This document shows positions 1 to 64,000 of a DNA stretch of 64,000 bases, piece after piece. The notes under the pieces were generated by a model, which worked only from the letters and a program-made list of their open reading frames with translations, had not been told where the DNA came from and ran no database searches. Each line of letters begins with the position of its first letter. Positions within the stretch are counted from its first letter, which is position 1. A program made the translations under genes and the position numbers. Source of the stretch: Bacillota bacterium (GTDB lineage Bacteria > Bacillota > Clostridia > Lachnospirales > CAG-274); NCBI GenBank assembly GCA_017543265.1, contig JAFYGI010000047.1, positions 62,001-126,000 of the forward strand, in the 5' to 3' direction.

Positions 1-476
1 AAGATGTCGGGAAAGAGGAAATACGGGAGCATATACGCGAGATACTTGAATGTGTCGTGGAGCTGATACCGTCGGAATGGTCAAAAACGGCACTTTATGC
101 GGAAGTGGTTGAAAAAAGCGTATCCTTCCAGATAGTTTACACCTCGGACGGCTATGCGGGGCGTGTGTCGAGGGCTGCGGAAAAAAATCTCTACAGCGGC
201 AAAATATACGAGCAGAGAAAAACACGGCTCGTGGATGCGGTAAAACGCCTGTACGAAAAATATGCCGCCTTGGGCGGACGATGGGAGGCAATGTCTGTTG
301 TTTTCGCGGGCGACGGGGAGTACACGGCGGAGTTTTTTGAAAGTGTCAGGAAAGACCTGACACCGCAGGAGCGTATAGAAAAATGGAAAAAGGACACGCT
401 CAAAGTACGTCAAAAGACCGAAAAAAACAATGTTTCCGCCAGATCTATAGAGATACACAGAAGGGATGATGACTGA
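1..476 (+). CDS. YezG/DUF600-like immunity protein, C-terminal part (5' end outside the window)
   Basis: The reading frame is open from base 3 and enters from the left, so the start is not visible; the first in-frame start-like codon (GTG at 57) falls inside the protein. The visible part has the layout of the YezG/DUF600 family: an early 'LIPSEW' segment followed by beta strands, a central helix, an aromatic strand ('VVFAGDGEYTAEFF') and a charged 'ERIEKWKKDTL' tail. Family members are usually cytosolic antitoxins to secreted LXG/YeeF-type polymorphic toxins. The assignment rests on remembered family pattern only; the partner toxin would lie to the left. The stop codon overlaps the next start as TGATG, which suggests cotranscription with the exported protein downstream. 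Confidence 0.55.
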   Translation, partial: DVGKEEIREHIREILECVVELIPSEWSKTALYAEVVEKSVSFQIVYTSDGYAGRVSRAAEKNLYSGKIYEQRKTRLVDAVKRLYEKYAALGGRWEAMSVVFAGDGEYTAEFFESVRKDLTPQERIEKWKKDTLKVRQKTEKNNVSARSIEIHRRDDD

Positions 477-2059
477 TGAGAAGGCTTATCGCACTTGCCG
501 CGGCTGTGGCTGTGGCCGTTTTTTCGGCAGTAAACTGCCATGCGTCCGAATGTGTGCAGACACTTGGCTATACGGACAGCCTTGACGATATAAATTGCCC
601 GGGCACGGGCTTTTACAGGCCGATATGTATCAGTCTTTCGCAAAACGGCAATAAGGCGCGGGATTACAATGTTGACCTTGTGCATCTGCGCTTTGACATA
701 GCGGCTTTTTCGTCAAATGCGCTCACGGATAAGCAAAATAACGTTTACGGCCAAAGTTTGCCCATAAGCGAGGATGCGTTAAAGGCGGCGGGCGAGACCC
801 TTGACAATGTGAAAAAGCGCGGGCATATGGCGGTGGTGCGCTTTTGCTATGACAAAAATTACGGCGGCAGCGCCGACTGCGAGCCCGATATGGATACCCT
901 GCTTTTGCATATCGGCCAGATAGGCGGGCTTTATACCGAACACGCCGATGCCATAGCCTATATAGAGCTTGGTATGTTCGGCCCGTGGGGCGAGATGCAC
1001 ACAAGCAAATGCTGTACCGACGAAAATGTGGCCGCGGCGCTCGATGCCATGCTTAAAGCAACGCCCGACAGCCTTTGCGTAGGCGTAAGACGGCCGCGGT
1101 TTATTGCAGAGTGGATGGGCATAAAGGGCAGCGAATTTGATACGGAAAACGAAAACTTCAAGGCGGCTGCCGTCCGAAAGGGCGGGGATATGTACAGGGT
1201 AGGCATATTCAACGACGGCTATCTCGGCTCGTCCACGGATCTGGGCACCTATGACAACGGCATAAGCCGCGATATGTGCGTAAGGTTTCTTGAAAAGTAC
1301 GGCAAAAACACTCCCTACGGCGGTGAGGCCATAGGCGGCACCGAGGTAAACGGGCAAAACAGCGTGACCTTTGTATCGAAAGAGGCTTTTTTAACGCATA
1401 CCAGCTATCTGAATTGGGAGTGGAACTACAACCTTACGCAGACTGCGTGGAAAAATGAAATTTATAACGGCGGCGGTGAATATAACGGGCAAACGGCGCA
1501 AAAATATATAAAAGACCATCTTGGCAGCCGCTTGGTGTTAAGAAACAGTATTTTGCCGTATGCGGCCGAAAAGGGCAGCACGGTGCTGTCGGATGTGCGG
1601 CTTGAAAATGTGGGCTTTGGCAATATCACAACGCCTGCGGTGCTTACCTATATTTTAAAGGATGAGGACGGCAATGTGTTTGAGCTTGCGCCGAAAAATG
1701 CCGCCGATCCAAAAACATTTCTGTCGGGGGAAACGGCGATACTTTCGGGTATTGAACTGCCAAAGGACATTTCTGTCGGCGAATGCAGGGTGTATATGCG
1801 TATATCGCGGTACGGCGACTTTAAGACCGACAATAACTTCGGCTGTATACGCTTTGCCAATGCCGCAGAGCAATGGGACGGCGAAACGGGCGCAAACTAT
1901 ATCGGCAGCTTTAAAATAGCACAAAAGGGTGCGGGTACGGCGCTTTTAAAGCATTTTTCAAGCCTTATCCCGCTCTCTCTGGCACAGCAGTACGGCAGGG
2001 ATATAGACTTTAACGGCGACGGCAGACTCGATCTGACCGATGTGATAGCACTGCTGTAG
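476..2059 (+). CDS. secreted DUF4874/DUF4832-type protein with a partial dockerin
   Basis: A 527-residue exported protein. Residues 1-22 are a signal peptide (basic start, Ala/Val core, 'NCHA-S' cleavage region). The body resembles the DUF4874 (TIM-barrel-like) plus DUF4832 (beta-sandwich) pair found on surface proteins of polysaccharide-degrading Clostridia; 'YIELGMFGPWGEMHT' and 'SYLNWEWNYN' lie in the expected barrel region. No enzymatic activity is established for this family to my knowledge. The last 15 residues, 'DFNGDGRLDLTDVIALL', are one calcium-binding dockerin repeat; the second repeat of a normal dockerin is missing. The ATG overlaps the previous stop (TGATG). The domain call is from memory; the signal peptide and dockerin repeat are directly visible. 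Confidence 0.65.
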   Translation: MRRLIALAAAVAVAVFSAVNCHASECVQTLGYTDSLDDINCPGTGFYRPICISLSQNGNKARDYNVDLVHLRFDIAAFSSNALTDKQNNVYGQSLPISEDALKAAGETLDNVKKRGHMAVVRFCYDKNYGGSADCEPDMDTLLLHIGQIGGLYTEHADAIAYIELGMFGPWGEMHTSKCCTDENVAAALDAMLKATPDSLCVGVRRPRFIAEWMGIKGSEFDTENENFKAAAVRKGGDMYRVGIFNDGYLGSSTDLGTYDNGISRDMCVRFLEKYGKNTPYGGEAIGGTEVNGQNSVTFVSKEAFLTHTSYLNWEWNYNLTQTAWKNEIYNGGGEYNGQTAQKYIKDHLGSRLVLRNSILPYAAEKGSTVLSDVRLENVGFGNITTPAVLTYILKDEDGNVFELAPKNAADPKTFLSGETAILSGIELPKDISVGECRVYMRISRYGDFKTDNNFGCIRFANAAEQWDGETGANYIGSFKIAQKGAGTALLKHFSSLIPLSLAQQYGRDIDFNGDGRLDLTDVIALL

Positions 2060-2099
2060 GCATATTCGGAAAAAGATTGATAAATTTCTGTTTATTTTG

Positions 2100-2129
2100 T
2101 TGGACATTGTAACAAAGTTGTGTTATAAT
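2100..2129 (+). promoter_or_regulatory. sigma-A promoter for def-fmt
   Basis: TTGGAC at 2100-2105, an 18-base spacer and TATAAT at 2124-2129, with a TG extension at 2121. It lies in the gap between the DUF4832 gene and def, about 45 bases before the def start. Confidence 0.75.
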
Positions 2130-2175
2130 TTAGGTGAAGGTAAAATATACAGTATTAATGCAGGAGAAAAATAAA

Positions 2176-2676
2176 ATGGCAATTAGGATAATAAGACAGT
2201 CCGATGACGAGATATTAAGGAAAAAATGCAAGCCCGTAAAGGCTTTTGACGAAAAACTGCACACCCTGCTCGACGATATGGCGGAGACCATGTATTCCTA
2301 CAACGGTGTCGGCCTTGCCGCACCGCAGGTGGGTATGCTTAAGCGTGCCGTGGTGATAGATATAGGCGACGGCATATTGGAGCTGATAAATCCGCAGATA
2401 ATAGAGACCTCGGGCGAGCAGACGGGCAGCGAGGGCTGTCTCAGCGTGCCCGGCAAGGCGGGCGATGTTACGCGCCCCAATTATGTAAAGGTGCGTGCCT
2501 TTGACAGAAACGGAAATGAGTACGAGGCCGAGGGCGAGGAGCTTATGGCGCGTGCCCTTTGTCACGAACTGGATCATCTTGACGGCATTCTTTACACCGA
2601 CCTTTGTGACGAGATATACGACGTAAAAAGCGCGGACGAAGATGACGAGGATGACGAATTTGTCGAAGAGGAGTGA
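2176..2676 (+). CDS. def: peptide deformylase
   Basis: Removes the N-terminal formyl group from nascent proteins. All three metal-site motifs are present: [10 protein letters not shown] (residues 44-53), EGCLS (86-90, Cys88 as ligand) and HELDH (130-134, two His ligands and the catalytic Glu). The 166-residue length is typical. I chose the ATG at 2176 because AGGAG lies nine bases upstream and the protein then begins with the usual '[15 protein letters not shown]'; an in-frame GTG at 2134 would overlap the promoter region. The C-terminus ends in an acidic Asp/Glu run. It is directly followed by fmt, the enzyme that adds the formyl group to initiator tRNA, a common pairing. Confidence 0.95.
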
Positions 2677-2681
2677 GGTCC

Positions 2682-3617
2682 GTGAAGGTCGTATTTATGG
2701 GTACGCCGGATTTTGCGGTGCCTACCCTGAAAGCACTTATTGAAAAACACGAGGTATTGGCTGTTATCTCACAGCCCGACAAGCCAAAGGGCAGGGGCAA
2801 AAAGCTTCAGCCGACTCCCGTTAAGATCGCGGCGGAGGAGGCGGCGGGTATTCCCGTTTATCAGCCCGAAAAAATAAAGGACGAAGCCTTTATTGCGACC
2901 CTGAAAAATATAAAAGCGGATGTATTTGTTGTTGTGGCATACGGCCAGATACTGCCGCAGGCGGTGCTGGATATGCCGAAATACGGCTGTATAAATGTAC
3001 ACGGCTCGCTTTTGCCGAAATACAGGGGCGCGGCACCCATACAGTGGGCGATCATCAACGGCGAAAAGGTAACGGGCGTTACGATAATGTATATGGAAAA
3101 GGGGCTTGATACGGGTGATATGCTGTTAAAGCGCGAAATACCGATAACACCCGACGACACATACGGCAGCCTGCATGACAAAATGGCACCCGTGGGTGCA
3201 CAGGCGCTTATCGAGGTGCTGGATATGCTGGAAAACGGCACCGTCAGCCCCGAAAAGCAGGACGACAGTATTTCAAGCTATGTGTCGGTCATCAATAAAT
3301 CACAGGGCGCGATAGACTGGAACGGGGATGCGGCGGATATAGTCAACCTTGTACACGGACTCGATCCCGTGCCCGGTGCATACAGCTTTTTAAACGGCGA
3401 AATGATAAAAATATGGGATGCACAGCTGCTGGAGGGCTTTGACGGCAAGGCGGGCAGCGTTGTGTATACCGACAAGAAAAAGGGCTTTGCCGTTGCCGCG
3501 GGCAAGGGTGCGGTGCTTGTAAAGCAGATGCAGGCAAAGGGCGGCAAGCGCATGGCAAGCGCGGATTATATGCGCGGACACGAGATCAAAACAGGCGATA
3601 TGTTTGAAAAGGAGTGA
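2682..3617 (+). CDS. fmt: methionyl-tRNA formyltransferase
   Basis: Formylates Met-tRNA(fMet) using 10-formyl-tetrahydrofolate. The N-terminal formyltransferase fold starts 'VKVVFMGTPDFAVPTL'; the catalytic region contains 'NVHGSLLPKYRGAAPIQWA' with the Asn and His of the active site, then the C-terminal tRNA-binding OB domain. About 311 residues, normal for the family. The GTG at 2682 is preferred over GTG 2673 because GAGGAG ends eight bases before it and the family starts at that residue. It begins five bases after the def stop, so the two genes are translationally linked. The next gene's Shine-Dalgarno lies within its last codons. Confidence 0.95.
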   Translation: MKVVFMGTPDFAVPTLKALIEKHEVLAVISQPDKPKGRGKKLQPTPVKIAAEEAAGIPVYQPEKIKDEAFIATLKNIKADVFVVVAYGQILPQAVLDMPKYGCINVHGSLLPKYRGAAPIQWAIINGEKVTGVTIMYMEKGLDTGDMLLKREIPITPDDTYGSLHDKMAPVGAQALIEVLDMLENGTVSPEKQDDSISSYVSVINKSQGAIDWNGDAADIVNLVHGLDPVPGAYSFLNGEMIKIWDAQLLEGFDGKAGSVVYTDKKKGFAVAAGKGAVLVKQMQAKGGKRMASADYMRGHEIKTGDMFEKE

Positions 3618-3622
3618 TATTT

Positions 3623-4339
3623 ATGTGGGGCAATTATTATGTCGGTGAGGGATATATGTATTTTGCATTTATCATTATAGCGATAATCACGCTGTTTGCC
3701 CAGTTCAATGTTAAGGGCACATTTGAAAAATATTCGGAAATGCTTAATTCAAGAGGCTATACGGGCGCGGATGTGGCGCGTATGCTGCTTGAGCAGTCGG
3801 GCGTTACCGATGTTTCGGTGGAGCCTATAAACGGCTCGCTCACGGATCATTACGACCCGTCCAAAAAGGTCATAAGGCTTTCGGAGAGCGTATACAGCTC
3901 GTCGTCGGTGGCTGCGCTGGGCGTTGCCGCACACGAAACGGGTCATGCCATACAGCATAACGAGGGCTATATCCCGCTTAAAATACGCAGCAGTATTTTC
4001 CCTGCCGTAAATATCGGCAGCAAGCTGGCTATACCCATGGTATTTCTCGGTATGCTGATAGGCTATATAGCCGATGCGTATTTCCTTGCCTATGCGGGCG
4101 TTATACTGTTTACATTTGTTGTTGCCTTCCAGCTTATAACGCTCCCCGTGGAGTTTGATGCAAGCTACAGGGCAATGAATATGCTGATACAGTACAATTT
4201 CGTAGAGGATAACGAGGCAAAGGCGGCCAGAAAGGTGCTTACCGCGGCTGCGCTTACCTATGTTGCGGCTGCTGCCGCATCCATTATCAACCTTATAAGA
4301 CTTCTGGCTATGTTAAACGGCGGCAGAAGAAGGAGATAA
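3623..4339 (+). CDS. YugP-type membrane zinc metallopeptidase
   Basis: An integral-membrane peptidase of the neutral zinc metallopeptidase type 2 (YugP/DUF2268-like) group. An N-terminal membrane helix (about residues 10-28) is followed by 'FNVKGTFEKYSE', typical of YugP, and by the zinc motif HETGH in 'AAHETGHAIQHNEGY'. Further membrane helices lie near residues 125-175 and 205-230. The length of 238 is normal. ATG 3623 has GGAG eight bases upstream, within the end of fmt, so it is the last gene of the def-fmt operon. The physiological substrate of this family is not known to me. Confidence 0.85.
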   Translation: MWGNYYVGEGYMYFAFIIIAIITLFAQFNVKGTFEKYSEMLNSRGYTGADVARMLLEQSGVTDVSVEPINGSLTDHYDPSKKVIRLSESVYSSSSVAALGVAAHETGHAIQHNEGYIPLKIRSSIFPAVNIGSKLAIPMVFLGMLIGYIADAYFLAYAGVILFTFVVAFQLITLPVEFDASYRAMNMLIQYNFVEDNEAKAARKVLTAAALTYVAAAAASIINLIRLLAMLNGGRRRR

Positions 4340-4344
4340 ATGGA

Positions 4345-4373
4345 TTGACATTTTGCGAAAAAAGGGATATAAT
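4345..4373 (+). promoter_or_regulatory. consensus sigma-A promoter for rex
   Basis: TTGACA at 4345-4350, a 17-base spacer and TATAAT at 4368-4373: a perfect match in both boxes. It starts five bases after the preceding stop codon. A Rex-like half-site TTAACAA follows at 4381-4387, but a second half-site is poor, so autoregulation is not claimed. Confidence 0.85.
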
Positions 4374-4430
4374 TTAATTATTAACAAAGTAAGGAAATGT
4401 CGGTGCTTTGTGCCGACAGGGTGAAACAAG

Positions 4431-5072
4431 ATGCAACAAAAAGATATTTCAATAGCAGTTATAAAGCGTCTTCCGCGTTACTACCGTTATCTTGGCGACT
4501 TGCTCGAGCATGGCGTTACGCGCATATCGTCAAACGATCTTGCAAGACGCATGAATTTAACTGCATCACAGATAAGACAGGACCTTAACAAGTTTGGCTG
4601 CTTCGGTCAGCAGGGCTACGGCTATAATGTGGAGCTGCTGTATGAGGAGATAAAGTCCATACTGGGGCTTCAGCGCACATACAATCTTGTTATAATAGGC
4701 GGCGGCAATCTTGGCCAGACACTTGCAAATTACAGCAATTTTCAAAAGCGCGGCTTTAAATTTACCGCTATCTTCGACAAAAATCCCCGTCTTATAGGAC
4801 ATAATGTCCGCGGACTGGAGATAATAGATGTTTCGGGGTTGGATGCGTACTTAAAAAACAATCCCGTGGATATAGCGGTGCTTGCATTGCCAAAGGCAAA
4901 TGTTGCGGAGGTGCTGCCGATACTCGTACAAAACAATATCAGCGGTATATGGAATTTTTCTCATGTAGATCTTAAAACTCCCGACAGCATCACTGTTGAA
5001 AACGTGCATCTTACCGACAGCCTGCTGACTCTTTCGTACAGATTAAGTCAGCGGGAAAAGGGTGAGCTGTGA
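4431..5072 (+). CDS. rex: redox-sensing transcriptional repressor Rex
   Basis: Rex senses the NADH/NAD+ ratio and represses fermentation and electron-transfer genes when NADH is low. The N-terminal winged helix (residues 1-80) contains the hallmark 'RYYRYLGDLLEHGVTRISS' and 'SQIRQDLNKFGCFGQQGYGY', the recognition region. A Rossmann domain follows with GGGNLGQ at residues 90-96, and the C-terminal swapped helix ends 'LSYRLSQ'. The length of 213 residues is normal. The ATG has a modest AGGGTG ribosome site. It is monocistronic, between a consensus promoter and a strong terminator. Rex presence fits an anaerobic fermenting Firmicute. Confidence 0.96.
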   Translation: MQQKDISIAVIKRLPRYYRYLGDLLEHGVTRISSNDLARRMNLTASQIRQDLNKFGCFGQQGYGYNVELLYEEIKSILGLQRTYNLVIIGGGNLGQTLANYSNFQKRGFKFTAIFDKNPRLIGHNVRGLEIIDVSGLDAYLKNNPVDIAVLALPKANVAEVLPILVQNNISGIWNFSHVDLKTPDSITVENVHLTDSLLTLSYRLSQREKGEL

Positions 5073-5079
5073 TAACTAT

Positions 5080-5106
5080 AAGGGCGGTTTTTTCTGCCCT
5101 TTTTTT
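5080..5106 (+). terminator. Rho-independent terminator of rex
   Basis: AAGGGC at 5080-5085 pairs with GCCCTT at 5096-5101 and is followed by a run of T to 5106, just after the rex stop. Confidence 0.85.
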
Positions 5107-5120
5107 GTGAGGTGTGTTTA

Positions 5121-6959
5121 ATGGACAAAAAAAAGCCTGCTATAGACTGGTTTAAGGGCGCTGTTTTGCTTGTGTCTGCGGGTATCGTGCCTGCAATAGT
5201 CAAAATGGTGCAGCTGCATCCGCGTACAAGCGAATACGGCAGGGTGCGTGCACAGTGGGATATATTCGATGCCTTCAGCTACGACAAAATGTCCGTGCTT
5301 ATGATAATGGGCGCTTTGCTTGCGCTGTACGCCCTTACCGATATGTGGGGCAGGGAGCCTAAAAAGGCGGTCAAACGTCCCGAAAATTGGCTTTCGCTGC
5401 TTTTTCTGGGGCTGAGCCTTATTTCTGCGCTTATATCGCCCTACAAGGATGTTGCCTTTAACGGTGCAAGCGACCGCTATGAGGGCTTGTGGATGTGGGC
5501 GGTTTATATGCTGCTTTTTGTTGAGTCGCGTATTTTTGCGGAGAATAAAAAAAGCATTGCCGTGCTGGTATCGGGCATCGCTCTCGGCGCATTTCTGGTC
5601 GGTACGGTCGGTACCCTGCAGTTTATCGGCAAAAATCCCTATGAGTGGGACGGCGTTGCAAAGTTTATCATGGGCGATGTGAAGGGCGGTTTTTCAATGC
5701 GCTTTTCATCGGTTTTCGCCACACTTTACAATCCCAACTGTGTAGGCTTGTACACGGGTATGCTTTGTCCGTTCTTCCTGATCGCGGGTATAGCCGCACC
5801 TGTGAAAAAATGGTATAAATATGTGTTTTTGGCGCTTGCGGGACTTATGCTGGTATGCCTTTTCGGCTGCGAGTCGGTCGGCGGTTTTCTTGGCCTTGCA
5901 TCTGGTCTTGCGTTTGCGGTGCTTACCGCCGTTGCGTATTTTATAAGGCGTGCGGGCAAAAAGGGCGCAGTTCTTGCGGCTGCATCGGCCGTGGGATTTG
6001 CCGTGCTTGCCGCTGTTGTTCTGTCGGGCAATTCAATGATAGCACAAAAAGTGAACATAATAAGGGATACGGTAAAAAATCCGTCATCGGCGGAAAGCCC
6101 GTTTTTCTTTAAATATATCGCCATGGAGGGTCAAAACGGCCATACTGCCGTTATAACAACGCTGACGGGCGATATAGAGATCACAGTCGAAAACGGCGAA
6201 AAGAAAATAGAATTTTACGACGGCAGTACACGCAGCGAGATAGCGTTAAAGCCTGCCGATGAGGTGGCAAAGGGCTTTGCGCAAAGCTATGTGTGCGAGA
6301 TACCCGGCCTTATCGCAAGCGGCCTTAATATAACCGAAGAGGGCTTTATGGAGTTTCGCGGCGGTGACGGCGCTCACAGCAATACAAGCTTCTACTTTGA
6401 TATTTCCGACGGTGACCTTACCTATACGGATATGTTCGGCACACCCGTCGATCTTGACAAGGATTATCCCTCGGTGGGATTTAAGGGCATGGAGCGTCTG
6501 GGCAGCAACCGCGGCTATATATGGTCGCGCAGTATACCGCTTATCGCAAAGCATATTCTTACGGGCTGCGGCCCCGACTGCTATGTGTTTGAGTTCCCGC
6601 AGCAGGATGTTCTCAGCAAGCTTGAATACCTTGGCAATCCCAATATCATCATTGACAAGCCGCACAGCTTTTATCTTCAGGTGATAATAAATACGGGTCT
6701 TGTGTCGTTTCTTGCACTTGTGGCGCTGTTTGCAGTGTATCTTGTCAAAACGGTGCGTGCCGTGATGCAAAGTACCGATAAGACCATGCTTGGCCTGCGG
6801 CTTGGTGCGGCGGCGGGCGTGATAGGCTATTTTGCGGCGGCATCGACCACGGACAGCGTTGTAAGCGTTTCGCCCGTGTTCTGGATATTGCTCGGCCTGG
6901 GCTTTGCGGCAGACAAGCTGTCCGATGAGGCTTCGGATGAGGAAAAAACGGCCGCATAA
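5121..6959 (+). CDS. O-antigen ligase/polymerase-like membrane protein (Wzy_C family)
   Basis: A multi-spanning membrane protein of 612 residues with around a dozen hydrophobic segments and one long external loop (about residues 320-470). The core of the O-antigen ligase/polymerase family is visible: 'FATLYNPNCVGLYTGM' in an early membrane pair, and after the big loop 'LTGCGPDCYVFEFP' and 'IDKPHSFYLQVIINTGLVSF', the conserved His-containing segment. Such proteins polymerise or transfer lipid-linked glycans at the outer face of the membrane. The following two genes (sugar phosphotransferase, epimerase) fit a surface-glycan operon. ATG 5121 has GAGGTG upstream. Whether it acts as ligase, polymerase or a teichoic/S-layer glycan transferase cannot be told. 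Confidence 0.8.
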   Translation: MDKKKPAIDWFKGAVLLVSAGIVPAIVKMVQLHPRTSEYGRVRAQWDIFDAFSYDKMSVLMIMGALLALYALTDMWGREPKKAVKRPENWLSLLFLGLSLISALISPYKDVAFNGASDRYEGLWMWAVYMLLFVESRIFAENKKSIAVLVSGIALGAFLVGTVGTLQFIGKNPYEWDGVAKFIMGDVKGGFSMRFSSVFATLYNPNCVGLYTGMLCPFFLIAGIAAPVKKWYKYVFLALAGLMLVCLFGCESVGGFLGLASGLAFAVLTAVAYFIRRAGKKGAVLAAASAVGFAVLAAVVLSGNSMIAQKVNIIRDTVKNPSSAESPFFFKYIAMEGQNGHTAVITTLTGDIEITVENGEKKIEFYDGSTRSEIALKPADEVAKGFAQSYVCEIPGLIASGLNITEEGFMEFRGGDGAHSNTSFYFDISDGDLTYTDMFGTPVDLDKDYPSVGFKGMERLGSNRGYIWSRSIPLIAKHILTGCGPDCYVFEFPQQDVLSKLEYLGNPNIIIDKPHSFYLQVIINTGLVSFLALVALFAVYLVKTVRAVMQSTDKTMLGLRLGAAAGVIGYFAAASTTDSVVSVSPVFWILLGLGFAADKLSDEASDEEKTAA

Positions 6960-6982
6960 GCGTTTTATAAGGGAGAAAAAAT

Positions 6983-7567
6983 ATGTATTTAAAAATAAAA
7001 AGAATACTTGATGTTTTATTAAGTGTTATTGCGCTTTTGCTGTTTTGGTGGGTCTATATCGTTATTGCGGTGATGATAATCTGCGATGACAGGGGTCCCG
7101 TTATTTTCAGACAGCGCAGGATAGGCAAGGACAAAAAGGAATTTGAGATATACAAATTCAGGACAATGAAGATGGATACGCCCAAGGATGTACCGACGCA
7201 TTTGCTGGAAGACCCCAACAGCCATATAACAAAGGTTGGCGATTTTCTGCGCAAATTCAGCCTTGACGAGCTTCCGCAGCTCATCAATATAATAAGGGGC
7301 GATATGAGTATAGTCGGCCCGCGCCCCGCACTTTACAACCAGTACGACCTTATAGCCGAGCGCGATAAATACGGCGCAAATGCCGTGCGTCCCGGGCTTA
7401 CGGGTCATGCGCAGATAAACGGCAGGGACGAGCTTTCGGTGCAGGGCAAGGCCATGTACGACGGTATCTATGTCCAGAAAATGGGCTTTCTCATGGATCT
7501 TGGCATTATACTTAAAACAGGCGGCATCGTGCTTAAAAGAACGGGTTTTAAAGAAGGAAAACATTGA
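6983..7567 (+). CDS. undecaprenyl-phosphate sugar phosphotransferase (initiating, PglC/EpsL type)
   Basis: Transfers a sugar-1-phosphate from UDP-sugar to undecaprenyl phosphate, the first membrane step of a surface polysaccharide. This is the short monotopic form (194 residues): one N-terminal membrane segment (about residues 10-34) and a single bacterial sugar transferase domain. Family motifs are all visible: 'RQRRIGKD', 'KFRTM', 'DELPQLINIIRGDMS', 'VGPRPAL' and 'RPGLTGHAQINGRD'. GGGAG lies upstream of the ATG. The stop overlaps the next start as TGATG, so the epimerase is translationally coupled and probably makes its substrate or a later precursor. Confidence 0.92.
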   Translation: MYLKIKRILDVLLSVIALLLFWWVYIVIAVMIICDDRGPVIFRQRRIGKDKKEFEIYKFRTMKMDTPKDVPTHLLEDPNSHITKVGDFLRKFSLDELPQLINIIRGDMSIVGPRPALYNQYDLIAERDKYGANAVRPGLTGHAQINGRDELSVQGKAMYDGIYVQKMGFLMDLGIILKTGGIVLKRTGFKEGKH

Positions 7568-8409
7568 TGACTGTTATAACCGGACAAAACGGATATGTAG
7601 GTACGGCCCTGAGAGCGTGGCTTGAAAAAGACGGATACGAGGTCCGCCGTGTCGGCGTGCGCGGCGAAACGGACGAAAATATATTTGAAAACGCCGATGT
7701 CGTTATCCATACCGCGGGCATCGTACACAACAAAAAGGCGGATGACGCGCTGTACGATGCGGTAAATACGGCTCTGACAAAAAAACTTGCGCTGCTTGCA
7801 AAAAACAGCGGGGTACGGCATTTTATTTTTTTTAGCACAATGGCCGTTTACGGCATGACGGAGGGCAGGATAGACAGGCAGACTGTGCCGTCACCCAAAA
7901 ACGGGTACGGCAAAAGCAAGCTTGCGGCGGAAAAACTGCTGCTTGAAATGCAGACGGACGATTTTAAGGTAACAATACTGCGTTCGCCCATGGTATACGG
8001 CAGGGGCTGCCCCGGCAATTATGCGCTTTTGTCGGGACTTTGCAAAAAGGTGCATATCTTCCCCGATGTAAAAAACAAGCGCAGCCTTATTTATATAGGC
8101 AATCTTTGCGACTGCGTGGAGCGCGTGATAAAAGACGGCATTACGGGCATAATTCACCCGCAGAATGCGGAATATGTCAATACTGCGGATATGTGCAGAT
8201 ATATTGCGGCATACAGCGGCAAAAAAGTGTTTTTTTCAAGGCTTCTCGGTGCGGTCGTGCCGCATCTGGGCATAAGCGCTGCAAAAAAAGCCTTCGGCAG
8301 CCTGTACTACGCAGACGATACGGCCTTTTTATGTGACAGATACGGCCTTGAAGAAAGCATCAGACTGACGGAAACGGGGTCTCTTTCGGGTCAGAATGAT
8401 AATTTTTAG
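7567..8409 (+). CDS. NAD-dependent epimerase/dehydratase family protein
   Basis: An extended short-chain dehydrogenase of 280 residues. The N-terminal Rossmann motif is GQNGYVG, the serine strand is 'FFSTMAVYG', and the catalytic Tyr-Lys pair lies in 'GYGKSKLAAEKLL'. It continues with 'LRSPMVYGRG', usual for GalE/WbpV-like nucleotide-sugar enzymes. Its partner phosphotransferase upstream argues for a UDP-sugar 4-epimerase or 4-reductase role in surface glycan synthesis. The exact sugar cannot be read from the sequence. The ATG at 7567 overlaps the previous stop by one base; a TTG at 7564 is less likely. Confidence 0.85.
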   Translation: MTVITGQNGYVGTALRAWLEKDGYEVRRVGVRGETDENIFENADVVIHTAGIVHNKKADDALYDAVNTALTKKLALLAKNSGVRHFIFFSTMAVYGMTEGRIDRQTVPSPKNGYGKSKLAAEKLLLEMQTDDFKVTILRSPMVYGRGCPGNYALLSGLCKKVHIFPDVKNKRSLIYIGNLCDCVERVIKDGITGIIHPQNAEYVNTADMCRYIAAYSGKKVFFSRLLGAVVPHLGISAAKKAFGSLYYADDTAFLCDRYGLEESIRLTETGSLSGQNDNF

Positions 8410-8429
8410 GGATACCCGTAAATAATATG

Positions 8430-8458
8430 TTGAAATTCGGTGTAATTTGTAGTATAAT
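8430..8458 (+). promoter_or_regulatory. sigma-A promoter for tkt
   Basis: TTGAAA at 8430-8435, a 17-base spacer and TATAAT at 8453-8458, about 70 bases before the tkt start. Confidence 0.75.
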
Positions 8459-8527
8459 CAATAAATAATGCCCCCGTTTCTCGGGCGGCGGGTATTTACG
8501 TCAACGGATAAGTTTAGGAGGACAAAT

Positions 8528-10525
8528 ATGAGTTCGTCAGAAAATATGACTGTAAATTGTATAAGAATATTAAGTGCGCAGGCGATACAAAAGGCAAAGT
8601 CGGGTCACCCCGGCGTTGCTATGGGTGCGGCACCCATGGCGCTGGAGCTTTGGGCAAGACATCTCAGACACAGCGCAAGCTGTCCCGATTGGATAGACCG
8701 CGACCGTTTTGTGCTTTCGGCAGGCCACGGCTCCATGCTTCTTTATTCGCTTTTGCATCTTTTCGGCTATCCTGTTTCCATGGATGATATAAAGGATTTC
8801 CGCCAGTTCGGCTCAAAGACACCCGGTCATCCCGAGTTCGGCCATACGGTCGGCGTGGAGGCAAGCACGGGTCCGCTCGGTCAGGGTCTTACAAATGCTG
8901 TGGGCATGGCTGTTACGGAGAGCTTTCTTGCGGCCAAATTCAACAGACCCGGTCACGAGATAATAGACCATTATTCGTATGCACTTTGCGGCGACGGCTG
9001 CCTTATGGAGGGTATTTCCTATGAGGCTGCGTCCTTTGCGGGGATTATGGGTCTCGGCAAGGTCATAATCCTGTACGATTCAAACAATATAACCATAGAG
9101 GGCAGCACGGAGCTTGCCTTTAAAGAGGATATCAAAAAGCGCTTTGAGTCCGTGAACTGGCAGTATCAGCTTGTTGAGGACGGTACCGACATGGCGGCTG
9201 TAGGCAGGGCGATAGAAGCGGCAAAGGCGGAAAAGAACAAGCCGTCCATTATCGAGGTCAAGACACAGATAGGCTATGGTGCTCCCAACAAGGCGGGCAC
9301 AAACAAGGCACACGGCGAGCCTCTCGGCGAGGAAGAACTGGAGCTTACAAAAAAGAACCTTGGCTGGACTGCTGAGCCTTTTACCGTACCCGACGAGGTG
9401 CTTGCATATATGTCGGATATACGCAAAAATACGGAGAAATATGTACAGGACTGGGAGGAAAAGTTTGCAAAGTACAGCGAGGCTTATCCCGAACTTGCAA
9501 AGCAGCTTAAAGACTGGTTCGACGGCAGCGGCGAGCAGAGCATCGCAAAGGAAATTTTAAACGACGATTCATTCTGGAATTATGAGGGCGACTGCGCAAC
9601 ACGCCAGTCCTCCGAAACCATACTTAACAAATTAAAGGATGTTATCCCCAACTTTATCGGCGGCTCGGCGGATCTTGCACCCTCCAACAAGTCGATAATG
9701 AAGGGCGTTGACTATTACACAAAGGAAAACCGCGGCGGCGGCAATATGCACTACGGCATAAGAGAGCTTGCCATGACGGCCATTGCAAACGGCATGGCTT
9801 TCCACGGCGGCGTAAAGCCCTATATCGCAAGCTTCTTTGTGTTCAGCGATTATATGAAGCCGGCGCTGCGTGTTTCGGCTATCTCGGGTCTGCCCGTTAT
9901 TGCCATACTTACGCATGACAGTATCGGTGTTGGCGAGGACGGCCCCACACACCAGCCCGTAGAGCAGCTTGCGGCATTCAGAAGTATGCCGGGCAGCTAT
10001 ACATTCCGTCCCTGTGATACCAACGAGGCGGCTGCGGCATGGTATACGGCCGTATTTAACGGCAAAAAGCCTACGCTTATGGCATATACACGTCAGACAA
10101 CAAAAAATATCGGCGCCGACGGCAGAAATGCCTTAAAGGGCGGATATATCATAAAGGACAGCGAAAAGGCCGTTCCCGATGTTATCATCATTGCAACGGG
10201 TTCGGAGGTCGGCCCCGCTTACGGCTCGTGGGAGCTGCTTAAAAACAAGGGTATCGACGCAAGAATAGTAAGTATGCCCTGTGTCGAGCTTTTCGAGGAG
10301 CAGAGCGAGGAATACAAGCAGTCCGTGCTGCCCGTTGAGGTGGATAAGCGTGTTGCCGTAGAGGCTTCAAGCGATAATTACTGGTACAGGTATATCGGCA
10401 TAAAGGGTAGGTTTATCGGCGTAGACCGTTTCGGTATCTCCGCACCCTTCCCGAAGCTGTTTGATTATTTTGGCTTTACACCCGAGCATATAGCGGAGGT
10501 TGCCGAAAGCGTAGCAAAGGGCTGA
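8528..10525 (+). CDS. tkt: transketolase
   Basis: A thiamine-diphosphate enzyme of the non-oxidative pentose phosphate pathway that moves two-carbon units between sugar phosphates. It is the full single-chain form (665 residues). The N-terminal domain has '[19 protein letters not shown]', the ThDP/Mg motif 'GDGCLMEG' and '[10 protein letters not shown]'; the middle pyrimidine-binding domain has '[19 protein letters not shown]' and '[19 protein letters not shown]'; a C-terminal domain follows. AGGAGG lies six bases before ATG 8528; an ATG at 8468 overlaps the promoter region and lacks a ribosome site. It is transcribed with the HD gene three bases downstream. rpiB at 32.3 kb belongs to the same pathway. 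Confidence 0.96.
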
Positions 10526-10528
10526 TAA

Positions 10529-11116
10529 ATGGACAGACTTGAAAAACAGATAGATTTTCTTTTGGAAGTTGATAAGCTTAAAAACGTGCTTCGCCGTTCA
10601 TCCGTTACGGACGGCAGCAGGCGCGAAAATTCTGCGGAGCACAGCTGGCATCTTTGTATGTTTGCGCTGACCCTGGCGGAGTATGCGCCCGAAAACACGG
10701 ACATTGCCCATGTTATAAAGATGCTTCTGGTGCACGATCTGGTAGAGGTCTATGCGGGAGACACCTATCTTTATGACGAGGAGGGCAACAAAACCAAGGC
10801 TGCGCGTGAGCACGCGGCTGCGGATAAGCTTTATGCCATGCTTACCGACGCTCAGGGCGAAAGCATGAAAGAGCTTTGGTATGAGTTTGAACGCTGCGAT
10901 ACAAACGAGTCGCTTTTTGCGAATGCGCTTGACAGGCTTCAGCCGATACTGCTCAATTATACAAACGACGGCAGTATATGGCGCGAAAACCACATTAAAA
11001 AGCAGGAGGTCATTGACCACGCATTCAGACTGACCAAGCTTTCACATCCCAAATTAAGGGGATTTGCGCTGGACATTATTGAAAAGGCGGCAAAAAACGG
11101 CTGGCTTGAAGAATAG
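10529..11116 (+). CDS. HD-domain phosphohydrolase (YfbR/5'-nucleotidase-like)
   Basis: A 195-residue all-helical HD-superfamily protein. The metal ligands are visible as 'SAEHSWHL' (first His), 'LLVHDLVEVYAGD' (the HD pair with the YfbR-like Glu-Val-x-x-Gly-Asp extension) and a later Asp in 'FANALDRLQPILL'. The match is to the HD_3/YfbR group, whose best-known member is a 5'-deoxynucleotidase. It is probably a cytosolic nucleotide phosphatase; substrate unproven. It starts three bases after tkt, so it is in the same operon. Confidence 0.82.
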   Translation: MDRLEKQIDFLLEVDKLKNVLRRSSVTDGSRRENSAEHSWHLCMFALTLAEYAPENTDIAHVIKMLLVHDLVEVYAGDTYLYDEEGNKTKAAREHAAADKLYAMLTDAQGESMKELWYEFERCDTNESLFANALDRLQPILLNYTNDGSIWRENHIKKQEVIDHAFRLTKLSHPKLRGFALDIIEKAAKNGWLEE

Positions 11117-11133
11117 AGAACGGAGTGGCAAAT

Positions 11134-11733
11134 ATGGAGAAAAAGAAGGTTTTAAGGGTAATATCGTATATCGGCGTGGTTTTGCTGGCTATCCTTTTGC
11201 TGGCACTTCTGGGAAGGGGCGCATACAGCCTTTATACCACACATAAAATGAAAACACTGCCGACAAAGCACTTTAAATTTACCACTGCCGATACAGAACT
11301 TGTTACCCTGCATGACTCATTTATAATCGGCGGTACAAGATACTATCCCGAGATAAAGGGCGGTGCAAACTACTATGCCGCAAACGAGGCGGAGCGCGAC
11401 AAGCTTAACGAGTATTGGGGCAAGATAGACAACAGGGTGACGGTAGACCCCGTAAGGGTAGAGGGTATCATAAATATACTCAACGGCCTTGACCTTGGCA
11501 AGATAGAGCAGGATAAAAATACCGACAAGATACACGACAGGGAAAGTTTTGCGGGCAAATGTGTATGGGTGACGGTGCAGATACCGTCAAAAAGCTACAA
11601 TATGCACATTTTCGACCGTTATATCTATATTTACACCCCCTGGGATGAGGTCGAGACTGTGTATTATATCCAGAATTTCGACAAGGAAAACATTCCCGAG
11701 GATCTTATTATGTCTATCGCGGGAGAAAAATAA
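11134..11733 (+). CDS. single-pass membrane protein of unknown function
   Basis: About 199 residues with a basic N-terminus ('MEKKKVLR'), one membrane segment (about residues 8-30) and an extracytoplasmic mixed alpha/beta domain. I do not recognise a family. There is no lipobox, so it looks like an N-in anchored protein. ATG 11134 has GGAG eight bases upstream, and the gene follows the HD gene by 17 bases, so it is the last member of the tkt operon. Its tail runs directly into the T-box promoter region. Confidence 0.6.
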   Translation: MEKKKVLRVISYIGVVLLAILLLALLGRGAYSLYTTHKMKTLPTKHFKFTTADTELVTLHDSFIIGGTRYYPEIKGGANYYAANEAERDKLNEYWGKIDNRVTVDPVRVEGIINILNGLDLGKIEQDKNTDKIHDRESFAGKCVWVTVQIPSKSYNMHIFDRYIYIYTPWDEVETVYYIQNFDKENIPEDLIMSIAGEK

Positions 11734-11741
11734 TTTTGCTC

Positions 11742-11770
11742 TTGCAAAATAAAAAATTATATGATATAAT
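11742..11770 (+). promoter_or_regulatory. sigma-A promoter of the aspS-gatCAB T-box
   Basis: TTGCAA at 11742-11747, a 17-base spacer and TATAAT at 11765-11770. Transcription should begin near 11777, just upstream of stem I of the T-box. Confidence 0.75.
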
Positions 11771-11777
11771 CTTTAAC

Positions 11778-12032
11778 AGGTTTTATGACTAAAGGCATTG
11801 ACGAAGAAAAGTAGCAAAAAGAAACCTGACAGGGATATAAGGCCATGGACTGAGAGCCTTATTCTTGACACTTATTTGTGAAGAACACTTCCGAGCCTGC
11901 AATGTGAAAGGCTTTTGCCAAGTAATGCTGCACGTTTCCCGCGTTAAGGGCAAGAGGGTACTTTTGTACCGAATTAAGGTGGCACCACGGTAATTCGTCC
12001 TTAAATACAGCGATGTATTTAGGGACTTTTTT
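11778..12032 (+). promoter_or_regulatory. T-box riboswitch (Asn/Glu specifier) of aspS-gatCAB
   Basis: A tRNA-sensing leader. Stem I closes with GAAG at 11803-11806 and CTTC at 11888-11891; the 5' side of the specifier loop has the loop-E sequence AGTA (11810-11813) and the 3' side GAA followed by GAAC at 11883-11886 and a purine. The overlapping codons are GAA (Glu) and AAC (Asn). The T-box core 'AAGGTGGCACCACGG' lies at 11976-11990, with TGGC at 11980-11983 matching a G73 discriminator, expected for tRNA-Asn and tRNA-Glu. The terminator is at 11997-12026 (GTCCTTAAATAC / GTATTTAGGGAC) with T to 12032. Uncharged tRNA should favour the antiterminator and expression of the transamidation operon. 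Confidence 0.93.
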
Positions 12033-12049
12033 AATTTTAATGAAAGGTT

Positions 12050-13381
12050 ATGGTTCAAATGATCAAAGCAAGCGGCGAAAGAACTATTGCCGATTTAAGC
12101 ATTGAAGAGCTTAAGACGGCAGAGGGTACGGTCACTACACACGGCGTTGTGTACAATGTGCGTGATATGGGTGATTTTGCATTTATTATTTTAAGAAAGA
12201 TAGGCGGCCTTATCCAGTGCTTCTACGAAAAGACGGGCAGCGAAGAGGAAAAGGAATTTTTGCGTGACGAGGCATCTGTGCGCGTGACAGGTCAGATACG
12301 CAAGGAAGAGCGTGCGGTAAACGGCGTTGAGATTGCGGTTGAAAAGGTGGAGCTTTTAGGCAAGCCCAAGGAGGAGCTGCCCTTAAGCGTAAATAAGTAC
12401 AGACTTAATGTGGCACTTGAAAACGAGCTGGGTCTGCGCCCCGTTACCTTAAGAAACGAGCAGAGAAGAAATGTATTCAAGCTTCAGTCGGCACTTGTTG
12501 AGGCGTTCAGGGAATACCTCGGCAAAAACGGCTTTACCGAGATAATGACACCCAAGATCGTTGCATCGGGTGCAGAGGGCGGCGCAAATATATTCAAGCT
12601 GGACTACTTCGGCAAAAAGGCTTATCTTGCACAGAGTCCCCAGTTCTACAAGCAGATGCTTATCCCCGTTTACGAGCGTGTGTTTGAGATAGCGCCCGTT
12701 TTCCGCGCAGAAAAGCACGACACCACAAGACATCTTAACGAATATATCGGTGTGGACTTTGAGATGGGCTTTATCAACAGCTTCTATGATGTTATAAATA
12801 TGGAAACGGGCATGATAAAGTATGCTATGGAGTTTTTAAAGGAAAAATATCCCGACGTTATCAAAAAGCTTGGCATTGAGCTGCCCGTAATAAAGGACAT
12901 CCCCTGCGTTACCTTTAAGGACGCAAAGGAAATGGTAGCCGAAAAGTACAACAGAAAAATAAAGGACCCCTACGACCTGGAGCCCGAGGAAGAGCGTCTT
13001 ATAGGCGAGCTTTTCAAGGAGGATTATGACAGCGATTTTGTTTTTGTAACACATTATCCTATCAAAAAGCGTCCGTTCTATGCTATGGACGACCCCGAAA
13101 ACGAAAAGTATACCTTAAGTTTTGACCTGCTTTTCCGCGGTCTGGAGGTAACCACGGGTGGTCAGCGTATACACGACTATGACACGCAGGTAAAGAAAAT
13201 GATATTCAAGGGTCTTTATCCCGAGGACTTTGAGAGCTATCTGATGCTTCATAAATACGGCTGTCCTCCTCACGGCGGTCTGGGTATGGGTCTTGAAAGA
13301 TTTGTAATGAAGCTTATCGACGAGAAAAATATCAGGGCAACATCCATGTTCCCGAGAGATACGACAAGATTAAATCCGTAA
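12050..13381 (+). CDS. aspS: archaeal-type (probably non-discriminating) aspartyl-tRNA synthetase
   Basis: A class IIb synthetase of 443 residues. The N-terminal OB anticodon-binding domain (residues 20-105) is followed by class II motif 1, motif 2 in 'EIAPVFRAEKHDTTRHLNE' and motif 3 in 'GGLGMGLERFVMKL'. 'LGLRPVTLRNEQRR', 'FTEIMTPKIVASGAEGG' and 'AYLAQSPQFYKQML' are features of the short archaeal-type AspRS, not of bacterial AspRS or AsnRS. With gatCAB downstream it most likely makes Asp-tRNA(Asn) for amidation; discrimination cannot be read from the sequence. AAAGG sits two bases before ATG 12050 and 11 before the in-frame ATG 12059, so the latter may be the true start. Confidence 0.9.
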   Translation: MVQMIKASGERTIADLSIEELKTAEGTVTTHGVVYNVRDMGDFAFIILRKIGGLIQCFYEKTGSEEEKEFLRDEASVRVTGQIRKEERAVNGVEIAVEKVELLGKPKEELPLSVNKYRLNVALENELGLRPVTLRNEQRRNVFKLQSALVEAFREYLGKNGFTEIMTPKIVASGAEGGANIFKLDYFGKKAYLAQSPQFYKQMLIPVYERVFEIAPVFRAEKHDTTRHLNEYIGVDFEMGFINSFYDVINMETGMIKYAMEFLKEKYPDVIKKLGIELPVIKDIPCVTFKDAKEMVAEKYNRKIKDPYDLEPEEERLIGELFKEDYDSDFVFVTHYPIKKRPFYAMDDPENEKYTLSFDLLFRGLEVTTGGQRIHDYDTQVKKMIFKGLYPEDFESYLMLHKYGCPPHGGLGMGLERFVMKLIDEKNIRATSMFPRDTTRLNP

Positions 13382-13393
13382 GGGGGTATTGCA

Positions 13394-13855
13394 ATGACAG
13401 CAGAAGAAAAAATCATTACCGCCATTGAAGAGGCTACGGGCATTTCCGTGACGGAGGAGAAGATCGACGCGGTAAAATCGCGTATAAATATGATATTTGA
13501 TTACCTCGGCTATGAGGAGGGACAGGCCCTTGCGGCAGAGGACGGCGAAAAGCCCGCTCCCGGTGCAAACGGCATTGACGATGCACTTATCAAATATCTT
13601 GAGGAGCTTTCACGTCTTACACTTACCGAGGACGAGGAGAAAAAGGCCAAGGAAGACCTTACAAAGATACTTGATTACATTGACACGCTTAATCAGCTTG
13701 ATACCGACAATGTTGAGCCTATGAGCCATCCGTTCCCGTATACAAACAATTTCCGTCCCGACGAGGTCAAGCCCTCCGAGGACAGAGAGCTTATACTTAA
13801 AAACGCACCGCAGCAAAAAGACGGCTGCTTCAAGGTGCCCACAACGGTAGAGTAA
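13394..13855 (+). CDS. gatC: Asp-tRNA(Asn)/Glu-tRNA(Gln) amidotransferase subunit C, extended
   Basis: The small structural subunit that bridges GatA and GatB. The canonical GatC region is residues about 62-153: 'IKYLEELSRLTLTEDEEKK' and 'LTKILDYIDTLNQLDTDNVEPMSHP', ending in the usual 'LRED...LKNAP' type segment. The protein has 153 residues, against about 95 for ordinary GatC. The first 60 residues form an extra acidic helical segment with a proline/glycine linker ('EKPAPGANG'). The gene sits 12 bases after aspS and 12 before gatA, with its own ribosome site (GGGGG). The extension's role is unknown. Confidence 0.9.
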   Translation: MTAEEKIITAIEEATGISVTEEKIDAVKSRINMIFDYLGYEEGQALAAEDGEKPAPGANGIDDALIKYLEELSRLTLTEDEEKKAKEDLTKILDYIDTLNQLDTDNVEPMSHPFPYTNNFRPDEVKPSEDRELILKNAPQQKDGCFKVPTTVE

Positions 13856-13867
13856 AGGGGGAGCAAA

Positions 13868-15343
13868 ATGGATTTTTCAACTAAAACTGCCCTTGAATTG
13901 GGACAAATGATTAAAAATAAGGAAGTCAGCAGCGTTGAGCTTACAAAGGACTTTCTTGCAAATATTAAAAAGACAGACGAAAAAATAAACGCATATATCA
14001 CCGTTTTGGAGGATGAGGCTCTTGCGCAGGCAGCTGCCGTGCAGGCCAAGATCGACAGCGGTGAGCTTACAGCCCCGCTTGCGGGCGTGCCTATGGCTAT
14101 AAAGGACAATATCTGTACAAAGGATATCCTTACCACCTGCGGCTCCAAAATGCTTTATAATTTCAAGCCCGTTTACAATGCTACCGTTACCGAAAGGCTT
14201 TTAAATAACGGTGCTGTTGTGCTGGGTAAATTAAATATGGACGAGTTTGCTATGGGCGGCTCCACCGAGACATCCTACTTTGGTGCTGCACACAACCCCT
14301 TTGATCCGGAAAGAGTTACGGGCGGTTCATCGGGCGGCTCGGCAGCAAGTATTGCTGCGGATGAGTGTGCTTATTCGCTCGGCTCCGATACGGGCGGTTC
14401 TATTCGTCAGCCCTGTTCGTTCTGCGGTGTAAGCGGTATCAAGCCTACCTACGGCGCTGTAAGCCGTTTTGGTTTGGTCGCATTCGCTTCCTCACTTGAC
14501 CAGATAGGCCCCGTGGGACGTGATATCCGCGACTGTGCAGAGGTATTAAGCGTTATTTCGGGTCACGACCCCAAGGATTCCACATCCGTTAAGGGCAAGA
14601 CATTTGATTTTTCACAGAGCTTTACAAAGGACTTAAAGGGCGTAAAAATAGGTCTGCCCACAAACTACTTTGGCAAGGGTCTTGACGAGGATGTTAAAAA
14701 GCCTGTTCTGGAGGCTGTTGAGACCTTGAAAAAGCTTGGCGCACAGGTAGAGGAATTTGAAATGTCGATAGTTGACTATGCTATCCCCACATATTACGTT
14801 CTTGCCTGCGCAGAGGCCAGCTCCAACCTTTCAAGATATGACGGCATCAAGTACGGCTACCGCAGAAAGGACTGCGAGGATCTTCTCGATGTTTACTACA
14901 CATCCAGAAGTGAGGGCTTCGGCATGGAGGTAAAGCGCCGTATAATGCTCGGTTCCTTCGTTCTGAGCAGCGGTTATTACGATGCTTACTACAACAAGAG
15001 CTTAAAGGTTCGCGGCCTTATCAAAAAGAGCTTTGACCAGGCCTTTAACGATTACGATATGATAATTTCGCCCGTTGCGCCTACGGTCGCATACAAGATA
15101 GGCGAAAATTCCTCCGACCCGTTAAAGATGTACCTTGGCGATATCTATACCGTATCGGTAAATCTTGCGGGTCTGCCGGGTGTTTCCGTACCCTGCGGCT
15201 TCGGCAAAGGCGATATGCCCGTAGGCTTCCAGCTTATCGGCCCCGCATTCAGCGAGGCAAAGCTTGTTAAGGCAGCTTACGCATTCCAGCAGTCAACGGA
15301 CTTTCACACAAAAAAGCCCGCTATAGTAAAGGAGGGCAACTGA
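13868..15343 (+). CDS. gatA: Asp/Glu-tRNA amidotransferase subunit A (amidase)
   Basis: Releases ammonia from glutamine (or asparagine) for transfer in GatB. The amidase-signature Ser-cisSer-Lys triad is present: Lys in 'PMAIKDNICT' (near residue 79), and the two serines in 'VTGGSSGGSAASIAADE' and 'SDTGGSIRQPCSFCG'. 'GIKPTYGAVSRFGLVAFASS' is the conserved core strand. 491 residues, normal. The start follows AAAGGGGGAGC and the gene is 12 bases after gatC. Ammonia is channelled to the partner encoded one base downstream. Confidence 0.97.
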   Translation: MDFSTKTALELGQMIKNKEVSSVELTKDFLANIKKTDEKINAYITVLEDEALAQAAAVQAKIDSGELTAPLAGVPMAIKDNICTKDILTTCGSKMLYNFKPVYNATVTERLLNNGAVVLGKLNMDEFAMGGSTETSYFGAAHNPFDPERVTGGSSGGSAASIAADECAYSLGSDTGGSIRQPCSFCGVSGIKPTYGAVSRFGLVAFASSLDQIGPVGRDIRDCAEVLSVISGHDPKDSTSVKGKTFDFSQSFTKDLKGVKIGLPTNYFGKGLDEDVKKPVLEAVETLKKLGAQVEEFEMSIVDYAIPTYYVLACAEASSNLSRYDGIKYGYRRKDCEDLLDVYYTSRSEGFGMEVKRRIMLGSFVLSSGYYDAYYNKSLKVRGLIKKSFDQAFNDYDMIISPVAPTVAYKIGENSSDPLKMYLGDIYTVSVNLAGLPGVSVPCGFGKGDMPVGFQLIGPAFSEAKLVKAAYAFQQSTDFHTKKPAIVKEGN

Positions 15344-15344
15344 T

Positions 15345-16784
15345 ATGAATTACCAAACAGTAGTAGGTCTGGAGGTCCATGTTGAGCTTTCGACCAAATC
15401 AAAAATTTTCTGCTCCTGTACAACGGAGTTCGGCGGCGAGCCCAATACACACGTTTGCCCCGTTTGCTCGGGTATGCCTGGTGTGCTCCCCGTTTTAAAC
15501 AAAAAGGTAGTGGACTTTGCTATCCGCGCAGGTCTTGCAACAAACTGCGAGATAACGCGCTACAATAAATTCGACCGTAAAAACTATTTCTATCCCGACC
15601 TTCCCAAGGCATATCAGGTCAGCCAGCTGTACCTGCCTATCTGCCGCAACGGTAAAGTCGAAATAGAGGTAGAGGGCAAGAAAAAATATATCGGCATCCA
15701 CGAGATACACATGGAGGAGGATGCAGGTAAGCTGGTACACGACCCCTGGGACGATTGTACACTTGTAGACTATAACCGCTGCGGCGTGCCGCTTTTGGAA
15801 ATAGTTTCCGAGCCCGACTTCAGAAGTGCGGACGAAGTTATAGCATATTTGACAAAACTCCGTGAAACTATGATGTATCTCGGCGTTTCAGACTGTAAAA
15901 TGCAAGAGGGCTCAATGCGTGCCGATGTCAATATTTCGGTTATGCCCGTAGGCTCCGCAAAGTTCGGTACCCGTACCGAGATGAAGAATATGAACAGTTT
16001 TAAGGCTATCTACCGCGCTATCAATTACGAGGCAAAGCGTCAGATAGAGGTGCTTGAAAACGGCGGCAGAGTGGTGCAGGAAACACGCCGCTGGGACGAT
16101 AACAAGGATGCATCCTTTGCAATGAGAAGCAAAGAAAATGCACAGGATTACCGTTATTTCCCCGAGCCCGACCTTCTGCCCATAGAGATCGGCGACGATT
16201 GGATAAAGGATACAAAGGACAATATGCCCGAGCTTCCCGAGGCAAAGCGTAAAAGATATATGTCCGAGTTTGGACTTTCCGAATATGATGCATCTGTTAT
16301 CACTGCCGAAAGACAGGTTGCTTATATCTTTGAGGACACCGCTGCACTTTGCGGCAAGCCCAAGGAGGCGGCAAACTACGTTATGGGCGAGCTGATGCGC
16401 CTGATGAGCGAAACGGGCACTCTGGCAGAGGAGCTTGAAATAGAGCCCAGGAAGATAGCCGATATTATCAAGCTTGTTTCCGACGGCAAGATAAACAGAA
16501 GTGTTGCCAAGGAAGTTTTCGAGGCTGTATTTAAGAAAAATGTTGACCCCGAAAAGTATATCGAGGAAAATAATCTTGCTATGGTGGACGATACCGCACT
16601 TGTTGAAGAAGTTGTTGCAAAGGTGATCGCAGACAATCCCAAATCGATAGATGACCTTAAGGCGGGCAAGGAAAAGGCAAAGGGCTTCCTTGTTGGTCAG
16701 ACAATGAAGGCATTAAAGGGTAAGGCTAACCCGCAGACAGTAAATAAGGTACTTAATGAAAAACTTTCGGAAGTGCTTAAATAA
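15345..16784 (+). CDS. gatB: Asp/Glu-tRNA amidotransferase subunit B
   Basis: Binds misacylated tRNA, phosphorylates the acyl group and amidates it. The N-terminal cradle domain starts 'YQTVVGLEVHVELSTKSKIFC' (broken here after 20 residues by family variability) and has the zinc ligands 'CSCTTEFGGEPNTHVCPVC'; the middle holds 'FDRKNYFYPDLPKAYQ' and 'MKNMNSFKAIYRAINYE'; the C-terminal YqeY-like tail ends 'VGQTMKALKGKANPQTVNK'. 479 residues, full length. The ribosome site AAGGAGGG lies inside the gatA end. Last gene of the operon, followed by a hairpin. Confidence 0.97.
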   Translation: MNYQTVVGLEVHVELSTKSKIFCSCTTEFGGEPNTHVCPVCSGMPGVLPVLNKKVVDFAIRAGLATNCEITRYNKFDRKNYFYPDLPKAYQVSQLYLPICRNGKVEIEVEGKKKYIGIHEIHMEEDAGKLVHDPWDDCTLVDYNRCGVPLLEIVSEPDFRSADEVIAYLTKLRETMMYLGVSDCKMQEGSMRADVNISVMPVGSAKFGTRTEMKNMNSFKAIYRAINYEAKRQIEVLENGGRVVQETRRWDDNKDASFAMRSKENAQDYRYFPEPDLLPIEIGDDWIKDTKDNMPELPEAKRKRYMSEFGLSEYDASVITAERQVAYIFEDTAALCGKPKEAANYVMGELMRLMSETGTLAEELEIEPRKIADIIKLVSDGKINRSVAKEVFEAVFKKNVDPEKYIEENNLAMVDDTALVEEVVAKVIADNPKSIDDLKAGKEKAKGFLVGQTMKALKGKANPQTVNKVLNEKLSEVLK

Positions 16785-16791
16785 AATTTTT

Positions 16792-16826
16792 AAGGGATAT
16801 GTCGGTTGCTTTGGCATATCCCTTAT
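16792..16826 (+). terminator. hairpin terminator after gatB
   Basis: AAGGGATATG at 16792-16801 pairs with CATATCCCTT at 16815-16824. The following tract is TTATTTAT, a weak U-run. A closely related hairpin occurs at 17479-17510. Confidence 0.65.
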
Positions 16827-16849
16827 TTATAGGTGTAGAGGAACGTATA

Positions 16850-17413
16850 ATGCGTAAAATTTTTATACTTTTATGTATACTTGCGGCAGTTTTGTCGGGG
16901 TGCGGGAAATCGGCATCTCAAGATAATACAAATATAAAAGACGATATATTTGAAAATTTCGGTATAAAAGTCGAAATTGAAGAACAAAACGAAAACACGG
17001 AAAACGGTAAAAGGTTAAAATATGACCAACTATGCGCGGATTTTATAGAAGCACTTGAAACAGAAAATGCCGAAAAAATAAATGATTTGTTTTGCGAAGA
17101 TATAAAAAAATCACACGATCTGTCGGCGGAAATATCGGGGATGTTTGAATTTCTCGGCGGTACTGTGGTCTCTTATTCCGACTATACACAAAGTACAAGA
17201 GAGGGCGACAGTTACAGACAGGGTAAATGCGTAAACCACCACGTTAATGTTAAATTCAGGCAAATAAAACTGGATAACGGCAAGACTTTTCAATTATCCT
17301 TTTATGCCAATTTGGTAAACGTCGATAAACCCGACAGAGTGGGTATAGAATTTATAAGAATAATAGATGAAAATAATGCTGAATATTTGGTGGGAGAGTA
17401 TTTAGATGGGTGA
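16850..17413 (+). CDS. DUF5104-like lipoprotein
   Basis: A 187-residue lipoprotein. The start at ATG 16850 gives 'MRKIFILLCILAAVLSGCGKS', with lipobox LSGC and cysteine at residue 18; GAGGA lies about seven bases upstream. The body (after residue 55) has 'CADFIEALETENAEKINDLFC', 'GGTVVSYSDYTQ' and a beta-rich tail, the pattern of the DUF5104 lipoproteins common in Clostridia. No function is known for them. It is AT-richer than gatB and tyrS and is flanked by two copies of a related hairpin, so it may be a separately acquired cassette. Confidence 0.65.
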   Translation: MRKIFILLCILAAVLSGCGKSASQDNTNIKDDIFENFGIKVEIEEQNENTENGKRLKYDQLCADFIEALETENAEKINDLFCEDIKKSHDLSAEISGMFEFLGGTVVSYSDYTQSTREGDSYRQGKCVNHHVNVKFRQIKLDNGKTFQLSFYANLVNVDKPDRVGIEFIRIIDENNAEYLVGEYLDG

Positions 17414-17478
17414 AATTGTTGACTAAACGCATAAAGGCAGTTGTAAACGTTGTTTTTGTGTACGCCAGTAAACAGATC

Positions 17479-17515
17479 AAGGGATATGTCGGTAAAACGG
17501 CATATCCTTTTTGTA
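17479..17515 (+). terminator. hairpin terminator, second copy of the post-gatB element
   Basis: AAGGGATATG at 17479-17488 pairs with CATATCCTTT at 17501-17510, followed by TTGTATTTTT. The 5' arm and next bases (AAGGGATATGTCGGT) are identical to the hairpin at 16792. Confidence 0.7.
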
Positions 17516-17539
17516 TTTTTATATTCGTAAATTTACATC

Positions 17540-17568
17540 TTGACAATTCACGAAATTAATGCTAAAAT
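17540..17568 (+). promoter_or_regulatory. sigma-A promoter of the orphan gene pair
   Basis: TTGACA at 17540-17545, a 17-base spacer and TAAAAT at 17563-17568. Confidence 0.75.
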
Positions 17569-17601
17569 TCAAGGTTAAATGTTTTAAAGGGGTTGATACT
17601 T

Positions 17602-18096
17602 ATGCTATGGAATGAATTAAACACCAAGGAGCAAATAGAAAATTTTTTAAAGCTATACGACAATTTTCTTGACTCTTTTATTGTTAAATTTTGGTACGAC
17701 AGCGGAAATTATGTTTGCAGGGCAGATCCTTATAAGGCAAGCCAATACAATAAGCACGATCTGACGATACGTTTTGAAAGAATGGAGTATGCACCTTGCG
17801 CGGTTGAACTTAAATTTGAGGGGATAAAAAGGTTTAATTACCCGACAAATGAAGATGAGCTTTCCGATATTTTGTTTGCCAAAATAGTTAAAAACGATAA
17901 ATATATTTATTGGACAATGTGGGAGGATTTTGACCCAAATAACGAAGAGCACCTAAATTACAATGATTTTACCTTGATAGAGGCTAAAAAGGCAAGCTGG
18001 AGAAGTGTTGACAATCCGATACTGAAAATCAAGTATTTTTATTATACAGTAAGATCAAAGCTGTATAAAATGCTGAAAATACGCAATATTTTATAG
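17602..18096 (+). CDS. unrecognised cytosolic protein, immunity-protein-like
   Basis: A 164-residue soluble protein with no signal peptide or membrane segment, acidic and rich in aromatics ('FIVKFWYDSGNYVCRAD', 'YIYWTMWEDFDPNNEEH'). I do not recognise the family. Size, charge, AT-rich composition and its place beside another orphan of similar character resemble immunity proteins of polymorphic toxin systems, but no toxin is present. ATG 17602 has AAAGGGG nine bases upstream. The C-terminal 40 residues are basic and helical. Confidence 0.55.
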   Translation: MLWNELNTKEQIENFLKLYDNFLDSFIVKFWYDSGNYVCRADPYKASQYNKHDLTIRFERMEYAPCAVELKFEGIKRFNYPTNEDELSDILFAKIVKNDKYIYWTMWEDFDPNNEEHLNYNDFTLIEAKKASWRSVDNPILKIKYFYYTVRSKLYKMLKIRNIL

Positions 18097-18145
18097 CAGA
18101 TGCATTATTTGATCGTTGTGATAATTCTTTTAGGGGGGATGAGAT

Positions 18146-18706
18146 ATGACAGTAAACGGCATTGTTGTTCAAGAATACTCCGATAATTCTTATAGGGGGA
18201 TAGACGGCAGCGGATTCAGCGAAAAATCAGCTCAAAATTGGTTTTTAAATTATGTTGAGGGTGTATCCGACAGTTTTGAACCGTATTATGATGAAAATAT
18301 CGGCAAAACCTATTGGGAATTAGGCGATAATACTTGGATAGCTGCCTGTAACGATATGGATCACATATACAAATATATTAAAGAAGCAGAAAAACTAAAT
18401 ATAAAATACAGGCTGCTGCTATGTGAAACGGATGTCCCGAATCCCAAGTTTGATCGTCCCGATCTTAAAAAAATATTTTTGGGGTATGACTATGCGTATG
18501 CTGCGGGTGATAATTATTCGGCTGTGTATAATGAGATACCGTTTGTGTTTCCGCAATTTCAATTAAATCAATACGGGCTCTTTCAAACAAAAGAAGAGAT
18601 CGAAGAATATATTGCCGCAAGAGAACGGTTTAAACGGACACATCCTCCGCTTATACTGGAAGAGGGAGATTTGGCTGTTTTCAAGCTTTATGAGATATTT
18701 CTTTAA
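18146..18706 (+). CDS. unrecognised cytosolic protein, immunity-protein-like
   Basis: A 186-residue acidic soluble protein with many Tyr and Trp residues ('SAQNWFLNYVEGVSDSFEPY', 'IGKTYWELGDNTWIAACND'). I cannot assign a family. It is expressed from the promoter at 17540 together with the preceding gene (49-base gap) and has a strong GGGGGGATGAG ribosome site. The N-terminal segment 'NGIVVQEYSDNSYRGIDGSGF' suggests a beta-rich start, followed by a helical middle. The codon and base use are AT-rich compared with aspS-gatCAB and tyrS on either side, consistent with an inserted islet. Confidence 0.55.
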   Translation: MTVNGIVVQEYSDNSYRGIDGSGFSEKSAQNWFLNYVEGVSDSFEPYYDENIGKTYWELGDNTWIAACNDMDHIYKYIKEAEKLNIKYRLLLCETDVPNPKFDRPDLKKIFLGYDYAYAAGDNYSAVYNEIPFVFPQFQLNQYGLFQTKEEIEEYIAARERFKRTHPPLILEEGDLAVFKLYEIFL

Positions 18707-18746
18707 TTATTTAAACCGAGTATAATACAAAAAGTTAAATAACCGC

Positions 18747-18775
18747 TTGACAAACAAAATTGTATATGCTAAAAT
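18747..18775 (+). promoter_or_regulatory. sigma-A promoter of the tyrS T-box
   Basis: TTGACA at 18747-18752, a 17-base spacer and TAAAAT at 18770-18775. Confidence 0.8.
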
Positions 18776-18782
18776 TTTAAAT

Positions 18783-19009
18783 GTATTTGAAATATCAAAG
18801 ATACGTTGAAGAAAGACCAAGTTTGTATTTGTTACAACATAGAGAGCAGGGCGGCTGCTGAAAGCCTTGCAGTAAAATACAATTCCCTACACTTTCGGAG
18901 TATGCGGCAGGCGTGCCTTAAAACGTGAATGAGGCTTTATTTTCAATAAAGTGAATTAAGGTGGTAACACGGGTATTCTCGTCCTTTGGGCTTGGATACC
19001 CGTTTTTTT
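18783..19009 (+). promoter_or_regulatory. T-box riboswitch (Tyr specifier) of tyrS
   Basis: The leader shows specifier TAC at 18878-18880 followed by A, the T-box core 'AAGGTGGTAACACGGG' at 18958-18973 with TGGT at 18962-18965 (complementary to the ACCA end of tRNA-Tyr, discriminator A73), and a terminator formed by CGGGTATTC (18970-18978) and GGATACCCG (18994-19002) with T to 19009. Uncharged tRNA-Tyr should induce tyrS. The last T-box base differs from the aspS leader (TGGC) as expected from the tRNA discriminators. Confidence 0.95.
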
Positions 19010-19034
19010 ATCAGACAAAAACAGGAGGATAAAA

Positions 19035-20258
19035 ATGCAAATTTACGAAGAATTACAGGCAAGAGGACTTCTTGCACAGCTTACGGATCCTGCGGAGATC
19101 CGCGACCTTATCAACAACGGAAAGGCGACCTTCTACATCGGCTTTGACCCCACGGCGGACAGCTTACACGTTGGTCATTTTATGGCGCTTTGCCTTATGA
19201 AGCGTTTGCAGATGGCGGGCAACAAGCCTATCGCGCTTATCGGCGGCGGTACTGCTATGATTGGCGACCCCTCGGGACGTACCGATATGCGTCAGATGAT
19301 GACGGAGGAAATGATAGACCATAACTGCGAGTGCTTTAAAAAGCAGATGAGCCGTTTTATCGACTTTTCGGATGGCAAGGCGCTTATGGTAAACAATGCG
19401 GATTGGCTCCGCGACCTTAACTATATCGAGGTACTGCGTGAGGTAGGCGCACATTTCAGCGTAAACCGTATGCTTACCGCAGAGTGCTACAAGCAGAGAA
19501 TGGAAAAGGGTCTCAGCTTCCTTGAATTTAACTATATGATAATGCAAAGCTACGACTTCTATTCGTTATACCAGAAATACGGCTGCAATATGCAGTTTGG
19601 CGGCGACGACCAGTGGAGCAATATGCTTGGCGGTACCGAGCTTATAAGAAGAAAGCTTGGCAAGGATGCCTACGCTATGACGATAACTCTTCTTCTTAAC
19701 AGCGAGGGCAAGAAAATGGGTAAGACCCAAAAGGGCGCTGTTTGGCTTGACCCCAACAAGACATCTCCCTTTGAATTTTACCAGTATTGGAGAAATGTTG
19801 GCGATGCGGATGTTCTTAAATGCCTTAGAATGCTTACGTTCCTGCCGCTTGAGCAGATCGACGAAATGGACAAGTGGGAGGGCAGCAAGCTGAACGAGGC
19901 AAAGGAGATACTTGCCTTCGAGCTTACCGAGCTTGTACACGGCAAGGAGGAGGCCGAAAAGGCACAGCAGGCTGCAAAGGCTCTCTTTGGCGGCGGCGCT
20001 ATGGGCGGTTCCGTACCCACAACAGAGATAAGCAAGGACGAGTACGGCGACGGTATGCAGATAATAGAACTGCTTGACAAGTGCGGCCTTATCCCGTCAA
20101 GAGGCGAGGGCAGACGTCTTGTACAGCAGGGTGGTGTAAAGGTAGCAGGCGAAAAGGTCAGCGCTATCGACTTTGTTGTTGCTCCAAGCCTTTTTGAAAA
20201 CGACGAGATAATGATACAAAAGGGCAAAAAGGTACATCACCGCGTAAAGCTGGTGTAA
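19035..20258 (+). CDS. tyrS: tyrosyl-tRNA synthetase
   Basis: A class I synthetase of 407 residues charging tRNA-Tyr. The HIGH motif appears as '[10 protein letters not shown]' near residue 42, the tyrosine pocket as '[15 protein letters not shown]' and '[13 protein letters not shown]', and the KMSKS loop as 'KKMGKTQKG'. The C-terminal S4 RNA-binding domain starts '[20 protein letters not shown]'. Length and layout are typical. AGGAGG sits six bases before the ATG. Expression is set by the upstream Tyr T-box; a terminator follows. Confidence 0.97.
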
Positions 20259-20333
20259 ACCGCCAAAATAAAAGAAATTCCGACAAAAAATGATATTTTT
20301 GCACGAGTTTCTTCCTATTATAATATACTAAAT

Positions 20334-20382
20334 ATATGTCGGTATATGTTGAACCAACACAATATATGCCGACATTTTTTTT
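20334..20382 (+). terminator. Rho-independent terminator of tyrS
   Basis: ATGTCGG at 20336-20342 pairs with CCGACAT at 20369-20375 around a larger imperfect stem-loop, followed by eight T. About 75 bases after the tyrS stop. Confidence 0.8.
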
Positions 20383-20383
20383 C

Positions 20384-20412
20384 TTGACTAAATTTGTATA
20401 TAATGGTATAAT
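20384..20412 (+). promoter_or_regulatory. strong sigma-A promoter of the tRNA-Leu locus
   Basis: TTGACT at 20384-20389, a 17-base spacer and TATAAT at 20407-20412. Transcription should start about 15 bases before the first tRNA-Leu copy. Confidence 0.8.
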
Positions 20413-20433
20413 TTTTAATGCAGTTGAAAATAT

Positions 20434-20590
20434 GCGGATGTGGCGGAATTGGCAGACGCGCCGGACTTAGAATCCGGTTCTTCGGAGTGCATGGTTCAGT
20501 AGGGGAATTTGCCGCAGGCAAAACCCCGCAGAGCACGGGACTGGGAGCTGAACACCGAAGGTGTGATGCGATTTCCGTGCGAAAGTCCGT
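20434..20590 (+). other. partial tRNA-Leu copy fused to a structured 3' segment
   Basis: Bases 20434-20491 are identical to the first 58 bases of the intact tRNA-Leu at 20615 (acceptor 5' strand, D arm, anticodon arm and most of the variable arm). After that the T arm and 3' acceptor strand are absent. The replacing segment has strong pairing: GTTCAG (20494-20499) with CTGAAC (20548-20553), CTTCGG (20480-20485) with CCGAAG (20555-20560), GGGG (20502-20505) with CCCC (20524-20527), and TTTGCC (20508-20513) with GGCAAA (20517-20522). It cannot fold as a normal tRNA. It may be a decayed duplicate, a junction left by an element, or a tRNA-derived structured RNA. Confidence 0.6.
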
Positions 20591-20614
20591 AAAAAATCAT
20601 AAAATATTTAATAT

Positions 20615-20694
20615 GCGGATGTGGCGGAATTGGCAGACGCGCCGGACTTAGAATCCGGTTCTTCGGAGTGCAGGTTCAAGTCCTGTCATCCGCA
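20615..20694 (+). tRNA. tRNA-Leu (anticodon UAG)
   Basis: An 80-base cloverleaf: GCGGATG at 20615-20621 pairs with CATCCGC at 20687-20693, discriminator A at 20694; anticodon stem CCGGA/TCCGG with loop CTTAGAA gives anticodon UAG (Leu, CUA); a long variable arm as expected of tRNA-Leu; T arm with GGTTCAAGTCC. The CCA end is not encoded. Confidence 0.95.
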
Positions 20695-20711
20695 GAAACA
20701 CCCATAAGGGC

Positions 20712-20796
20712 AGTGATGAATAATGAATGATGAATAATTGATAATATAAGATGCGGCGGCATTTTTGTATTATTCACTGTTCATTGTTCACTATTC
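20712..20796. repeat. imperfect inverted repeat between tRNA-Leu and tatD
   Basis: The left arm at 20712-20740 (AGTGATGAATAATGAATGAT...) is a gapped reverse complement of the right arm at 20769-20796 (ATTATTCACTGTTCATTGTT...), around a GC-rich centre ATGCGGCGGCAT. Each arm is itself built of short TGAATAATGAA-type units. It looks like a dispersed intergenic repeat or MITE-like relic and could act as a weak terminator. Confidence 0.55.
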
Positions 20797-20821
20797 TTTT
20801 TTTATTGGTAAGGAGAGAAAA

Positions 20822-21580
20822 ATGTACTACTTTGATACCCACGCTCATTACGACGATGCCGCTTTTGACCCCGACAGGGAGCAGCTTATAAAGGATATGT
20901 ACGATTTTGGCGTTAAAAAGATAATAAATGTCGGTGCTGATATGCAGTCAAGCCTGAACAGCATAAAATTTGCGGAAAAATACGACTTTTTTTATGCGGC
21001 GGTCGGTGTGCACCCGTATGACGCGGTCAAAATGTGTGAAGAAGATGTCAAAATGTTACAAAAGTATTGCAAAAATTACAAAGTTGTTGCGGTTGGTGAA
21101 ATAGGTCTTGACTATCATTATGAGGATATCGACAGGGACAAGCAGTGCTATTGGTTTGAAAAACAGCTTGAACTGGCGGAAATAACAGGCCTTCCCGTCA
21201 TAATACATACCCGCGATGCAGATGAGCAAACATATAAAATAATTGAAAAAAGCGGTGTAAGATGCGGCGTTATACACGCCTTTTCCGGCAGCGCGGAGCT
21301 TGCGCAGCAGTATGTAAAGCTGGGTTTTTACATTGGTGTAGGCGGGGTCGTGACCTTTAAAAACGCCAAAAAATTGGTCCGTGTGGTTGAAAAAGTGTCG
21401 CTGAGTCGGATTTTGCTGGAAACAGATGCACCATATCTGACCCCGGAGCCCTACAGAGGCAAACGCAATAATTCACAAAACCTACAATATGTGGCAGCTA
21501 AAATTGGTGAAATTAAACAAATCGAACCAAATGAGGTAATTAAAATCACCTGTGAAAATGCTGAAAAGCTATTTTTGTGA
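20822..21580 (+). CDS. tatD: TatD family metal-dependent hydrolase (DNase-like)
   Basis: A 252-residue TIM-barrel metallohydrolase of the TatD/YcfH group. The metal site is visible as 'DTHAHYDD' at the N-terminus, 'AVGEIGLDYHYE' with the bridging Glu, 'PVIIHTRDADEQT', 'VIHAFSG' and 'LLETDAPYLTPEPYRGKRN'. Members are 3'-5' exonucleases or act in DNA repair and quality control. ATG 20822 has AGGAG six bases upstream; a longer frame starting at 20765 lies in the repeat and has no ribosome site. It probably shares a transcript with the G5/3D gene or ends before its promoter. Confidence 0.92.
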   Translation: MYYFDTHAHYDDAAFDPDREQLIKDMYDFGVKKIINVGADMQSSLNSIKFAEKYDFFYAAVGVHPYDAVKMCEEDVKMLQKYCKNYKVVAVGEIGLDYHYEDIDRDKQCYWFEKQLELAEITGLPVIIHTRDADEQTYKIIEKSGVRCGVIHAFSGSAELAQQYVKLGFYIGVGGVVTFKNAKKLVRVVEKVSLSRILLETDAPYLTPEPYRGKRNNSQNLQYVAAKIGEIKQIEPNEVIKITCENAEKLFL

Positions 21581-21589
21581 AAAAAGTTG

Positions 21590-21618
21590 TTGCATAAGTG
21601 TTACGAATGTGTTAATAT
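21590..21618 (+). promoter_or_regulatory. candidate promoter of the G5/3D cell-wall protein
   Basis: TTGCAT at 21590-21595, a 17-base spacer and TAATAT at 21613-21618, giving a leader of about 170 bases. The leader carries four copies of a TGTTAC-like unit (near 21599, 21608, 21656 and 21667), possibly a binding site. Confidence 0.55.
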
Positions 21619-21793
21619 ATTACCTGTAGTCGTTAGGACAAATGTTTCAAAAGTGTTACATAAAATGTTACGAAACATTTCCGACGACGGTTTTTACGAA
21701 AAACCTATGGCAAACCAAGAAGATATACTTAGTAGAGGTACTAAAGAGAATAAAATACGAAAAATCATCGGGTACCTTAAGGAGGACTATTTT

Positions 21794-22819
21794 ATGGCAA
21801 AGAAAACAAAGGGTTTGGTATTGGCTGCAGCGACAGTCATTTTATCGTCTGTTATGACGGTCTCCGCTTCATCTGCGGATGCTAAAAAGGTAAGAGTTAC
21901 CACAGACGGACAAAGCACATTCTATCAGACAACAGCAAAAACAGTAGACGAGTTTTTTAAGGCAAATAAACTTGCTTACAGCCTCAGCTACAAGGTAAGC
22001 GCAGCCGGCAGCGACGAAGTCACCGACGGTATGCAGATAGTTGTTGTATCGCCCAAGAAGGTTACGGTTTCCGTAAACGGCGGTGCAAAGACATTTGAGG
22101 TTGAGACACAGTGCGAGACCATCGGTCAGCTTATGCTCGAGCTTAAAAAGAGCACAGGCACAGGCTACAAGACAGCCGAGGGCAGAAGTTCTTCCGAAAA
22201 GCTTAAGGACGGCGACACAGTCGAGCTTCGTGACGTAAGGGAAGAAATATACACAGAGACCGAGGAAATACCCTTTTCCAGAGTAGAGGAAAAGACAGAG
22301 GAGCTTTACGAGGGCGAGACCAAGGTAAAGCAGCAGGGTGTTACCGGTAAAAAGCTTATCACCATGAAGACCATCTTCTACGGCGGTGAGCAGGTAGACA
22401 ACTACTGCATCGAAAGAAAAGTGGTTGCAGAGCCCGTAAACGAGATCGTGCTTGTGGGCACAAAGAAGAAGGACGGCTCGGGCGTTGTTGATTTCGGCGG
22501 CGACCTTGGCCAGATAACATACTCAAGAGCGGTTACAATGAACGCTACGGCTTACTGCCCCTGCGCACAGTGCAACGGTTCGTGGGCAGGCCAGCCTTCG
22601 ACCATGGGTCTCAGGGTACAAAGAGGTATAGTTGCGGTAGACCCGAGATTTATACCGCTTGGCACCAAGCTTTATGTAGAGGGCTACGGCTATGCTATAG
22701 CTGCCGATACGGGCGGCGCGATAAAGGGCAACAGGATAGACCTTTGCTACAATTCTCACAGCGAGGCATTAAGTTCGGGCTGGGGACACACACCCGTAAA
22801 AGTATACATACTTGAATAA
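21794..22819 (+). CDS. cell-wall protein with DUF348, G5 and 3D domains (YabE/Rpf-like)
   Basis: An exported 341-residue protein. A signal peptide (residues 1-31, ending 'SASSADA-KK') precedes a DUF348 beta-grasp module (about 32-110), a G5 domain (about 150-230, 'EIPFSRVEEKTEELYEGETK') and a C-terminal 3D domain (about 250-341) with 'MNATAYCPCAQC', 'GIVAVDPRFIPLGTKLYVEG' and 'AADTGGAIKGNRIDLCY', the catalytic Asp residues that name the domain. Relatives are lytic transglycosylases involved in wall remodelling and resuscitation or spore germination. ATG 21794 follows AAGGAGG. The gene is monocistronic, ending at a strong terminator. Confidence 0.9.
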   Translation: MAKKTKGLVLAAATVILSSVMTVSASSADAKKVRVTTDGQSTFYQTTAKTVDEFFKANKLAYSLSYKVSAAGSDEVTDGMQIVVVSPKKVTVSVNGGAKTFEVETQCETIGQLMLELKKSTGTGYKTAEGRSSSEKLKDGDTVELRDVREEIYTETEEIPFSRVEEKTEELYEGETKVKQQGVTGKKLITMKTIFYGGEQVDNYCIERKVVAEPVNEIVLVGTKKKDGSGVVDFGGDLGQITYSRAVTMNATAYCPCAQCNGSWAGQPSTMGLRVQRGIVAVDPRFIPLGTKLYVEGYGYAIAADTGGAIKGNRIDLCYNSHSEALSSGWGHTPVKVYILE

Positions 22820-22827
22820 TGTTTTTG

Positions 22828-22856
22828 GGCGGACGGCATTGCAGTCCGCCTTTTTT
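22828..22856 (+). terminator. Rho-independent terminator of the G5/3D gene
   Basis: GGCGGAC at 22828-22834 pairs with GTCCGCC at 22844-22850, followed by six T. Confidence 0.9.
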
Positions 22857-23318
22857 GTGCGTTTATACAGCGCAGTTTGTACAAATTTTATATGTATAGT
22901 CTGTCTAATGTGCAATGCCGCGTTATATGCGAAAAGTAAAAATGCAAAAATTTAATGTTTGCAAAAGCCTGTACTATGTGCAAATTTTAAATTATTGTAA
23001 AATTTGCTGAAAAAAATTTAAAAAAGGGCTTTTCAAATCATTATTTTTATGGTACAATATATACAAATAAAGGTTTTGGCCGTTGATCAGGTAGCCTGTT
23101 TGCACTTTTTGATTTAATTTGTATATGTTTTTTCGGCTTATATGGCCTTGTCTGGCCGTATTTGAAAAAAATGTATAAAAATTTTCAAAAATCTATTTAC
23201 AAATTAGTGAAAATAGGTTATTCTATTAATGGGTTAAACTTTGCGTGCAGTAAAACAAGATAAACAAACTACTGTACATAATTTTACGCATTTACCTATA
23301 AAAGAAAGGGGATCAACA
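22857..23318 (+). promoter_or_regulatory. 460-base upstream region of the sugar ABC transporter with two candidate promoters
   Basis: AT-rich, no gene seen. P1: TTTTCA at 23030-23035, 17 bases, TACAAT at 23053-23058 with a TGG extension, which would give a leader of about 250 bases. P2: TTTACA at 23196-23201, 17 bases, TATTCT at 23219-23224. Between them 'GGCCGTTGATCAGG' and 'CTTGTCTGGCC' could be operator-like. No known riboswitch class is recognised. Confidence 0.5.
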
Positions 23319-24785
23319 ATGAAAAAGAACTTATTAATCAGATTGACAAGTCTGGGCCTTGCAGTTATTTCCGCAATCGGCATGACAGCGTGCAGCGGCG
23401 GCGGTACAGGCGAGGGTCCTGCACAGGGCGGCAACGAAGAATACACAAAGCCCGAGTCGATCAAAATGACATTCGATACCTGTATGACATTTGAAAACGG
23501 TCTTCAGGACGTATGTGACGAGTATGAGGCAAAGACAGGCATCAAGCTTGAGCTTGAAAAGCCCGATCACAACAAGTATTATGAAAAGATCACTCTTGCA
23601 TTCGCATCAGGCACACCTTCCGATGCGATCGAGATGGGTTCTACCTACTATCCCGAAAACGCTAACAACGGCGCTCTCTGGGACATGACAAATGCATGGG
23701 ACACAACAACTGCTCACGCTAAGGAGATCGTAGATGCTTCTTATGTTGACGCACTTAAGATCGACGGCCAGCTTTACGGCTTCCCGACTGTTGCAGGTAA
23801 CGGTACAGTTACATATGTAAGACAGGATTGGTTAGACGAGATGGGTCTTAAGATGCCCGGTACATATGATGAATTTATCGACATGCTTCGTGCTTTCAAG
23901 ACAAGAGGCAGCGGTACTATCCCTCTTACAGCAGCAGGTCTTCTTAACAACGGTGAGACACCTTACGACATCTACTTAAGAGAATTCTATCAGGATGCTA
24001 TCCCCGACTTCTATCAGAAGGAAGACGGCACATGGGTTGACGGTTTCTCCGAACCGGCTATGGAAGCTGCACTTACAAGACTTCATGACGCATTTGCAGA
24101 AGGTCTTATCGACGGTGAGATCGTAACAAACAAGACATCTACCTGCCGTGATAAGGTAAATGCAGGCCTTGTTGGCTGCTTCAACTACTGGGCTGGTATG
24201 TGGTGTGCTAAGCTTGAGGACGCTACAACAGGCGCTAACCCCAACGCTAAGTTCGCTGCTATGCCTATCATCAAGGAGGCAGGTCACTACACCGAGCGTG
24301 TACCTACCGCACTTGTTATTACAAACAACTGTGCTAACCCCAGAGGCGTATTTGAAGACCTTATTATGTATTCACATGACGGCGGCGAGGGTCAGATGCT
24401 GTTCACACACGGTGTACTTGACAAGCACTACAAAGACAACGGCGACGGCACATGTACAGCACTTCCTTACTACGAAGATCCTACAAAGCTTTGCGAGAAG
24501 GCATTCTACGCTCCCGAGCTTTCAATAAGCACATGGGACGATCCTATCGCACTTGATCCTCGTGTTGAGGAGTCACTTAAAGTATTCCGTGACAACAGAA
24601 CATTCGCAACTGTTCCCGTTGTATCGGATGTTATCTCCGAGAACCTTTCCAACCTTAACGTTATCAAGGGCGAGGTTGCTGCTAATGTTCTTCATGGCAA
24701 CATCTCCGTTCAGGAAGGTATGGAGAAGTACAACAAGGATGCAGGCAAGTATGTTGAGGCTATCCTTGCTGACTTAAACAGCTGA
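23319..24785 (+). CDS. LplA-type sugar ABC transporter substrate-binding lipoprotein
   Basis: A family 1 extracellular solute-binding protein of 488 residues. The leader 'MKKNLLIRLTSLGLAV' runs to lipobox TAC, then a Gly-rich linker. The mature part has the two-lobed fold with 'VRQDWLDEMGLKMPGTYDEF' and 'YTERVPTALVITNNCANPRG', typical of LplA/YesO-type proteins binding complex oligosaccharides or uronates. With a pectate lyase elsewhere in the window the ligand might be a pectin oligosaccharide, but this is inference. ATG 23319 has AAAGGGG upstream. Codon use is markedly optimised, consistent with high expression. Confidence 0.88.
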   Translation: MKKNLLIRLTSLGLAVISAIGMTACSGGGTGEGPAQGGNEEYTKPESIKMTFDTCMTFENGLQDVCDEYEAKTGIKLELEKPDHNKYYEKITLAFASGTPSDAIEMGSTYYPENANNGALWDMTNAWDTTTAHAKEIVDASYVDALKIDGQLYGFPTVAGNGTVTYVRQDWLDEMGLKMPGTYDEFIDMLRAFKTRGSGTIPLTAAGLLNNGETPYDIYLREFYQDAIPDFYQKEDGTWVDGFSEPAMEAALTRLHDAFAEGLIDGEIVTNKTSTCRDKVNAGLVGCFNYWAGMWCAKLEDATTGANPNAKFAAMPIIKEAGHYTERVPTALVITNNCANPRGVFEDLIMYSHDGGEGQMLFTHGVLDKHYKDNGDGTCTALPYYEDPTKLCEKAFYAPELSISTWDDPIALDPRVEESLKVFRDNRTFATVPVVSDVISENLSNLNVIKGEVAANVLHGNISVQEGMEKYNKDAGKYVEAILADLNS

Positions 24786-24812
24786 TAAGCTGCACCGTTT
24801 AACGGTCTTATC

Positions 24813-24842
24813 CGCAGCCCTTGTCTACGGGCGGGGGCTGCG
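24813..24842 (+). terminator. intercistronic hairpin between binding protein and permease genes
   Basis: CGCAGCCC at 24813-24820 pairs with GGGCTGCG at 24835-24842. No T run follows, so it is more likely an mRNA-stabilising or processing hairpin that raises binding protein over permease than a full terminator. Confidence 0.6.
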
Positions 24843-24872
24843 TTAAAAAAATAATGAAAGGGATGATTTTTT

Positions 24873-25853
24873 ATGGCAGTTAATACTGATGCTATTGTTG
24901 TTAAGAAACCGCCTCTTGGTATCAGAATGTACAAGTACAGATATTTCTATCTGATGGCAGTTCCTGTTGTAGTTTTACTGCTTTTATTCTTCTACTGGCC
25001 TATGCTTGGTATAAGATATGCTTTCTCCACATATAAGTTAAAGCACATCACAAGCGGTCAGGGACCCGATTATTCAACGGGTATAGGCAACTTCCAGAAG
25101 CTTTTTACGGACCGTTTCTTTACGGATTCGTTCAGAAACACTATTGCCTTAAGTTTTTGGAACCTTGTTTTTGCAACCGTATTTACGGTAGTTGTTGCTC
25201 TTCTTATAAACGAGCTTCAGCATGAGTGGGGCAAAAAGTTTGTACAGACTGTACTTTACTTACCTCACTTCCTTTCATGGGTAGTTGTTGCATCTATCTT
25301 TACGCTGCTTCTTTCGGCAGGTGCCGATGCTACAGGCGGTGACGCAACGACTGTTGGTTTTATTAACGCTATTTTCTTAAAGCTTGGTCTTATTGACAAG
25401 CCCGTATCGTTCTTAACGGAAACTTCGACCTGGCGTCCGTGTTGGTACATCATCCAGCGCTGGAAGGAAACAGGTTGGGGTACTATTATCTACCTGGCAG
25501 CTCTTTCGGGTATCAGCCCCGACCTTTACGAGGCAGCCGAGATCGACGGCGCAGGCAGATTAAAGCAAACTTGGTACATCACATTACCGAGCCTTATGAA
25601 TACTATCCTTATTGTATTCATCCTTAACCTTGCTAAGATCCTTAACGTATTTGAGTCAGTCTTCGTCCTTTACAATGACCTTGTTCTTTCTGTATCCGAC
25701 GTTGTACAGACATATACATACCGTAAAGGTATCCAGGGCAATGACTATGGCTATGCGACCGCTATCGGTCTTTTCAAATCCGTAATTTCTCTGTTCCTTG
25801 TAACGGGTGCTGACTACGTTGCAAAGAGGATCAGAGGTTATGGTATTGTATAA
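24873..25853 (+). CDS. sugar ABC transporter permease, LplB type
   Basis: A 326-residue membrane protein with six predicted helices (first at about residues 25-48, 'FYLMAVPVVVLLLLFFYWP'). The cytoplasmic EAA loop 'YEAAEIDGAGRLKQTWYITLP' couples to an ATPase. It is the LplB/YteP-like member of the oligosaccharide importer group. It starts after the intercistronic hairpin, 87 bases from the binding protein gene, and is followed 15 bases later by the second permease. The cognate ATPase is not nearby; such systems often share a MsmK/UgpC-type ATPase encoded elsewhere. Confidence 0.92.
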   Translation: MAVNTDAIVVKKPPLGIRMYKYRYFYLMAVPVVVLLLLFFYWPMLGIRYAFSTYKLKHITSGQGPDYSTGIGNFQKLFTDRFFTDSFRNTIALSFWNLVFATVFTVVVALLINELQHEWGKKFVQTVLYLPHFLSWVVVASIFTLLLSAGADATGGDATTVGFINAIFLKLGLIDKPVSFLTETSTWRPCWYIIQRWKETGWGTIIYLAALSGISPDLYEAAEIDGAGRLKQTWYITLPSLMNTILIVFILNLAKILNVFESVFVLYNDLVLSVSDVVQTYTYRKGIQGNDYGYATAIGLFKSVISLFLVTGADYVAKRIRGYGIV

Positions 25854-25868
25854 GGAGGCGATATTGTT

Positions 25869-26732
25869 ATGAGTACTAAATTTAGTTTTCAAAAAGGTTA
25901 TAGAGCTCGTGCAGTATTCGTAATCTTAAACACAATTTTCTTTATCTTTATGATGATCTGTATGATCGTACCTATCATAAAGATTTTGAGTGACTCTTTA
26001 ATGAACCACACTGTTTACGGTATGCAGCTTGTACCCGATGAGTTTAATCCCATTGCGTACTCCTACATCTTTACGCGTGACTCATTAAGACGTCCTCTCG
26101 TAATTTCTATTTACACAACACTTATGACCACCATCTTGGGTCTGTTGATATCTACTATCGGTGCATACATCCTTATCCAAAGAGAAATGCCCGGTGTTAA
26201 GATATTCGGCTATATGCTGATGTTCACCATGATCTTCAACGGCGGTCTTATCCCTACATTCCTCGTTATGAAGAAGATGGGTCTTCTTAACAAGCTTTGG
26301 GCTGTTATCCTTCCCATGGCGCTTAATGTATCCAACCTGGTGCTGATGCGCTCCTTCTTCGAGGGCCTTCCCACCAGCTTGTTTGAAGCTGCTGAGATCG
26401 ACGGCTGTACGCCTATCGGTACTTTCATCAAGATAGTGCTTCCGCTGTCAAAGGCTGCTCTTGCATCTATCGGCCTTTTCTTCGCCGTTGCTGCATGGAG
26501 TGAATATTTCCACTATGTAATGTACATCAGTGATACATCAAAGTACAATTTCCAGTATAAGCTTCGTGACCTCTTCGCCGACAAGCAGGAGGCTATGGAA
26601 GGTATACAGATCAACCTTAAGACTCTTCAGTCTGCGGCTATTATTGTATCTATCGTTCCTTTCATGTTCATCTACCCGTTCTGCCAGAAGTATTTCATGA
26701 CAGGTATTACAATGGGTGCTGTTAAGGAATAA
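25869..26732 (+). CDS. sugar ABC transporter permease, LplC type
   Basis: A 287-residue permease with six helices and the EAA motif 'FEAAEIDGCTPIGTFIKIVLP'. 'IIKILSDSLMNHTVYGMQLVPDEFNPIAY' (longer stretch shortened: key part 'LVPDEFNPIAYSYIF') and the C-terminal 'YFMTGITMGAVKE' identify it as the LplC/YtcP-like half. AAGGAGG precedes the ATG. It ends the operon before a bidirectional terminator. Confidence 0.92.
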   Translation: MSTKFSFQKGYRARAVFVILNTIFFIFMMICMIVPIIKILSDSLMNHTVYGMQLVPDEFNPIAYSYIFTRDSLRRPLVISIYTTLMTTILGLLISTIGAYILIQREMPGVKIFGYMLMFTMIFNGGLIPTFLVMKKMGLLNKLWAVILPMALNVSNLVLMRSFFEGLPTSLFEAAEIDGCTPIGTFIKIVLPLSKAALASIGLFFAVAAWSEYFHYVMYISDTSKYNFQYKLRDLFADKQEAMEGIQINLKTLQSAAIIVSIVPFMFIYPFCQKYFMTGITMGAVKE

Positions 26733-26740
26733 TAAGCATC

Positions 26741-26770
26741 AAAAAGGCATCGCGTTTGCGATGCCTTTTT
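26741..26770. terminator. bidirectional terminator
   Basis: AAAAAGGCATCGC (26741-26753) pairs with GCGATGCCTTTTT (26758-26770). A-run on one side and T-run on the other let it serve the ABC operon (plus) and the lipoprotein gene (minus). Confidence 0.9.
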
Positions 26771-27928
26771 TTATTTATTAAGCTGAAGCTCATAGCTGCC
26801 GTAGGGGTCTGCGGGGTCGCCCATCAATGCGTAGGACGTAAAGCCCTTGTAGCTGAGCATTTTACCAAGATCGTCCGATGTCAGGATATATCCCTTTGTC
26901 CTGAAAAGTATGGTAGTCTCGCCGCGGGAAATATGGCTGTCTATAAGTGCTTTAAGGCTGTCGTAGCTGTCCGCGACAAGGCCGTTGTAAATAAAATAAT
27001 TGTATTTATCGGCCGTACAGATGTAATCGTGGCTTGACGGGACGTGTGACCTGCATATATCCGCATCGGGCAGGTTAAAGTAGGTGTAGCAGCTGTGCTG
27101 CGGGGTGTCGGGTACGGGGTCGTCCGCCGTTACATCGACATTGTAATACTCGCCGTCCAGCTTTATCACATTCCAGGCATGGCTAGTGCCGTCCATCGTA
27201 CCCGTCACTATATGGCATTCCAGCCCCGACAGGTCGCACAAAGCCTTGAATGTAAAGGCATAGGCCTCACATACGCCCTTTTTGTTGACAATAAACGGGG
27301 TTATGTTTGTCGCCTCGCTGTCTATCTTGTCGCGGGCGGCCGCTTCGGTGTCGTAGCTGCAGTTTTTTGTGATATAGTCGTGCAGAGCCAGCTCCTTTTC
27401 ATAATCGCTCATGCCGTCGGTGATAACAAGGTCTCTTATGGCTTCGAGCGATTTGACCGTGTGCTGCTGCTGTTCGCTCAGTCTGTCCAAAAGCGACGGA
27501 TCGGCGCAGGCGCGTGATACGGCATAGCTGTCGCTGTAGTCAAAGGTGTACGTCATATACGCCGTATCGCCGATTATTTTGCCCTCCGAGGCAAGCGAGT
27601 ATTTCCCCCGCTCAAAATTGTGTATGTCGTAGTCGGTATCGTTGTAGTCGGGTATTTTCAGCTGTACGGTGTTTACCAGATTATCCCGCGCCTCCGCAAG
27701 GCAGGCCATAAACATTTCGGGATCAGTAACGGTATGCACCTGCGTAAAATCGGTCTTTGCCGCTGCCGTATCATCGGATGCGGTCTCCGCCTCGGTCTCG
27801 CTCGAAGCCTCGGTCTGTCGGGTCTCAAATGCACCGTCTGTTGCTTCGGGCACGGGCGCGGGCATACTGCTGCAGCCGCAGAAACAAGCGCATAGACAGG
27901 CCGCAATAAAAAACTTGTGCTTTTTCAT
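26771..27928 (-). CDS. lipoprotein with transglutaminase-like domain
   Basis: A 385-residue exported lipoprotein: 'MKKHKFFIAACLCACFCGC' gives a lipobox ending at Cys19, followed by a Thr/Glu/Ala-rich linker to about residue 60. The transglutaminase-like (cysteine protease fold) domain lies around residues 170-290, with the catalytic Cys in 'KKGVCEAYAFTFKALCD', His in 'GTSHAWNVIKLDGEYYNVD' and Asp in 'VDVTADDP'. Such proteins are likely wall or peptide hydrolases; the substrate is unknown. GGAG precedes the ATG. Its start overlaps the upstream rsuA-type stop by four bases (ATGA), so the two form an operon. Confidence 0.85.
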   Translation of the reverse strand: MKKHKFFIAACLCACFCGCSSMPAPVPEATDGAFETRQTEASSETEAETASDDTAAAKTDFTQVHTVTDPEMFMACLAEARDNLVNTVQLKIPDYNDTDYDIHNFERGKYSLASEGKIIGDTAYMTYTFDYSDSYAVSRACADPSLLDRLSEQQQHTVKSLEAIRDLVITDGMSDYEKELALHDYITKNCSYDTEAAARDKIDSEATNITPFIVNKKGVCEAYAFTFKALCDLSGLECHIVTGTMDGTSHAWNVIKLDGEYYNVDVTADDPVPDTPQHSCYTYFNLPDADICRSHVPSSHDYICTADKYNYFIYNGLVADSYDSLKALIDSHISRGETTILFRTKGYILTSDDLGKMLSYKGFTSYALMGDPADPYGSYELQLNK

Positions 27929-28665
27929 GTTTTATCTCCGTTTCTTTCTTTTATATACTGCATTTCCTCGGCATTAAGCCGTCTGTATTCGCCGGGGCGC
28001 AGGCTTTCGTCCAGCGTTATCCGCCCGAAAGAGAGCCTTTTTAAATATATGACATTTCCGCCCTCGGCAGCGATCATCCTTTTTACCTGATGAAATTTAC
28101 CCTCGGTTATTTCCAGCTTTAAGGCTGTGTATTCGGGAGTTTCCTCAATAAGCTCCAGCACGGCACCTTTGCATATATATCCGCCGTCTATTTCTATGCC
28201 GTTTAAAAAACGCTGTCTGCTTTCCTCGCTGTATTTGTAATTTTCGGCGTGGACAAGATATACCTTTTTGACGTGCTTTTTGGGCGAAAGGGTATTGTGC
28301 GCAAATACACCGTCGTTTGTGAGTATCAGCAGCCCCTCCGTGTCGATGTCGAGCCTGCCCGCGGGGAACAGGTCGTCCCGCTTTACATCCTCTCCGATAA
28401 GATCCAGCACCGTGCGGTGCTTTTTGTCGTCTGTGGCGCTTATCACGCCCGCAGGCTTGTTAAGCATGATATAAGTATATTTTTCTCCGACGGCCGGTAT
28501 GCCGTCTATACAAATGTTTTCGCTGTTTTCGTCTGCCTTGAAGCCCTCGTCCGTGACGATCAGGCCGCCGACGGTGACTCTTTTTTGATGTATCAATTTT
28601 TTGGCCTGTGTGCGTGTGTAATTTCCGCACATGGTAATGTATTTGTCCAGTCTTATTTTTGCCAT
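27925..28665 (-). CDS. rsuA: rRNA pseudouridine synthase, RsuA/RluB family
   Basis: A 246-residue enzyme that isomerises a uridine in rRNA. An N-terminal S4 RNA-binding domain ('IRLDKYITMCGNYTRTQAKK') is joined to the catalytic domain with 'AGRLDIDTEGLLILTNDG', containing the catalytic Asp, and 'VKKVYLVHAE', 'GKFHQVKRMIAAEGGNV'. The 'YIMLNKPAGVISATDD' strand favours RsuA (16S U516) over RluB, but the exact target is not certain. It is the first gene of the minus-strand pair with the transglutaminase lipoprotein. Confidence 0.9.
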   Translation of the reverse strand: MAKIRLDKYITMCGNYTRTQAKKLIHQKRVTVGGLIVTDEGFKADENSENICIDGIPAVGEKYTYIMLNKPAGVISATDDKKHRTVLDLIGEDVKRDDLFPAGRLDIDTEGLLILTNDGVFAHNTLSPKKHVKKVYLVHAENYKYSEESRQRFLNGIEIDGGYICKGAVLELIEETPEYTALKLEITEGKFHQVKRMIAAEGGNVIYLKRLSFGRITLDESLRPGEYRRLNAEEMQYIKERNGDKT

Positions 28666-28720
28666 AGTATTCCTCTGAAAAATTTTTGACGAATTTTAAC
28701 CAAAATGTAATAAATTTATG

Positions 28721-28749
28721 TGTACAAATCACTTTTCTTTTGCTATAAT
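28721..28749 (+). promoter_or_regulatory. sigma-A promoter upstream of the small gene and radA
   Basis: TGTACA at 28721-28726, a 17-base spacer and TATAAT at 28744-28749 with a TGC extension at 28741. Confidence 0.65.
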
Positions 28750-28818
28750 TATATTAGATATAATAATATTTGTCAAAGGGAAAAGAAAAATATATGTCTT
28801 TGACAGGGAGGAAGAATT

Positions 28819-29226
28819 ATGGCAGTAATTAAAGAAGCTATTGTATTGAACGATGACAACACCTTAAGTTTTGGAAACTATCTTCTTGCGGACAAGCAGA
28901 AGGTCGAGTTCGAGGCGAACGGTAACTTATACAAGGTAAGAACACATAAGGACGTGACACGTCTTTCCAAAAACACACAGCTTTTGCTTGAAACGGTGCC
29001 CGGTGCGACCGTGCATAATCTTAAAGTGACCGATAAGGAAGTCACCTTTGCCATTGAGGGCAGCGGCGGCACACAGGTAACGCTGGAGCTTGAAAACGAC
29101 ACGCATTATACCATTTATATAGACGATGTGAGCATAGGCAATATCGCAACCAACTTTGCGGGCAAAATAAGCTTTGGCATGGAGCTTACCGACAAGGCAC
29201 AGTCCGTTAAAATAGAGAAGCACTGA
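28819..29226 (+). CDS. small conserved-looking protein of unknown function
   Basis: A 135-residue soluble protein made mostly of beta strands: 'SFGNYLLADKQKVEFEANG', 'TQLLLETVPGATVHNLKV', 'TQVTLELENDTHYTIYID' and 'ISFGMELTDKAQSVKI'. I do not recognise an assigned function; similar short proteins beside radA or other housekeeping genes in Clostridia are annotated as hypothetical as far as I recall. AGGGAGG precedes the ATG. The stop overlaps the radA start (TGATG), so it is translationally coupled to radA. Confidence 0.6.
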   Translation: MAVIKEAIVLNDDNTLSFGNYLLADKQKVEFEANGNLYKVRTHKDVTRLSKNTQLLLETVPGATVHNLKVTDKEVTFAIEGSGGTQVTLELENDTHYTIYIDDVSIGNIATNFAGKISFGMELTDKAQSVKIEKH

Positions 29227-30584
29227 TGGCGGCAAAAACACGCTATGTCTGTGCCAACTGCGGGTACGAGACCGTAAAATGGCTGGGCAAATGCCCGGAC
29301 TGCGGCAGCTTTTCCACCTTTACCGAGGAAGAAGTGCTGCCCAAAAACAAAAGGACGGGCTTTGCGGCTGCGTCCGCGCGTACACCCGTCAGACTCAATA
29401 CGGTAAAAACAGACATCGAGGGCAGGACAAAGACCGACATAGGGGAGCTTGACATCGTGCTGGGCGGCGGCTTTGTACAGGGCTCGCTCACGCTGGTAGG
29501 CGGCGACCCGGGCATAGGCAAAAGTACGCTGCTTTTGCAGATATGTCAAAAGCTTGAACAAAAGGGCAAGACTGTTTTGTATGTGTCGGGCGAGGAGTCC
29601 GCACAGCAGATAAAGCTGCGTGCGCAGCGCCTCGGTGTGGAGGGCGAAAATCTGCTTTTGCTTGCGGAGACCGATGTGAACACCATCATAGCAACGGCGG
29701 TGGAGACAAAGCCTGATATGCTTATAATAGACTCCGTGCAGACCATGTATCTTGACAGCGTGGCATCCGCACCCGGCTCCGTAACACAGGTGCGCGAGTC
29801 GGCAAACCGCTTTATGCAGCTTGCAAAGGGCGACAATATATCGGTGGTGCTGGTGGGACACGTCACAAAGGACGGTTCGCTTGCGGGTCCGCGTGTGCTG
29901 GAGCATATTGTGGATACCGTGCTTTATTTCGAGGGTCAGCGAAACGGCAATTACCGCCTTTTGCGCAGCGTCAAAAACCGTTTTGGCGGCACAAACGAGG
30001 TGGGCGTGTTTGAAATGAGCGGCACGGGACTCAAAGAGGTCAAAAACCCGTCGGAATATATGCTCTCGGGCAGACCCGAGGATGTGCCTGGTTCCGTTAT
30101 CACCTGCATCATGGAGGGCAGCAGACCCATGCTTATAGAGGTGCAGAGCCTTGTTGCCTATACAAATTTCGGCATACCGCGCCGTATGGCAACGGGTACG
30201 GACTATAACCGTGTTATCATGCTTATTGCGGTGCTTGAAAAGTGCGCCGATCTTCAGCTTGGCAATTACGATGCCTATGTCAACCTTGCGGGCGGCATGA
30301 AGATTACGGAAACATCGCTTGACTGCGCATTGGCGGTCGCTATGGCATCTGCCTATACGGGCAAAAATGTCCCGCCCGATACGGTCATATTCGGTGAAAT
30401 AGGCCTTACGGGTGAGATACGCGGCGTTTCCATGGTCAGACAAAGGATAAGCGAGATAAAAAAGCTTGGCTTTAAGCGCTGTATCATACCGCGTGCCAAC
30501 CTTAAAGAGGCCGCGGCGGTAAAGGATATGGATATCCTAAGCGTAAATTCCGTAAAAGAGCTTATGAAGGTAAGCATGAAATAA
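29226..30584 (+). CDS. radA: DNA repair protein RadA (Sms)
   Basis: A RecA-like ATPase/helicase acting in branch migration during recombination. An N-terminal C4 zinc finger ('YVCANCGYETVKWLGKCPDC') is followed by the RecA core with Walker A 'GGDPGIGKSTLLLQ', Walker B 'DMLIIDSVQTMYLD', the RadA signature 'VKNRFGGTNEVGVFEM', and a C-terminal Lon-protease-like domain ('DCALAVAMASAYTGKNVPP'). 452 residues, full length. It is coupled to the small upstream gene by a TGATG overlap. Confidence 0.97.
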   Translation: MAAKTRYVCANCGYETVKWLGKCPDCGSFSTFTEEEVLPKNKRTGFAAASARTPVRLNTVKTDIEGRTKTDIGELDIVLGGGFVQGSLTLVGGDPGIGKSTLLLQICQKLEQKGKTVLYVSGEESAQQIKLRAQRLGVEGENLLLLAETDVNTIIATAVETKPDMLIIDSVQTMYLDSVASAPGSVTQVRESANRFMQLAKGDNISVVLVGHVTKDGSLAGPRVLEHIVDTVLYFEGQRNGNYRLLRSVKNRFGGTNEVGVFEMSGTGLKEVKNPSEYMLSGRPEDVPGSVITCIMEGSRPMLIEVQSLVAYTNFGIPRRMATGTDYNRVIMLIAVLEKCADLQLGNYDAYVNLAGGMKITETSLDCALAVAMASAYTGKNVPPDTVIFGEIGLTGEIRGVSMVRQRISEIKKLGFKRCIIPRANLKEAAAVKDMDILSVNSVKELMKVSMK

Positions 30585-30635
30585 GTGGCACATCAAGGGC
30601 TAATTTTACAAAAGAATTACAATAAAAATATTTTC

Positions 30636-30664
30636 TTGCTTTTTTATTTAAAATATAGTACAAT
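30636..30664 (+). promoter_or_regulatory. sigma-A promoter of the SEC-C/sua5/rpiB/upp run
   Basis: TTGCTT at 30636-30641, a 17-base spacer and TACAAT at 30659-30664. Confidence 0.7.
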
Positions 30665-30742
30665 ATATAGCGGTGTGTTACTAAATATGATTTTGTAACA
30701 AAAATAAATATGTAATTTATAAATACTCAGGAGGAAGTTTTT

Positions 30743-31261
30743 ATGACTTTATACGAACAATGGTTTGGTGCGGCTTATAACAGAGACGGCAGAACTAACG
30801 AGCAGGTCTGGAATGACTATATGCCGCAGGAACAGAAGATATACGAATACATCCTTGACAACAAGGTAGAGGAGATAAGCGGTACCGTAAAGCAGCTTTC
30901 GGAGCGCTTTGACATGAGCACGACATATATCGTGGGCTTTATCGACGGTATCAACGAAACACAGGAGCCCCGTATCGATATAGAGCACCTTACGGAGGAC
31001 AGCGAGGTCACGGTAAAGATCGACTTCCCGACTCTGTTCAAGAAGATGGTGGAATACAAGGCAGATCATCTTTACTCGCTTCCCCAGTGGAAGAAGATCT
31101 TCAAGGAAGAGGAAATGAAAAAGTATTACAAGGAGCAGAAAAACTCCGGTACTTACATCAATCCCAATGCAAAGGTCGGCAGAAACGATCCTTGTCCCTG
31201 CGGCAGCGGCTTAAAGTACAAGAAGTGCTGCGGCAAGAATGTAAAGAGTGTTGAGGCTTAA
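30743..31261 (+). CDS. SEC-C motif protein
   Basis: A 172-residue protein. The C-terminus carries a textbook SEC-C zinc motif, '[19 protein letters not shown]' (Cys residues of a CxCx8CC/H site), as found at the end of SecA and on many small adaptor proteins. The N-terminal 130 residues are helical, with '[19 protein letters not shown]' resembling a helix-turn-helix-like segment. The role is unknown, perhaps nucleic acid or ribosome binding. AGGAGG precedes the ATG. It begins a run of tightly spaced genes. Confidence 0.8.
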
Positions 31262-32317
31262 TTGAAAACAACAATTTTAACGGTCGATCCCAAAGATACG
31301 AAGTTAAATAACGAGATATACGCAAAGGCCGCTGAGGTGATAAATACCGGCGGTCTTGTGGCGTTTCCGACCGAAACGGTGTACGGTCTCGGCGCAAACG
31401 CACTTGACGGCACGGCTGTCAAAAAGATATACAAGGCAAAGGGCAGACCGTCGGACAATCCACTTATCGCGCATATTTCCGCGATAGAGCAGCTTTACGC
31501 GCTGGTGCGCGATATAAGTCCCGCGGCGCAAAGGCTTATGAAGGCGTTCTGGCCGGGTCCCATGACGCTCGTATTCAAAAAAAAGGACATTATCCCAAGC
31601 GAGACAAGCGGCGGGCTTGATACCGTGGCAATACGTTATCCCGAAAACAAAACGGCGCAGGACTTTATTACGGCCTGCGGCGTGCCCATAGCCGCGCCCA
31701 GCGCAAATACAAGCGGCAAGCCGAGCCCTACACGCGCATCCCATGTGGAATACGATCTGGACGGCAAAATAGACATGATAATAGACGGCGGAAGCTGTGA
31801 GTTCGGGCTGGAAAGTACGATAGTGGACGTAAGCGGCCTTACGCCGTGTCTGCTGCGCCCCGGCTCCGTAACGCTTGAAATGCTCAGGGAGATCGTGCCC
31901 GATATAACCGTTGACAAGGCGGTGCTCGGCAGGCTTAACGAGGGTGAGCGTCCGAAGGCTCCGGGCATGAAGTACACACATTATTCGCCCGATGCGTCCG
32001 TTACGATAGTGCGCGGCAGCACCGAAAAAACGGTCTGCGAGATAAACCGCCTGCTGGAAGAACACGGCGCGGAAAAATGCGGCGTTATCGCGACCGAGGA
32101 GACCAAGGACGGCTACAATACCGAAAACGTGCTTGTTATAGGCTCGCGCAGACATCCCGAGACTATAGCGGCAAACCTTTTTAAAATGCTGCGCAAATGT
32201 GATTATTACGGCTATAAGCTCGTCTTTGTGGAGGGTTTTCCCGAAAGCGAGATAGGGCTTGCCATAATGAACAGGCTGAAAAAGGCGGCAGGGTATAACA
32301 TAATAGAACTTGACTGA
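31262..32317 (+). CDS. sua5: L-threonylcarbamoyladenylate synthase (Sua5 type)
   Basis: Makes threonylcarbamoyl-AMP for the t6A37 modification of ANN-decoding tRNAs. The YrdC domain (residues about 15-205) shows 'GGLVAFPTETVYGLGANAL', 'IYKAKGRPSDNPLIAHI' and 'FWPGPMTLVF'; the C-terminal Sua5 domain (about 245-350) makes this the long, 351-residue form. Translation appears to start at TTG 31262, immediately after the previous TAA, with GAGG six bases upstream; no ATG fits. mtaB at 51.9 kb methylthiolates the product, t6A, in the same modification pathway. Confidence 0.93.
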   Translation: MKTTILTVDPKDTKLNNEIYAKAAEVINTGGLVAFPTETVYGLGANALDGTAVKKIYKAKGRPSDNPLIAHISAIEQLYALVRDISPAAQRLMKAFWPGPMTLVFKKKDIIPSETSGGLDTVAIRYPENKTAQDFITACGVPIAAPSANTSGKPSPTRASHVEYDLDGKIDMIIDGGSCEFGLESTIVDVSGLTPCLLRPGSVTLEMLREIVPDITVDKAVLGRLNEGERPKAPGMKYTHYSPDASVTIVRGSTEKTVCEINRLLEEHGAEKCGVIATEETKDGYNTENVLVIGSRRHPETIAANLFKMLRKCDYYGYKLVFVEGFPESEIGLAIMNRLKKAAGYNIIELD

Positions 32318-32347
32318 GATAGCTTAACTGAGAAAGGACATAATACC

Positions 32348-32776
32348 ATGATAGGCATAGGCTGTGACCACGGCGGTTTTGAACTTAAAAACATAATTAT
32401 CGAGTATCTGAAGAAAAATAACATAGAATATAAGGATTACGGTACATATTCCGCCGATTCGGTGGATTATCCCGTATATGCAAAAAAGGTGGCAAACGCC
32501 GTTGCGTCGGGTGAGTGCGAAAAGGGCATACTTATCTGCGGAACGGGCATAGGCATATCCATTACCGCAAACAAGGTAAAGGGTATACGCGCCGCACTTT
32601 GCCACGATGTTGCGTCCGCAAGGCTTACAAGGCTGCATAACGACAGCAATATCCTCTGCATGGGCGGCAGGATAATCGGCCCCGAGCACGCGCTGGCTGT
32701 TGCCGAGGCATGGCTCGGCACCGAATTTTCCGGTGACGAAAGACATAAAAGACGTATAAACATGATAGAGGAATAA
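32348..32776 (+). CDS. rpiB: ribose-5-phosphate isomerase B
   Basis: Interconverts ribose 5-phosphate and ribulose 5-phosphate. 142 residues with the RpiB/LacAB fold: 'GIGCDHGGFELKN' at the start, the catalytic Cys in 'GILICGTGIGISITANK', and 'ALCHDVASARLTRLHNDSN'. Normal length. It feeds the pentose phosphate pathway with tkt. It lies 30 bases after sua5 and 17 before upp, with AAAGGA as ribosome site. Confidence 0.95.
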   Translation: MIGIGCDHGGFELKNIIIEYLKKNNIEYKDYGTYSADSVDYPVYAKKVANAVASGECEKGILICGTGIGISITANKVKGIRAALCHDVASARLTRLHNDSNILCMGGRIIGPEHALAVAEAWLGTEFSGDERHKRRINMIEE

Positions 32777-32793
32777 AAAGAGGGGGTAATTTT

Positions 32794-33420
32794 ATGAGCA
32801 GCTTATTTATCAACGAACATCCGCTTGTACAGTCAAAACTGGCGCTTTTGCGCGATGTTAATACAAAAAGCAAGGAATTCCGCGAGCTTGTCGGCGAAAT
32901 GGCAAGCCTTTTATGCTACGATGCGGTAAGAGATTTCAAGACAAGGCAGGTAGAGGTGGAAACACCCTTCGGCACCGCAGAGGCAAAGACGCTTGATAAG
33001 GAAATAGGCCTTGTTGCGTTGCTGCGTGCGGGTATAGGCATGGCAGAGGGTATACAGAGTATGATACCGTCCGCAAAGGTGGGACATATCGGTCTTTACC
33101 GTGACCCCAATACGCTCCAGCCCATAGAATATTTCTGCAAGGTGCCCAAGGATGCCGAAAATATGCATATCTTTGTGCTTGACCCAATGCTTGCAACGGG
33201 CGGTACGGCATCTGCCGCAATACAGTTTTTAAAGGAACGCGGCGTTAAGGACATAACCTGCCTTTGCATAGTTTGCGGCAGGGAGGGCGTACAGAAGATA
33301 CAGGCCGACCACCCGGACGTGTATATTTATGCGGCTGCGCTTGACCGCGCAATAACCGAGGACGGCTATATCGTACCCGGTCTCGGTGATGTCGGCAACA
33401 GAATGTACGGCACAAAATAA
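32794..33420 (+). CDS. upp: uracil phosphoribosyltransferase
   Basis: Salvages uracil to UMP with PRPP. 208 residues with 'ALLRAGIGMAEGIQSMIPSA', 'GLYRDPNTLQPIEYFCKVP', the PRPP loop 'VLDPMLATGGTASAAIQFL' and the uracil-binding end 'DGYIVPGLGDVGNRMYGTK'. Typical length. GAGGGGG precedes the ATG. RpiB upstream supplies the ribose-5-phosphate needed for PRPP, a functional link often seen in Clostridia. Confidence 0.97.
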   Translation: MSSLFINEHPLVQSKLALLRDVNTKSKEFRELVGEMASLLCYDAVRDFKTRQVEVETPFGTAEAKTLDKEIGLVALLRAGIGMAEGIQSMIPSAKVGHIGLYRDPNTLQPIEYFCKVPKDAENMHIFVLDPMLATGGTASAAIQFLKERGVKDITCLCIVCGREGVQKIQADHPDVYIYAAALDRAITEDGYIVPGLGDVGNRMYGTK

Positions 33421-33447
33421 AATCCGTTTTGGAAAGGGGTCGTTTTT

Positions 33448-34473
33448 ATGTCCCATGACTGGCTGCTTTATATGACGGCCTTTGCAACCGCCTTTGGCGT
33501 GACGATGGCGACAACGCCGCTTGCGCGTAAGATCGCATATAAATTCAAGGCGGTGGATTATCCCCGCTCACGAGGCATGAACAAGGAGCCTGTGCCGCTT
33601 ATGGGCGGTATCGCCATAGTTCTGGGCTTTATCGTAAGTCTTATGATAACGGGTCTGTTTGTAAATGACTTCAAGACAAAGCAATTTGCGGGCTTTCTTA
33701 TCGGCGGCGCAATAATATTTTTTGTGGGTATGCTTGACGATGTGTACGAGCTTGGCCCCAAATTCAAGCTGTTTATGCAGTTTATTGTCGGACTTGTGGT
33801 GGTTTGCACGGGCACAAAGATAGATTTTATCATGTGGCCCTATTGGCAGTATTTAAAGGTGCTTTCGGCACCCATAACAATAATGTGGATAATAGGCCTT
33901 ATAAATGCCGTAAACCTTATAGATGGTCTGGACGGCCTGGCTGCGGGTGTTACAAGCATTGCGGCCATCTGTCTTATGGTGCTTTGCATACTGTCGGGTA
34001 CTACGGTGGCTATTGCATTAACTGCGGCACTTGCGGGTGCATGCCTTGGCTTTTTGCCGCGTAATTTCAGCCCTGCGGAGATATATATGGGCGATACGGG
34101 CTCGACATTTCTTGGGTATGTGCTGGCCGTTGCCAGCTGTATAGGCGTGTTTAAAAGCTATGCCATACTGTCGATAGTGCTGTCCGTGCTTGCAATGGCA
34201 CTGCCTATAATGGACTCGGCCTTTGCGATAATCAGACGTGCCATAAACCACAAGCCTATCATGATGGCCGACCGCGGACATCTGCACCACAGGCTCATAG
34301 ATGCGGGCTACAGCAATAAACAGGCGGTGGCGATACTCTACGGCCTCAGCCTTGCAAGCTCCGTTGTTGCCGTGCTTATAGCCATGAAGGACTACCGCGC
34401 GACGATAATCGTATTTTTCTTTTTTATGATACTTCTTTTAATGATGTTTGCATATAAAAGCAGGACAAAATAA
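33448..34473 (+). CDS. tagO: UDP-GlcNAc:undecaprenyl-phosphate GlcNAc-1-phosphate transferase (WecA/TagO)
   Basis: A polytopic membrane enzyme (341 residues, about ten helices) that starts wall teichoic acid or other glycan synthesis on undecaprenyl phosphate. MraY/WecA family motifs: 'GGIAIVLGFIVSL', 'GMLDDVYELGPKFKL', 'INAVNLIDGLDGLAAG', 'GDTGSTFLGYVLA' and the His-rich loop 'ADRGHLHHRLIDAG', which distinguishes WecA/TagO from MraY. AAAGGGG precedes the ATG. WecB (minus, 50.5 kb) would supply the next sugar, ManNAc, for a TagO-type linkage unit. Confidence 0.9.
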   Translation: MSHDWLLYMTAFATAFGVTMATTPLARKIAYKFKAVDYPRSRGMNKEPVPLMGGIAIVLGFIVSLMITGLFVNDFKTKQFAGFLIGGAIIFFVGMLDDVYELGPKFKLFMQFIVGLVVVCTGTKIDFIMWPYWQYLKVLSAPITIMWIIGLINAVNLIDGLDGLAAGVTSIAAICLMVLCILSGTTVAIALTAALAGACLGFLPRNFSPAEIYMGDTGSTFLGYVLAVASCIGVFKSYAILSIVLSVLAMALPIMDSAFAIIRRAINHKPIMMADRGHLHHRLIDAGYSNKQAVAILYGLSLASSVVAVLIAMKDYRATIIVFFFFMILLLMMFAYKSRTK

Positions 34474-34480
34474 GCCTCTC

Positions 34481-34511
34481 AAGCCTTTTTGGCGGGGGGC
34501 TTTCCTTTTTC
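34481..34511 (+). terminator. weak terminator after tagO
   Basis: AAGCC at 34481-34485 can pair with GGCTT at 34498-34502, followed by TCCTTTTT. Short stem, so moderate support only. Confidence 0.45.
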
Positions 34512-34528
34512 CCGAAAAAATTTCAAAG

Positions 34529-34604
34529 TGTAAAGAAAAAATACTTGACAAAGTCTTGTTTATGGTTTATACTATCTCTTGGTGTAAGGTAAAAATACTT
34601 TACA
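34529..34604 (+). promoter_or_regulatory. ylxM-ffh promoter flanked by twin palindromes
   Basis: The promoter is TTGACA 34545-34550, 17 bases, TATACT 34568-34573. Two near-identical palindromes flank it: TGTAAAG-N8-CTTGACA at 34529-34550 (its right arm overlaps the -35 box) and TGTAAGG-N8-CTTTACA at 34583-34604 (just after the expected start point). The spacers are AAAAAATA and TAAAAATA. This is the layout of two operators for one dimeric repressor. Confidence 0.7.
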
Positions 34605-34619
34605 AGAGGAAAGTGAACT

Positions 34620-34964
34620 ATGGATAAGCTACTGGAAATAACACTGCTGTATGATTTCTACGGCGAGCTTTTGACGGACAAACAAAAGTCGGTCATGGAG
34701 CTGTATTATCTTAATGACTTTTCCCTGCATGAGATAGCGGCGGAGCACGGCATTACGCGCCAGGCGGTTCTGGATATGATAAAACGCACGGAAAAGCTTT
34801 TGGCACAGTACGAGCAAAAGCTTGGCCTTGTGAGCAAATATCTGGAGCAAAAGGCAAAGCTTGACCGCATCACCGAGAAGCTGAAAGGGATAATAAAGGA
34901 AAACGGTCTTGTTATCGAGGGACTTGATACGCTGACCGAAGAACTGTCGCAGATACTGGATTGA
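34620..34964 (+). CDS. ylxM: YlxM family DNA-binding protein
   Basis: A 114-residue helical protein with a sigma-70 region-4-like helix-turn-helix: 'LLTDKQKSVMELYYLNDFSL' then 'EIAAEHGITRQAVLDMIKR'. It is followed by a coiled C-terminal helix. YlxM proteins lie upstream of ffh in Firmicutes and are linked to the signal recognition particle pathway. GAGGAAAG precedes the ATG. It is the first gene of the ylxM-ffh-rpsP-khpA run, and its own HTH makes it a candidate ligand for the palindromes upstream. Confidence 0.92.
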   Translation: MDKLLEITLLYDFYGELLTDKQKSVMELYYLNDFSLHEIAAEHGITRQAVLDMIKRTEKLLAQYEQKLGLVSKYLEQKAKLDRITEKLKGIIKENGLVIEGLDTLTEELSQILD

Positions 34965-34992
34965 CGTATTTATACGCCGAAAGGAGCGTTTT

Positions 34993-36327
34993 ATGGCTTT
35001 TGAAAGCTTATCTTCAAAATTGCAGGATGTTTTCAAGCAGTTAAGGGGCAAGGGCAAACTTACCGAAAAGGATGTTAAGGCCGCCCTGCGCGAGGTAAAG
35101 CTTGCACTGCTCGAGGCGGATGTAAACTTTAAAATAGTTAAAGACTTTGTGAACAATGTGACCGCAAAGGCCGTCGGGGAGGAGGTCCTTACGGGACTTA
35201 ATCCGGGTCAGCAGGTCATAAAGATCGTAAACGACGAGCTTGTGGCGCTTATGGGCTCCACCCAAAGCCAGCTCACCTTCTCGTCCAAATCACCTACGAT
35301 ATACCTTATGGTCGGTCTTCAGGGTGCAGGTAAGACTACGACGACGGGCAAGCTTGCGGGTCAGCTGAGAAAGCAGGGCAAGCATCCTCTGCTCGTGGCC
35401 TGTGACGTATACAGGCCTGCGGCGATAAAGCAGCTGCAGGTGGTGGGCAGCACCTACAATATCCCCGTTTTTGAAATGGGACAGGGAGACCCCGTGGAGA
35501 TAGCCGTAAAGGGTATAGAACACGCAAGGTCAAACGGCAATGATATTGTCATTATAGATACGGCAGGCCGTCTTCACATAAACGAAGAGCTTATGGACGA
35601 GCTTGTCAACATAAAGGAACAGGTAAGGCCGCAGGAGATACTGCTTGTTATAGATGCTATGACAGGTCAGGATGCCGTAAATGTTGCGGAAAGCTTTAAT
35701 GACAAGCTTGGCATAGACGGCGTTATCGTAACAAAGCTTGACGGCGATACCAGAGGCGGTGCCGCACTCTCCGTGCGCGCGGTAACGGGCAAGCCTATCA
35801 AATATGTCGGCATGGGTGAAAAAATGGATGACCTTGAGCCTTTCTATCCCGACCGCATGGCTTCGCGTATACTCGGCATGGGTGATGTTCTGAGCCTTAT
35901 TGAAAAGGCGCAGCAGGTATATGACGACAATGCCGCCAAGGAACTGGAAAAGAGAATGTTAAGTCAGGAGTTTAACTTTGACGACTTCCTTAACCAGATA
36001 AATCAGGTGAAAAAAATGGGCCCCCTTAAGGATCTTTTTAAGATGATACCCGGTGCGGGAAACCTTAAAATAGATGAGATGGACATTGACGACAACGCAA
36101 CAAAGGGCGTTGAGGCTATCATACAGTCAATGACCAAGCAGGAGCGCCGAAACCCCGACATTCTGAACGGCTCACGCAAAAAGCGCATCGCACGCGGCAG
36201 CGGTAGGACCATTCAGGAGGTAAATCAGCTTCTCAAGCAGTTTGAGGAAATGAAAAAGATGATGAAGATGTTCGGCGACATGACCAAGGGTAAAAAAGGA
36301 CGATTCAAGCTTCCTTTTTTTCAATAA
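34993..36327 (+). CDS. ffh: signal recognition particle protein Ffh
   Basis: The GTPase subunit of SRP, which binds signal sequences and 4.5S/6S-like SRP RNA and targets ribosomes to the membrane. N domain (residues 1-90), G domain with P-loop 'GLQGAGKTTTTGKLA', 'DVYRPAAIKQLQ', 'DTAGRLHINEELM' and 'TKLDGDTRGGAALS', and a Met-rich M domain (about 300-444: 'MKKMMKMFGDMTKG') with the RNA-binding 'SRKKRIARGSGRTIQEVNQ'. 444 residues, full length. Starts 28 bases after ylxM. Confidence 0.97.
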   Translation: MAFESLSSKLQDVFKQLRGKGKLTEKDVKAALREVKLALLEADVNFKIVKDFVNNVTAKAVGEEVLTGLNPGQQVIKIVNDELVALMGSTQSQLTFSSKSPTIYLMVGLQGAGKTTTTGKLAGQLRKQGKHPLLVACDVYRPAAIKQLQVVGSTYNIPVFEMGQGDPVEIAVKGIEHARSNGNDIVIIDTAGRLHINEELMDELVNIKEQVRPQEILLVIDAMTGQDAVNVAESFNDKLGIDGVIVTKLDGDTRGGAALSVRAVTGKPIKYVGMGEKMDDLEPFYPDRMASRILGMGDVLSLIEKAQQVYDDNAAKELEKRMLSQEFNFDDFLNQINQVKKMGPLKDLFKMIPGAGNLKIDEMDIDDNATKGVEAIIQSMTKQERRNPDILNGSRKKRIARGSGRTIQEVNQLLKQFEEMKKMMKMFGDMTKGKKGRFKLPFFQ

Positions 36328-36366
36328 ACAGCATATAAAATAATTTTTTTGGAGGTGAAAATCAAA

Positions 36367-36615
36367 ATGGCAGTTAAGATCAGATTAAAGAGATTAGGCG
36401 CAAAGAAAGCTCCTTTCTATAGAATCGTTGTTGCTGATTCCAGAACACCCAGAGGCGGCAAGGCTATCGCTGAGTTAGGTTACTACGACCCCACTAAGGA
36501 GCCCGTTGCTTTAAAGGTTGACGTTGAAGGCGCAAAGAAGTGGCTTGGCAACGGCGCACAGCCTACAGATACTGTAAAGGCTCTTTTAAAGAAGGCCGGC
36601 GCTTACGAGGCTTAA
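36367..36615 (+). CDS. rpsP: 30S ribosomal protein S16
   Basis: 82 residues: '[19 protein letters not shown]', '[20 protein letters not shown]' and the C-terminal '[16 protein letters not shown]'. ATG 36367 is preferred over an upstream GTG/TTG-type start because GGAGGTG lies upstream and the family begins 'MAVKIRL'. Codon use is highly optimised. Standard neighbour of ffh and khpA. Confidence 0.97.
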
Positions 36616-36662
36616 TGTTGTGACTATTAACAATAACCATTCCTTGTTTTGGGAGGAATAAA

Positions 36663-36890
36663 ATGAAAGAATTACTTGAAGTTATTGCTAAAAACCTGGT
36701 TGATAACCCCGATAAAGTAGTTGTTGAGGAAAAGACCGACGATATCGGCATTGTGCTTGAATTGAAGGTCGATGAAAACGACATCGGCAAGGTTATCGGC
36801 AAGCAGGGCAGAATAGCCAAGGCTATCCGCTCTGTTATAAAGGCTGCCGCTATCCGTGAGGAGAAGAAGGTAGTAGTTAAAATCATGTGA
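36663..36890 (+). CDS. khpA: KH-domain RNA-binding protein KhpA
   Basis: 75 residues forming one KH domain with the GxxG loop in 'IGKVIGKQGRIAKAIRSVI'. KhpA forms a dimer with KhpB and binds many transcripts. GGGAGG precedes the ATG. Between rpsP and rimM is the usual place for this gene. A strong terminator follows, so rimM has its own promoter here. Confidence 0.93.
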   Translation: MKELLEVIAKNLVDNPDKVVVEEKTDDIGIVLELKVDENDIGKVIGKQGRIAKAIRSVIKAAAIREEKKVVVKIM

Positions 36891-36896
36891 TCTAAG

Positions 36897-36926
36897 GCGG
36901 ACTGTTTTACGATAGTCCGCTTTTTT
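36897..36926 (+). terminator. Rho-independent terminator after khpA
   Basis: GCGGACT at 36897-36903 pairs with AGTCCGC at 36914-36920, then six T. Confidence 0.9.
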
Positions 36927-37060
36927 CTTTTTATCCCCAATAGGCGTTTGCGCTTGTCGGATTTTCGCCCATACTCGGATAAACCGTTGACAATATAAAA
37001 AAATCCGTTTCCGATGTTTTTTTGGAAGGCTTGCGGGGTATGTCCAAATCAATTTTCACA

Positions 37061-37089
37061 TTGACGGATAATGAAAATTTTGCTATTAT
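37061..37089 (+). promoter_or_regulatory. sigma-A promoter of rimM-trmD
   Basis: TTGACG at 37061-37066, a 17-base spacer and TATTAT at 37084-37089 with a TGC extension at 37081. The 130 bases between the khpA terminator and this promoter show no gene. Confidence 0.75.
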
Positions 37090-37130
37090 ATAAATGACCG
37101 AAAAAGAGCTTGAATATTGGGAGAAAAATT

Positions 37131-37628
37131 ATGGAAAATACGTTTCTTATAGGCAAAATCGTTAATACACAGGGCGTACACGGCGAAATGCGCGTTATCC
37201 CCACAACGGACGATATAACACGCTTTGAGCTGCTTAGCAGCGTTTTTATAGACGATAAGGAGTACGAGATAGAAAGGGTGCGCTATCACAAGCAGTTTGT
37301 GCTGCTTAAATTAAAGGGCATAGACGATATGACGGCTGCGGAGCGCTACAAGACAAAGGAAGTGCGTATCCCCGAGGATTGGGCGCTGCCCTGCGGGGAG
37401 GACGAATACTACATAAAAGACCTGTACGGCATGAAGGTAGTTGACGAGGAAAACAACGAGCTTGGCGTTATAAAGGACATTATGTTCACGGGCGCAAACG
37501 ATGTATATATAGTTAAGCCCAAAACGGGCAAGGAGATACTTATTCCCGCCATAAAGGAATGCATCCTCGATGTGGACACGCAAAACAAGACCATGCGTAT
37601 ACACCTTATGGAGGGACTTGCGCAATGA
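37131..37628 (+). CDS. rimM: ribosome maturation factor RimM
   Basis: Assists 30S head assembly near S19 and 16S processing. 165 residues with an N-terminal beta barrel ('FLIGKIVNTQGVHGEMRVIP', 'RYHKQFVLLKLKGIDDMTAA') and a C-terminal PRC-barrel ('YYIKDLYGMKVVDEENNELG', 'IPAIKECILDVDTQNKTM'). ATG 37131 has GGGAG seven bases upstream; an earlier ATG-type start at 37110 lacks support. Overlaps trmD by four bases (ATGA). Confidence 0.95.
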   Translation: MENTFLIGKIVNTQGVHGEMRVIPTTDDITRFELLSSVFIDDKEYEIERVRYHKQFVLLKLKGIDDMTAAERYKTKEVRIPEDWALPCGEDEYYIKDLYGMKVVDEENNELGVIKDIMFTGANDVYIVKPKTGKEILIPAIKECILDVDTQNKTMRIHLMEGLAQ

Positions 37629-38356
37629 GATTTTATGTGCTGACTCTTTTTCCCGAAATGATAACAAACGGCCTTTCACACAGCGTGATAGGGCGTAGCA
37701 TGGAAAGCGGCATAATAGAGGTGGTACCCGTTGATATACGGGATTTTTCAAAGGACAAGCACCGTCATGTGGACGATTATCCCTACGGCGGCGGTGCGGG
37801 CATGGTCATGCAGCCACAGCCCATTTATGACGCTTATATGAGCTTTAAGGATAAACTGGCGGATAATACCCCCGTTTTGTATATGTCGCCGCAGGGCAGC
37901 GTATTTGACCAGAAAAAGGCCGAGGAGCTGTCCAAGCTTGACGATATAGTCATACTTTGCGGCCATTACGAGGGTGTTGACGAGCGTATAATAGAGGAGA
38001 TAGTGACCGAGGAGGTCTCCGTGGGGGACTTTGTGCTCACGGGCGGTGAACTGCCCGCAATGTGCGTTATAGACTCTGTTTCAAGGCTTATCGGCGGGGT
38101 GCTGAACAAGGAGGAAAGCTTTATGGACGAAAGCTTTTCCAACGGCCTTTTGGAATATCCGCAGTATACCCGTCCGCCCGTATTCAACGGCAGGGAGATA
38201 CCCGAGGTGCTGACCAGCGGACACCACGGCAGGGTGGACGAGTGGCGGCATCGGAAGTCCCTTGAAAGGACGCTGAAAAAACGTCCCGACCTTTTGGAAA
38301 AGGCCGTGCTTACGGACAAGGACAGGGAGTACCTTAAAAAGCTTACGGACAAATGA
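37625..38356 (+). CDS. trmD: tRNA (guanine-N1)-methyltransferase
   Basis: Methylates G37 of tRNAs reading CNN codons. 243 residues with the SPOUT trefoil knot: 'YVLTLFPEMITNGLSHSVIG', 'VDDYPYGGGAGMVMQPQPIY', 'ILCGHYEGVDERIIEEIV', 'EEVSVGDFVLTGGELPAMCV' and 'PQYTRPPVF'. Full length. In most Firmicutes rplS follows; here the next gene is a convergent minus-strand gene that begins directly at the trmD stop, with no spacer. Confidence 0.96.
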   Translation: MRFYVLTLFPEMITNGLSHSVIGRSMESGIIEVVPVDIRDFSKDKHRHVDDYPYGGGAGMVMQPQPIYDAYMSFKDKLADNTPVLYMSPQGSVFDQKKAEELSKLDDIVILCGHYEGVDERIIEEIVTEEVSVGDFVLTGGELPAMCVIDSVSRLIGGVLNKEESFMDESFSNGLLEYPQYTRPPVFNGREIPEVLTSGHHGRVDEWRHRKSLERTLKKRPDLLEKAVLTDKDREYLKKLTDK

Positions 38357-39385
38357 TCATTGTGTAAACCGAAACATTTTATAGTTGTCGGAGTCGGGGT
38401 CGTCATGTGCGCCTATCATAAAGGGTGCATAGCACACGATAACGGCATCGTATTTATTGTGTGCAAGCTTTGCCCGAAGCATCTCGGCGGATGAGTCGCG
38501 CATAACGATACAGTCCGTTTTATGCACGGCAAGCGACAAAAACGGTTCCGTGACCGCATCGTAGGAGTCACACAGCATCAGTATACTGCCGCTTTTGACA
38601 TTGTTGTTTACACAGCCGATCATTTTGTAATTATAGTGGTCGCATTTGTCGGGGTCATCTATAAAATGGTCAAAGCCAAGGTGTTCCTCGGCGGGAGAAA
38701 AGGTGTAGTCGGTCTCAAAGCGCGGCGTTACCAGCGTATAGTCGTCCTTTGTGATGTCGTTTTCCGATACCTTTCTGCCCTGTTCGCCGACCCAGGCGTT
38801 TTTCGTGGTCTTAAAATCATAATTTTTATCGTCATATATCGACATATCAGCGGAAAGCCCGATAATATCGTTCAGCTTTTCCGCTGTTTTTTGTGCGCCC
38901 CATTTGCCTGCGGGGACAGTCCAATGGTGGTCGGTCTTATAAAACATATCGTAAATATTCAAATTTTCGTCCTTTATACATCTGCGAAGATCGAGGGTGT
39001 ATATACCCACATCGTCCAATCTTTCAAGAAGCTTATCGGCGTTGGCATTACAGCGGCTTTCGACAAAAAAACGGTCGAATACGCGGTCGTCAAGATATTT
39101 TGTCGGCTTGTTAACGTATAAAAGTGCCGTATCCGTTTCGTCAAGCCGGTTTTTCAGCTGCATAAGCTGAGAAAATTCGTAATCGCAGTCGGCTGCCCGT
39201 GAGGGGCTGGCTATATAATCGTTGTCGATGAAATATATGCCGCAGTCGTTGTAATAGTTTTTTAAAAGGCCGTATATCACATATCCGCCTACCCGCGTAA
39301 AGGCCGACGAAAAATAAAAATACAGGTTCACCAAAAGCAAAAATGCAATCGAAGCGGTGTATTTTATATATCTTGCAGTTTTCAT
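38357..39385 (-). CDS. DHHW-motif (AlgX/AlgJ/DltD-like) exported acetyltransferase-associated protein
   Basis: A 342-residue protein with an N-terminal signal anchor (residues 8-28) and an SGNH-hydrolase-like extracytoplasmic domain. The DHHW signature is 'YKTDHHWTVPAGKWGAQKTAE'-like with the key residues Asp-His-His-Trp near residue 152, and a serine strand 'ILMLCDSYDAVTEPFLSL' follows later. Such proteins act with MBOAT acyltransferases to O-acetylate surface polysaccharides; the partner lies directly upstream (24-base gap). GGGA precedes the ATG. It runs tail-to-tail into trmD without a visible terminator. Confidence 0.85.
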   Translation of the reverse strand: MKTARYIKYTASIAFLLLVNLYFYFSSAFTRVGGYVIYGLLKNYYNDCGIYFIDNDYIASPSRAADCDYEFSQLMQLKNRLDETDTALLYVNKPTKYLDDRVFDRFFVESRCNANADKLLERLDDVGIYTLDLRRCIKDENLNIYDMFYKTDHHWTVPAGKWGAQKTAEKLNDIIGLSADMSIYDDKNYDFKTTKNAWVGEQGRKVSENDITKDDYTLVTPRFETDYTFSPAEEHLGFDHFIDDPDKCDHYNYKMIGCVNNNVKSGSILMLCDSYDAVTEPFLSLAVHKTDCIVMRDSSAEMLRAKLAHNKYDAVIVCYAPFMIGAHDDPDSDNYKMFRFTQ

Positions 39386-39409
39386 AATTATCCCTCACAG
39401 AACGTGTTT

Positions 39410-40756
39410 TCAGAAATTGGAGTACAAAAACGGGTCGTTGGCGTTTGAGCCCGTCAGCGACAGCGATACAAAAAACAACAGCAGTATCGCCGCACAACGC
39501 AGGGTCTCATACAGCGCGGGTCTTTCCTTCAGGCGTGCGCTTATCATGCCGCCGACGGGCAGACAGAACAAGGCTGCGGCGGCAAAGGGCAGCGCGTAGC
39601 ACCCGTAGCTGTTTATAAACACCGTTCCCGCCCCGCAAAAGGTCGGCACAAACATTGTTTTTATATACATTGCCGCACGGGAGATACTTTCCGTGCGGAA
39701 TACTATCCACGCGGCATTGACCGCAAACAGCGTAACTACCCGCCACAGATATTTTACGGGCTTTGAGCTGCTGTTGGGTATACCCGTCAATTTTTCAAAT
39801 GCTATAAAGGCAAAATGTATCATACCCCATATTACAAAGGTGTAGGAGGCACCGTGCCATATCCCCGTCAGCAGCCATACAACAAACAGGTTAAAAATAA
39901 GCCTTGCCGTGCCTGTACGCGAGCCGCCCATAGGTATATACACATTATCGCGGAAAAACGCGCCCAAGGTGATATGCCATCTGCGCCAGAATTCCGACAC
40001 GGAGGATGAGGCGTAGGGGTGGTCAAAGTTTTCGGGACAGGTAAAGCCGAAAATATCCGACAGACCTATGGCCATATCGGAATAGCCCGAAAAATCGTAA
40101 TACAGCTGCAGCGAATAGGCAACAGACGCGATATATACTATCGGTGTGGAAAGCCTGATATCAAGCGCGGTATAAGCCGACGACACAAGCTTTGCGAGGG
40201 TATCGGCCAGAAGAACTTTTTTTGCAAAGCCCTTCATAAATCTTATCGTACCCGATGATATAAACTGCGCCATATCGCTGCGGGAATAAATGCCCGTTTT
40301 GTCGCTGACGGTAAAATCTTTGTACTGCACTATGGGGCCCGATACGAACTGCGGGAAAAAGGAAATATACAAAAGGCCGCTGCAAAAGCTGTATGCCGCA
40401 GGCCTGTTTTTATGCATATATACAAGATAGCTTATTTCCCTGAATGTGAAAAACGAAATGCCAAGCGGCATAACAAGGCTTGTATACTTAAAAACACCCA
40501 ATTGTATCAGGTCAAATGCCACGCCTGCGCTTAACAGTATTTTGCGGGTCTTTTCGGAGCCTGCCGCAAAAATAAACTTGCCCATGACCAGATTGAATAA
40601 TACGGACACCGCAAAAACAGCGGCATTTGCCGCATTGTATTGATAATAGCATATAAAAGCAAATGCGATAAGCATGATATGCCGTATCTGCTTTTTTTCG
40701 CGGCAGTAGTGCGCCGCTGCAAAATATATAAAGAAAAACGGGATTATTTTATACAA
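39410..40756 (-). CDS. MBOAT family O-acyltransferase (AlgI/DltB-like)
   Basis: A polytopic membrane enzyme of at least 448 residues that passes acyl groups across the membrane for polysaccharide O-acetylation. MBOAT motifs: 'SVSEFWRRWHITLGAFFRDN', 'VYIPMGG' and the catalytic His in 'WLLTGIWHGASYTFVIWG'. Operon with the DHHW gene. The first standard start is TTG at 40756, without a ribosome site. An AUU codon at 40780 has GGGAGG eight bases upstream (40789-40794) and would restore a family-like N-terminus 'SFVDIDYLYKIIPFF', so the true start may be AUU. Confidence 0.9.
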   Translation of the reverse strand: MYKIIPFFFIYFAAAHYCREKKQIRHIMLIAFAFICYYQYNAANAAVFAVSVLFNLVMGKFIFAAGSEKTRKILLSAGVAFDLIQLGVFKYTSLVMPLGISFFTFREISYLVYMHKNRPAAYSFCSGLLYISFFPQFVSGPIVQYKDFTVSDKTGIYSRSDMAQFISSGTIRFMKGFAKKVLLADTLAKLVSSAYTALDIRLSTPIVYIASVAYSLQLYYDFSGYSDMAIGLSDIFGFTCPENFDHPYASSSVSEFWRRWHITLGAFFRDNVYIPMGGSRTGTARLIFNLFVVWLLTGIWHGASYTFVIWGMIHFAFIAFEKLTGIPNSSSKPVKYLWRVVTLFAVNAAWIVFRTESISRAAMYIKTMFVPTFCGAGTVFINSYGCYALPFAAAALFCLPVGGMISARLKERPALYETLRCAAILLLFFVSLSLTGSNANDPFLYSNF

Positions 40757-40880
40757 ATAATCAATATCAACAAATGAAATAACGCTCGCCTCCCGACATC
40801 GTCTCAGGCTATTATAGCAAAAAATGACGGAATAATCAAGTCCGTGTGATTTTATCTTAAATCAATTTTCGGAGCTGCCC

Positions 40881-40909
40881 TTTACTTTTTGCGCAAAACG
40901 TGGTAAAAT
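40881..40909 (+). promoter_or_regulatory. sigma-A promoter of pyrK-pyrD
   Basis: TTTACT at 40881-40886, a 17-base spacer and TAAAAT at 40904-40909 with a TGG extension. Confidence 0.75.
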
Positions 40910-40955
40910 AAATCTGTAAGATACAAAAACGACCAAGCGCAAGAGGAGTGTTCGT

Positions 40956-41726
40956 ATGAAAAAAACAGAGACGGCAGAGGTGCTGTCAAACAATAGATTG
41001 GCGGAGGGGATATACGATATCACCCTTAAATGTCCCGGGATCGCGCCTATGGCAAAGGCGGGACAGTTTATCGAGATATATCCCGACAACGGGGCAAACC
41101 TGCTTTCAAGGCCCATAAGCATCTGCGGCGCGGGGGAGGATACCCTGCGTATAGTATTTCAGGTGGTAGGCAAGGGCACCGACTTATTCTCCAAGTTAAA
41201 GCAGGGCGACAAGGTGCGTATTCTCGGCACCTGCGGCAACGGCTACACGCTTGAAAGCGGCTCGGCTCTTCTGGTCGGCGGCGGTATAGGCGTGCCCCCG
41301 CTGCTGGAGACCGCAAAACGCCTTATTGCCTCGGGCTGTAAGGTTACGGCTGTGCTGGGCTTTCGCAGCGGCAGCTTTTTAAGTGATGAATTTGAAAAAC
41401 TCGGTGCAGAGGTGCATATCGCCACCGATGACGGCTCCGTCGGCTTCAAGGGCAATGTCGTAGACCTTATAAAAGCCAAAAATCTGGCCGCAGATACGGT
41501 TTATTCCTGCGGACCCAAGATAATGCTCAAATTTCTTGCAATGCACTGTGAGGGGCAAAATATGCCCTTACAGGTATCAATGGAGGAGAGGATGGCCTGC
41601 GGCATCGGCGCGTGCGTGGGCTGTGTCGTAAAGATAAAGGACGAAACGGCGGCGGACGGCTGGACATACAAAAAGGTCTGCAAGGACGGCCCCGTATTTG
41701 ACTCGAGGGAGGTGTGCTGGGAATGA
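40956..41726 (+). CDS. pyrK: dihydroorotate dehydrogenase electron transfer subunit
   Basis: The FAD and [2Fe-2S] subunit that couples PyrD(B) to NAD+. The FAD-binding barrel has 'LLSRPISICGAGEDTLRIVF', the NAD domain 'LLVGGGIGVPPLLETAKRL', and the C-terminal cluster ligands 'ERMACGIGACVGCVVK' plus Cys in 'KKVCKDGPVFDSREV'. 256 residues, typical. AGGAG precedes the ATG. The stop overlaps the pyrD start (ATGA). Together they make the NAD-linked type 1B enzyme of pyrimidine synthesis. Confidence 0.95.
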   Translation: MKKTETAEVLSNNRLAEGIYDITLKCPGIAPMAKAGQFIEIYPDNGANLLSRPISICGAGEDTLRIVFQVVGKGTDLFSKLKQGDKVRILGTCGNGYTLESGSALLVGGGIGVPPLLETAKRLIASGCKVTAVLGFRSGSFLSDEFEKLGAEVHIATDDGSVGFKGNVVDLIKAKNLAADTVYSCGPKIMLKFLAMHCEGQNMPLQVSMEERMACGIGACVGCVVKIKDETAADGWTYKKVCKDGPVFDSREVCWE

Positions 41727-42628
41727 TAAACACAAAGGTCAATATCTGCGGTGTGGAGCTTAAAAACCCCGTAATGACTGCCTCGGGCACCTTTGGCAGC
41801 GGACGTGAGTTTTCGGATTTTATAGATCTTAACAGGCTTGGTGCGGTGGTTGTTAAGGGCGTTGCGGCCGTACCGTGGAAGGGGAATCCCGCACCGCGCA
41901 TCGCCGAGGTATACGGCGGTATGCTCAACAGCGTGGGACTGCAAAATCCCGGTGTGGATTGGTTTATAGAAAACGATATACCGTTTTTAAGACAGTTTGA
42001 TACAAAGATTATCGTAAATGTCTGCGGACATTCGGTGGAGGAATACGAAAATGTGGTAAGAAAGCTCAGGGGACAGGATATAGATATGCTGGAGCTTAAT
42101 ATAAGCTGTCCCAATGTAAGCGAGGGCGGCATGAGCTTTGGCACCGACCCCAAAATGGCGGAAAATGTCGTAAGCGCCGTTAAAAAGCTTGCCGACAAGC
42201 CGCTTATAGTAAAGCTTACACCAAATGTCACCGATATTACCGAGATAGCAAAGGCCGCTGTTGCGGGCGGCGCGGATGCACTCAGCCTTATAAATACCCT
42301 TACGGGCATGAAGATAGACATATACCGCAGAAAACCCGTTTTACAGCGCAAGATAGGCGGCATGAGCGGCCCTGCCGTAAAGCCCGTGGCCGTGCGTATG
42401 GTCTATCAGGTGTGCAAGGCGGTGGATGTGCCCGTTATCGGCATGGGCGGCATCTCCAATGCCGAGGATGCGCTGGAGTTTATTATGGCGGGTGCAACGG
42501 GTGTTTCGCTCGGTACGGCAAACTTTATCGACCCCGAAGCATCGGTCAAGACAGTCCGGGGCATAGAGGAATATATGCGTAAATACAAGGTTTCAAGCCT
42601 TGACGAAATAAGGGGAATAATAGAGTAG
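41723..42628 (+). CDS. pyrD: dihydroorotate dehydrogenase, type 1B catalytic subunit
   Basis: An FMN TIM-barrel enzyme oxidising dihydroorotate to orotate. 301 residues: 'MINTKVNICGVELKNPVMTA', 'SGTFGSGREF', the type 1B active-site Cys region 'LELNISCPNVSEGGMSFG', 'VKLTPNVTDI' and the phosphate site 'MGGISNAEDALEFIMAGATG'. ATG 41723 overlaps the pyrK stop and GGGAGG lies 10 bases upstream. No other pyr gene is nearby. Confidence 0.95.
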   Translation: MINTKVNICGVELKNPVMTASGTFGSGREFSDFIDLNRLGAVVVKGVAAVPWKGNPAPRIAEVYGGMLNSVGLQNPGVDWFIENDIPFLRQFDTKIIVNVCGHSVEEYENVVRKLRGQDIDMLELNISCPNVSEGGMSFGTDPKMAENVVSAVKKLADKPLIVKLTPNVTDITEIAKAAVAGGADALSLINTLTGMKIDIYRRKPVLQRKIGGMSGPAVKPVAVRMVYQVCKAVDVPVIGMGGISNAEDALEFIMAGATGVSLGTANFIDPEASVKTVRGIEEYMRKYKVSSLDEIRGIIE

Positions 42629-42639
42629 GAGACAAAAAG

Positions 42640-43647
42640 ATGAAAAAAAGGATATTTGCGCTTCTGCTTGCGGCCGCGCTGCTTTCGGGCTGCGGTTCAA
42701 GCAAGCAGGACACGGAAAAGACAGAACAGCTCAAGACCCGTATAACGGCTGTTGATACGGAGCTTGCGTCCATGTACGGCAAGCTGTCCGATATGCACGA
42801 AAAGGGCATTATAGACGACGACTTTTTCAATAAGTTCACCGCTCTGGACGCACGCACGGACGAGTGCATGGAATATGCCGAAAAAAGCGGTGCCAAGGCG
42901 GATGAGCTGGAGCAGATGGTCAAGGAGCTGGAAACTTCCCTGGCGGAGTGCAAGGCCGAATTTGAAGATATAACGGGCGAAAACGACGATGCTCTCCTTC
43001 AGGAGCTTATATCCGTACAGCTTGCCGTAAAGGAGCAGGCGGGGGTAATGGAGCGTGCGCTGACGGCGGGCAGGATAACGCAGGATGAGTATGACGAATT
43101 TGTCGGCCTGCTTGACGAGGTAAACCGCTATAACGCAAAGGCCGACCTTAAATATGACGACGAGTTCAGGACAAAGTTTGGCGAGATACGTTCAAGGCTT
43201 ACGGCGCTTGCCTCCAAGGCGGGCGCGGATAATGCGCTTATTGACAGGCTTACGGGCACGCAGCCCGCGGAACGCACGGGCGCTGAGCCCGCGGAGGAAA
43301 CAACTGCGGGTGACGGCACCGATATAGGCAAGGCGGAGCAGGGCGAGATAGAGACCGAGACACGGGCCGCCGCACCTAAGCACGAGCTGTCGGACGATGT
43401 GAAAAAGCTTATCGACGATTATATGGAGCTTCAGGACTATGTGTCCGAAAAGCAAAATGCGGGCGCTATAACCGATGCGGAGTATATAGACGTGCTTGGC
43501 GTGGGTGTGGAGCTGGCCTATTTGAAGGAGGCTGTCGAAAAGGACGGCGTTACCGAAAACAACACCTATACGCTTAATGACATCAAGGCCTCGCTCTACA
43601 AAAAGTCACAGGCTCTCGGCTATGAAAAGGCGGAGGTATTCAAGTAA
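42640..43647 (+). CDS. coiled-coil lipoprotein of unknown function
   Basis: A 335-residue lipoprotein: 'MKKRIFALLLAAALLSGCGS' gives lipobox LSGC, Cys at residue 18. The mature chain is highly charged and helical, with two coiled-coil stretches (about residues 25-120 and 255-325) separated by a low-complexity Ala/Glu/Thr linker ('TGTQPAERTGAEPAEETTAG'). I do not recognise a family. It follows pyrD by 11 bases, and its stop overlaps the mazG start (TAATG), so it is likely cotranscribed with both. Confidence 0.6.
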   Translation: MKKRIFALLLAAALLSGCGSSKQDTEKTEQLKTRITAVDTELASMYGKLSDMHEKGIIDDDFFNKFTALDARTDECMEYAEKSGAKADELEQMVKELETSLAECKAEFEDITGENDDALLQELISVQLAVKEQAGVMERALTAGRITQDEYDEFVGLLDEVNRYNAKADLKYDDEFRTKFGEIRSRLTALASKAGADNALIDRLTGTQPAERTGAEPAEETTAGDGTDIGKAEQGEIETETRAAAPKHELSDDVKKLIDDYMELQDYVSEKQNAGAITDAEYIDVLGVGVELAYLKEAVEKDGVTENNTYTLNDIKASLYKKSQALGYEKAEVFK

Positions 43648-44384
43648 TGGACAGCTTTGACCGCCTTGTGGACATAGTGCGCGTGCTTATGGGCGAAAAC
43701 GGCTGTCCGTGGGATAAGGTGCAGACGCACGAAAGCCTGAAGCCGTGTATGCTTGAGGAATGCTACGAGGTACTTGATGCGATAGACACAAAAAACACCG
43801 AAAATCTCCGCGAGGAGCTGGGCGATGTGCTTTTGCAGGTGGTCTTTCACGGCCTTATCGCACAAAAAGAGGGTGAGTTTTCGCTTGACGATGCCATAGA
43901 CGGGGTGTCGGACAAGATGATATCCCGCCATCCGCATATTTTCGGCCCCGAAAATTCCGAGGTAACGGCATCGTATGAAAAGTGGGAAGAGATAAAAAAA
44001 CGCGAAAAGGGATATACCACCCGCAGCGAAGCCATGCGCTCGATAGCAAAGGCTATGCCCGCACTTGTAAGAGGACAGAAGGTCCTTAAAAAACGCGGAT
44101 TGGAAAAAATGCAAAATATTGACAGTTTTGCGGATAATGCGGCATTATGTCTTAAAAATCTCAAACAGTCAGATTTTACCAATAAAGACTACAATATGGA
44201 AATTATCGGTAATTTGTTGCTGCAAATTTTAAATATTTCAAATTTTTTTGAAATAAATGCCGAATTTTCCTTGACAAATGCGTTAGAAACGTATATAACT
44301 AAATTTGAGGACTTTGAAAATAATTCTGCGGCCGTCGGAAAGACCATTGAGGATACGGGTCTTGAGGAAGCGGATTTATTTTAA
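43647..44384 (+). CDS. mazG: nucleoside triphosphate pyrophosphohydrolase MazG
   Basis: Hydrolyses NTPs to NMP and pyrophosphate, cleaning non-canonical nucleotides and affecting ppGpp levels. 245 residues with the MazG domain: 'MGENGCPWDKVQTHESLKP', 'EECYEVLDAID' and 'EELGDVLLQVVFH', carrying the metal-binding Glu/Asp set (EExxE and ExxD). The C-terminal third is AT-rich and shorter than in two-domain MazG. The promoter of hup sits inside its last 110 bases. First gene of the yabN-yabO-yabP-yabQ-divIC order known from Bacillus, here with hup inserted. Confidence 0.92.
   Translation: MDSFDRLVDIVRVLMGENGCPWDKVQTHESLKPCMLEECYEVLDAIDTKNTENLREELGDVLLQVVFHGLIAQKEGEFSLDDAIDGVSDKMISRHPHIFGPENSEVTASYEKWEEIKKREKGYTTRSEAMRSIAKAMPALVRGQKVLKKRGLEKMQNIDSFADNAALCLKNLKQSDFTNKDYNMEIIGNLLLQILNISNFFEINAEFSLTNALETYITKFEDFENNSAAVGKTIEDTGLEEADLF
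44271..44299 (+). promoter_or_regulatory. consensus promoter of hup inside mazG
   Basis: TTGACA at 44271-44276, a 17-base spacer and TATAAC at 44294-44299, within the mazG reading frame. Confidence 0.75.
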
Positions 44385-44430
44385 GATCACTACGGGCTTT
44401 ACGCTCAAAATAAAAGGAGGATACTAAAAA

Positions 44431-44706
44431 ATGAACAAGACAGAGTTAGTTGCAAAGATTGCAGAGAAGGCACAGTTAAAGAAGGTTGACGCAGAGAAGG
44501 CTTTAAAGGCTTTTGAAGAGGCTGTTACAGAAGAGCTTGCTAAGGGCGGCGACGTTAGACTTGTTGGCTTCGGTACATTTTCCGTTAAGGAAAATGCAGC
44601 AAGAGAGGGTGTTAATCCTCAGACAAAGAAGCCTATGCCTATCCCCGCTTCCAAGTCACCTAAGTTCAAGGCAGGCAAGGCATTCAAGGACGCTGTAAAC
44701 AAATAA
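44431..44706 (+). CDS. hup: DNA-binding protein HU
   Basis: 91 residues: 'MNKTELVAKIAEKAQLKKVD', 'VRLVGFGTFSVKENAAREGV' and the DNA-clasping arm 'NPQTKKPMPIPASKSPKFKAG'. A histone-like dimer that bends DNA. Codon use is strongly optimised, unlike mazG, and it has its own promoter, ribosome site (AAGGAGG) and terminator, indicating high independent expression. Confidence 0.97.
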   Translation: MNKTELVAKIAEKAQLKKVDAEKALKAFEEAVTEELAKGGDVRLVGFGTFSVKENAAREGVNPQTKKPMPIPASKSPKFKAGKAFKDAVNK

Positions 44707-44726
44707 TTCTCATTAAGAGATGTTGT

Positions 44727-44752
44727 ACGGGAGCATTTTTGCTCCCGTTTTT
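44727..44752 (+). terminator. Rho-independent terminator of hup
   Basis: ACGGGAGC at 44727-44734 pairs with GCTCCCGT at 44741-44748, then T-rich sequence. It ends 18 bases before rqcP, so it may also act as a partial terminator. Confidence 0.85.
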
Positions 44753-44770
44753 GATTTTCGGAGGTAATAT

Positions 44771-45010
44771 ATGCGTTTGGACAAATATCTTAAAACAAGC
44801 CGCATAATAAAAAGGCGCACGGTCGCAAACGAGGCCTGCGACAGCGGCAGGGTAACGGTAAACGGCAAGACCGCCAAGGCATCGCTTGACGTTAAGCCGG
44901 GCGACATTATAGAAATAGCCTTTGGCAGCAGCACAACAAAGGTGGAGGTGCTCGAGGTCAAGGAGACCGTGCGAAAGGACGACGCATCGTCAATGTTCAG
45001 GGTGCTGTAA
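44771..45010 (+). CDS. rqcP: S4-domain RNA-binding protein RqcP (YabO)
   Basis: 79 residues that are almost entirely an S4 domain: 'MRLDKYLKTSRIIKRRTVAN', 'CDSGRVTVNGKTAKASLDVK'. RqcP helps RqcH add alanine tails on stalled 50S subunits. Size and position between mazG and yabP match YabO of Bacillus. GGAGG precedes the ATG. Confidence 0.9.
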   Translation: MRLDKYLKTSRIIKRRTVANEACDSGRVTVNGKTAKASLDVKPGDIIEIAFGSSTTKVEVLEVKETVRKDDASSMFRVL

Positions 45011-45063
45011 TAAAAGCACGGCCGTTTGAATAGAATATACAAACAGCGGCCGGAGGGAAAAAT

Positions 45064-45336
45064 ATGCCGGAGGAAACAGCAAAACAGGCGCATACTATAA
45101 CGATGCAGTCAAGGAAAAAGGCAGCGCTTACGGGCGTTACGGATGTACTGAGCTTTGACGAGGAATGTGTGGTGGCGGATACCGCGGACGGCGCGATAGT
45201 CCTTAAGGGCAGGGAACTGCATATAAGCACGCTGGAGCTTGAAAAGGGCATACTGATACTTGACGGCGTGTTCACGTCGTTTTGCTATGAGCAAAGCCCC
45301 GCAAAGACATCGGTTTTTGCGCGTATATTCAAGTAG
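45064..45336 (+). CDS. yabP: sporulation protein YabP
   Basis: 90 residues of the YabP/YqfC family: 'HTITMQSRKKAALTGVTDVL', 'VVLKGRELHISTLELEKG'-like strand and 'LILDGVFTSFCY'. In Bacillus it is expressed in the mother cell under sigma-E and is needed for spore coat/cortex formation together with YabQ. GGAGGG precedes the ATG. Its presence shows a sporulation programme in the host. Confidence 0.88.
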   Translation: MPEETAKQAHTITMQSRKKAALTGVTDVLSFDEECVVADTADGAIVLKGRELHISTLELEKGILILDGVFTSFCYEQSPAKTSVFARIFK

Positions 45337-45345
45337 GGCGGGCGT

Positions 45346-45852
45346 ATGGCTGCGGTAATAACCATGGCGGGACAGCTGCACCAGCTTGTTATAATGGCCG
45401 CCTTCGGGCTGGGTGCCGCATTTGTGTATGACTGGCTCAGGGCTGCAAGGCGCATACTGCCGCACAGCGATATGCTGGTGGCGGCGGAGGACGTTATATT
45501 CTGGCTTTTGTGTGCGGTTTTGGTGCCGGTGCTTATTTTCAGGCTTAATTACGGCGAATTACGGCTTTTTCTGTTTTTGGGTATAGTTATAGGGGTCGTG
45601 CTGTATTTCGTGCTTATAAGCCGTATTTTTTTGAAAATAGCCCTATTTGTTTTCGGTGCGGTAAAGGCGGTGATAAGGATACTCGCCATGCCCTTTGTTT
45701 ACATACATTTTCTTTTGACCAAAATATTTGAATATTTTGTAAATTTTTTAAAAAAACTATTGCAAAAGCCCTTGAAATGTGGCAGAATATACTTAGCGTT
45801 TTTGTATAAAAAAACAAGGGCGTGTTTGAATGTTATTATTAAGAAACATTAG
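45346..45852 (+). CDS. yabQ: spore cortex biosynthesis protein YabQ
   Basis: 168 residues with five hydrophobic membrane segments and a basic C-terminus. 'QLHQLVIMAAFGLGAAFVYD', 'EDVIFWLLCAVLVPVLIFR' and 'NYGELRLFLFLGIVIGVVLY' match the YabQ pattern, including the conserved polar residues in the second helix pair. It starts nine bases after yabP. The family is needed for spore cortex in Bacillus. Confidence 0.88.
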   Translation: MAAVITMAGQLHQLVIMAAFGLGAAFVYDWLRAARRILPHSDMLVAAEDVIFWLLCAVLVPVLIFRLNYGELRLFLFLGIVIGVVLYFVLISRIFLKIALFVFGAVKAVIRILAMPFVYIHFLLTKIFEYFVNFLKKLLQKPLKCGRIYLAFLYKKTRACLNVIIKKH

Positions 45853-45863
45853 AGGGTGCTGAC

Positions 45864-46154
45864 GTGACCGGTAGAAGAAAAAAGGAACGCTTTAATTTTC
45901 TGGCCTGTGTCTTTGTCGTGGCGATACTGTTGGTGTTCGGGTTTGCGCTGTATGTGCAGGCCGATACATATTTTGCCGTAAAGCAGCAGTTGGAGCAGTC
46001 AGTCAAGGAGCAGCGCAGGGCAGTAGCCAAAAATATAGATCTTGTACACGATATAGAATATCAGGACAGTGATGCTTACATAGAAAAAATAGCAAGAGAG
46101 CATCTGGGTATGGTAAGACCCAACGAGATCGTATTTGTGGACGAAAACAAGTAG
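45864..46154 (+). CDS. divIC: septum formation initiator DivIC/FtsB
   Basis: A 96-residue bitopic protein: short basic cytoplasmic start, one membrane helix (residues 12-34), then a coiled coil ('YFAVKQQLEQSVKEQRRAVA') and the conserved 'YIEKIAREHLGMVRPNEIVF' end typical of DivIC. It starts at GTG 45864 with GAGGGTG upstream. It completes the mazG-rqcP-yabP-yabQ-divIC order and is part of the divisome. Confidence 0.92.
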   Translation: MTGRRKKERFNFLACVFVVAILLVFGFALYVQADTYFAVKQQLEQSVKEQRRAVAKNIDLVHDIEYQDSDAYIEKIAREHLGMVRPNEIVFVDENK

Positions 46155-46187
46155 AAACAGACTTTATATTTATACAAAAATTTTGTG

Positions 46188-46216
46188 TTGACAAACAAGT
46201 TTTTTTATGCTACCAT
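46188..46216 (+). promoter_or_regulatory. sigma-A promoter of tRNA-Val
   Basis: TTGACA at 46188-46193, a 17-base spacer and TACCAT at 46211-46216. Confidence 0.75.
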
Positions 46217-46231
46217 ATTTAAGTAGCTTAA

Positions 46232-46304
46232 GGGAGCATAGCTCAGCTGGGAGAGCATCTGCCTTACAAGCAGAGGGTCATAGGTTCGAGCCCTATTGTT
46301 CCCA
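46232..46304 (+). tRNA. tRNA-Val (anticodon UAC)
   Basis: A 73-base cloverleaf: GGGAGCA (46232-46238) pairs with TGTTCCC (46297-46303), discriminator A at 46304. Anticodon loop CTTACAA gives UAC (Val, GUA). T arm contains GGTTCGAGCC. CCA is not encoded. Confidence 0.96.
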
Positions 46305-46309
46305 TTATA

Positions 46310-46337
46310 CGGGCTGTTCGGCGTAACAGCCCGTTTT
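46310..46337 (+). terminator. terminator of tRNA-Val
   Basis: CGGGCTGTT at 46310-46318 pairs with AACAGCCCG at 46325-46333, followed by TTTTG and more T. Confidence 0.85.
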
Positions 46338-46382
46338 GTTTTTGCATCGGGATAAACGGATTGGTTAAAAGGGGTATTTGGT

Positions 46383-46811
46383 ATGATATATACAACAAAG
46401 ATAAAAGGCACGGACAATGCCGCTTCGCAGGAAATAATCAAAAATCTCGATCCGCGCGAGGATATACTTTTTATATACGGTGACCTTGCAGACGGTATGC
46501 CCGTTGAGGTGCAGTATATAAAGCCCATAAACGACATAAAGACGGTTGGGCTTATAGATGCCGAGCTGGCAAGCGAGATAGTGGCGCAAAACGGCGAGGA
46601 GATATCCGTTGCTATACCCAAGTACGAGCTGACGTTTGAGGACGGCATTTACGGCATAACCGCCGATATAGAGGTGGAAAAGGCCGAGGACGGCGAGCCC
46701 TCGCAAAAACGTCTGCCGCTTCCCGCACTTGTGGCGGTCGGCGCGGTAACGGCGGTGCTTACGGGCGTACTTTTTGTCCTCAGGGCAATAAATAAAAGCA
46801 AAAGATCGTGA
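46383..46811 (+). CDS. small C-terminally anchored protein of unknown function
   Basis: 142 residues. A soluble N-terminal region (about 1-105) rich in beta strands and acidic residues is followed by a Pro-rich 'KRLPLPALVA' segment, one membrane helix (about 112-133) and a short basic tail 'NKSKRS', the layout of a C-tail anchor or a type with cytosolic end. I do not recognise a family. It is preceded by the tRNA-Val terminator and followed by its own hairpin; no clear promoter was found. Confidence 0.55.
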   Translation: MIYTTKIKGTDNAASQEIIKNLDPREDILFIYGDLADGMPVEVQYIKPINDIKTVGLIDAELASEIVAQNGEEISVAIPKYELTFEDGIYGITADIEVEKAEDGEPSQKRLPLPALVAVGAVTAVLTGVLFVLRAINKSKRS

Positions 46812-46842
46812 TATAAGACGTATCGGGTCTATGGTCTGTTTG

Positions 46843-46871
46843 ACGGGCGGAGGTCATCTTCCGCCCGTTTT
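46843..46871 (+). terminator. hairpin terminator after the small membrane protein gene
   Basis: ACGGGCGGA at 46843-46851 pairs with TCCGCCCGT at 46860-46868, followed by TTTA. Confidence 0.75.
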
Positions 46872-47008
46872 ATCGTTCAAAAACAGCCCTGTCTTGCAAA
46901 TCGGGCGTTTAAGCGTAATAAGATAAATTTTGCAAAAACATATTGTTTTCCCTTGTTTATCAAAACAATATAAGATAGTGCGGTAAAACACGAAAAATAT
47001 TTTTTGAC

Positions 47009-47054
47009 AAAAATGAAATTTCCTATTGCAAAAATTTCATTTTTATTGTATACT
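47009..47054 (+). promoter_or_regulatory. ddh promoter with a 13-bp inverted repeat around the -35 box
   Basis: TTGCAA at 47026-47031, a 17-base spacer and TATACT at 47049-47054. A perfect inverted repeat (AAAAATGAAATTT at 47009-47021, AAATTTCATTTTT at 47032-47044) brackets the -35 box, an operator-like placement. Confidence 0.65.
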
Positions 47055-47102
47055 GTATCCATATGGCAAAAAACTGTTAAAAATAATAGGAGGAAAACAA
47101 AA

Positions 47103-48089
47103 ATGAGTATAAAAATCGGTATCATGGGTTACGGCAACCTGGGCAGGGGCGTTGAATGCGCTGTAAAGCAAAACCCCGATATGGAGCTTGCGGCGGTATT
47201 TACAAGGAGAGACCCCTCGCAGGTAAGCATTCTTACATCTTCGGCAAAGGTATGCTCCGTAAACGATTTAAAGGACTGGACGGACAAAATAGATGTTATG
47301 ATAATCTGCGGCGGCTCCGCAACGGATCTTCCCAAGCAGACCCCCGAGCGTGCAAAGATGTTCAATGTTATCGACAGCTTTGACACACACGCAAGGATAC
47401 CCGAGCATTTCGCAAATGTGGATTCGGCCGCATAGGGCGCAGGCAAGGTTGCTGTTATCTCTGTGGGCTGGGATCCCGGTATGTTCTCGCTTAACAGACT
47501 TTACGCAAACTGCATCCTTCCCGACGGCAATGACTATACATTCTGGGGCAAGGGCGTTAGCCAGGGTCACAGCGATGCTATCCGTCGCGTAGAGGGCGTT
47601 AAAAACGGCAAGCAGTATACCATCCCCGTTGAATCTGCGCTGGAGTCTGTAAGAAACGGTGAAAATCCCGAGCTTACAACACGTCAGAAGCACACAAGAG
47701 AGTGCTTTGTTGTGCTGGAGGAGGGTGCAGACCCCGCAAAGGTAGAGGCAGAGATAAAGAATATGCCCAACTATTTTGCAGACTATGATACAACTGTTCA
47801 CTTTATAAGTGAAGAAGAGCTTCAAAGAGACCACAGCGGCATACCTCACGGCGGCTTTGTTTTAAGAAGCGGCAAGACGGGCTGGAACGGCGAAAACAAG
47901 CATATAATCGAGTACAGCCTTAAGCTTGATTCAAACCCCGAGTTTACATCAAGCGTGCTTTGTGCTTATGCAAGAGCGGCTTACAGACTTTCAAGCGAGG
48001 GTCAGAGCGGCTGCAAGACGGTGTTTGATATCGCACCCGCATACCTCAGCGCACAGAGCGGCGAGGAGATAAGGGCTCATCTTTTATAA
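47103..48089 (+). pseudogene. ddh: meso-diaminopimelate dehydrogenase interrupted by an in-frame amber codon
   Basis: The whole frame encodes an NADP-dependent meso-DAP dehydrogenase of about 328 residues, which makes DAP for lysine and peptidoglycan directly from tetrahydrodipicolinate. N-terminal Rossmann 'GIMGYGNLGRGVECAVKQNP', 'DVMIICGGSATDLPKQTPER', and after the stop 'VAVISVGWDPGMFSLNRLYA' and 'FWGKGVSQGHSDAIRRVEGV'. A single TAG at 47433-47435 sits where the family has a non-catalytic residue (often Lys) before 'GAGKV'. No frameshift is needed, and both halves look well conserved. TAG is a working stop elsewhere in the window. Either a recent nonsense mutation, readthrough or a sequence error. 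AGGAGG precedes the ATG. Confidence 0.85.
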
Positions 48090-48107
48090 TATTTGAAGTT
48101 AATATAC

Positions 48108-48160
48108 AAAAAAAGCGCAGATGTTTCTTTGTGACAAACAAAGATCGTCTGCGCTTTTTT
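48108..48160. terminator. bidirectional terminator between ddh and the TIR-MORN gene
   Basis: GCGCAGA at 48115-48121 pairs with TCTGCGC at 48148-48154, with a further inner stem; an A run precedes it and a T run follows, so it can stop transcription from both sides. Confidence 0.85.
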
Positions 48161-48172
48161 ATATTCTGACAA

Positions 48173-49177
48173 CTATTCCACAAGTGCGCCGTTGCCGTCT
48201 TTAAAAATATATTTTTCGACAGTACCGTCGGCGTAGGTGATGGTAAAATCGCCCTCCTCGTAGTCGTCTACCCAGGTGCCTTCCCAGGTCTCACCGTCTT
48301 TTTTGACAAATTTCCCCTGTCCGTTTCTTAAATTATGCGACCACATACCGTAGTATACCGAGCCGCTGTCCGCAAAGGTAAATATGCCGTAGCCCTCGGC
48401 AATGCCGCCCGATACCGCACCTATATAGGTAGAGCCGTTGGGGAAAAGCTTTATGCAGTTGCCCTCGGCGGTGCCGTTTACCTTTTTGCCGATGACTGTC
48501 ACGCCGTTTTCTTCCCAGGCCTCGTTTCCGTCCAGCTTTATGCCGTAGCGTGCTGCGACCTGCTCATAGGAGGTCGTGTCGGTCTGCGCCTGCGTATCGG
48601 CCTTTTTTTGCCCCTTAAAGGCATAGAACAGGCCGACGGCCGTCAGAAGCAGGGATAGTGCCACCATAGAGACAATTACGCCCGTTTTGGACTTTTTTGG
48701 GGCATCCTTTTCGGATGCGGCCGTGTAAAGGTTGCCGCCGTGCCTTTCGGCAGGCTCGGCAGACGTCTGACCGCCGCCGTCTTTCAGGCAGTCCTTTATC
48801 TTTGACACAAATGCGAGGATATGCTTGTCCATATCCCCGTCAAAGGCCTCCGTCCAGTGCAGACGGCCGATATAGCTCATTGCATCGTCGCTTACGGTCT
48901 CGTCCGATATCTGAAACGGCAGTATGCTTATGTTTTCTCCGCCGTGAAGGCGCACACAGGCCGTGCTTATCTCGTCAAGCACCTGCTTTGAATAGCTTGC
49001 GGCCTGGTTTAATACAATAACAAATACCCTGCATTGCATAAGGGCGTTTTTTGCGCTTTCTCCGTCCTGTGCGGGCGTGGAAAAGCAGCTTATACCCTCG
49101 GATGTCAGTTTATCCGATATGCTTTGCGCGATACTCTGCGATCTTTCGCCAAAATGACTTATATAAACATCAGTCAT
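48173..49177 (-). CDS. TIR-domain, membrane, MORN-repeat protein
   Basis: 334 residues in three parts. Residues 1-130: a TIR-like domain ('DVYISHFGERSQSIAQSISD', 'SEGISCFSTPAQDGESAKNA', 'VFVIVLNQAASYSKQVLDEI'), with Glu69 in the position of the catalytic Glu of NADase TIRs. Residues 166-187: one membrane helix after a basic 'KKSKTG'. Residues 230-325: MORN-type repeats ('EGNCIKLFPNGSTYIGAVSG', 'GYGIFTFADSGSVYYGMWSH', 'GQGKFVKKDGETWEGTWVDD'). The TIR part would be cytosolic and the MORN part outside. AAGGAGATG precedes the ATG. It follows hflX by 27 bases on the same strand. Function unknown; signalling or defence is inference. Confidence 0.82.
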   Translation of the reverse strand: MTDVYISHFGERSQSIAQSISDKLTSEGISCFSTPAQDGESAKNALMQCRVFVIVLNQAASYSKQVLDEISTACVRLHGGENISILPFQISDETVSDDAMSYIGRLHWTEAFDGDMDKHILAFVSKIKDCLKDGGGQTSAEPAERHGGNLYTAASEKDAPKKSKTGVIVSMVALSLLLTAVGLFYAFKGQKKADTQAQTDTTSYEQVAARYGIKLDGNEAWEENGVTVIGKKVNGTAEGNCIKLFPNGSTYIGAVSGGIAEGYGIFTFADSGSVYYGMWSHNLRNGQGKFVKKDGETWEGTWVDDYEEGDFTITYADGTVEKYIFKDGNGALVE

Positions 49178-49204
49178 TTTACTGCATCTCCTTAGCTGAT
49201 AGGT

Positions 49205-50464
49205 TTAAATAATAAAATCTTTTAATCTGTTTTCCGCTTCCTCGTTTGCGTATACCTTGAAATAAAAACCGTCCCCGCGGTGCTCGTTTTCTATTATTTC
49301 GCAGTTTTTGTGTACAAAGCTTACCAGACTGCCCTTGTCGTAGGGAATGACTATTTCAAGACACTTTTTTTGACTTTTTATCCAGTTTTCGATAAGCTCT
49401 GTCAGCTTGTCTATGCCCTCGCCGCGCTTGGCCGATATTTTTACCGTGGCAATGGCGCGGGGGTCGGGGGGCAGGGGCAGCTCTATACCGTCCTTGTCCA
49501 CCTTGTTGTATACGGTTATTACGGGTTTGTCGCCGCATTTAAGCTCATCCAGGGTCTGATAGACCACCTTCATCTGTTCTTCGCGGCGCGGGTTCGACAC
49601 ATCTAAAACGTGTATAAGTATATGGGCAAAGCTTGCCTCCTCCAGCGTGGCGCGAAAGGCATTTATCAGACCGTGCGGCAGCTTTTGTATAAAGCCTACC
49701 GTGTCCGTGAAAAGGCATTCCGTGCCGCTGTCGAGCTTTTTCTTGCGCGTGGTGGTGTCAAGGGTGGCAAAAAGCTTGTCCTCGGCAAGGATGCCCGCAT
49801 CCGTGAGGGTGTTCAAAAGCGTGGACTTGCCCGCATTTGTGTAGCCTACGAGCGCCGCTATGGGCATACCGCTTGTACTGCGCTTTTCGCGCATTATATC
49901 GCGGTGGCGCTTTATCTCCTTTAACTCTTTGTTAAGCTCCGCAATGCGGTTTGCGATATTGCGCCTGTCCGTTTCAAGCTTTGTTTCGCCGGGGCCTCTT
50001 GTGCCTATACCGCCGCCCAGACGGCTCATATATTTGTACTGCCCCACAAGGTGTGAGGAGTTGTATTTAAGCTGTGCAAGCTCGACTTGCAGCTTACCCT
50101 CGGCAGACTGTGCGTGCTGCGCAAAAATGTCGAGTATAAGCAGGGTGCGGTTCATTATCTTGGTGTCCAGCATCTCCGCCATATTGCGCATCTGGTTCGG
50201 GCTGAGATCGTCGTCGCAGACTATGCCCGTGGCATCGGTCATTTCGATATAGCTTTTAAGCTCCTCCATCTTGCCCTTGCCAAGGTAGTGCGCCTTGTGT
50301 ACGGCCTCGCGGTTTTGTATCATTCGGCCGACTACCTCTGCGCCCGCGGTCTTTGCAAGGTCTTTCAGCTCGTCAAGACAGCTTTCCACATCAAATTCGT
50401 TATGTCCGTCGTCAACCGCGACCAGAATAACTCTTTCGGCCTCTTTATCTGTTGAATATAGCAT
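49205..50464 (-). CDS. hflX: ribosome-associated GTPase HflX
   Basis: A GTPase that splits stalled or stressed 70S ribosomes. N-terminal HflX domain (residues 1-185) with 'REAVHKAHYLGKGKMEELKS', 'QVELAQLKYNSSHLVGQYKY' and the signature 'GGGIGTRGPGETKLETDRR'; then the G domain with 'ALVGYTNAGKSTLLNTLTD', 'FATLDTTTRK', 'DTVGFIQKLPHGLINAFRAT' and 'NKVDKDG'. 419 residues. It starts three bases after the wecB stop, so it is in a wecB-hflX-TIR operon. Confidence 0.96.
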   Translation of the reverse strand: MLYSTDKEAERVILVAVDDGHNEFDVESCLDELKDLAKTAGAEVVGRMIQNREAVHKAHYLGKGKMEELKSYIEMTDATGIVCDDDLSPNQMRNMAEMLDTKIMNRTLLILDIFAQHAQSAEGKLQVELAQLKYNSSHLVGQYKYMSRLGGGIGTRGPGETKLETDRRNIANRIAELNKELKEIKRHRDIMREKRSTSGMPIAALVGYTNAGKSTLLNTLTDAGILAEDKLFATLDTTTRKKKLDSGTECLFTDTVGFIQKLPHGLINAFRATLEEASFAHILIHVLDVSNPRREEQMKVVYQTLDELKCGDKPVITVYNKVDKDGIELPLPPDPRAIATVKISAKRGEGIDKLTELIENWIKSQKKCLEIVIPYDKGSLVSFVHKNCEIIENEHRGDGFYFKVYANEEAENRLKDFII

Positions 50465-50467
50465 ATT

Positions 50468-51616
50468 TTAATAATCCTCGGGTCTGTCGGGTCTTAAACC
50501 GAAGTGATAGCGTATAGCCTCGACTATCCTTTCCGCAGCATGGCCGTCGCCGAAGGGATTTTTTGCGGCTACCATTTTCGCATACTCGTCCTTGTCGTCA
50601 AGCAGCAGGCAGGTCAGTCTGAATATATCGTCGCGTTCTATGCCCGCAAGCTTTAATGTGCCCGCCTCAACACCCTCGGGACGCTCGGTAACATTTCTGA
50701 GCACCAATACGGGCTTGCCCATAGAGGGAACTTCCTCCTGCAATCCGCCGCTGTCCGTAAGCACAAGATAGCTGCGGTTCATAAGGTTGTGCATATTTTC
50801 TATGTCAACGGGGTCTATAAGGTGTATGCGCGGATGTCCGTCAAGTATCGGGAAAACGGTGTCCCTTACGGCGGGGCTTAAATGCACAGCGTAAACGACC
50901 TCCACATCCTCGTATTTGTTTACCACATCAAGTACGGCATTGCAGATGTTTTCAAGCGGTTTGCCGTAGTTTTCGCGGCGGTGTGCTGTCATGGTGATAA
51001 CACGCTTGTTTTTGAAATCAATTTCGTTTAATACAGGCTCGTCAAAGGTAAATTCGTCCTTTATTGTGGTCTTAAGGCAGTCAACAGCTGTGTTGCCCGT
51101 GATGAAAATACCCGACGGGTCGATGTTTTCCTTTAAAAGATGCTCCTTTGCAAGGGGAGTGGGCGAAAAATGCAGATCTGTCATTGCACCCGTAAGGCGG
51201 CGGTTCATTTCCTCGGGGAAGGGCTGCCATTTGTCATAGGTGCGCAGACCCGCCTCAACGTGTCCCAGCTTTATATTGCTGTAAAATGCCGCAAGTGCGC
51301 CCGCAAAGGTAGTGGTGGTGTCGCCGTGCACCAGCACAAGGTCGGGCTTTGCCGTTTTCATTACCTCTTCAAGACCCGTAAGTGCCTTGGTCGTTATCTG
51401 CGTCAGGGTCTGGCGCGGGGTCATGATATCAAGGTCATAATCGGGCTTGATGTCGAATATCTCAAGCACCTGATCCAGCATCTGTCTGTGCTGCGCCGTA
51501 ACACAAACTATGGATTCTATCTCGCTGTCGTACTTTTCAAGTGCGTTTATAACGGGGGCCATTTTTGTAGCTTCGGGTCTGGTGCCGAATATGCTCATTA
51601 CTTTTATTTTTCCCAT
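50468..51616 (-). CDS. wecB: UDP-N-acetylglucosamine 2-epimerase (non-hydrolysing)
   Basis: Converts UDP-GlcNAc to UDP-ManNAc for teichoic acid linkage or other surface glycans. 382 residues with 'KVMSIFGTRPEATKMAPVIN', 'CVTAQHRQMLDQVLEIFDIK', 'VHGDTTTTFAGALAAFYSNI', 'GHVEAGLRT' and 'LTDSGGLQEEVPSMGKPVLV'. Full length. GAGGTGA precedes the ATG. Complements tagO at 33.4 kb. The promoter and a long hairpin leader lie upstream. Confidence 0.95.
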   Translation of the reverse strand: MGKIKVMSIFGTRPEATKMAPVINALEKYDSEIESIVCVTAQHRQMLDQVLEIFDIKPDYDLDIMTPRQTLTQITTKALTGLEEVMKTAKPDLVLVHGDTTTTFAGALAAFYSNIKLGHVEAGLRTYDKWQPFPEEMNRRLTGAMTDLHFSPTPLAKEHLLKENIDPSGIFITGNTAVDCLKTTIKDEFTFDEPVLNEIDFKNKRVITMTAHRRENYGKPLENICNAVLDVVNKYEDVEVVYAVHLSPAVRDTVFPILDGHPRIHLIDPVDIENMHNLMNRSYLVLTDSGGLQEEVPSMGKPVLVLRNVTERPEGVEAGTLKLAGIERDDIFRLTCLLLDDKDEYAKMVAAKNPFGDGHAAERIVEAIRYHFGLRPDRPEDY

Positions 51617-51645
51617 AATTTCACCTCGTATGGTTTATGTGTTGT

Positions 51646-51740
51646 GTATATGACGGGACGGATAGCCGCGCCCAAGCGTGCTTTATCCCGTTCACCCATA
51701 TACCAACTATAATTTAACCATATTTTTATATTTTTTTCAA
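51646..51740 (-). promoter_or_regulatory. wecB promoter and hairpin leader
   Basis: On the minus strand: -35 TTGAAA (51740-51735), 17 bases, -10 TTAAAT (51717-51712). The 5' end of the transcript would form a long hairpin: GTATATG (51703-51697) with CATATAC (51652-51646), enclosing ACGGGATA and TCCGTCCCGT arms. It ends about 18 bases before the ribosome site. Confidence 0.55.
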
Positions 51741-51810
51741 TAGTTTTCGGCGCTTTTTAGCCGAATTATTTTCGGGGCATTATTTTTGTGCCGCAAAATA
51801 CGGGCGGGAC

Positions 51811-51839
51811 TTGCCATTATCGGCAGGATATGGTATTAT
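51811..51839 (+). promoter_or_regulatory. sigma-A promoter of mtaB
   Basis: TTGCCA at 51811-51816, a 17-base spacer and TATTAT at 51834-51839 with a TGG extension. Divergent from the wecB promoter. Confidence 0.7.
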
Positions 51840-51879
51840 AGATATACAGACGGATAAAGATAAAACGAGGTTGAAATAT

Positions 51880-53175
51880 ATGAAAAAGGTTGCATTTCTG
51901 ACACTTGGCTGCAAGGTCAATCTATACGATACCGAGGCCATGCAGGAGCTTTTTGCCGCAAGGGGCTACGACATAGTGGACTTTGAGAATATGGCGGATA
52001 TATATATTATAAACACCTGTACGGTGACAAATTTCGGCGATAAAAAATCCAGACAGATGATAAGGCGGGCAAAACGTCAAAACCCCGATGCCATTGTTGC
52101 CGCAACGGGCTGTTATGCACAGGTGGCACCCGATACCGTGTCAAAGATAGAGGGCATAAATATCGTGGTGGGTACAAAGCACCGCGCGCGCATAGTGGAC
52201 ATAATAGAGGACTATACCGACGAAACAAAGGTGCTTAACGCCGTTTCGGACATAAGGCACGAGACGGAGTTTGAGCCGCTTAAAATAAGCAAGCTTAAGG
52301 ACAGGACACGCGCCTATGTCAAGATACAGGAGGGCTGTAACCGCTATTGCAGCTATTGTATAATCCCATACGCACGCGGCCCCGTAAGAAGCCGCCGCCC
52401 CGAAGAGGTGGTCGAGGAGGTAAAGCGGCTTGCCCAAAACGGCTTTAAGGAGGTAGTTTTAACGGGCATACACGTTGCCAGCTACGGCCTTGACCTTAAG
52501 TGTACAAATCTTACAGATATAGTAAAGCAGGTAAACGAAACAGAGGGTATAGAGCGCATACGCTTCAGCTCTATGGAGCCCACGGCGGTAACGGAGGAAT
52601 TTGTTGCCGAGATGAAGAAAATGCCCAAGATATGCGACCACTTCCCGCTTTCGCTTCAAAGCGGCTGCGACAAAACGCTGAAAGCCATGAACCGCCGTTA
52701 TACCGCGGATGAATACGCACTTGCCGTGGACAGACTGCGCGGTGCCTTTCCCGATGTGGCCATAACCACCGATATCATTGTCGGCTTTCCCGGCGAGACC
52801 GAGGAGGACTTTTTGGAAAGCATAGCCTTTGCAAGGCGCGTGGGTCTTTCAAAAATACACGTTTTCCCGTATTCGCCCAAGACGGGCACACCCGCGGCCA
52901 AAATGAAGGAGCAGGTGCCGCCCGATGTCAAAAACGACAGAGCCGCAAGGCTTATTGCCGTAAGTGACGAGCTGAACAAAAAATTCATTGATACACTAAA
53001 GGGAAGAACTATGCACGTTTTGTTTGAGATACGCAATAAAGACGGCTATTTTGAGGGTCATACCACAAACTATATAAAGGTGCTTGTAAAGACCGAAGAG
53101 GATCTTAAAAACAAGATATTAAACGTAAAAATAGGAGAATACTGCGGTGATGAAACTGTTTACGGAGAGATTTAA
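51880..53175 (+). CDS. mtaB: tRNA t6A37 methylthiotransferase MtaB
   Basis: A radical-SAM enzyme that turns t6A37 into ms2t6A in tRNAs for Lys (UUU). 431 residues: N-terminal MTTase domain with cluster ligands 'LTLGCKVNLYDTEAM', 'INTCTVTNFGDKKSR' and 'AATGCYAQVAPD'; radical-SAM motif 'EGCNRYCSYCIIPYARGPVR'; C-terminal TRAM domain. The 'LGCKVNLYD' rather than 'GCQMN' start marks MtaB, not MiaB. ATG 51880 has CGAGG upstream. Overlaps the nuclease gene by 29 bases. Acts on the product of the Sua5 pathway. Confidence 0.94.
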   Translation: MKKVAFLTLGCKVNLYDTEAMQELFAARGYDIVDFENMADIYIINTCTVTNFGDKKSRQMIRRAKRQNPDAIVAATGCYAQVAPDTVSKIEGINIVVGTKHRARIVDIIEDYTDETKVLNAVSDIRHETEFEPLKISKLKDRTRAYVKIQEGCNRYCSYCIIPYARGPVRSRRPEEVVEEVKRLAQNGFKEVVLTGIHVASYGLDLKCTNLTDIVKQVNETEGIERIRFSSMEPTAVTEEFVAEMKKMPKICDHFPLSLQSGCDKTLKAMNRRYTADEYALAVDRLRGAFPDVAITTDIIVGFPGETEEDFLESIAFARRVGLSKIHVFPYSPKTGTPAAKMKEQVPPDVKNDRAARLIAVSDELNKKFIDTLKGRTMHVLFEIRNKDGYFEGHTTNYIKVLVKTEEDLKNKILNVKIGEYCGDETVYGEI

Positions 53176-54517
53176 AATTTCTTTTGCGCTTTTGCTTGCG
53201 GCTGCGTTTTGCATTATTGCGCAGGTCGGCGTATATGCGGGGGATATTGTCATAAACGGCGAAAGAATGAGTGCTGACCCCGCGCCCTTTATCCAAAACG
53301 GCAGAACGCTTGTGCCGCTAAGGTTTATAAGCGAAAACCTCGGTGCGGAGGTAGAATATGACGACAAAGACCGTCTTGTGACGGTATCTGACGGGGATGT
53401 TCTGATAAAGCTGGGATTGGACAGCAATACCGCCCTTGTGAACGATAACGGCGTAACGCTTGATGCACCCGCGCAGATATGCGATGGCAGAACTATGGTG
53501 CCGCTTCGCTTTATTGCGGAGGCCTTTGACTGCACGGTAAATTACGAGAGTGAGTCGAAGCTTGTTTTTATATCGGACAAAAGCTTTGACAAGGAGTATA
53601 TAACGCTTGACGATATCCCCGAATATTCGGGCAGTCCGTATATTGAGCTTTATTATAATATGCCGCTTTTTGAGAATATTTCGGACAAGCCCTATGAAAG
53701 CTACGGACAGCTTGACACACTGGGCAGATGCACCGCCGCCGAGGCCTGTCTTTCACGGGAGCTGATGCCCACCGAAAAGCGCGGCAGCATAGGCAGCGTA
53801 CAGCCAAGCGGCTGGAGAATATCCAAATACGATTTTATCGACGGACAGTATCTTTTTAACCGCTGTCACCTTATCGCATATATGCTGACGGCGGAAAACG
53901 ATAATCCTTTAAACCTTATAACCGGCACAAGGTATATGAATACCGAGGGTATGCTGCCCTTTGAAACAGAGGTATGCGATCATATCAAGAAAACAAACGG
54001 CCGCGTTATGTACAGGGTTACGCCCGTGTATTCGGGGGACGAGCCCATAGCAAGGGGCGTGCTGATGGAGGCTTTTTCCGTCGGGGACAACGGAAAGGAC
54101 ATCTGCTTTGATGTTTTTGTATACAATGTTCAGCCTGGTGTAAGAATAAATTACGAAAACGGCGAGAATTATCCCGATGACTTCAATATTTTCACAACCG
54201 TTGAGGAAACGACCGAGCAGACCACCGAATTCAAGACGGAAGAAACCACGGGAATAAACACTCACGAAACAAACGAGCAGACAACGAATATCGAGGAGCT
54301 TATAGAGTGCTTTTCGGTAACGCCCGAAAGCCCTGCGGAAAGCTTTGACTATATATTAAATATCCACACAATGAAATTTCATCTGCCGGATTGTAAGCAT
54401 ATAAACGATATTTCGGACAAAAACAAGCGCGGCTATAACGGCGATGCCGGGCTGCTTGAAGAAATAGGCTTCAAGCCCTGCGGCGGCTGCAAACCAACAA
54501 AAGAGGGAAGAAAATGA
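53147..54517 (+). CDS. exported DNA/RNA non-specific endonuclease with copper-amine-oxidase-N repeats
   Basis: 456 residues. A signal peptide (about 1-31, ending 'VYAG-D') is followed by two copper-amine-oxidase N-terminal-like units (about 32-150: 'NGRTLVPLRFISENLGAEVE' and 'DGRTMVPLRFIAEAFDCTVN'), which act as wall-attached modules. The nuclease domain (about 180-345) has 'YGQLDTLGRCTAAEACLSRE' and 'YLFNRCHLIAYMLTAENDNP', with the NRCH variant of the DRGH catalytic His site, and 'NLITGTRYMN'. A Thr/Glu linker leads to a C-terminal Cys/His motif ('HLPDCKHI...PCGGCKP', about 415-450), perhaps zinc-binding. Start GTG 53147 has AGGAG nine bases upstream; overlaps mtaB by 29 bases and ligA by four. 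Confidence 0.85.
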   Translation: MMKLFTERFKISFALLLAAAFCIIAQVGVYAGDIVINGERMSADPAPFIQNGRTLVPLRFISENLGAEVEYDDKDRLVTVSDGDVLIKLGLDSNTALVNDNGVTLDAPAQICDGRTMVPLRFIAEAFDCTVNYESESKLVFISDKSFDKEYITLDDIPEYSGSPYIELYYNMPLFENISDKPYESYGQLDTLGRCTAAEACLSRELMPTEKRGSIGSVQPSGWRISKYDFIDGQYLFNRCHLIAYMLTAENDNPLNLITGTRYMNTEGMLPFETEVCDHIKKTNGRVMYRVTPVYSGDEPIARGVLMEAFSVGDNGKDICFDVFVYNVQPGVRINYENGENYPDDFNIFTTVEETTEQTTEFKTEETTGINTHETNEQTTNIEELIECFSVTPESPAESFDYILNIHTMKFHLPDCKHINDISDKNKRGYNGDAGLLEEIGFKPCGGCKPTKEGRK

Positions 54518-56466
54518 AAGACGATACAAAACGAATGAAAGAGCTTGTCACGCTTTTAAATAAGGCCTCAAAGGCCTATTATCAGCAGGACAAGGAAATA
54601 ATGAGCGACAAGGACTATGATGCGCTTTATGACGAACTGACTGCGCTGGAGGTGGAAACGGGCATTATCCTATCGGACAGCCCGACGCAGAATGTCGGCT
54701 ATACGGTTTTAAGTGCGCTGACCAAGGTCGAGCATCCCTCGCCCATGCTTTCACTTGACAAGACAAAGGAAACAGCAAGGCTGGAGGAATTTCTGGGTGA
54801 GCAGACGGGTCTTTTGTCCTATAAAATGGACGGCCTGACGGTCGTGCTTACCTACCGTGACGGCAAATTAAAGCAGGCGCTTACCCGCGGAAACGGCGTT
54901 ATCGGCGAGGATATAACCCACAATGCCCGTACCTTTAAAAATATCCCCTTAAAGCTGGATTTTAAGGGCGAGCTGGTTTTAAGGGGCGAGGCGGTCATTT
55001 CGTTCAAGGATTTTGAGCGCATAAACAGCGCCCTTGACCCCGAGGATGAGTACAAAAACCCCAGAAACCTTTGCAGCGGTACGGTGAGACAGCTTAACAG
55101 CGAGATATGCGCAAAAAGAAGCGTTTGCTTTATCGCCTTTTCCCTTGTAACGGCCGATGGTATGGAGTTTGCAAAAAAATCCGAGGGTATGGACTGGCTT
55201 GAACAAAAGGGCTTTCAGGTTGTCGAAAGAAAATTTGTCACCGCAAAAAATGTGGAAAAGACCGTAAGGGAGTTTGAGGACAATATCCCGAACAACCCCT
55301 TTGCAACGGACGGCCTTGTGCTGACCTATGACGATATCGAATATTCCCGCTCTTTGGGTACAACGGCGAAATTCCCCCGCGATTCCATAGCCTTTAAATG
55401 GGCGGACGAAACAGCGGAGACTACATTGAAAGAAATTGAGTGGAGCGCATCGAGGACGGGTCTTATAAACCCCATAGCCGTATTTGACCCCGTCGAGCTG
55501 GAGGGGACCACGGTAAGCCGTGCAAGCCTGCACAATGTAAGCATAGTTAAAGGCCTTAAGCTTGGTTTGGGCGACAAAATTACGGTCTACAAGGCAAATA
55601 TGATAATACCGCAGGTAGCGGAAAACCTGACAAACTCGGATAATGCCGAGATACCCGCGGTCTGTCCCGTCTGCGGCGGCAAAACGCAGATAGTCAGCAT
55701 ACGCGACGGCGAGGCTCTTAAATGCATAAACCCCGATTGTGCGGCCAAAAAGCTTATGGGCTTTGTACACTTTGTAAGCCGTGATGCTATGAATATAGAG
55801 GGGCTTTCCGAAAGCACGCTTGAAAAATTTATAAATGCGGATACGCTTACGGATTATGCGGATATTTATGCTCTTTCAAGCCACAGACAGACCCTTGTGG
55901 AGCTTGAGGGCTTTGGCGAAAAGTCCTTTGACAACCTTATGGCGGCCGTTGAAAAAAGCCGCAATATCGGTCTGCCGAATTTTATTTATGCACTTGGCAT
56001 AGAAAATGTAGGCCTTAGCAATGCAAAGCTTTTATGCAAATTTTACGGCTATGATCTGGATAAAATACTTTCCGCAAAAGCGGACGAGCTTACCGATATA
56101 GACGGTTTTGGCGAGGTCATAGCGCTTTCGCTTGAAAATTATTTCAAAAACGAAAAAAAAATGATGCTTATAGAAAAAATACGCAAAGAGCTTACCTTTG
56201 ATATCCCCAAACAAAACGAGGGCGAGCAGATATTAAAGGATAAAATTTTTGTAATAACGGGCGATGTGCACCACTTTAAAAACCGCAAGGAGCTTCAGGC
56301 AAAAATAGAGGAACTCGGCGGCAAGGCCACGGGCAGCGTTTCCGCAAAGACAAGCTATCTTATCAATAACGATATCACATCAAACAGCTCCAAAAATAAA
56401 AAGGCAAAGGAGCTTGGCGTGCCGATCATAAGCGAGGATGACTTTTTAAAGCTTATAGGAGAATAA
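54514..56466 (+). CDS. ligA: NAD-dependent DNA ligase
   Basis: Seals nicks in DNA using NAD+. 650 residues: domain Ia and the adenylation domain with the AMP-accepting Lys104 in 'YKMDGLTVVL', OB fold, four-Cys zinc finger ('CPVCGGKTQIVS' and 'CINPDC'), helix-hairpin-helix repeats ('ELEGFGEKSFDNLMAAVEKS') and a C-terminal BRCT domain ('ILKDKIFVITGDVHHFKNRK'). Full length. Overlaps the nuclease stop by four bases (ATGA). Confidence 0.95.
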   Translation: MKDDTKRMKELVTLLNKASKAYYQQDKEIMSDKDYDALYDELTALEVETGIILSDSPTQNVGYTVLSALTKVEHPSPMLSLDKTKETARLEEFLGEQTGLLSYKMDGLTVVLTYRDGKLKQALTRGNGVIGEDITHNARTFKNIPLKLDFKGELVLRGEAVISFKDFERINSALDPEDEYKNPRNLCSGTVRQLNSEICAKRSVCFIAFSLVTADGMEFAKKSEGMDWLEQKGFQVVERKFVTAKNVEKTVREFEDNIPNNPFATDGLVLTYDDIEYSRSLGTTAKFPRDSIAFKWADETAETTLKEIEWSASRTGLINPIAVFDPVELEGTTVSRASLHNVSIVKGLKLGLGDKITVYKANMIIPQVAENLTNSDNAEIPAVCPVCGGKTQIVSIRDGEALKCINPDCAAKKLMGFVHFVSRDAMNIEGLSESTLEKFINADTLTDYADIYALSSHRQTLVELEGFGEKSFDNLMAAVEKSRNIGLPNFIYALGIENVGLSNAKLLCKFYGYDLDKILSAKADELTDIDGFGEVIALSLENYFKNEKKMMLIEKIRKELTFDIPKQNEGEQILKDKIFVITGDVHHFKNRKELQAKIEELGGKATGSVSAKTSYLINNDITSNSSKNKKAKELGVPIISEDDFLKLIGE

Positions 56467-56476
56467 CAACAAGAAA

Positions 56477-56501
56477 AAAGGAGAACCGCGGTTCTCCTTT
56501 T
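56477..56501. terminator. terminator between ligA and the minus-strand lipoprotein
   Basis: The palindrome AAAGGAGAACC / GGTTCTCCTTT at 56477-56501 with flanking A and T can stop transcription in both directions. Confidence 0.8.
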
Positions 56502-56506
56502 ATGAT

Positions 56507-57670
56507 CTATTCGGTTTTTTCAATACTCATTGTCGAGAGTAGCGCTGCTGTATAATTAAGCATATCCTTTTCCGTGCCCGAGTTATAATTATCGTTTGTG
56601 TAAAAGCTTACGGGTATATCCGCCGCAATGCCCGTGTTTTTATCGTACACAACAGCCGTGCCGTAAAATTTGTATTTATTGTTATCATAGGATATAAAGC
56701 AAATTTCCTTATCGTCGGTCTTGGCCTTATAGGCAATTTTTTCGTTTTTATATTCCTTTTCTATATCCTTTTCGCTGCCGTATTCGTTAAGATACATACC
56801 GTTTGATATTACCAGCGACAAATCACCCGTAAGTTCGCCGTTTGTGTATTTACCGCCGACATCCGTATAGGACGAGGCATCCGAAAACGGCTTTACAAAA
56901 AAGCTTTCGGGCAGCTCGAAGGTGCATTTTGCACTTATGTCCGCTTGTTCGCCCTTTGCGTTTACGCTGAAGCTTCTTATGCGTTGGTCGGGCTTGTCAA
57001 GGGTGAACGATGCGGTATATTCCTTTAATCTGCCGTCCGAGATATAATAGGATACCTCGCGACCCGTGCCCGAGTACATATCGCGCTCGTCCGACATTAC
57101 GCTATCCTGATAATAATGCGTGTTAAGGCTGCCGTCATATTCAATGCCCTCGCCGAATTTTGCCGCAAAGGCCTCCTTTGTCATATCCGTACCGAAGCCG
57201 CCCGGCAGAAAGACGCGGTTTGTCCGGTCGCTGAAACTAAGGTACATACAGCGGATAACGCAGTCTCTTTTGGAAAGCTCGTTTTCGGTGGAGTTTTCAC
57301 AGACAAAGGACACCTTGAAGGAAATGTCGCTGTCGGGCTTGAAAGCTGCCCTTACCGCCGTGGAATAGGGCTCCGCGGTCTCGTCGGGATCGGAAAGGAC
57401 AAAGCCCGATGCCGTCTCAAACTCCCCGACCGTCATCGGAAAGGTATAGACATTGCCGTCTATCTGTATCTTGTTGTCAAAAATATCCGCGGCTGTTATC
57501 TCTGCCGATGCCGTGCCCGCCGATGCGGCAGCAACGGGGGTGTAGTCCGTGCCGCTTACCGCGTTTTCCCTTGTCGGCACGGGGGTCACGGTAACTGTCG
57601 GCGTGCCGCTGCCGCAGGCACAAAGTATAAGTGCAAGCATAAATGCTGCCGAGTTTTTTAAAATTTTCAT
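56507..57670 (-). CDS. lipoprotein of unknown function
   Basis: 387 residues from the ATG at 57670, which has AGGAGGG upstream. 'MKILKNSAAFMLALILCACG' gives a lipobox ending at Cys19, then a Thr/Val/Pro linker. The mature region (60-387) is beta-rich with repeated 'KFGEGIEYDGS', 'YYISDGRLKEYTASFTLDKP' and 'GDLSLVISNGMYLNEYG' strands. I do not recognise a family. A longer frame reaching 57964 enters the divergent promoter region and lacks a ribosome site. Monocistronic, with its own promoter. Confidence 0.65.
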   Translation of the reverse strand: MKILKNSAAFMLALILCACGSGTPTVTVTPVPTRENAVSGTDYTPVAAASAGTASAEITAADIFDNKIQIDGNVYTFPMTVGEFETASGFVLSDPDETAEPYSTAVRAAFKPDSDISFKVSFVCENSTENELSKRDCVIRCMYLSFSDRTNRVFLPGGFGTDMTKEAFAAKFGEGIEYDGSLNTHYYQDSVMSDERDMYSGTGREVSYYISDGRLKEYTASFTLDKPDQRIRSFSVNAKGEQADISAKCTFELPESFFVKPFSDASSYTDVGGKYTNGELTGDLSLVISNGMYLNEYGSEKDIEKEYKNEKIAYKAKTDDKEICFISYDNNKYKFYGTAVVYDKNTGIAADIPVSFYTNDNYNSGTEKDMLNYTAALLSTMSIEKTE

Positions 57671-57692
57671 GGTTTTCCCTCCTCTTGGCTTA

Positions 57693-57721
57693 AATATAGC
57701 ATTTTGTGCGGCGTAAGTCAA
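57693..57721 (-). promoter_or_regulatory. sigma-A promoter of the lipoprotein gene
   Basis: On the minus strand TTGACT (57721-57716), a 17-base spacer and TATATT (57698-57693) with a TGC extension. The -35 overlaps GTAAGTCAAGCTTAC, a small imperfect palindrome. Confidence 0.7.
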
Positions 57722-57857
57722 GCTTACGTTTACTTTGGTTTGGCAAATAAGCTTAAAAATACACAAAAGTATGCCCTGTAAAGTCAGTATAAAATGTGCA
57801 TTATGACGAAAAAGGCGTATTTTAATAATTGTAATATTTTTTGTAACATTTTTGTTG

Positions 57858-57957
57858 TATAATGAAAATAAAACGGTGCGGGCAATGACCGACAGCTTTG
57901 ATAAAAGCGTATCCCGGATGTGCCCCACAGCGAGATACAGACGAAAGGAGCGATCAT
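57858..57957 (+). promoter_or_regulatory. promoter and structured leader of the double-glycine peptide genes
   Basis: TATAAT at 57858-57863, with no good -35 but two copies of TTGTAAnATTTTT upstream (57829 and 57841). The leader can fold: GTG-C-GGGCA (about 57877-57885) with TGCCC-CAC (about 57920-57928), enclosing a GCTTT-GATA-AAAGC hairpin; GTATC can also pair with GATAC. No known riboswitch class is recognised. Confidence 0.45.
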
Positions 57958-58206
57958 ATGGCACTGCAAAGACTTAGCGATGACGAGCTTATGATGGTAT
58001 CGGGGGGAACAGGCAATGCGTCAAACTGTACCGTCAGGGCGGTGGGAAATCCTAACATGATGCCGTGCAGGCAGGAAAAATGCTTACGCTGCGGAAGCAC
58101 TGCGCTGACAGACGGGTTGTTCAGCACGGACAACGGCAGAACGGTATATCAGGGGCAGGAGTGCGTTTGCGGCAATATAATGATATACGGTGACAACATA
58201 ATGTAA
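57958..58206 (+). CDS. double-glycine-leader peptide 1 (Cys-rich core)
   Basis: 82 residues. The N-terminus 'MALQRLSDDELMMVSGG' is a classic double-glycine leader recognised by peptidase-containing ABC exporters or RiPP machinery. After the GG the 65-residue core has six cysteines in the pattern C, C-x4-C-x2-CG, C-x-CG, more like a small zinc ribbon or disulfide knot than a linear bacteriocin. AAAGGAG lies seven bases before the ATG. No maturation or export gene is present in the window. Confidence 0.7.
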   Translation: MALQRLSDDELMMVSGGTGNASNCTVRAVGNPNMMPCRQEKCLRCGSTALTDGLFSTDNGRTVYQGQECVCGNIMIYGDNIM

Positions 58207-58225
58207 AAAGAAAGGAGTATGCGGT

Positions 58226-58354
58226 ATGAAGGACAAAAATGAAAATGATATGTCCTTGGAAGAGATCAATGAAGGCGACTTTGAAAAGATAGCCGGCGGT
58301 TTGGACTACGAGGTGGATCAGGAGGTCGTTATCGGCGGCAATAACGGCAAATAG
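58226..58354 (+). CDS. double-glycine-leader peptide 2
   Basis: A 42-residue reading frame with a strong ribosome site (AAAGGAG) 19 bases after the first peptide gene. 'MSLEEINEGDFEKIAGG' is a double-glycine-type leader preceded by a charged 'MKDKNEND' start; the remaining 17-residue core 'LDYEVDQEVVIGGNNGK' is acidic and lacks cysteine. The shared leader type and spacing suggest a peptide family in one transcript. It ends at a TAG. Confidence 0.65.
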   Translation: MKDKNENDMSLEEINEGDFEKIAGGLDYEVDQEVVIGGNNGK

Positions 58355-58495
58355 GCCGAATATAATATAAAAAAAAGGGATGAGTTATATGGTCAAAAAA
58401 GGAATCGATTTATGGCGCTCCTGCTTGCGCTGACCGTTGCGGCACCGAATGTCGTATGGGCGGACACACACCCGTATGTCAAGCAAAAACTAAAA

Positions 58496-59750
58496 AATAT
58501 TTTTATTTATAGGTTTAGCCCTCAAAGTCCTGTATCTTCCATTCGACTTTAATACTCTTATCGGGGTATACATACACTTTCTCAACAAGTGCAATATCAA
58601 AAATCTGCTTATGCAAGGCTTCTTCCGTTATACTTAACTGATAGCAGGGTTCGTTGCCGTAAAGCCTTGTATACTTGCATTTAAAGCGGGAATTCTTGGC
58701 TTTTATATACTCCATAGAGTGGTTACAGCACCCACAAAAAACTTTTGAACGAAGCGGATATATTCGAGCGTTTTCTCCTTTTCGCTTATATACAGGCTTT
58801 GTTTCGCTTGCTTTTCGGAATATTTCTTCCGAAACTATTGCAGGATGATGATTCGGGATCTTTACCCATTTATCCTCGGTTTTCAATATCCGCCGTTTGC
58901 TTCCTACATCCGTAACCTGTCTTTTGCCCATAACATACATACCCATATATATTTCATTTGAAAGTATATTTGCTATCGTTTCAGATTTCCAATACTTGCA
59001 TTTTGAAATATCACAGCTGCTTAAGCCTTTTTGCGCTTTATATTGTATGGGCGTGGGTATGCCTTTGTCGGAAAGGTGCTTTGCTATTTGCGTTTTGGGC
59101 ATTCCCTCTGTATACAGCTTAAATATTGTCCTGATATTGTCGGCTACTTCATCATCTATTATGAGCTTTTTATTTTCATCAAATTTATATCCGTAAGGAT
59201 ATTGTCCGGTGCAGTATTCACCATTTCGTATTCTTATTTGCCTTGCAGTCTTGACCTTGATTGATATATCGCGGCTGTAATACTCATTTATAAGATATTT
59301 GAACGCTATATTCATACCGCCAGTATCGCCCTTGTGTTCATCGCTGTCAAAACAATCACTCACGGAAATGAACCGAACATTAAACAGCGGGAAAACCTGC
59401 TGGGTAAAGTAACCGACCTCAATGCTGTTTCTGCCGAACCTTGAAAAGTCCTTAACAAGAATACAGTTTATCTTATTTAGCTGTATATCCGACAAAAGCC
59501 GTTGTACTGCGGGTCTTTCAAAGTTTGTGCCTGTATAGCCGTTGTCCGTATATTCAACGATCTTCACATTTTGTACAGGCATTTTTTCTGCATACTCTGT
59601 AAGCAAGAGCCTTTGAGATTCTATGCTGATACTCTCGCTTCTTGCATCATCAACGGATAATCGAAGGTATATTGCCACTGTATAATCAGTCATTGTTCCA
59701 CACCTCCGTATTAAATTCATTGTCGAATGTATATTTTATTTCTATACGGT
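58496..59750. mobile_element. minimal serine-recombinase element inserted in the SLH frame
   Basis: About 1.24 kb containing only the recombinase gene. Both ends show related AT-rich sequence: ATATTTTTATTT-ATAGG at 58498-58513 and ATATTTTATTTCTATACGG at 59731-59749, imperfect direct repeats that could be attL and attR. Removing 58511-59747 rejoins the interrupted SLH reading frame. Boundaries are inferred. Confidence 0.6.
58515..59693 (-). CDS. large-serine-type recombinase (compact)
   Basis: 392 residues from ATG 59693, with GGAGG nine bases upstream. Resolvase catalytic domain (about 1-150) with Ser in 'DDARSESISIESQRLLLTEY' and 'IVEYTDNGYTGTNFERPAVQ', 'LVKDFSRFGRNSIEVGYFTQ'; recombinase domain (about 165-280, 'YPYGYKFDENKKLIIDDEVA', 'GMPKTQIAKHLSDKGIPTP'); and a zinc ribbon ('FCGCCNHSMEY...CKYTRLYGNEPCYQ'). 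It is shorter than phage integrases (about 450-550 residues) and has no long coiled coil. Such enzymes perform site-specific integration or excision of mobile DNA. Its AT-rich composition differs from its neighbours. Confidence 0.92.
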   Translation of the reverse strand: MTDYTVAIYLRLSVDDARSESISIESQRLLLTEYAEKMPVQNVKIVEYTDNGYTGTNFERPAVQRLLSDIQLNKINCILVKDFSRFGRNSIEVGYFTQQVFPLFNVRFISVSDCFDSDEHKGDTGGMNIAFKYLINEYYSRDISIKVKTARQIRIRNGEYCTGQYPYGYKFDENKKLIIDDEVADNIRTIFKLYTEGMPKTQIAKHLSDKGIPTPIQYKAQKGLSSCDISKCKYWKSETIANILSNEIYMGMYVMGKRQVTDVGSKRRILKTEDKWVKIPNHHPAIVSEEIFRKASETKPVYKRKGENARIYPLRSKVFCGCCNHSMEYIKAKNSRFKCKYTRLYGNEPCYQLSITEEALHKQIFDIALVEKVYVYPDKSIKVEWKIQDFEG

Positions 59751-59842
59751 TATCCCGATAATACTTTCAGACCTAAGAACACCATTACAAGAGCCGAGGC
59801 AGCCGCAATACTGTACGGCGTAAAGGAAAGATAATTAAAAAT

Positions 59843-59866
59843 GCGGGCAGTTTAAATGCTGCCCGC
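59843..59866. terminator. hairpin between SLH fragment and peptide 3
   Basis: GCGGGCAG at 59843-59850 pairs with CTGCCCGC at 59859-59866. T-rich sequence follows on the minus strand, not on the plus strand, so as a terminator it would act leftwards; on the plus strand it may be an mRNA hairpin. Confidence 0.5.
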
Positions 59867-59899
59867 CAAAGATACTTTATATTGAGAAAGGAGAAAAAA

Positions 59900-60076
59900 A
59901 TGATGTTAGACGAAAAAAAATTAAATGAAGAACAGCTTAAAAACGTAGCCGGAGGGATGGGTTCCATCTATGATCTCGGTGAGGAATGGATAGTACACGG
60001 TGATAACACAAAACGGGAAGGCATCATGTGTACGGACTATGAGAGAGACGGCGAATGGGTCATGGGCAAAAGTTAA
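59900..60076 (+). CDS. double-glycine-leader peptide 3
   Basis: 58 residues. 'MMLDEKKLNEEQLKNVAGG' is a double-glycine leader like those of peptides 1 and 2; the core of about 39 residues ('MGSIYDLGEEWIVHGDNTKR', then 'GIMCTDYERDGEWVMGKS') has one Cys and two Trp and is acidic. AAAGGAG precedes the ATG. It lies just right of the recombinase element, so before insertion the three peptides and the mini-SLH gene would have been contiguous. A terminator follows. Confidence 0.65.
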   Translation: MMLDEKKLNEEQLKNVAGGMGSIYDLGEEWIVHGDNTKREGIMCTDYERDGEWVMGKS

Positions 60077-60096
60077 AAAATATCGGCAGGATATTG

Positions 60097-60127
60097 GGGG
60101 ATACGGGTACGCTCGTATCCCCGTTTT
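60097..60127 (+). terminator. Rho-independent terminator after peptide 3
   Basis: GGGGATACG at 60097-60105 pairs with CGTATCCCC at 60114-60122, followed by GTTTTT. Confidence 0.88.
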
Positions 60128-60177
60128 TCTATGCTGCTGCCTATGTATTTTGCCGTGCTTCAAGGCGCAAATCGTTA

Positions 60178-60206
60178 TTGACAGCATCGGCTTACGGTGG
60201 TAAAAT
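60178..60206 (+). promoter_or_regulatory. sigma-A promoter of the pectate lyase gene
   Basis: TTGACA at 60178-60183, a 17-base spacer and TAAAAT at 60201-60206. Confidence 0.8.
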
Positions 60207-60248
60207 ACAGGTGATAAGGGTAATCAAAACAACACAGGAGGATCTGAC

Positions 60249-62987
60249 ATGAAACTTTTAAAAAGGGCTGTAAGTGCGTTTTTATCAACTGCTGTGGCCG
60301 TTTCCTGCTTTGCGGGCGTGAATGTTGCCTATGCTGCGGAGCCGACGCTGGCAGGCGGCTGGAACGAAACGCTGTATGCACAGTGGACGGACAGCAATCC
60401 GTCGGCGGCTACCGTTACATATAAGCACGGCGGTGTGGAAAAAACGCTTACAGGCGAGGATAAGGCATTTTTGCAAAGAACTGTGGACGGCAGTGCGCGT
60501 GTGGATATACCCGGCCTTGCACCGGGCAGGTACGACCTGACCATTAAGGCATCAAACGGCACGGTCTACGAAAAAACGGGTATAAACGTACCCAAGCAGG
60601 ACCGTTCGGGCTATGCGCATTTTAACTACAGCGAGGGTGTCGGCGCGTACAACAGCGACGGTACACTCAAGGCAAATGCTGTTGTACTCTATGTTACAGA
60701 GGAAAACAAAAACACGGTAACGCTGTCCTACGGCGGCAAAAGCGTAACGGGTATAGGCAATATCCTTAACTCCCGCGGTGCTACCAAGGACGCAACGGTG
60801 CAAAATACAAACGGCGGCATACTTACAACACTTGCCGAAAACAATATACCCCTTGTTGTGCGTATCGTGGGCAAGGTAGAGGCAGGCGATACAAACACAA
60901 AGGGCGGCACAAATTTCACGGGCGAAAATGTTCCCGTGCCGAGTGAAAGCATTAACGGTCTTACGGCCTACAACTCCACCGATTACGGCGGATCCGCAAA
61001 GGATAACGGCATGATGGCCAGAATGATAGATGCCACCAACATTACGATAGAGGGTATAGGCCATGATGCCTGCATAGACGGCTGGGGCTTCCATCTGGTA
61101 GCTTCCTCAGCAGGCGCATCCAAAAAGTTTGCAAGAAATTTTGAGGTAAGGAATATAACCTTTGCCAACTATCCCGAGGATGCTATCGGTATGGAGGGAC
61201 AGCAGGAGGGCTCCACGGTCACGGCACCCGTAAGCCGCTGCTGGATACATAACAACACCTTTAAGTGCGGCTACTGTAAAAGCCCCGCGGAAAGCGATAA
61301 AAAAGAGGGTGACGGCTCCTGCGACTTCAAGCGCGGCGAGTATTATACGCTGGCCTACAACAAGTTTGAAAACTGTCACAAGACAAACCTTATCGGCGCA
61401 AGCGATTCAAACCTGCAGTACAATATAACCATGCACCACAACTACTGGTCGGACTGCAAGGCAAGAGGCCCGCTTGCCAGAAAGGCAAATATACATATGT
61501 ACAACAACTATGTGTACCGCCAGACGGACTATGCGGAAAACGCAAGGGCAAATGCCTTTATTTTCTCGGAATACTGCTATTTCGAGGGCTGCAAGGGTGC
61601 GCTGGCACCTGCGGGCGGCCGCATAGCATCGTATAACGACACATTTTTAAGCTGTCTTAACAGCAGCGAGGATGCCTGCAAGGTATCAAGCAGAAGCGAG
61701 GCCGTGTATGATGCAAACCTGTACGGCAATTTTGTTGTGGACTCCTCACAGGGTTATATCAAGGACGGCAATTACAGCCTGACATCAAATTCGGCACAGG
61801 CAAAGGCCGAGTGTATCGCATATTCGGGTGCTATGAAAAAGCAGATAATAACTTCCGATACCGTGGATACCTCTGTTATCCCCGCAGAGCTTTACAACAA
61901 GGCGGCGGCATCACCCGTCGAGATACCTTATTCCATAGATTATACAAGCAGCACCTGCTCGCTGGGCAAGCTTGACAGCCCCTATACCAAATCGGTGCAT
62001 GAAAACCTTGTATATAACCTTGCCAAAAAGTATTCACCCGGCAATGCCGCGGTGGTAGGACAGGCAGGCATCGTGTTCTTCCTCAACCAGTCGGCGGATG
62101 TAACGCTTGACGGCGTATCGGGCACGGCAACACCCGTTATCTACACCGAAAACGGCGATGCGGTCATAAAGACCTCGGGCACGGCGACCCTTGCACCCGG
62201 CGTTTACATGGTACAGTCCTCCATATTCGATGTGGGCACAAGCACCTATAAGGAGGCAAAGGTCAACTCGCTTACATTTAAGGCAAAGGGCGAGGGTGAG
62301 ACGGTCACCGCAACACAAAAGGAGACTACTACCGAGGGTACGACAGTTTCCGCAGAAACGACAAGCAAGTCCCAAGGCGGTGAGGACGAGACCGAAACAG
62401 AGCCCGAGACGGAGCCCGTAACAAGCGACCCGAGCGGTTATGCGGCAATGGGCAAATATGTATTCGGAAGCTCGCCGTCGGAAACGGGCGATTATAAGGT
62501 ATCGTCAAAATCCGTTAATGAGGGCAATATAGACTTTATTTTCAGAAATATCAGCACATCCAGCTGTTCGCTCAGGGCGGACGACGGTACGGGTATCGCG
62601 TTTGCGCTTGCAAAGCCCACCAAGGCAGAGATAAAAATGGCCGACGGCAAGGCCGCTGTCCTGATAGAAAATAATACGGGCATGATGTTTGAATTGCCGG
62701 GCAATGCGGTAAGCACATACCAGCTTGCGGCAGGCAGCTATTCGATAGAGGGCATCGACCCCGGAAGCAACTCCAAGATATCGGTAATGACGCTTACCGA
62801 AATAAGCTCGCCGCAAAAGGGCGATGTGGACGTAAACGGTGTTGTTGACAGGGATGATGCGGCGCTGCTGCTTAAATACCTCGGCGGCACGGTACGATTT
62901 ACCACACTTCAGATCGAGCTGGCAAAGGTAAATACCGACTCGGCGGCGGATATGCTTGATGTTATAGCAATATTGAACAAAAATTAA
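60249..62987 (+). CDS. secreted pectate lyase (PL1-like) with C-terminal dockerin
   Basis: 912 residues. Signal peptide 1-30 ('VAYAA-E'). An N-terminal beta-sandwich (about 31-115) precedes the PL1-type right-handed beta helix (about 125-560): 'GHDACIDGWGFHLVASSAGA', 'FEVRNITFANYPEDAIGMEG', 'MHHNYWSDCKARGPLARKAN' and 'HMYNNYVYRQTDYAENARAN' carry the calcium-site Asp and catalytic Arg region. A Thr/Glu-rich linker (about 690-730) leads to a second beta domain and a two-repeat type I dockerin ('GDVDVNGVVDRDDAALLLKY' and 'VNTDSAADMLDVIAILNKN'). It cleaves polygalacturonate by elimination; the dockerin implies attachment to a cohesin scaffold. AGGAGG precedes the ATG. Confidence 0.9.
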   Translation: MKLLKRAVSAFLSTAVAVSCFAGVNVAYAAEPTLAGGWNETLYAQWTDSNPSAATVTYKHGGVEKTLTGEDKAFLQRTVDGSARVDIPGLAPGRYDLTIKASNGTVYEKTGINVPKQDRSGYAHFNYSEGVGAYNSDGTLKANAVVLYVTEENKNTVTLSYGGKSVTGIGNILNSRGATKDATVQNTNGGILTTLAENNIPLVVRIVGKVEAGDTNTKGGTNFTGENVPVPSESINGLTAYNSTDYGGSAKDNGMMARMIDATNITIEGIGHDACIDGWGFHLVASSAGASKKFARNFEVRNITFANYPEDAIGMEGQQEGSTVTAPVSRCWIHNNTFKCGYCKSPAESDKKEGDGSCDFKRGEYYTLAYNKFENCHKTNLIGASDSNLQYNITMHHNYWSDCKARGPLARKANIHMYNNYVYRQTDYAENARANAFIFSEYCYFEGCKGALAPAGGRIASYNDTFLSCLNSSEDACKVSSRSEAVYDANLYGNFVVDSSQGYIKDGNYSLTSNSAQAKAECIAYSGAMKKQIITSDTVDTSVIPAELYNKAAASPVEIPYSIDYTSSTCSLGKLDSPYTKSVHENLVYNLAKKYSPGNAAVVGQAGIVFFLNQSADVTLDGVSGTATPVIYTENGDAVIKTSGTATLAPGVYMVQSSIFDVGTSTYKEAKVNSLTFKAKGEGETVTATQKETTTEGTTVSAETTSKSQGGEDETETEPETEPVTSDPSGYAAMGKYVFGSSPSETGDYKVSSKSVNEGNIDFIFRNISTSSCSLRADDGTGIAFALAKPTKAEIKMADGKAAVLIENNTGMMFELPGNAVSTYQLAAGSYSIEGIDPGSNSKISVMTLTEISSPQKGDVDVNGVVDRDDAALLLKYLGGTVRFTTLQIELAKVNTDSAADMLDVIAILNKN

Positions 62988-62995
62988 AATAGGAC

Positions 62996-63092
62996 TTGAC
63001 AGAAACCACAGGTTTCCTATATAATTACTTTAACGGCGTAAAGCGATAAAGTGTTAAAGCACTTACCGTACTGCGCCGTTAATATTTTTTTT
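62996..63092 (+). promoter_or_regulatory. promoter and attenuator-like leader of the symporter
   Basis: TTGACA at 62996-63001, an 18-base spacer and TATAAT at 63020-63025. The leader then forms a strong terminator hairpin, TTAACGGCG (63030-63038) with CGCCGTTAA (63074-63082), with an inner AAGTG/CACTT stem, and a T run to 63092 immediately before AAGGAG. Promoter and terminator so close in front of a ribosome site suggest transcription attenuation or a small RNA. Confidence 0.6.
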
Positions 63093-63107
63093 AAGGAGAA
63101 TTGGAAA

Positions 63108-64000
63108 ATGGCAGCAAAAATTATAATGCTCGTTGTGTTTTTTGCGGTAATGCTGGGTGTGGGCTTTTACTCGCGCAGCAAGGCAAAAAACGTCAATGAC
63201 TATGTACTGGGCGGAAGGTCCGTGGGACCGTGGATAACGGCGTTTGCCTTTGGTACGTCTTACTTTTCATCGGTAGTGTTTGTGGGTTATGCCGGACAGT
63301 TTGGCTGGAAATACGGTATATCCTCCACATGGATAGGCCTTGGCAATGCGTTTATAGGCAGCCTTTTGGCATGGCTGATACTCGGCAGAAGAACGAGGGT
63401 CATGACACAAAAGCTGGAGGCGCGTACCATGCCCGAATACTTCGGCAAAAGATACGACTCAACGGCACTCAGGATCGCAGGCGCGGTAATAGCGTTCATT
63501 TTCCTTATACCATATACCGCATCTATTTATAACGGCCTTTCAAGACTGTTCGGTATGGCGTTTAGCATACAGTACGAGGTCTGTATTATAGTTATGGCGC
63601 TTCTTACAGCGGTTTATGTTATCGTGGGCGGCTACATGGCAACGGCGTTAAACGACTTTATACAGGGTATAATAATGCTTATAGGCATAAGTGCCGTAAT
63701 ATTTGCCGTACTTGTACAGCACGGCGGCTTCCTTAACGCACTTAAAGAGCTTTCAAACATCCCCGCAGACCCGTCGGTCACGGCGGAGGCACTCAAGGAC
63801 TCAAGCGGTCTGTTTGCAAGCTTCTTCGGCCCCGACCCCGTAAATCTTTTCGGCGTTGTTGTGCTTACATCGCTTGGTACCTGGGGTCTGCCGCAGATGG
63901 TACATAAATTTTACACAATAAAGGACGAAAAGGCTGTCAAGACAGGTACTATCGTTTCCACATTCTTTGCTATCGTGGTTGCGGGCGGCTGCTATTTCCT
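63108..64000 (+). CDS. sodium:solute symporter, N-terminal part
   Basis: The frame runs off the right end; 297 codons are visible. SSS-family features: first helix 'KIIMLVVFFAVMLGVGFYSR', then 'NDYVLGGRSVGPWITAFAFG' and 'TSYFSSVVFVGYAGQFGWKY', with the sodium-site loop, 'MPEYFGKRYDS' and 'YVIVGGYMATALNDFIQGII'. At least eight membrane helices are present so far. The family moves sugars, amino acids, acetate or vitamins; the substrate cannot be read, though a product of pectin breakdown is conceivable next to the lyase. AAGGAG precedes ATG 63108. Confidence 0.88.
   Translation, partial: MAAKIIMLVVFFAVMLGVGFYSRSKAKNVNDYVLGGRSVGPWITAFAFGTSYFSSVVFVGYAGQFGWKYGISSTWIGLGNAFIGSLLAWLILGRRTRVMTQKLEARTMPEYFGKRYDSTALRIAGAVIAFIFLIPYTASIYNGLSRLFGMAFSIQYEVCIIVMALLTAVYVIVGGYMATALNDFIQGIIMLIGISAVIFAVLVQHGGFLNALKELSNIPADPSVTAEALKDSSGLFASFFGPDPVNLFGVVVLTSLGTWGLPQMVHKFYTIKDEKAVKTGTIVSTFFAIVVAGGCYF

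What the first reader, a model, noticed from the sequence alone, without database searches (positions are those of the whole stretch)
57958..60076. Cluster of three double-glycine-leader peptides without processing genes
Three short genes (82, 42 and 58 residues) share leaders of the form LSDDELxxVSGG / FEKIAGG / LKNVAGG but have unrelated cores: Cys-rich, acidic and Trp-containing. No peptidase-type ABC exporter, radical-SAM or lanthionine enzyme is in the window. They may be orphan substrates of a distant exporter, forming a set of secreted signals, bacteriocins or surface factors. The second is too small for routine gene calling and may be missed in annotations.
Basis: partly seen in the sequence, partly recalled or inferred. 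Interest (0 to 1): 0.65.

Follow-up and report, generated by a model that had tools for sequence, protein, structure and literature searches.

The report
Exported zinc-ribbon peptides, remote exporter
Three tiny genes in an uncultured Bacillota genome encode precursors of secreted mini-proteins whose cut-and-export machine lies on another contig of the same genome, one being an outlying member of a family of exported zinc-ribbon peptides I could not find described, the other two the survivors of a surface-protein locus wrecked by a mobile element.

Summary
The three double-glycine (GG) precursors are real: P1 57958-58206, P2 58226-58354, P3 59900-60076. Each has a good ribosome site, relatives in other species, and dN/dS below 1. 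The genome has three C39-peptidase ABC exporters, none in the window. P1's core, CxxCG...GQxC(x1-4)C, is shared by two GG peptides beside one of them, an NHLP-type double ABC exporter on contig 47. That family (24 members, 8 of 97 relatives) always co-occurs with this exporter type; in one relative P1's likely orthologue lies between the exporter ATPase gene and a STAS/SpoIIE/anti-sigma regulatory set. Three Cys are invariant, and the fourth is Cys or His, so the core is probably a zinc ribbon. P2 and P3 belong to another type: in a relative they flank an intact 2811-aa Calx-beta/SLH surface-protein gene, of which the window keeps about 30 codons at each end around a truncated recombinase element. 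Two other genomes carry giant, GG peptide and exporter consecutively.

The parts
57958..58206 (+). P1: 82-aa GG-leader precursor with zinc-ribbon-like core
   Evidence: paralogues beside exporter; orthologues; dN/dS
57958..58008 (+). P1 leader MALQRLSDDELMMVSGG, predicted C39 cut after GG
   Evidence: L(-12), E(-8), L(-7), V(-4), GG fit the published recognition pattern (PMC12184118); cleavage not shown
58081..58173 (+). P1 CxxCG...GQECxCG four-Cys core (residues 42-72)
   Evidence: first three Cys 24/24, fourth Cys 21/24, His in other 3; model
58226..58354 (+). P2: 42-aa GG-leader precursor, acidic core LDYEVDQEVVIGGNNGK
   Evidence: homologue with same core in L058 18024-18158; dN 0.23 / dS 1.13
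58394..58480 (+). Remnant of the start (signal peptide, residues 3-31) of a giant Calx-beta/SLH surface-protein gene, frameshifted
58469..59754 (.). Remnant of a mobile element; left end CACCCGTATGTCAAGC shared with copies in G001 and G004 inserted at other sites; right side is a deletion junction
58515..59720 (-). Serine recombinase, 401 aa, with an in-frame internal deletion of 111 aa relative to the copy in G001:C12
59742..59834 (+). Remnant of the end of the giant gene (last ~30 codons, SLH domain)
   Evidence: Pfam SLH 2.9e-8; 87% identity to residues 2782-2811
59900..60076 (+). P3: 58-aa GG-leader precursor
   Evidence: 57% identical homologue directly after the intact giant gene in G001
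60097..60122 (+). Intrinsic terminator after P3

Best explanation
P1, P2 and P3 are precursors of small secreted proteins, recognised by their GG leaders, cut after the second Gly and exported by the NHLP-type C39 double ABC exporter encoded on contig 47 of the same genome. P1 is an outlying member of a family of exported zinc-ribbon mini-proteins made with that exporter and, where the exporter locus is complete, with a SpoIIE-type phosphatase, an RsbW-like anti-sigma kinase and a STAS protein that probably switch production on and off. P2 and P3 are companions of a giant Calx-beta/S-layer-homology protein whose gene stood between them; here a mobile element inserted into that gene and a later deletion removed almost all of it, leaving both peptide genes open. 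The most likely role of the exported products is at the cell surface or between cells (envelope or adhesion factors, as proposed for MAM of Faecalibacterium). Shown: genes, leaders, conservation, linkage of homologues to exporter and giant gene, and the deletion. Inferred: cleavage, export, which exporter, zinc binding, regulation, role.
For: Three C39 exporters in the genome. Exporter at L007 12200-16573 exceeds NCBIfam cut-offs for TIGR03796 (895.7 vs 853.3) and TIGR03797 (718.5 vs 709.4) and keeps the expected Q, C, H and D motifs. Two GG peptides 3-5 kb from it share P1's core: z 11 and 0 of 5000 shuffles (P1-PB), z 4.7 and 6 of 5000 (P1-PA). Family members lie directly beside exporter genes in G001, G014, G021 and G028; in G014 it is the P1 orthologue, between ABC2 and STAS. 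8 of 8 genomes with the family have this exporter type at 824.9 bits or more, against 6 of 89 without; Fisher 2e-8, not corrected for kinship. Seven of those eight have no other complete C39 exporter. Giant gene followed by a GG peptide in 4 of 4 complete loci. Giant, GG peptide, HlyD, C39 ABC, ABC2 in that order on one strand in G022 and G007. Purifying selection. Deletion junctions.
Against: The window genes are not near an exporter and no expression or product data exist. Two further NHLP-like exporters in the genome could be cognate. P2 and P3 are linked to the exporter only through more distant relatives; P3's ratio (0.28/0.46) is a weak sign of selection, and with the giant gene gone P2 and P3 may be decaying. 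In G001 the P1 copy of this locus is a pseudogene remnant, though an intact orthologue lies elsewhere. Structure searches were weak: no Foldseek match at E<=0.001, best zinc-ribbon Z 3.1.
Confidence: 0.72

Rival explanations
1. P1-P3 are unmodified class II-type bacteriocins that kill competitors after C39 export.
For: Leaders look like class II leaders: weak TIGR03949 and PF10439 hits. The exporter family is named for bacteriocins. Small, duplicated, variable cores are typical.
Against: All hits are under the curated cut-offs. No immunity-like partner was recognised. The four ligands are conserved across 24 members, unlike hypervariable toxin cores, and P2 is short and acidic.
Confidence: 0.2
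2. The cores are extracellular signal peptides sensed by the producing population, with the SpoIIE/RsbW/STAS set as the response circuit.
For: SpoIIE protein with a 5TM sensor-like domain, anti-sigma and STAS genes beside the peptides or exporter in several genomes, two families included.
Against: No dedicated peptide receptor kinase was recognised; a folded 65-aa zinc ribbon is large for a pheromone; the regulators could simply control expression.
Confidence: 0.2
3. P2 and P3 (and perhaps P1) are neutral leftovers: the locus is dead after loss of the giant gene.
For: The giant gene is reduced to its ends; the P1 equivalent in G001 is a remnant.
Against: All three frames, ribosome sites and leaders are intact; dN/dS below 1, although most of that divergence may predate the deletion; P1 belongs to a family with intact members beside the exporter.
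Confidence: 0.2
4. P1 is an intracellular zinc-ribbon protein and its GG is coincidental.
For: Zinc ribbons are normally intracellular; weak profile matches are to RNA polymerase subunits.
Against: The GG is invariant in all 24 members and the leader positions before it are conserved, while the stretch just after GG varies in length; members sit beside a C39 exporter; the leader is disordered in the model.
Confidence: 0.08

Closest known systems
NHLP/Nif11 precursor families and their TIGR03794/03796/03797 exporter (Haft 2010, PMC2887384)
   Same: Same exporter family above curated cut-offs; GG cut site; several precursors per genome
   Different: Leaders here are short (about 17-25 aa) and match neither precursor model; no modifying enzyme seen beside the exporter; core is a conserved zinc-ribbon-like pattern, not hypervariable; HlyD subunit reduced to 74 aa
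MAM of Faecalibacterium and its PCAT exporter (PMC12184118)
   Same: GG-leader small protein with a C39 ABC exporter in a gut Bacillota; proposed envelope component
   Different: MAM core is modelled as helical, with zinc not mentioned; no SpoIIE set in that paper's text
Lah cluster / LahT C39 protease (PMC6363468)
   Same: One exporter protease cuts many diverse GG leaders, including short ones
   Different: Lah peptides have Nif11-type leaders and belong to a RiPP cluster
Class II bacteriocins (PF10439, TIGR01847, TIGR03949)
   Same: Leader pattern
   Different: Scores below cut-off; no immunity gene recognised
Zinc ribbons of RPB9/RPA12/TFIIS and NrdR
   Same: CPxCG...C-x(1-4)-C pattern and beta ribbon in the model
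   Different: Here preceded by an export leader; structural similarity scores are low

Membership tests
GG-leader substrate of a C39 ABC exporter | Leader with hydrophobic -12, -7, -4, polar/acidic -8 and GG at -2/-1 | tested here: met
   P1 L-E-L-V-GG (-12,-8,-7,-4), P2 I-D-F-I-GG, P3 L-Q-L-V-GG; pattern rare in the genome
GG-leader substrate of a C39 ABC exporter | C39-peptidase ABC exporter in the genome | tested here: met
   three
GG-leader substrate of a C39 ABC exporter | Clustered with its exporter (usual, not obligatory) | tested here: not met
   no C39 exporter in the window; met for P1 paralogues (L007) and P1 orthologue (L052)
GG-leader substrate of a C39 ABC exporter | Cleavage after GG and secretion | not testable with these tools
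   needs an assay
NHLP bacteriocin export system (exporter at L007) | TIGR03796 and TIGR03797 above cut-off | tested here: met
   895.7/853.3 and 718.5/709.4 bits
NHLP bacteriocin export system (exporter at L007) | Full TIGR03794 HlyD subunit | tested here: not met
   36.6 vs 156.2 bits, first 45 of 421 positions only
NHLP or Nif11 precursor (TIGR03793/TIGR03798) | Match to the precursor leader model | tested here: not met
   no such match for P1-P3 at E<=1 nor among the 25 most frequent families of the 24 members
Class II bacteriocin | PF10439 / TIGR01847 / TIGR03949 above cut-off | tested here: not met
   P1 13.7 vs 27.1 and 16.7 vs 21.5; P3 13.6 vs 15.7
Post-translationally modified RiPP | Modifying enzyme next to precursor or exporter | tested here: inconclusive
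   none recognised in L007 or the other exporter loci by gene calls and selected family scans; P195 is unknown; rest of genome not searched
Zinc ribbon | Four ligands CxxC...C-x(1-4)-[CH] | tested here: met
   24/24 for the first three, 21 Cys + 3 His for the fourth
Zinc ribbon | Fold | tested here: inconclusive
   beta ribbon, core pLDDT about 81-88; VIA Z up to 3.1 to zinc ribbons, no Foldseek match at E<=0.001
Zinc ribbon | Binds zinc | not testable with these tools
   needs purified protein and metal analysis

The most novel reading that the evidence does not exclude
A distinct secretion system: a partner-switching set (SpoIIE phosphatase, RsbW-like kinase, STAS) governs an NHLP-type exporter that puts folded zinc-ribbon mini-proteins outside the cell, often several per genome, in at least two families of one order (with short GG leaders in one and longer Nif11-like leaders in the other).
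Probability: 0.35. Interest if true: 0.75.

Novelty: new variant of a known kind. Interest (0 to 1): 0.55.

Why it matters
Zinc ribbons are textbook intracellular modules; a family of them carrying export leaders and travelling with a peptidase-exporter and a partner-switching regulator would be a new kind of cargo for a known machine, in anaerobes of gut type (a same-genus relative is a roe-deer duodenum MAG) where a precedent, MAM, affects the host. It also shows how orphan GG peptides can be assigned to a remote exporter by following paralogues, and explains one orphan set as the wreck of a larger surface-protein locus. P2-size genes are probably missed by routine annotation.

Tried and rejected
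A leader pattern with wrong spacing found only one chance hit; corrected. No GG peptides with the same leader were found beside the other two C39 exporters, L001 and L002. Foldseek gave no significant match. The profile hits to C2H2 zinc-finger proteins were rejected as compositional, because tandem fingers match by CxxC spacing. A radical SAM in the window was considered and rejected as a RiPP enzyme. Literature searches for zinc ribbon with Nif11 and leader peptide, leader peptide with C39 peptidase and zinc ribbon, and partner switching with bacteriocin and GG found nothing; zinc ribbon with double-glycine gave one unrelated paper. Most subscription journals and all bioRxiv preprints were outside the library. 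A scan of three long-leader peptides of G386 and G258 gave no TIGR03798 hit at 1e-5, so 'Nif11-like' is only a resemblance. The organism's name could not be established.

Full report
OBSERVATION. The three genes exist as described. P1 (57958-58206, 82 aa) and P2 (58226-58354, 42 aa) are 19 bases apart on the same strand; P3 (59900-60076, 58 aa) follows 1.5 kb later and ends in a terminator. Each has an AAGGAG-type ribosome site. The leaders fit the GG pattern with hydrophobic residues at -12, -7 and -4 and a polar or acidic one at -8 (pattern as quoted in PMC12184118). A degenerate DNA pattern for that leader occurs six times in the 2.49-Mb genome and once when reversed; three of the six are P1-P3, one is a GG peptide beside an exporter, one a GG peptide on contig 10, and one (contig 42) has no short ORF around it and is probably chance.

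EXPORTER. The genome has three C39-peptidase ABC exporters, none in the window. The one on contig 47 (L007 12200-14371, with partner ABC2 14387-16573) passes the curated cut-offs of the NHLP export families TIGR03796 and TIGR03797, and its C39 domain keeps the Gln, Cys, His and Asp motifs expected from knowledge of the family. Its HlyD subunit is only 74 aa. Upstream on the same strand lie a GG peptide (7254-7523), a secreted protein with a copper-amine-oxidase N-terminal domain, a second GG peptide (8791-9045), a SpoIIE-type phosphatase with a 5TM domain and an RsbW-like kinase.

P1 BELONGS TO THE EXPORTER'S PEPTIDE FAMILY. The cores of P1 and of the second contig-47 peptide align at z 11 (0 of 5000 shuffles as good); with the first, z 4.7 (6 of 5000). 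A search of 97 related genomes found the family in 8: five of six genomes of the genus and all three genomes of genus g10 among those searched, G014, G021 and G028. P1 has closest relatives in G004 (59% identity), G005 (49%), G001 (45%) and G014 (41%), all ending YGxNI[LM]; dN is 0.35-0.52 with dS above 2, so selection on the protein is clear, though dS is near saturation. In G014 this relative sits between the exporter's second ATPase gene and STAS, P195, SpoIIE and kinase genes; in G001, G021 and G028 other family members sit beside exporter genes. All 8 genomes with the family have the TIGR03796-type exporter at 824.9 bits or more; 6 of 89 others do. Fisher's test gives 2e-8, but relatedness is not corrected, and only two genera carry the signal. 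The one genus member without the family (G003) has no C39 exporter. The seven other genomes with the family have no second complete C39 exporter, which points to this type as the cognate one. In G001, P1's relative is followed directly by a sodium:solute symporter 89% identical to the one 3 kb after P3 in the window, so part of the setting is old.

ZINC RIBBON. In 24 members the first three Cys are invariant; the fourth is Cys in 21, and the other three have His, as C-x3-H. Cys-to-His exchange keeps a metal site but would break a disulfide. Pfam and NCBIfam hits are weak, but many are zinc ribbons. The AlphaFold2 model has a disordered leader and a beta-ribbon core (block means pLDDT 81-88 for residues 31-80). 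Structure comparison is weak. Zinc binding is an inference.

THE SAME ARRANGEMENT ELSEWHERE. In family f6 of the order, G386 has an NHLP-type exporter (813.9 bits, under the cut-off), an RsbW-like kinase, a STAS gene, two SpoIIE-type genes and a GG peptide with a CPxC...CxxCGHxW core but a long Nif11-like leader. G386 and its genus-mate G258 have at least twelve such genes each. In G035 the set STAS, SpoIIE, kinase, four GG peptides of about 50 aa (one within a longer frame), short HlyD, C39 ABC, ABC2 is contiguous, with other cores. So exporter plus regulators recur with changing cargo.

P2, P3 AND THE GIANT GENE. In G001 the locus is intact: CuAO-domain protein, a decayed P1 (its last 60 bases or so still align with the window), P2 homologue, a 2811-aa protein with Calx-beta and three SLH domains, then P3 homologue. 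P2's core YEVDQEVVIG is identical there. Each of four complete orthologues or close paralogues of the giant (G001, G014, G004 twice) is followed within about 300 bases by a GG peptide. In G022 and G007 a giant Calx-beta-like protein, a GG peptide, one further gene, HlyD, C39 ABC and ABC2 follow each other on one strand, linking this second peptide type to the same exporter family. In the window only codons of the giant's first ~31 and last ~30 residues remain. Between them lies a recombinase of 401 aa that lacks 111 internal residues of its 97% identical relative in G001, where it is the last of three recombinases in tandem. The left end of the element (CACCCGTATGTCAAGC) is the same in copies at other sites; at the right the window jumps from element to giant inside a short shared stretch, CGG[TC]TATC. 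The simplest history is insertion into the giant gene near codon 30, then a deletion with microhomology that removed most of the element and about 8.3 kb of the giant.

INTERPRETATION. Shown: precursors, leaders, conservation, remote exporter, linkage of homologues, wreckage of the giant gene. Inferred: C39 cleavage and export (LahT shows that such a protease can cut many unrelated GG leaders, PMC6363468), regulation by the SpoIIE set, zinc, and function. A surface or intercellular role is favoured because of the SLH giant and the MAM precedent (PMC12184118); bacteriocin and signal remain open.

NOVELTY. The machine is a known kind (Haft 2010, PMC2887384). The cargo type, exported zinc-ribbon mini-proteins with a partner-switching set, was not found in the searched literature, which excludes most subscription journals and all preprints. 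I rate it a new variant of a known kind.

Noticed in passing
L005 3037-13302 and 13382-19198 (G000:C5); L006 1-11439 (G000:C47): A second NHLP-like exporter (below cut-off) followed by a 1162-aa NRPS-like protein and a giant Calx-beta protein cut by the contig end; a third such exporter lies beside a giant at the start of contig 47.
   Followed up: partly
L105, L107, L110 (G386, G258): Arrays of GG peptides with long Nif11-like leaders and zinc-ribbon-like cores, at least twelve genes per genome.
   Followed up: partly
L119 3824-7026 (G085:C26): About nine tandem GG peptides with another Cys-rich core ending in a W-H...C motif, beside an NHLP-type exporter.
   Followed up: no
L095 3862-4032 (G000:C10): A sixth GG peptide of this genome, ending GYEQDREWSFDLCR, like P3, near two genes with STAS-like starts.
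   Followed up: partly
window 53147-54517: Protein with a copper-amine-oxidase N-terminal domain fused to a DNA/RNA non-specific endonuclease, probably secreted.
   Followed up: partly
window 48173-49177: TIR domain joined to MORN repeats.
   Followed up: partly
window 51811-53175: Radical SAM plus UPF0004 protein, likely a tRNA methylthiotransferase, so the statement that no radical SAM is in the window is not literally true.
   Followed up: yes
window 59843-59866: GC-rich hairpin between the giant gene's end and P3; its sequence is largely kept in G001.
   Followed up: no
window 60249-62987: 912-aa pectate lyase with a weak dockerin match just after P3.
   Followed up: no
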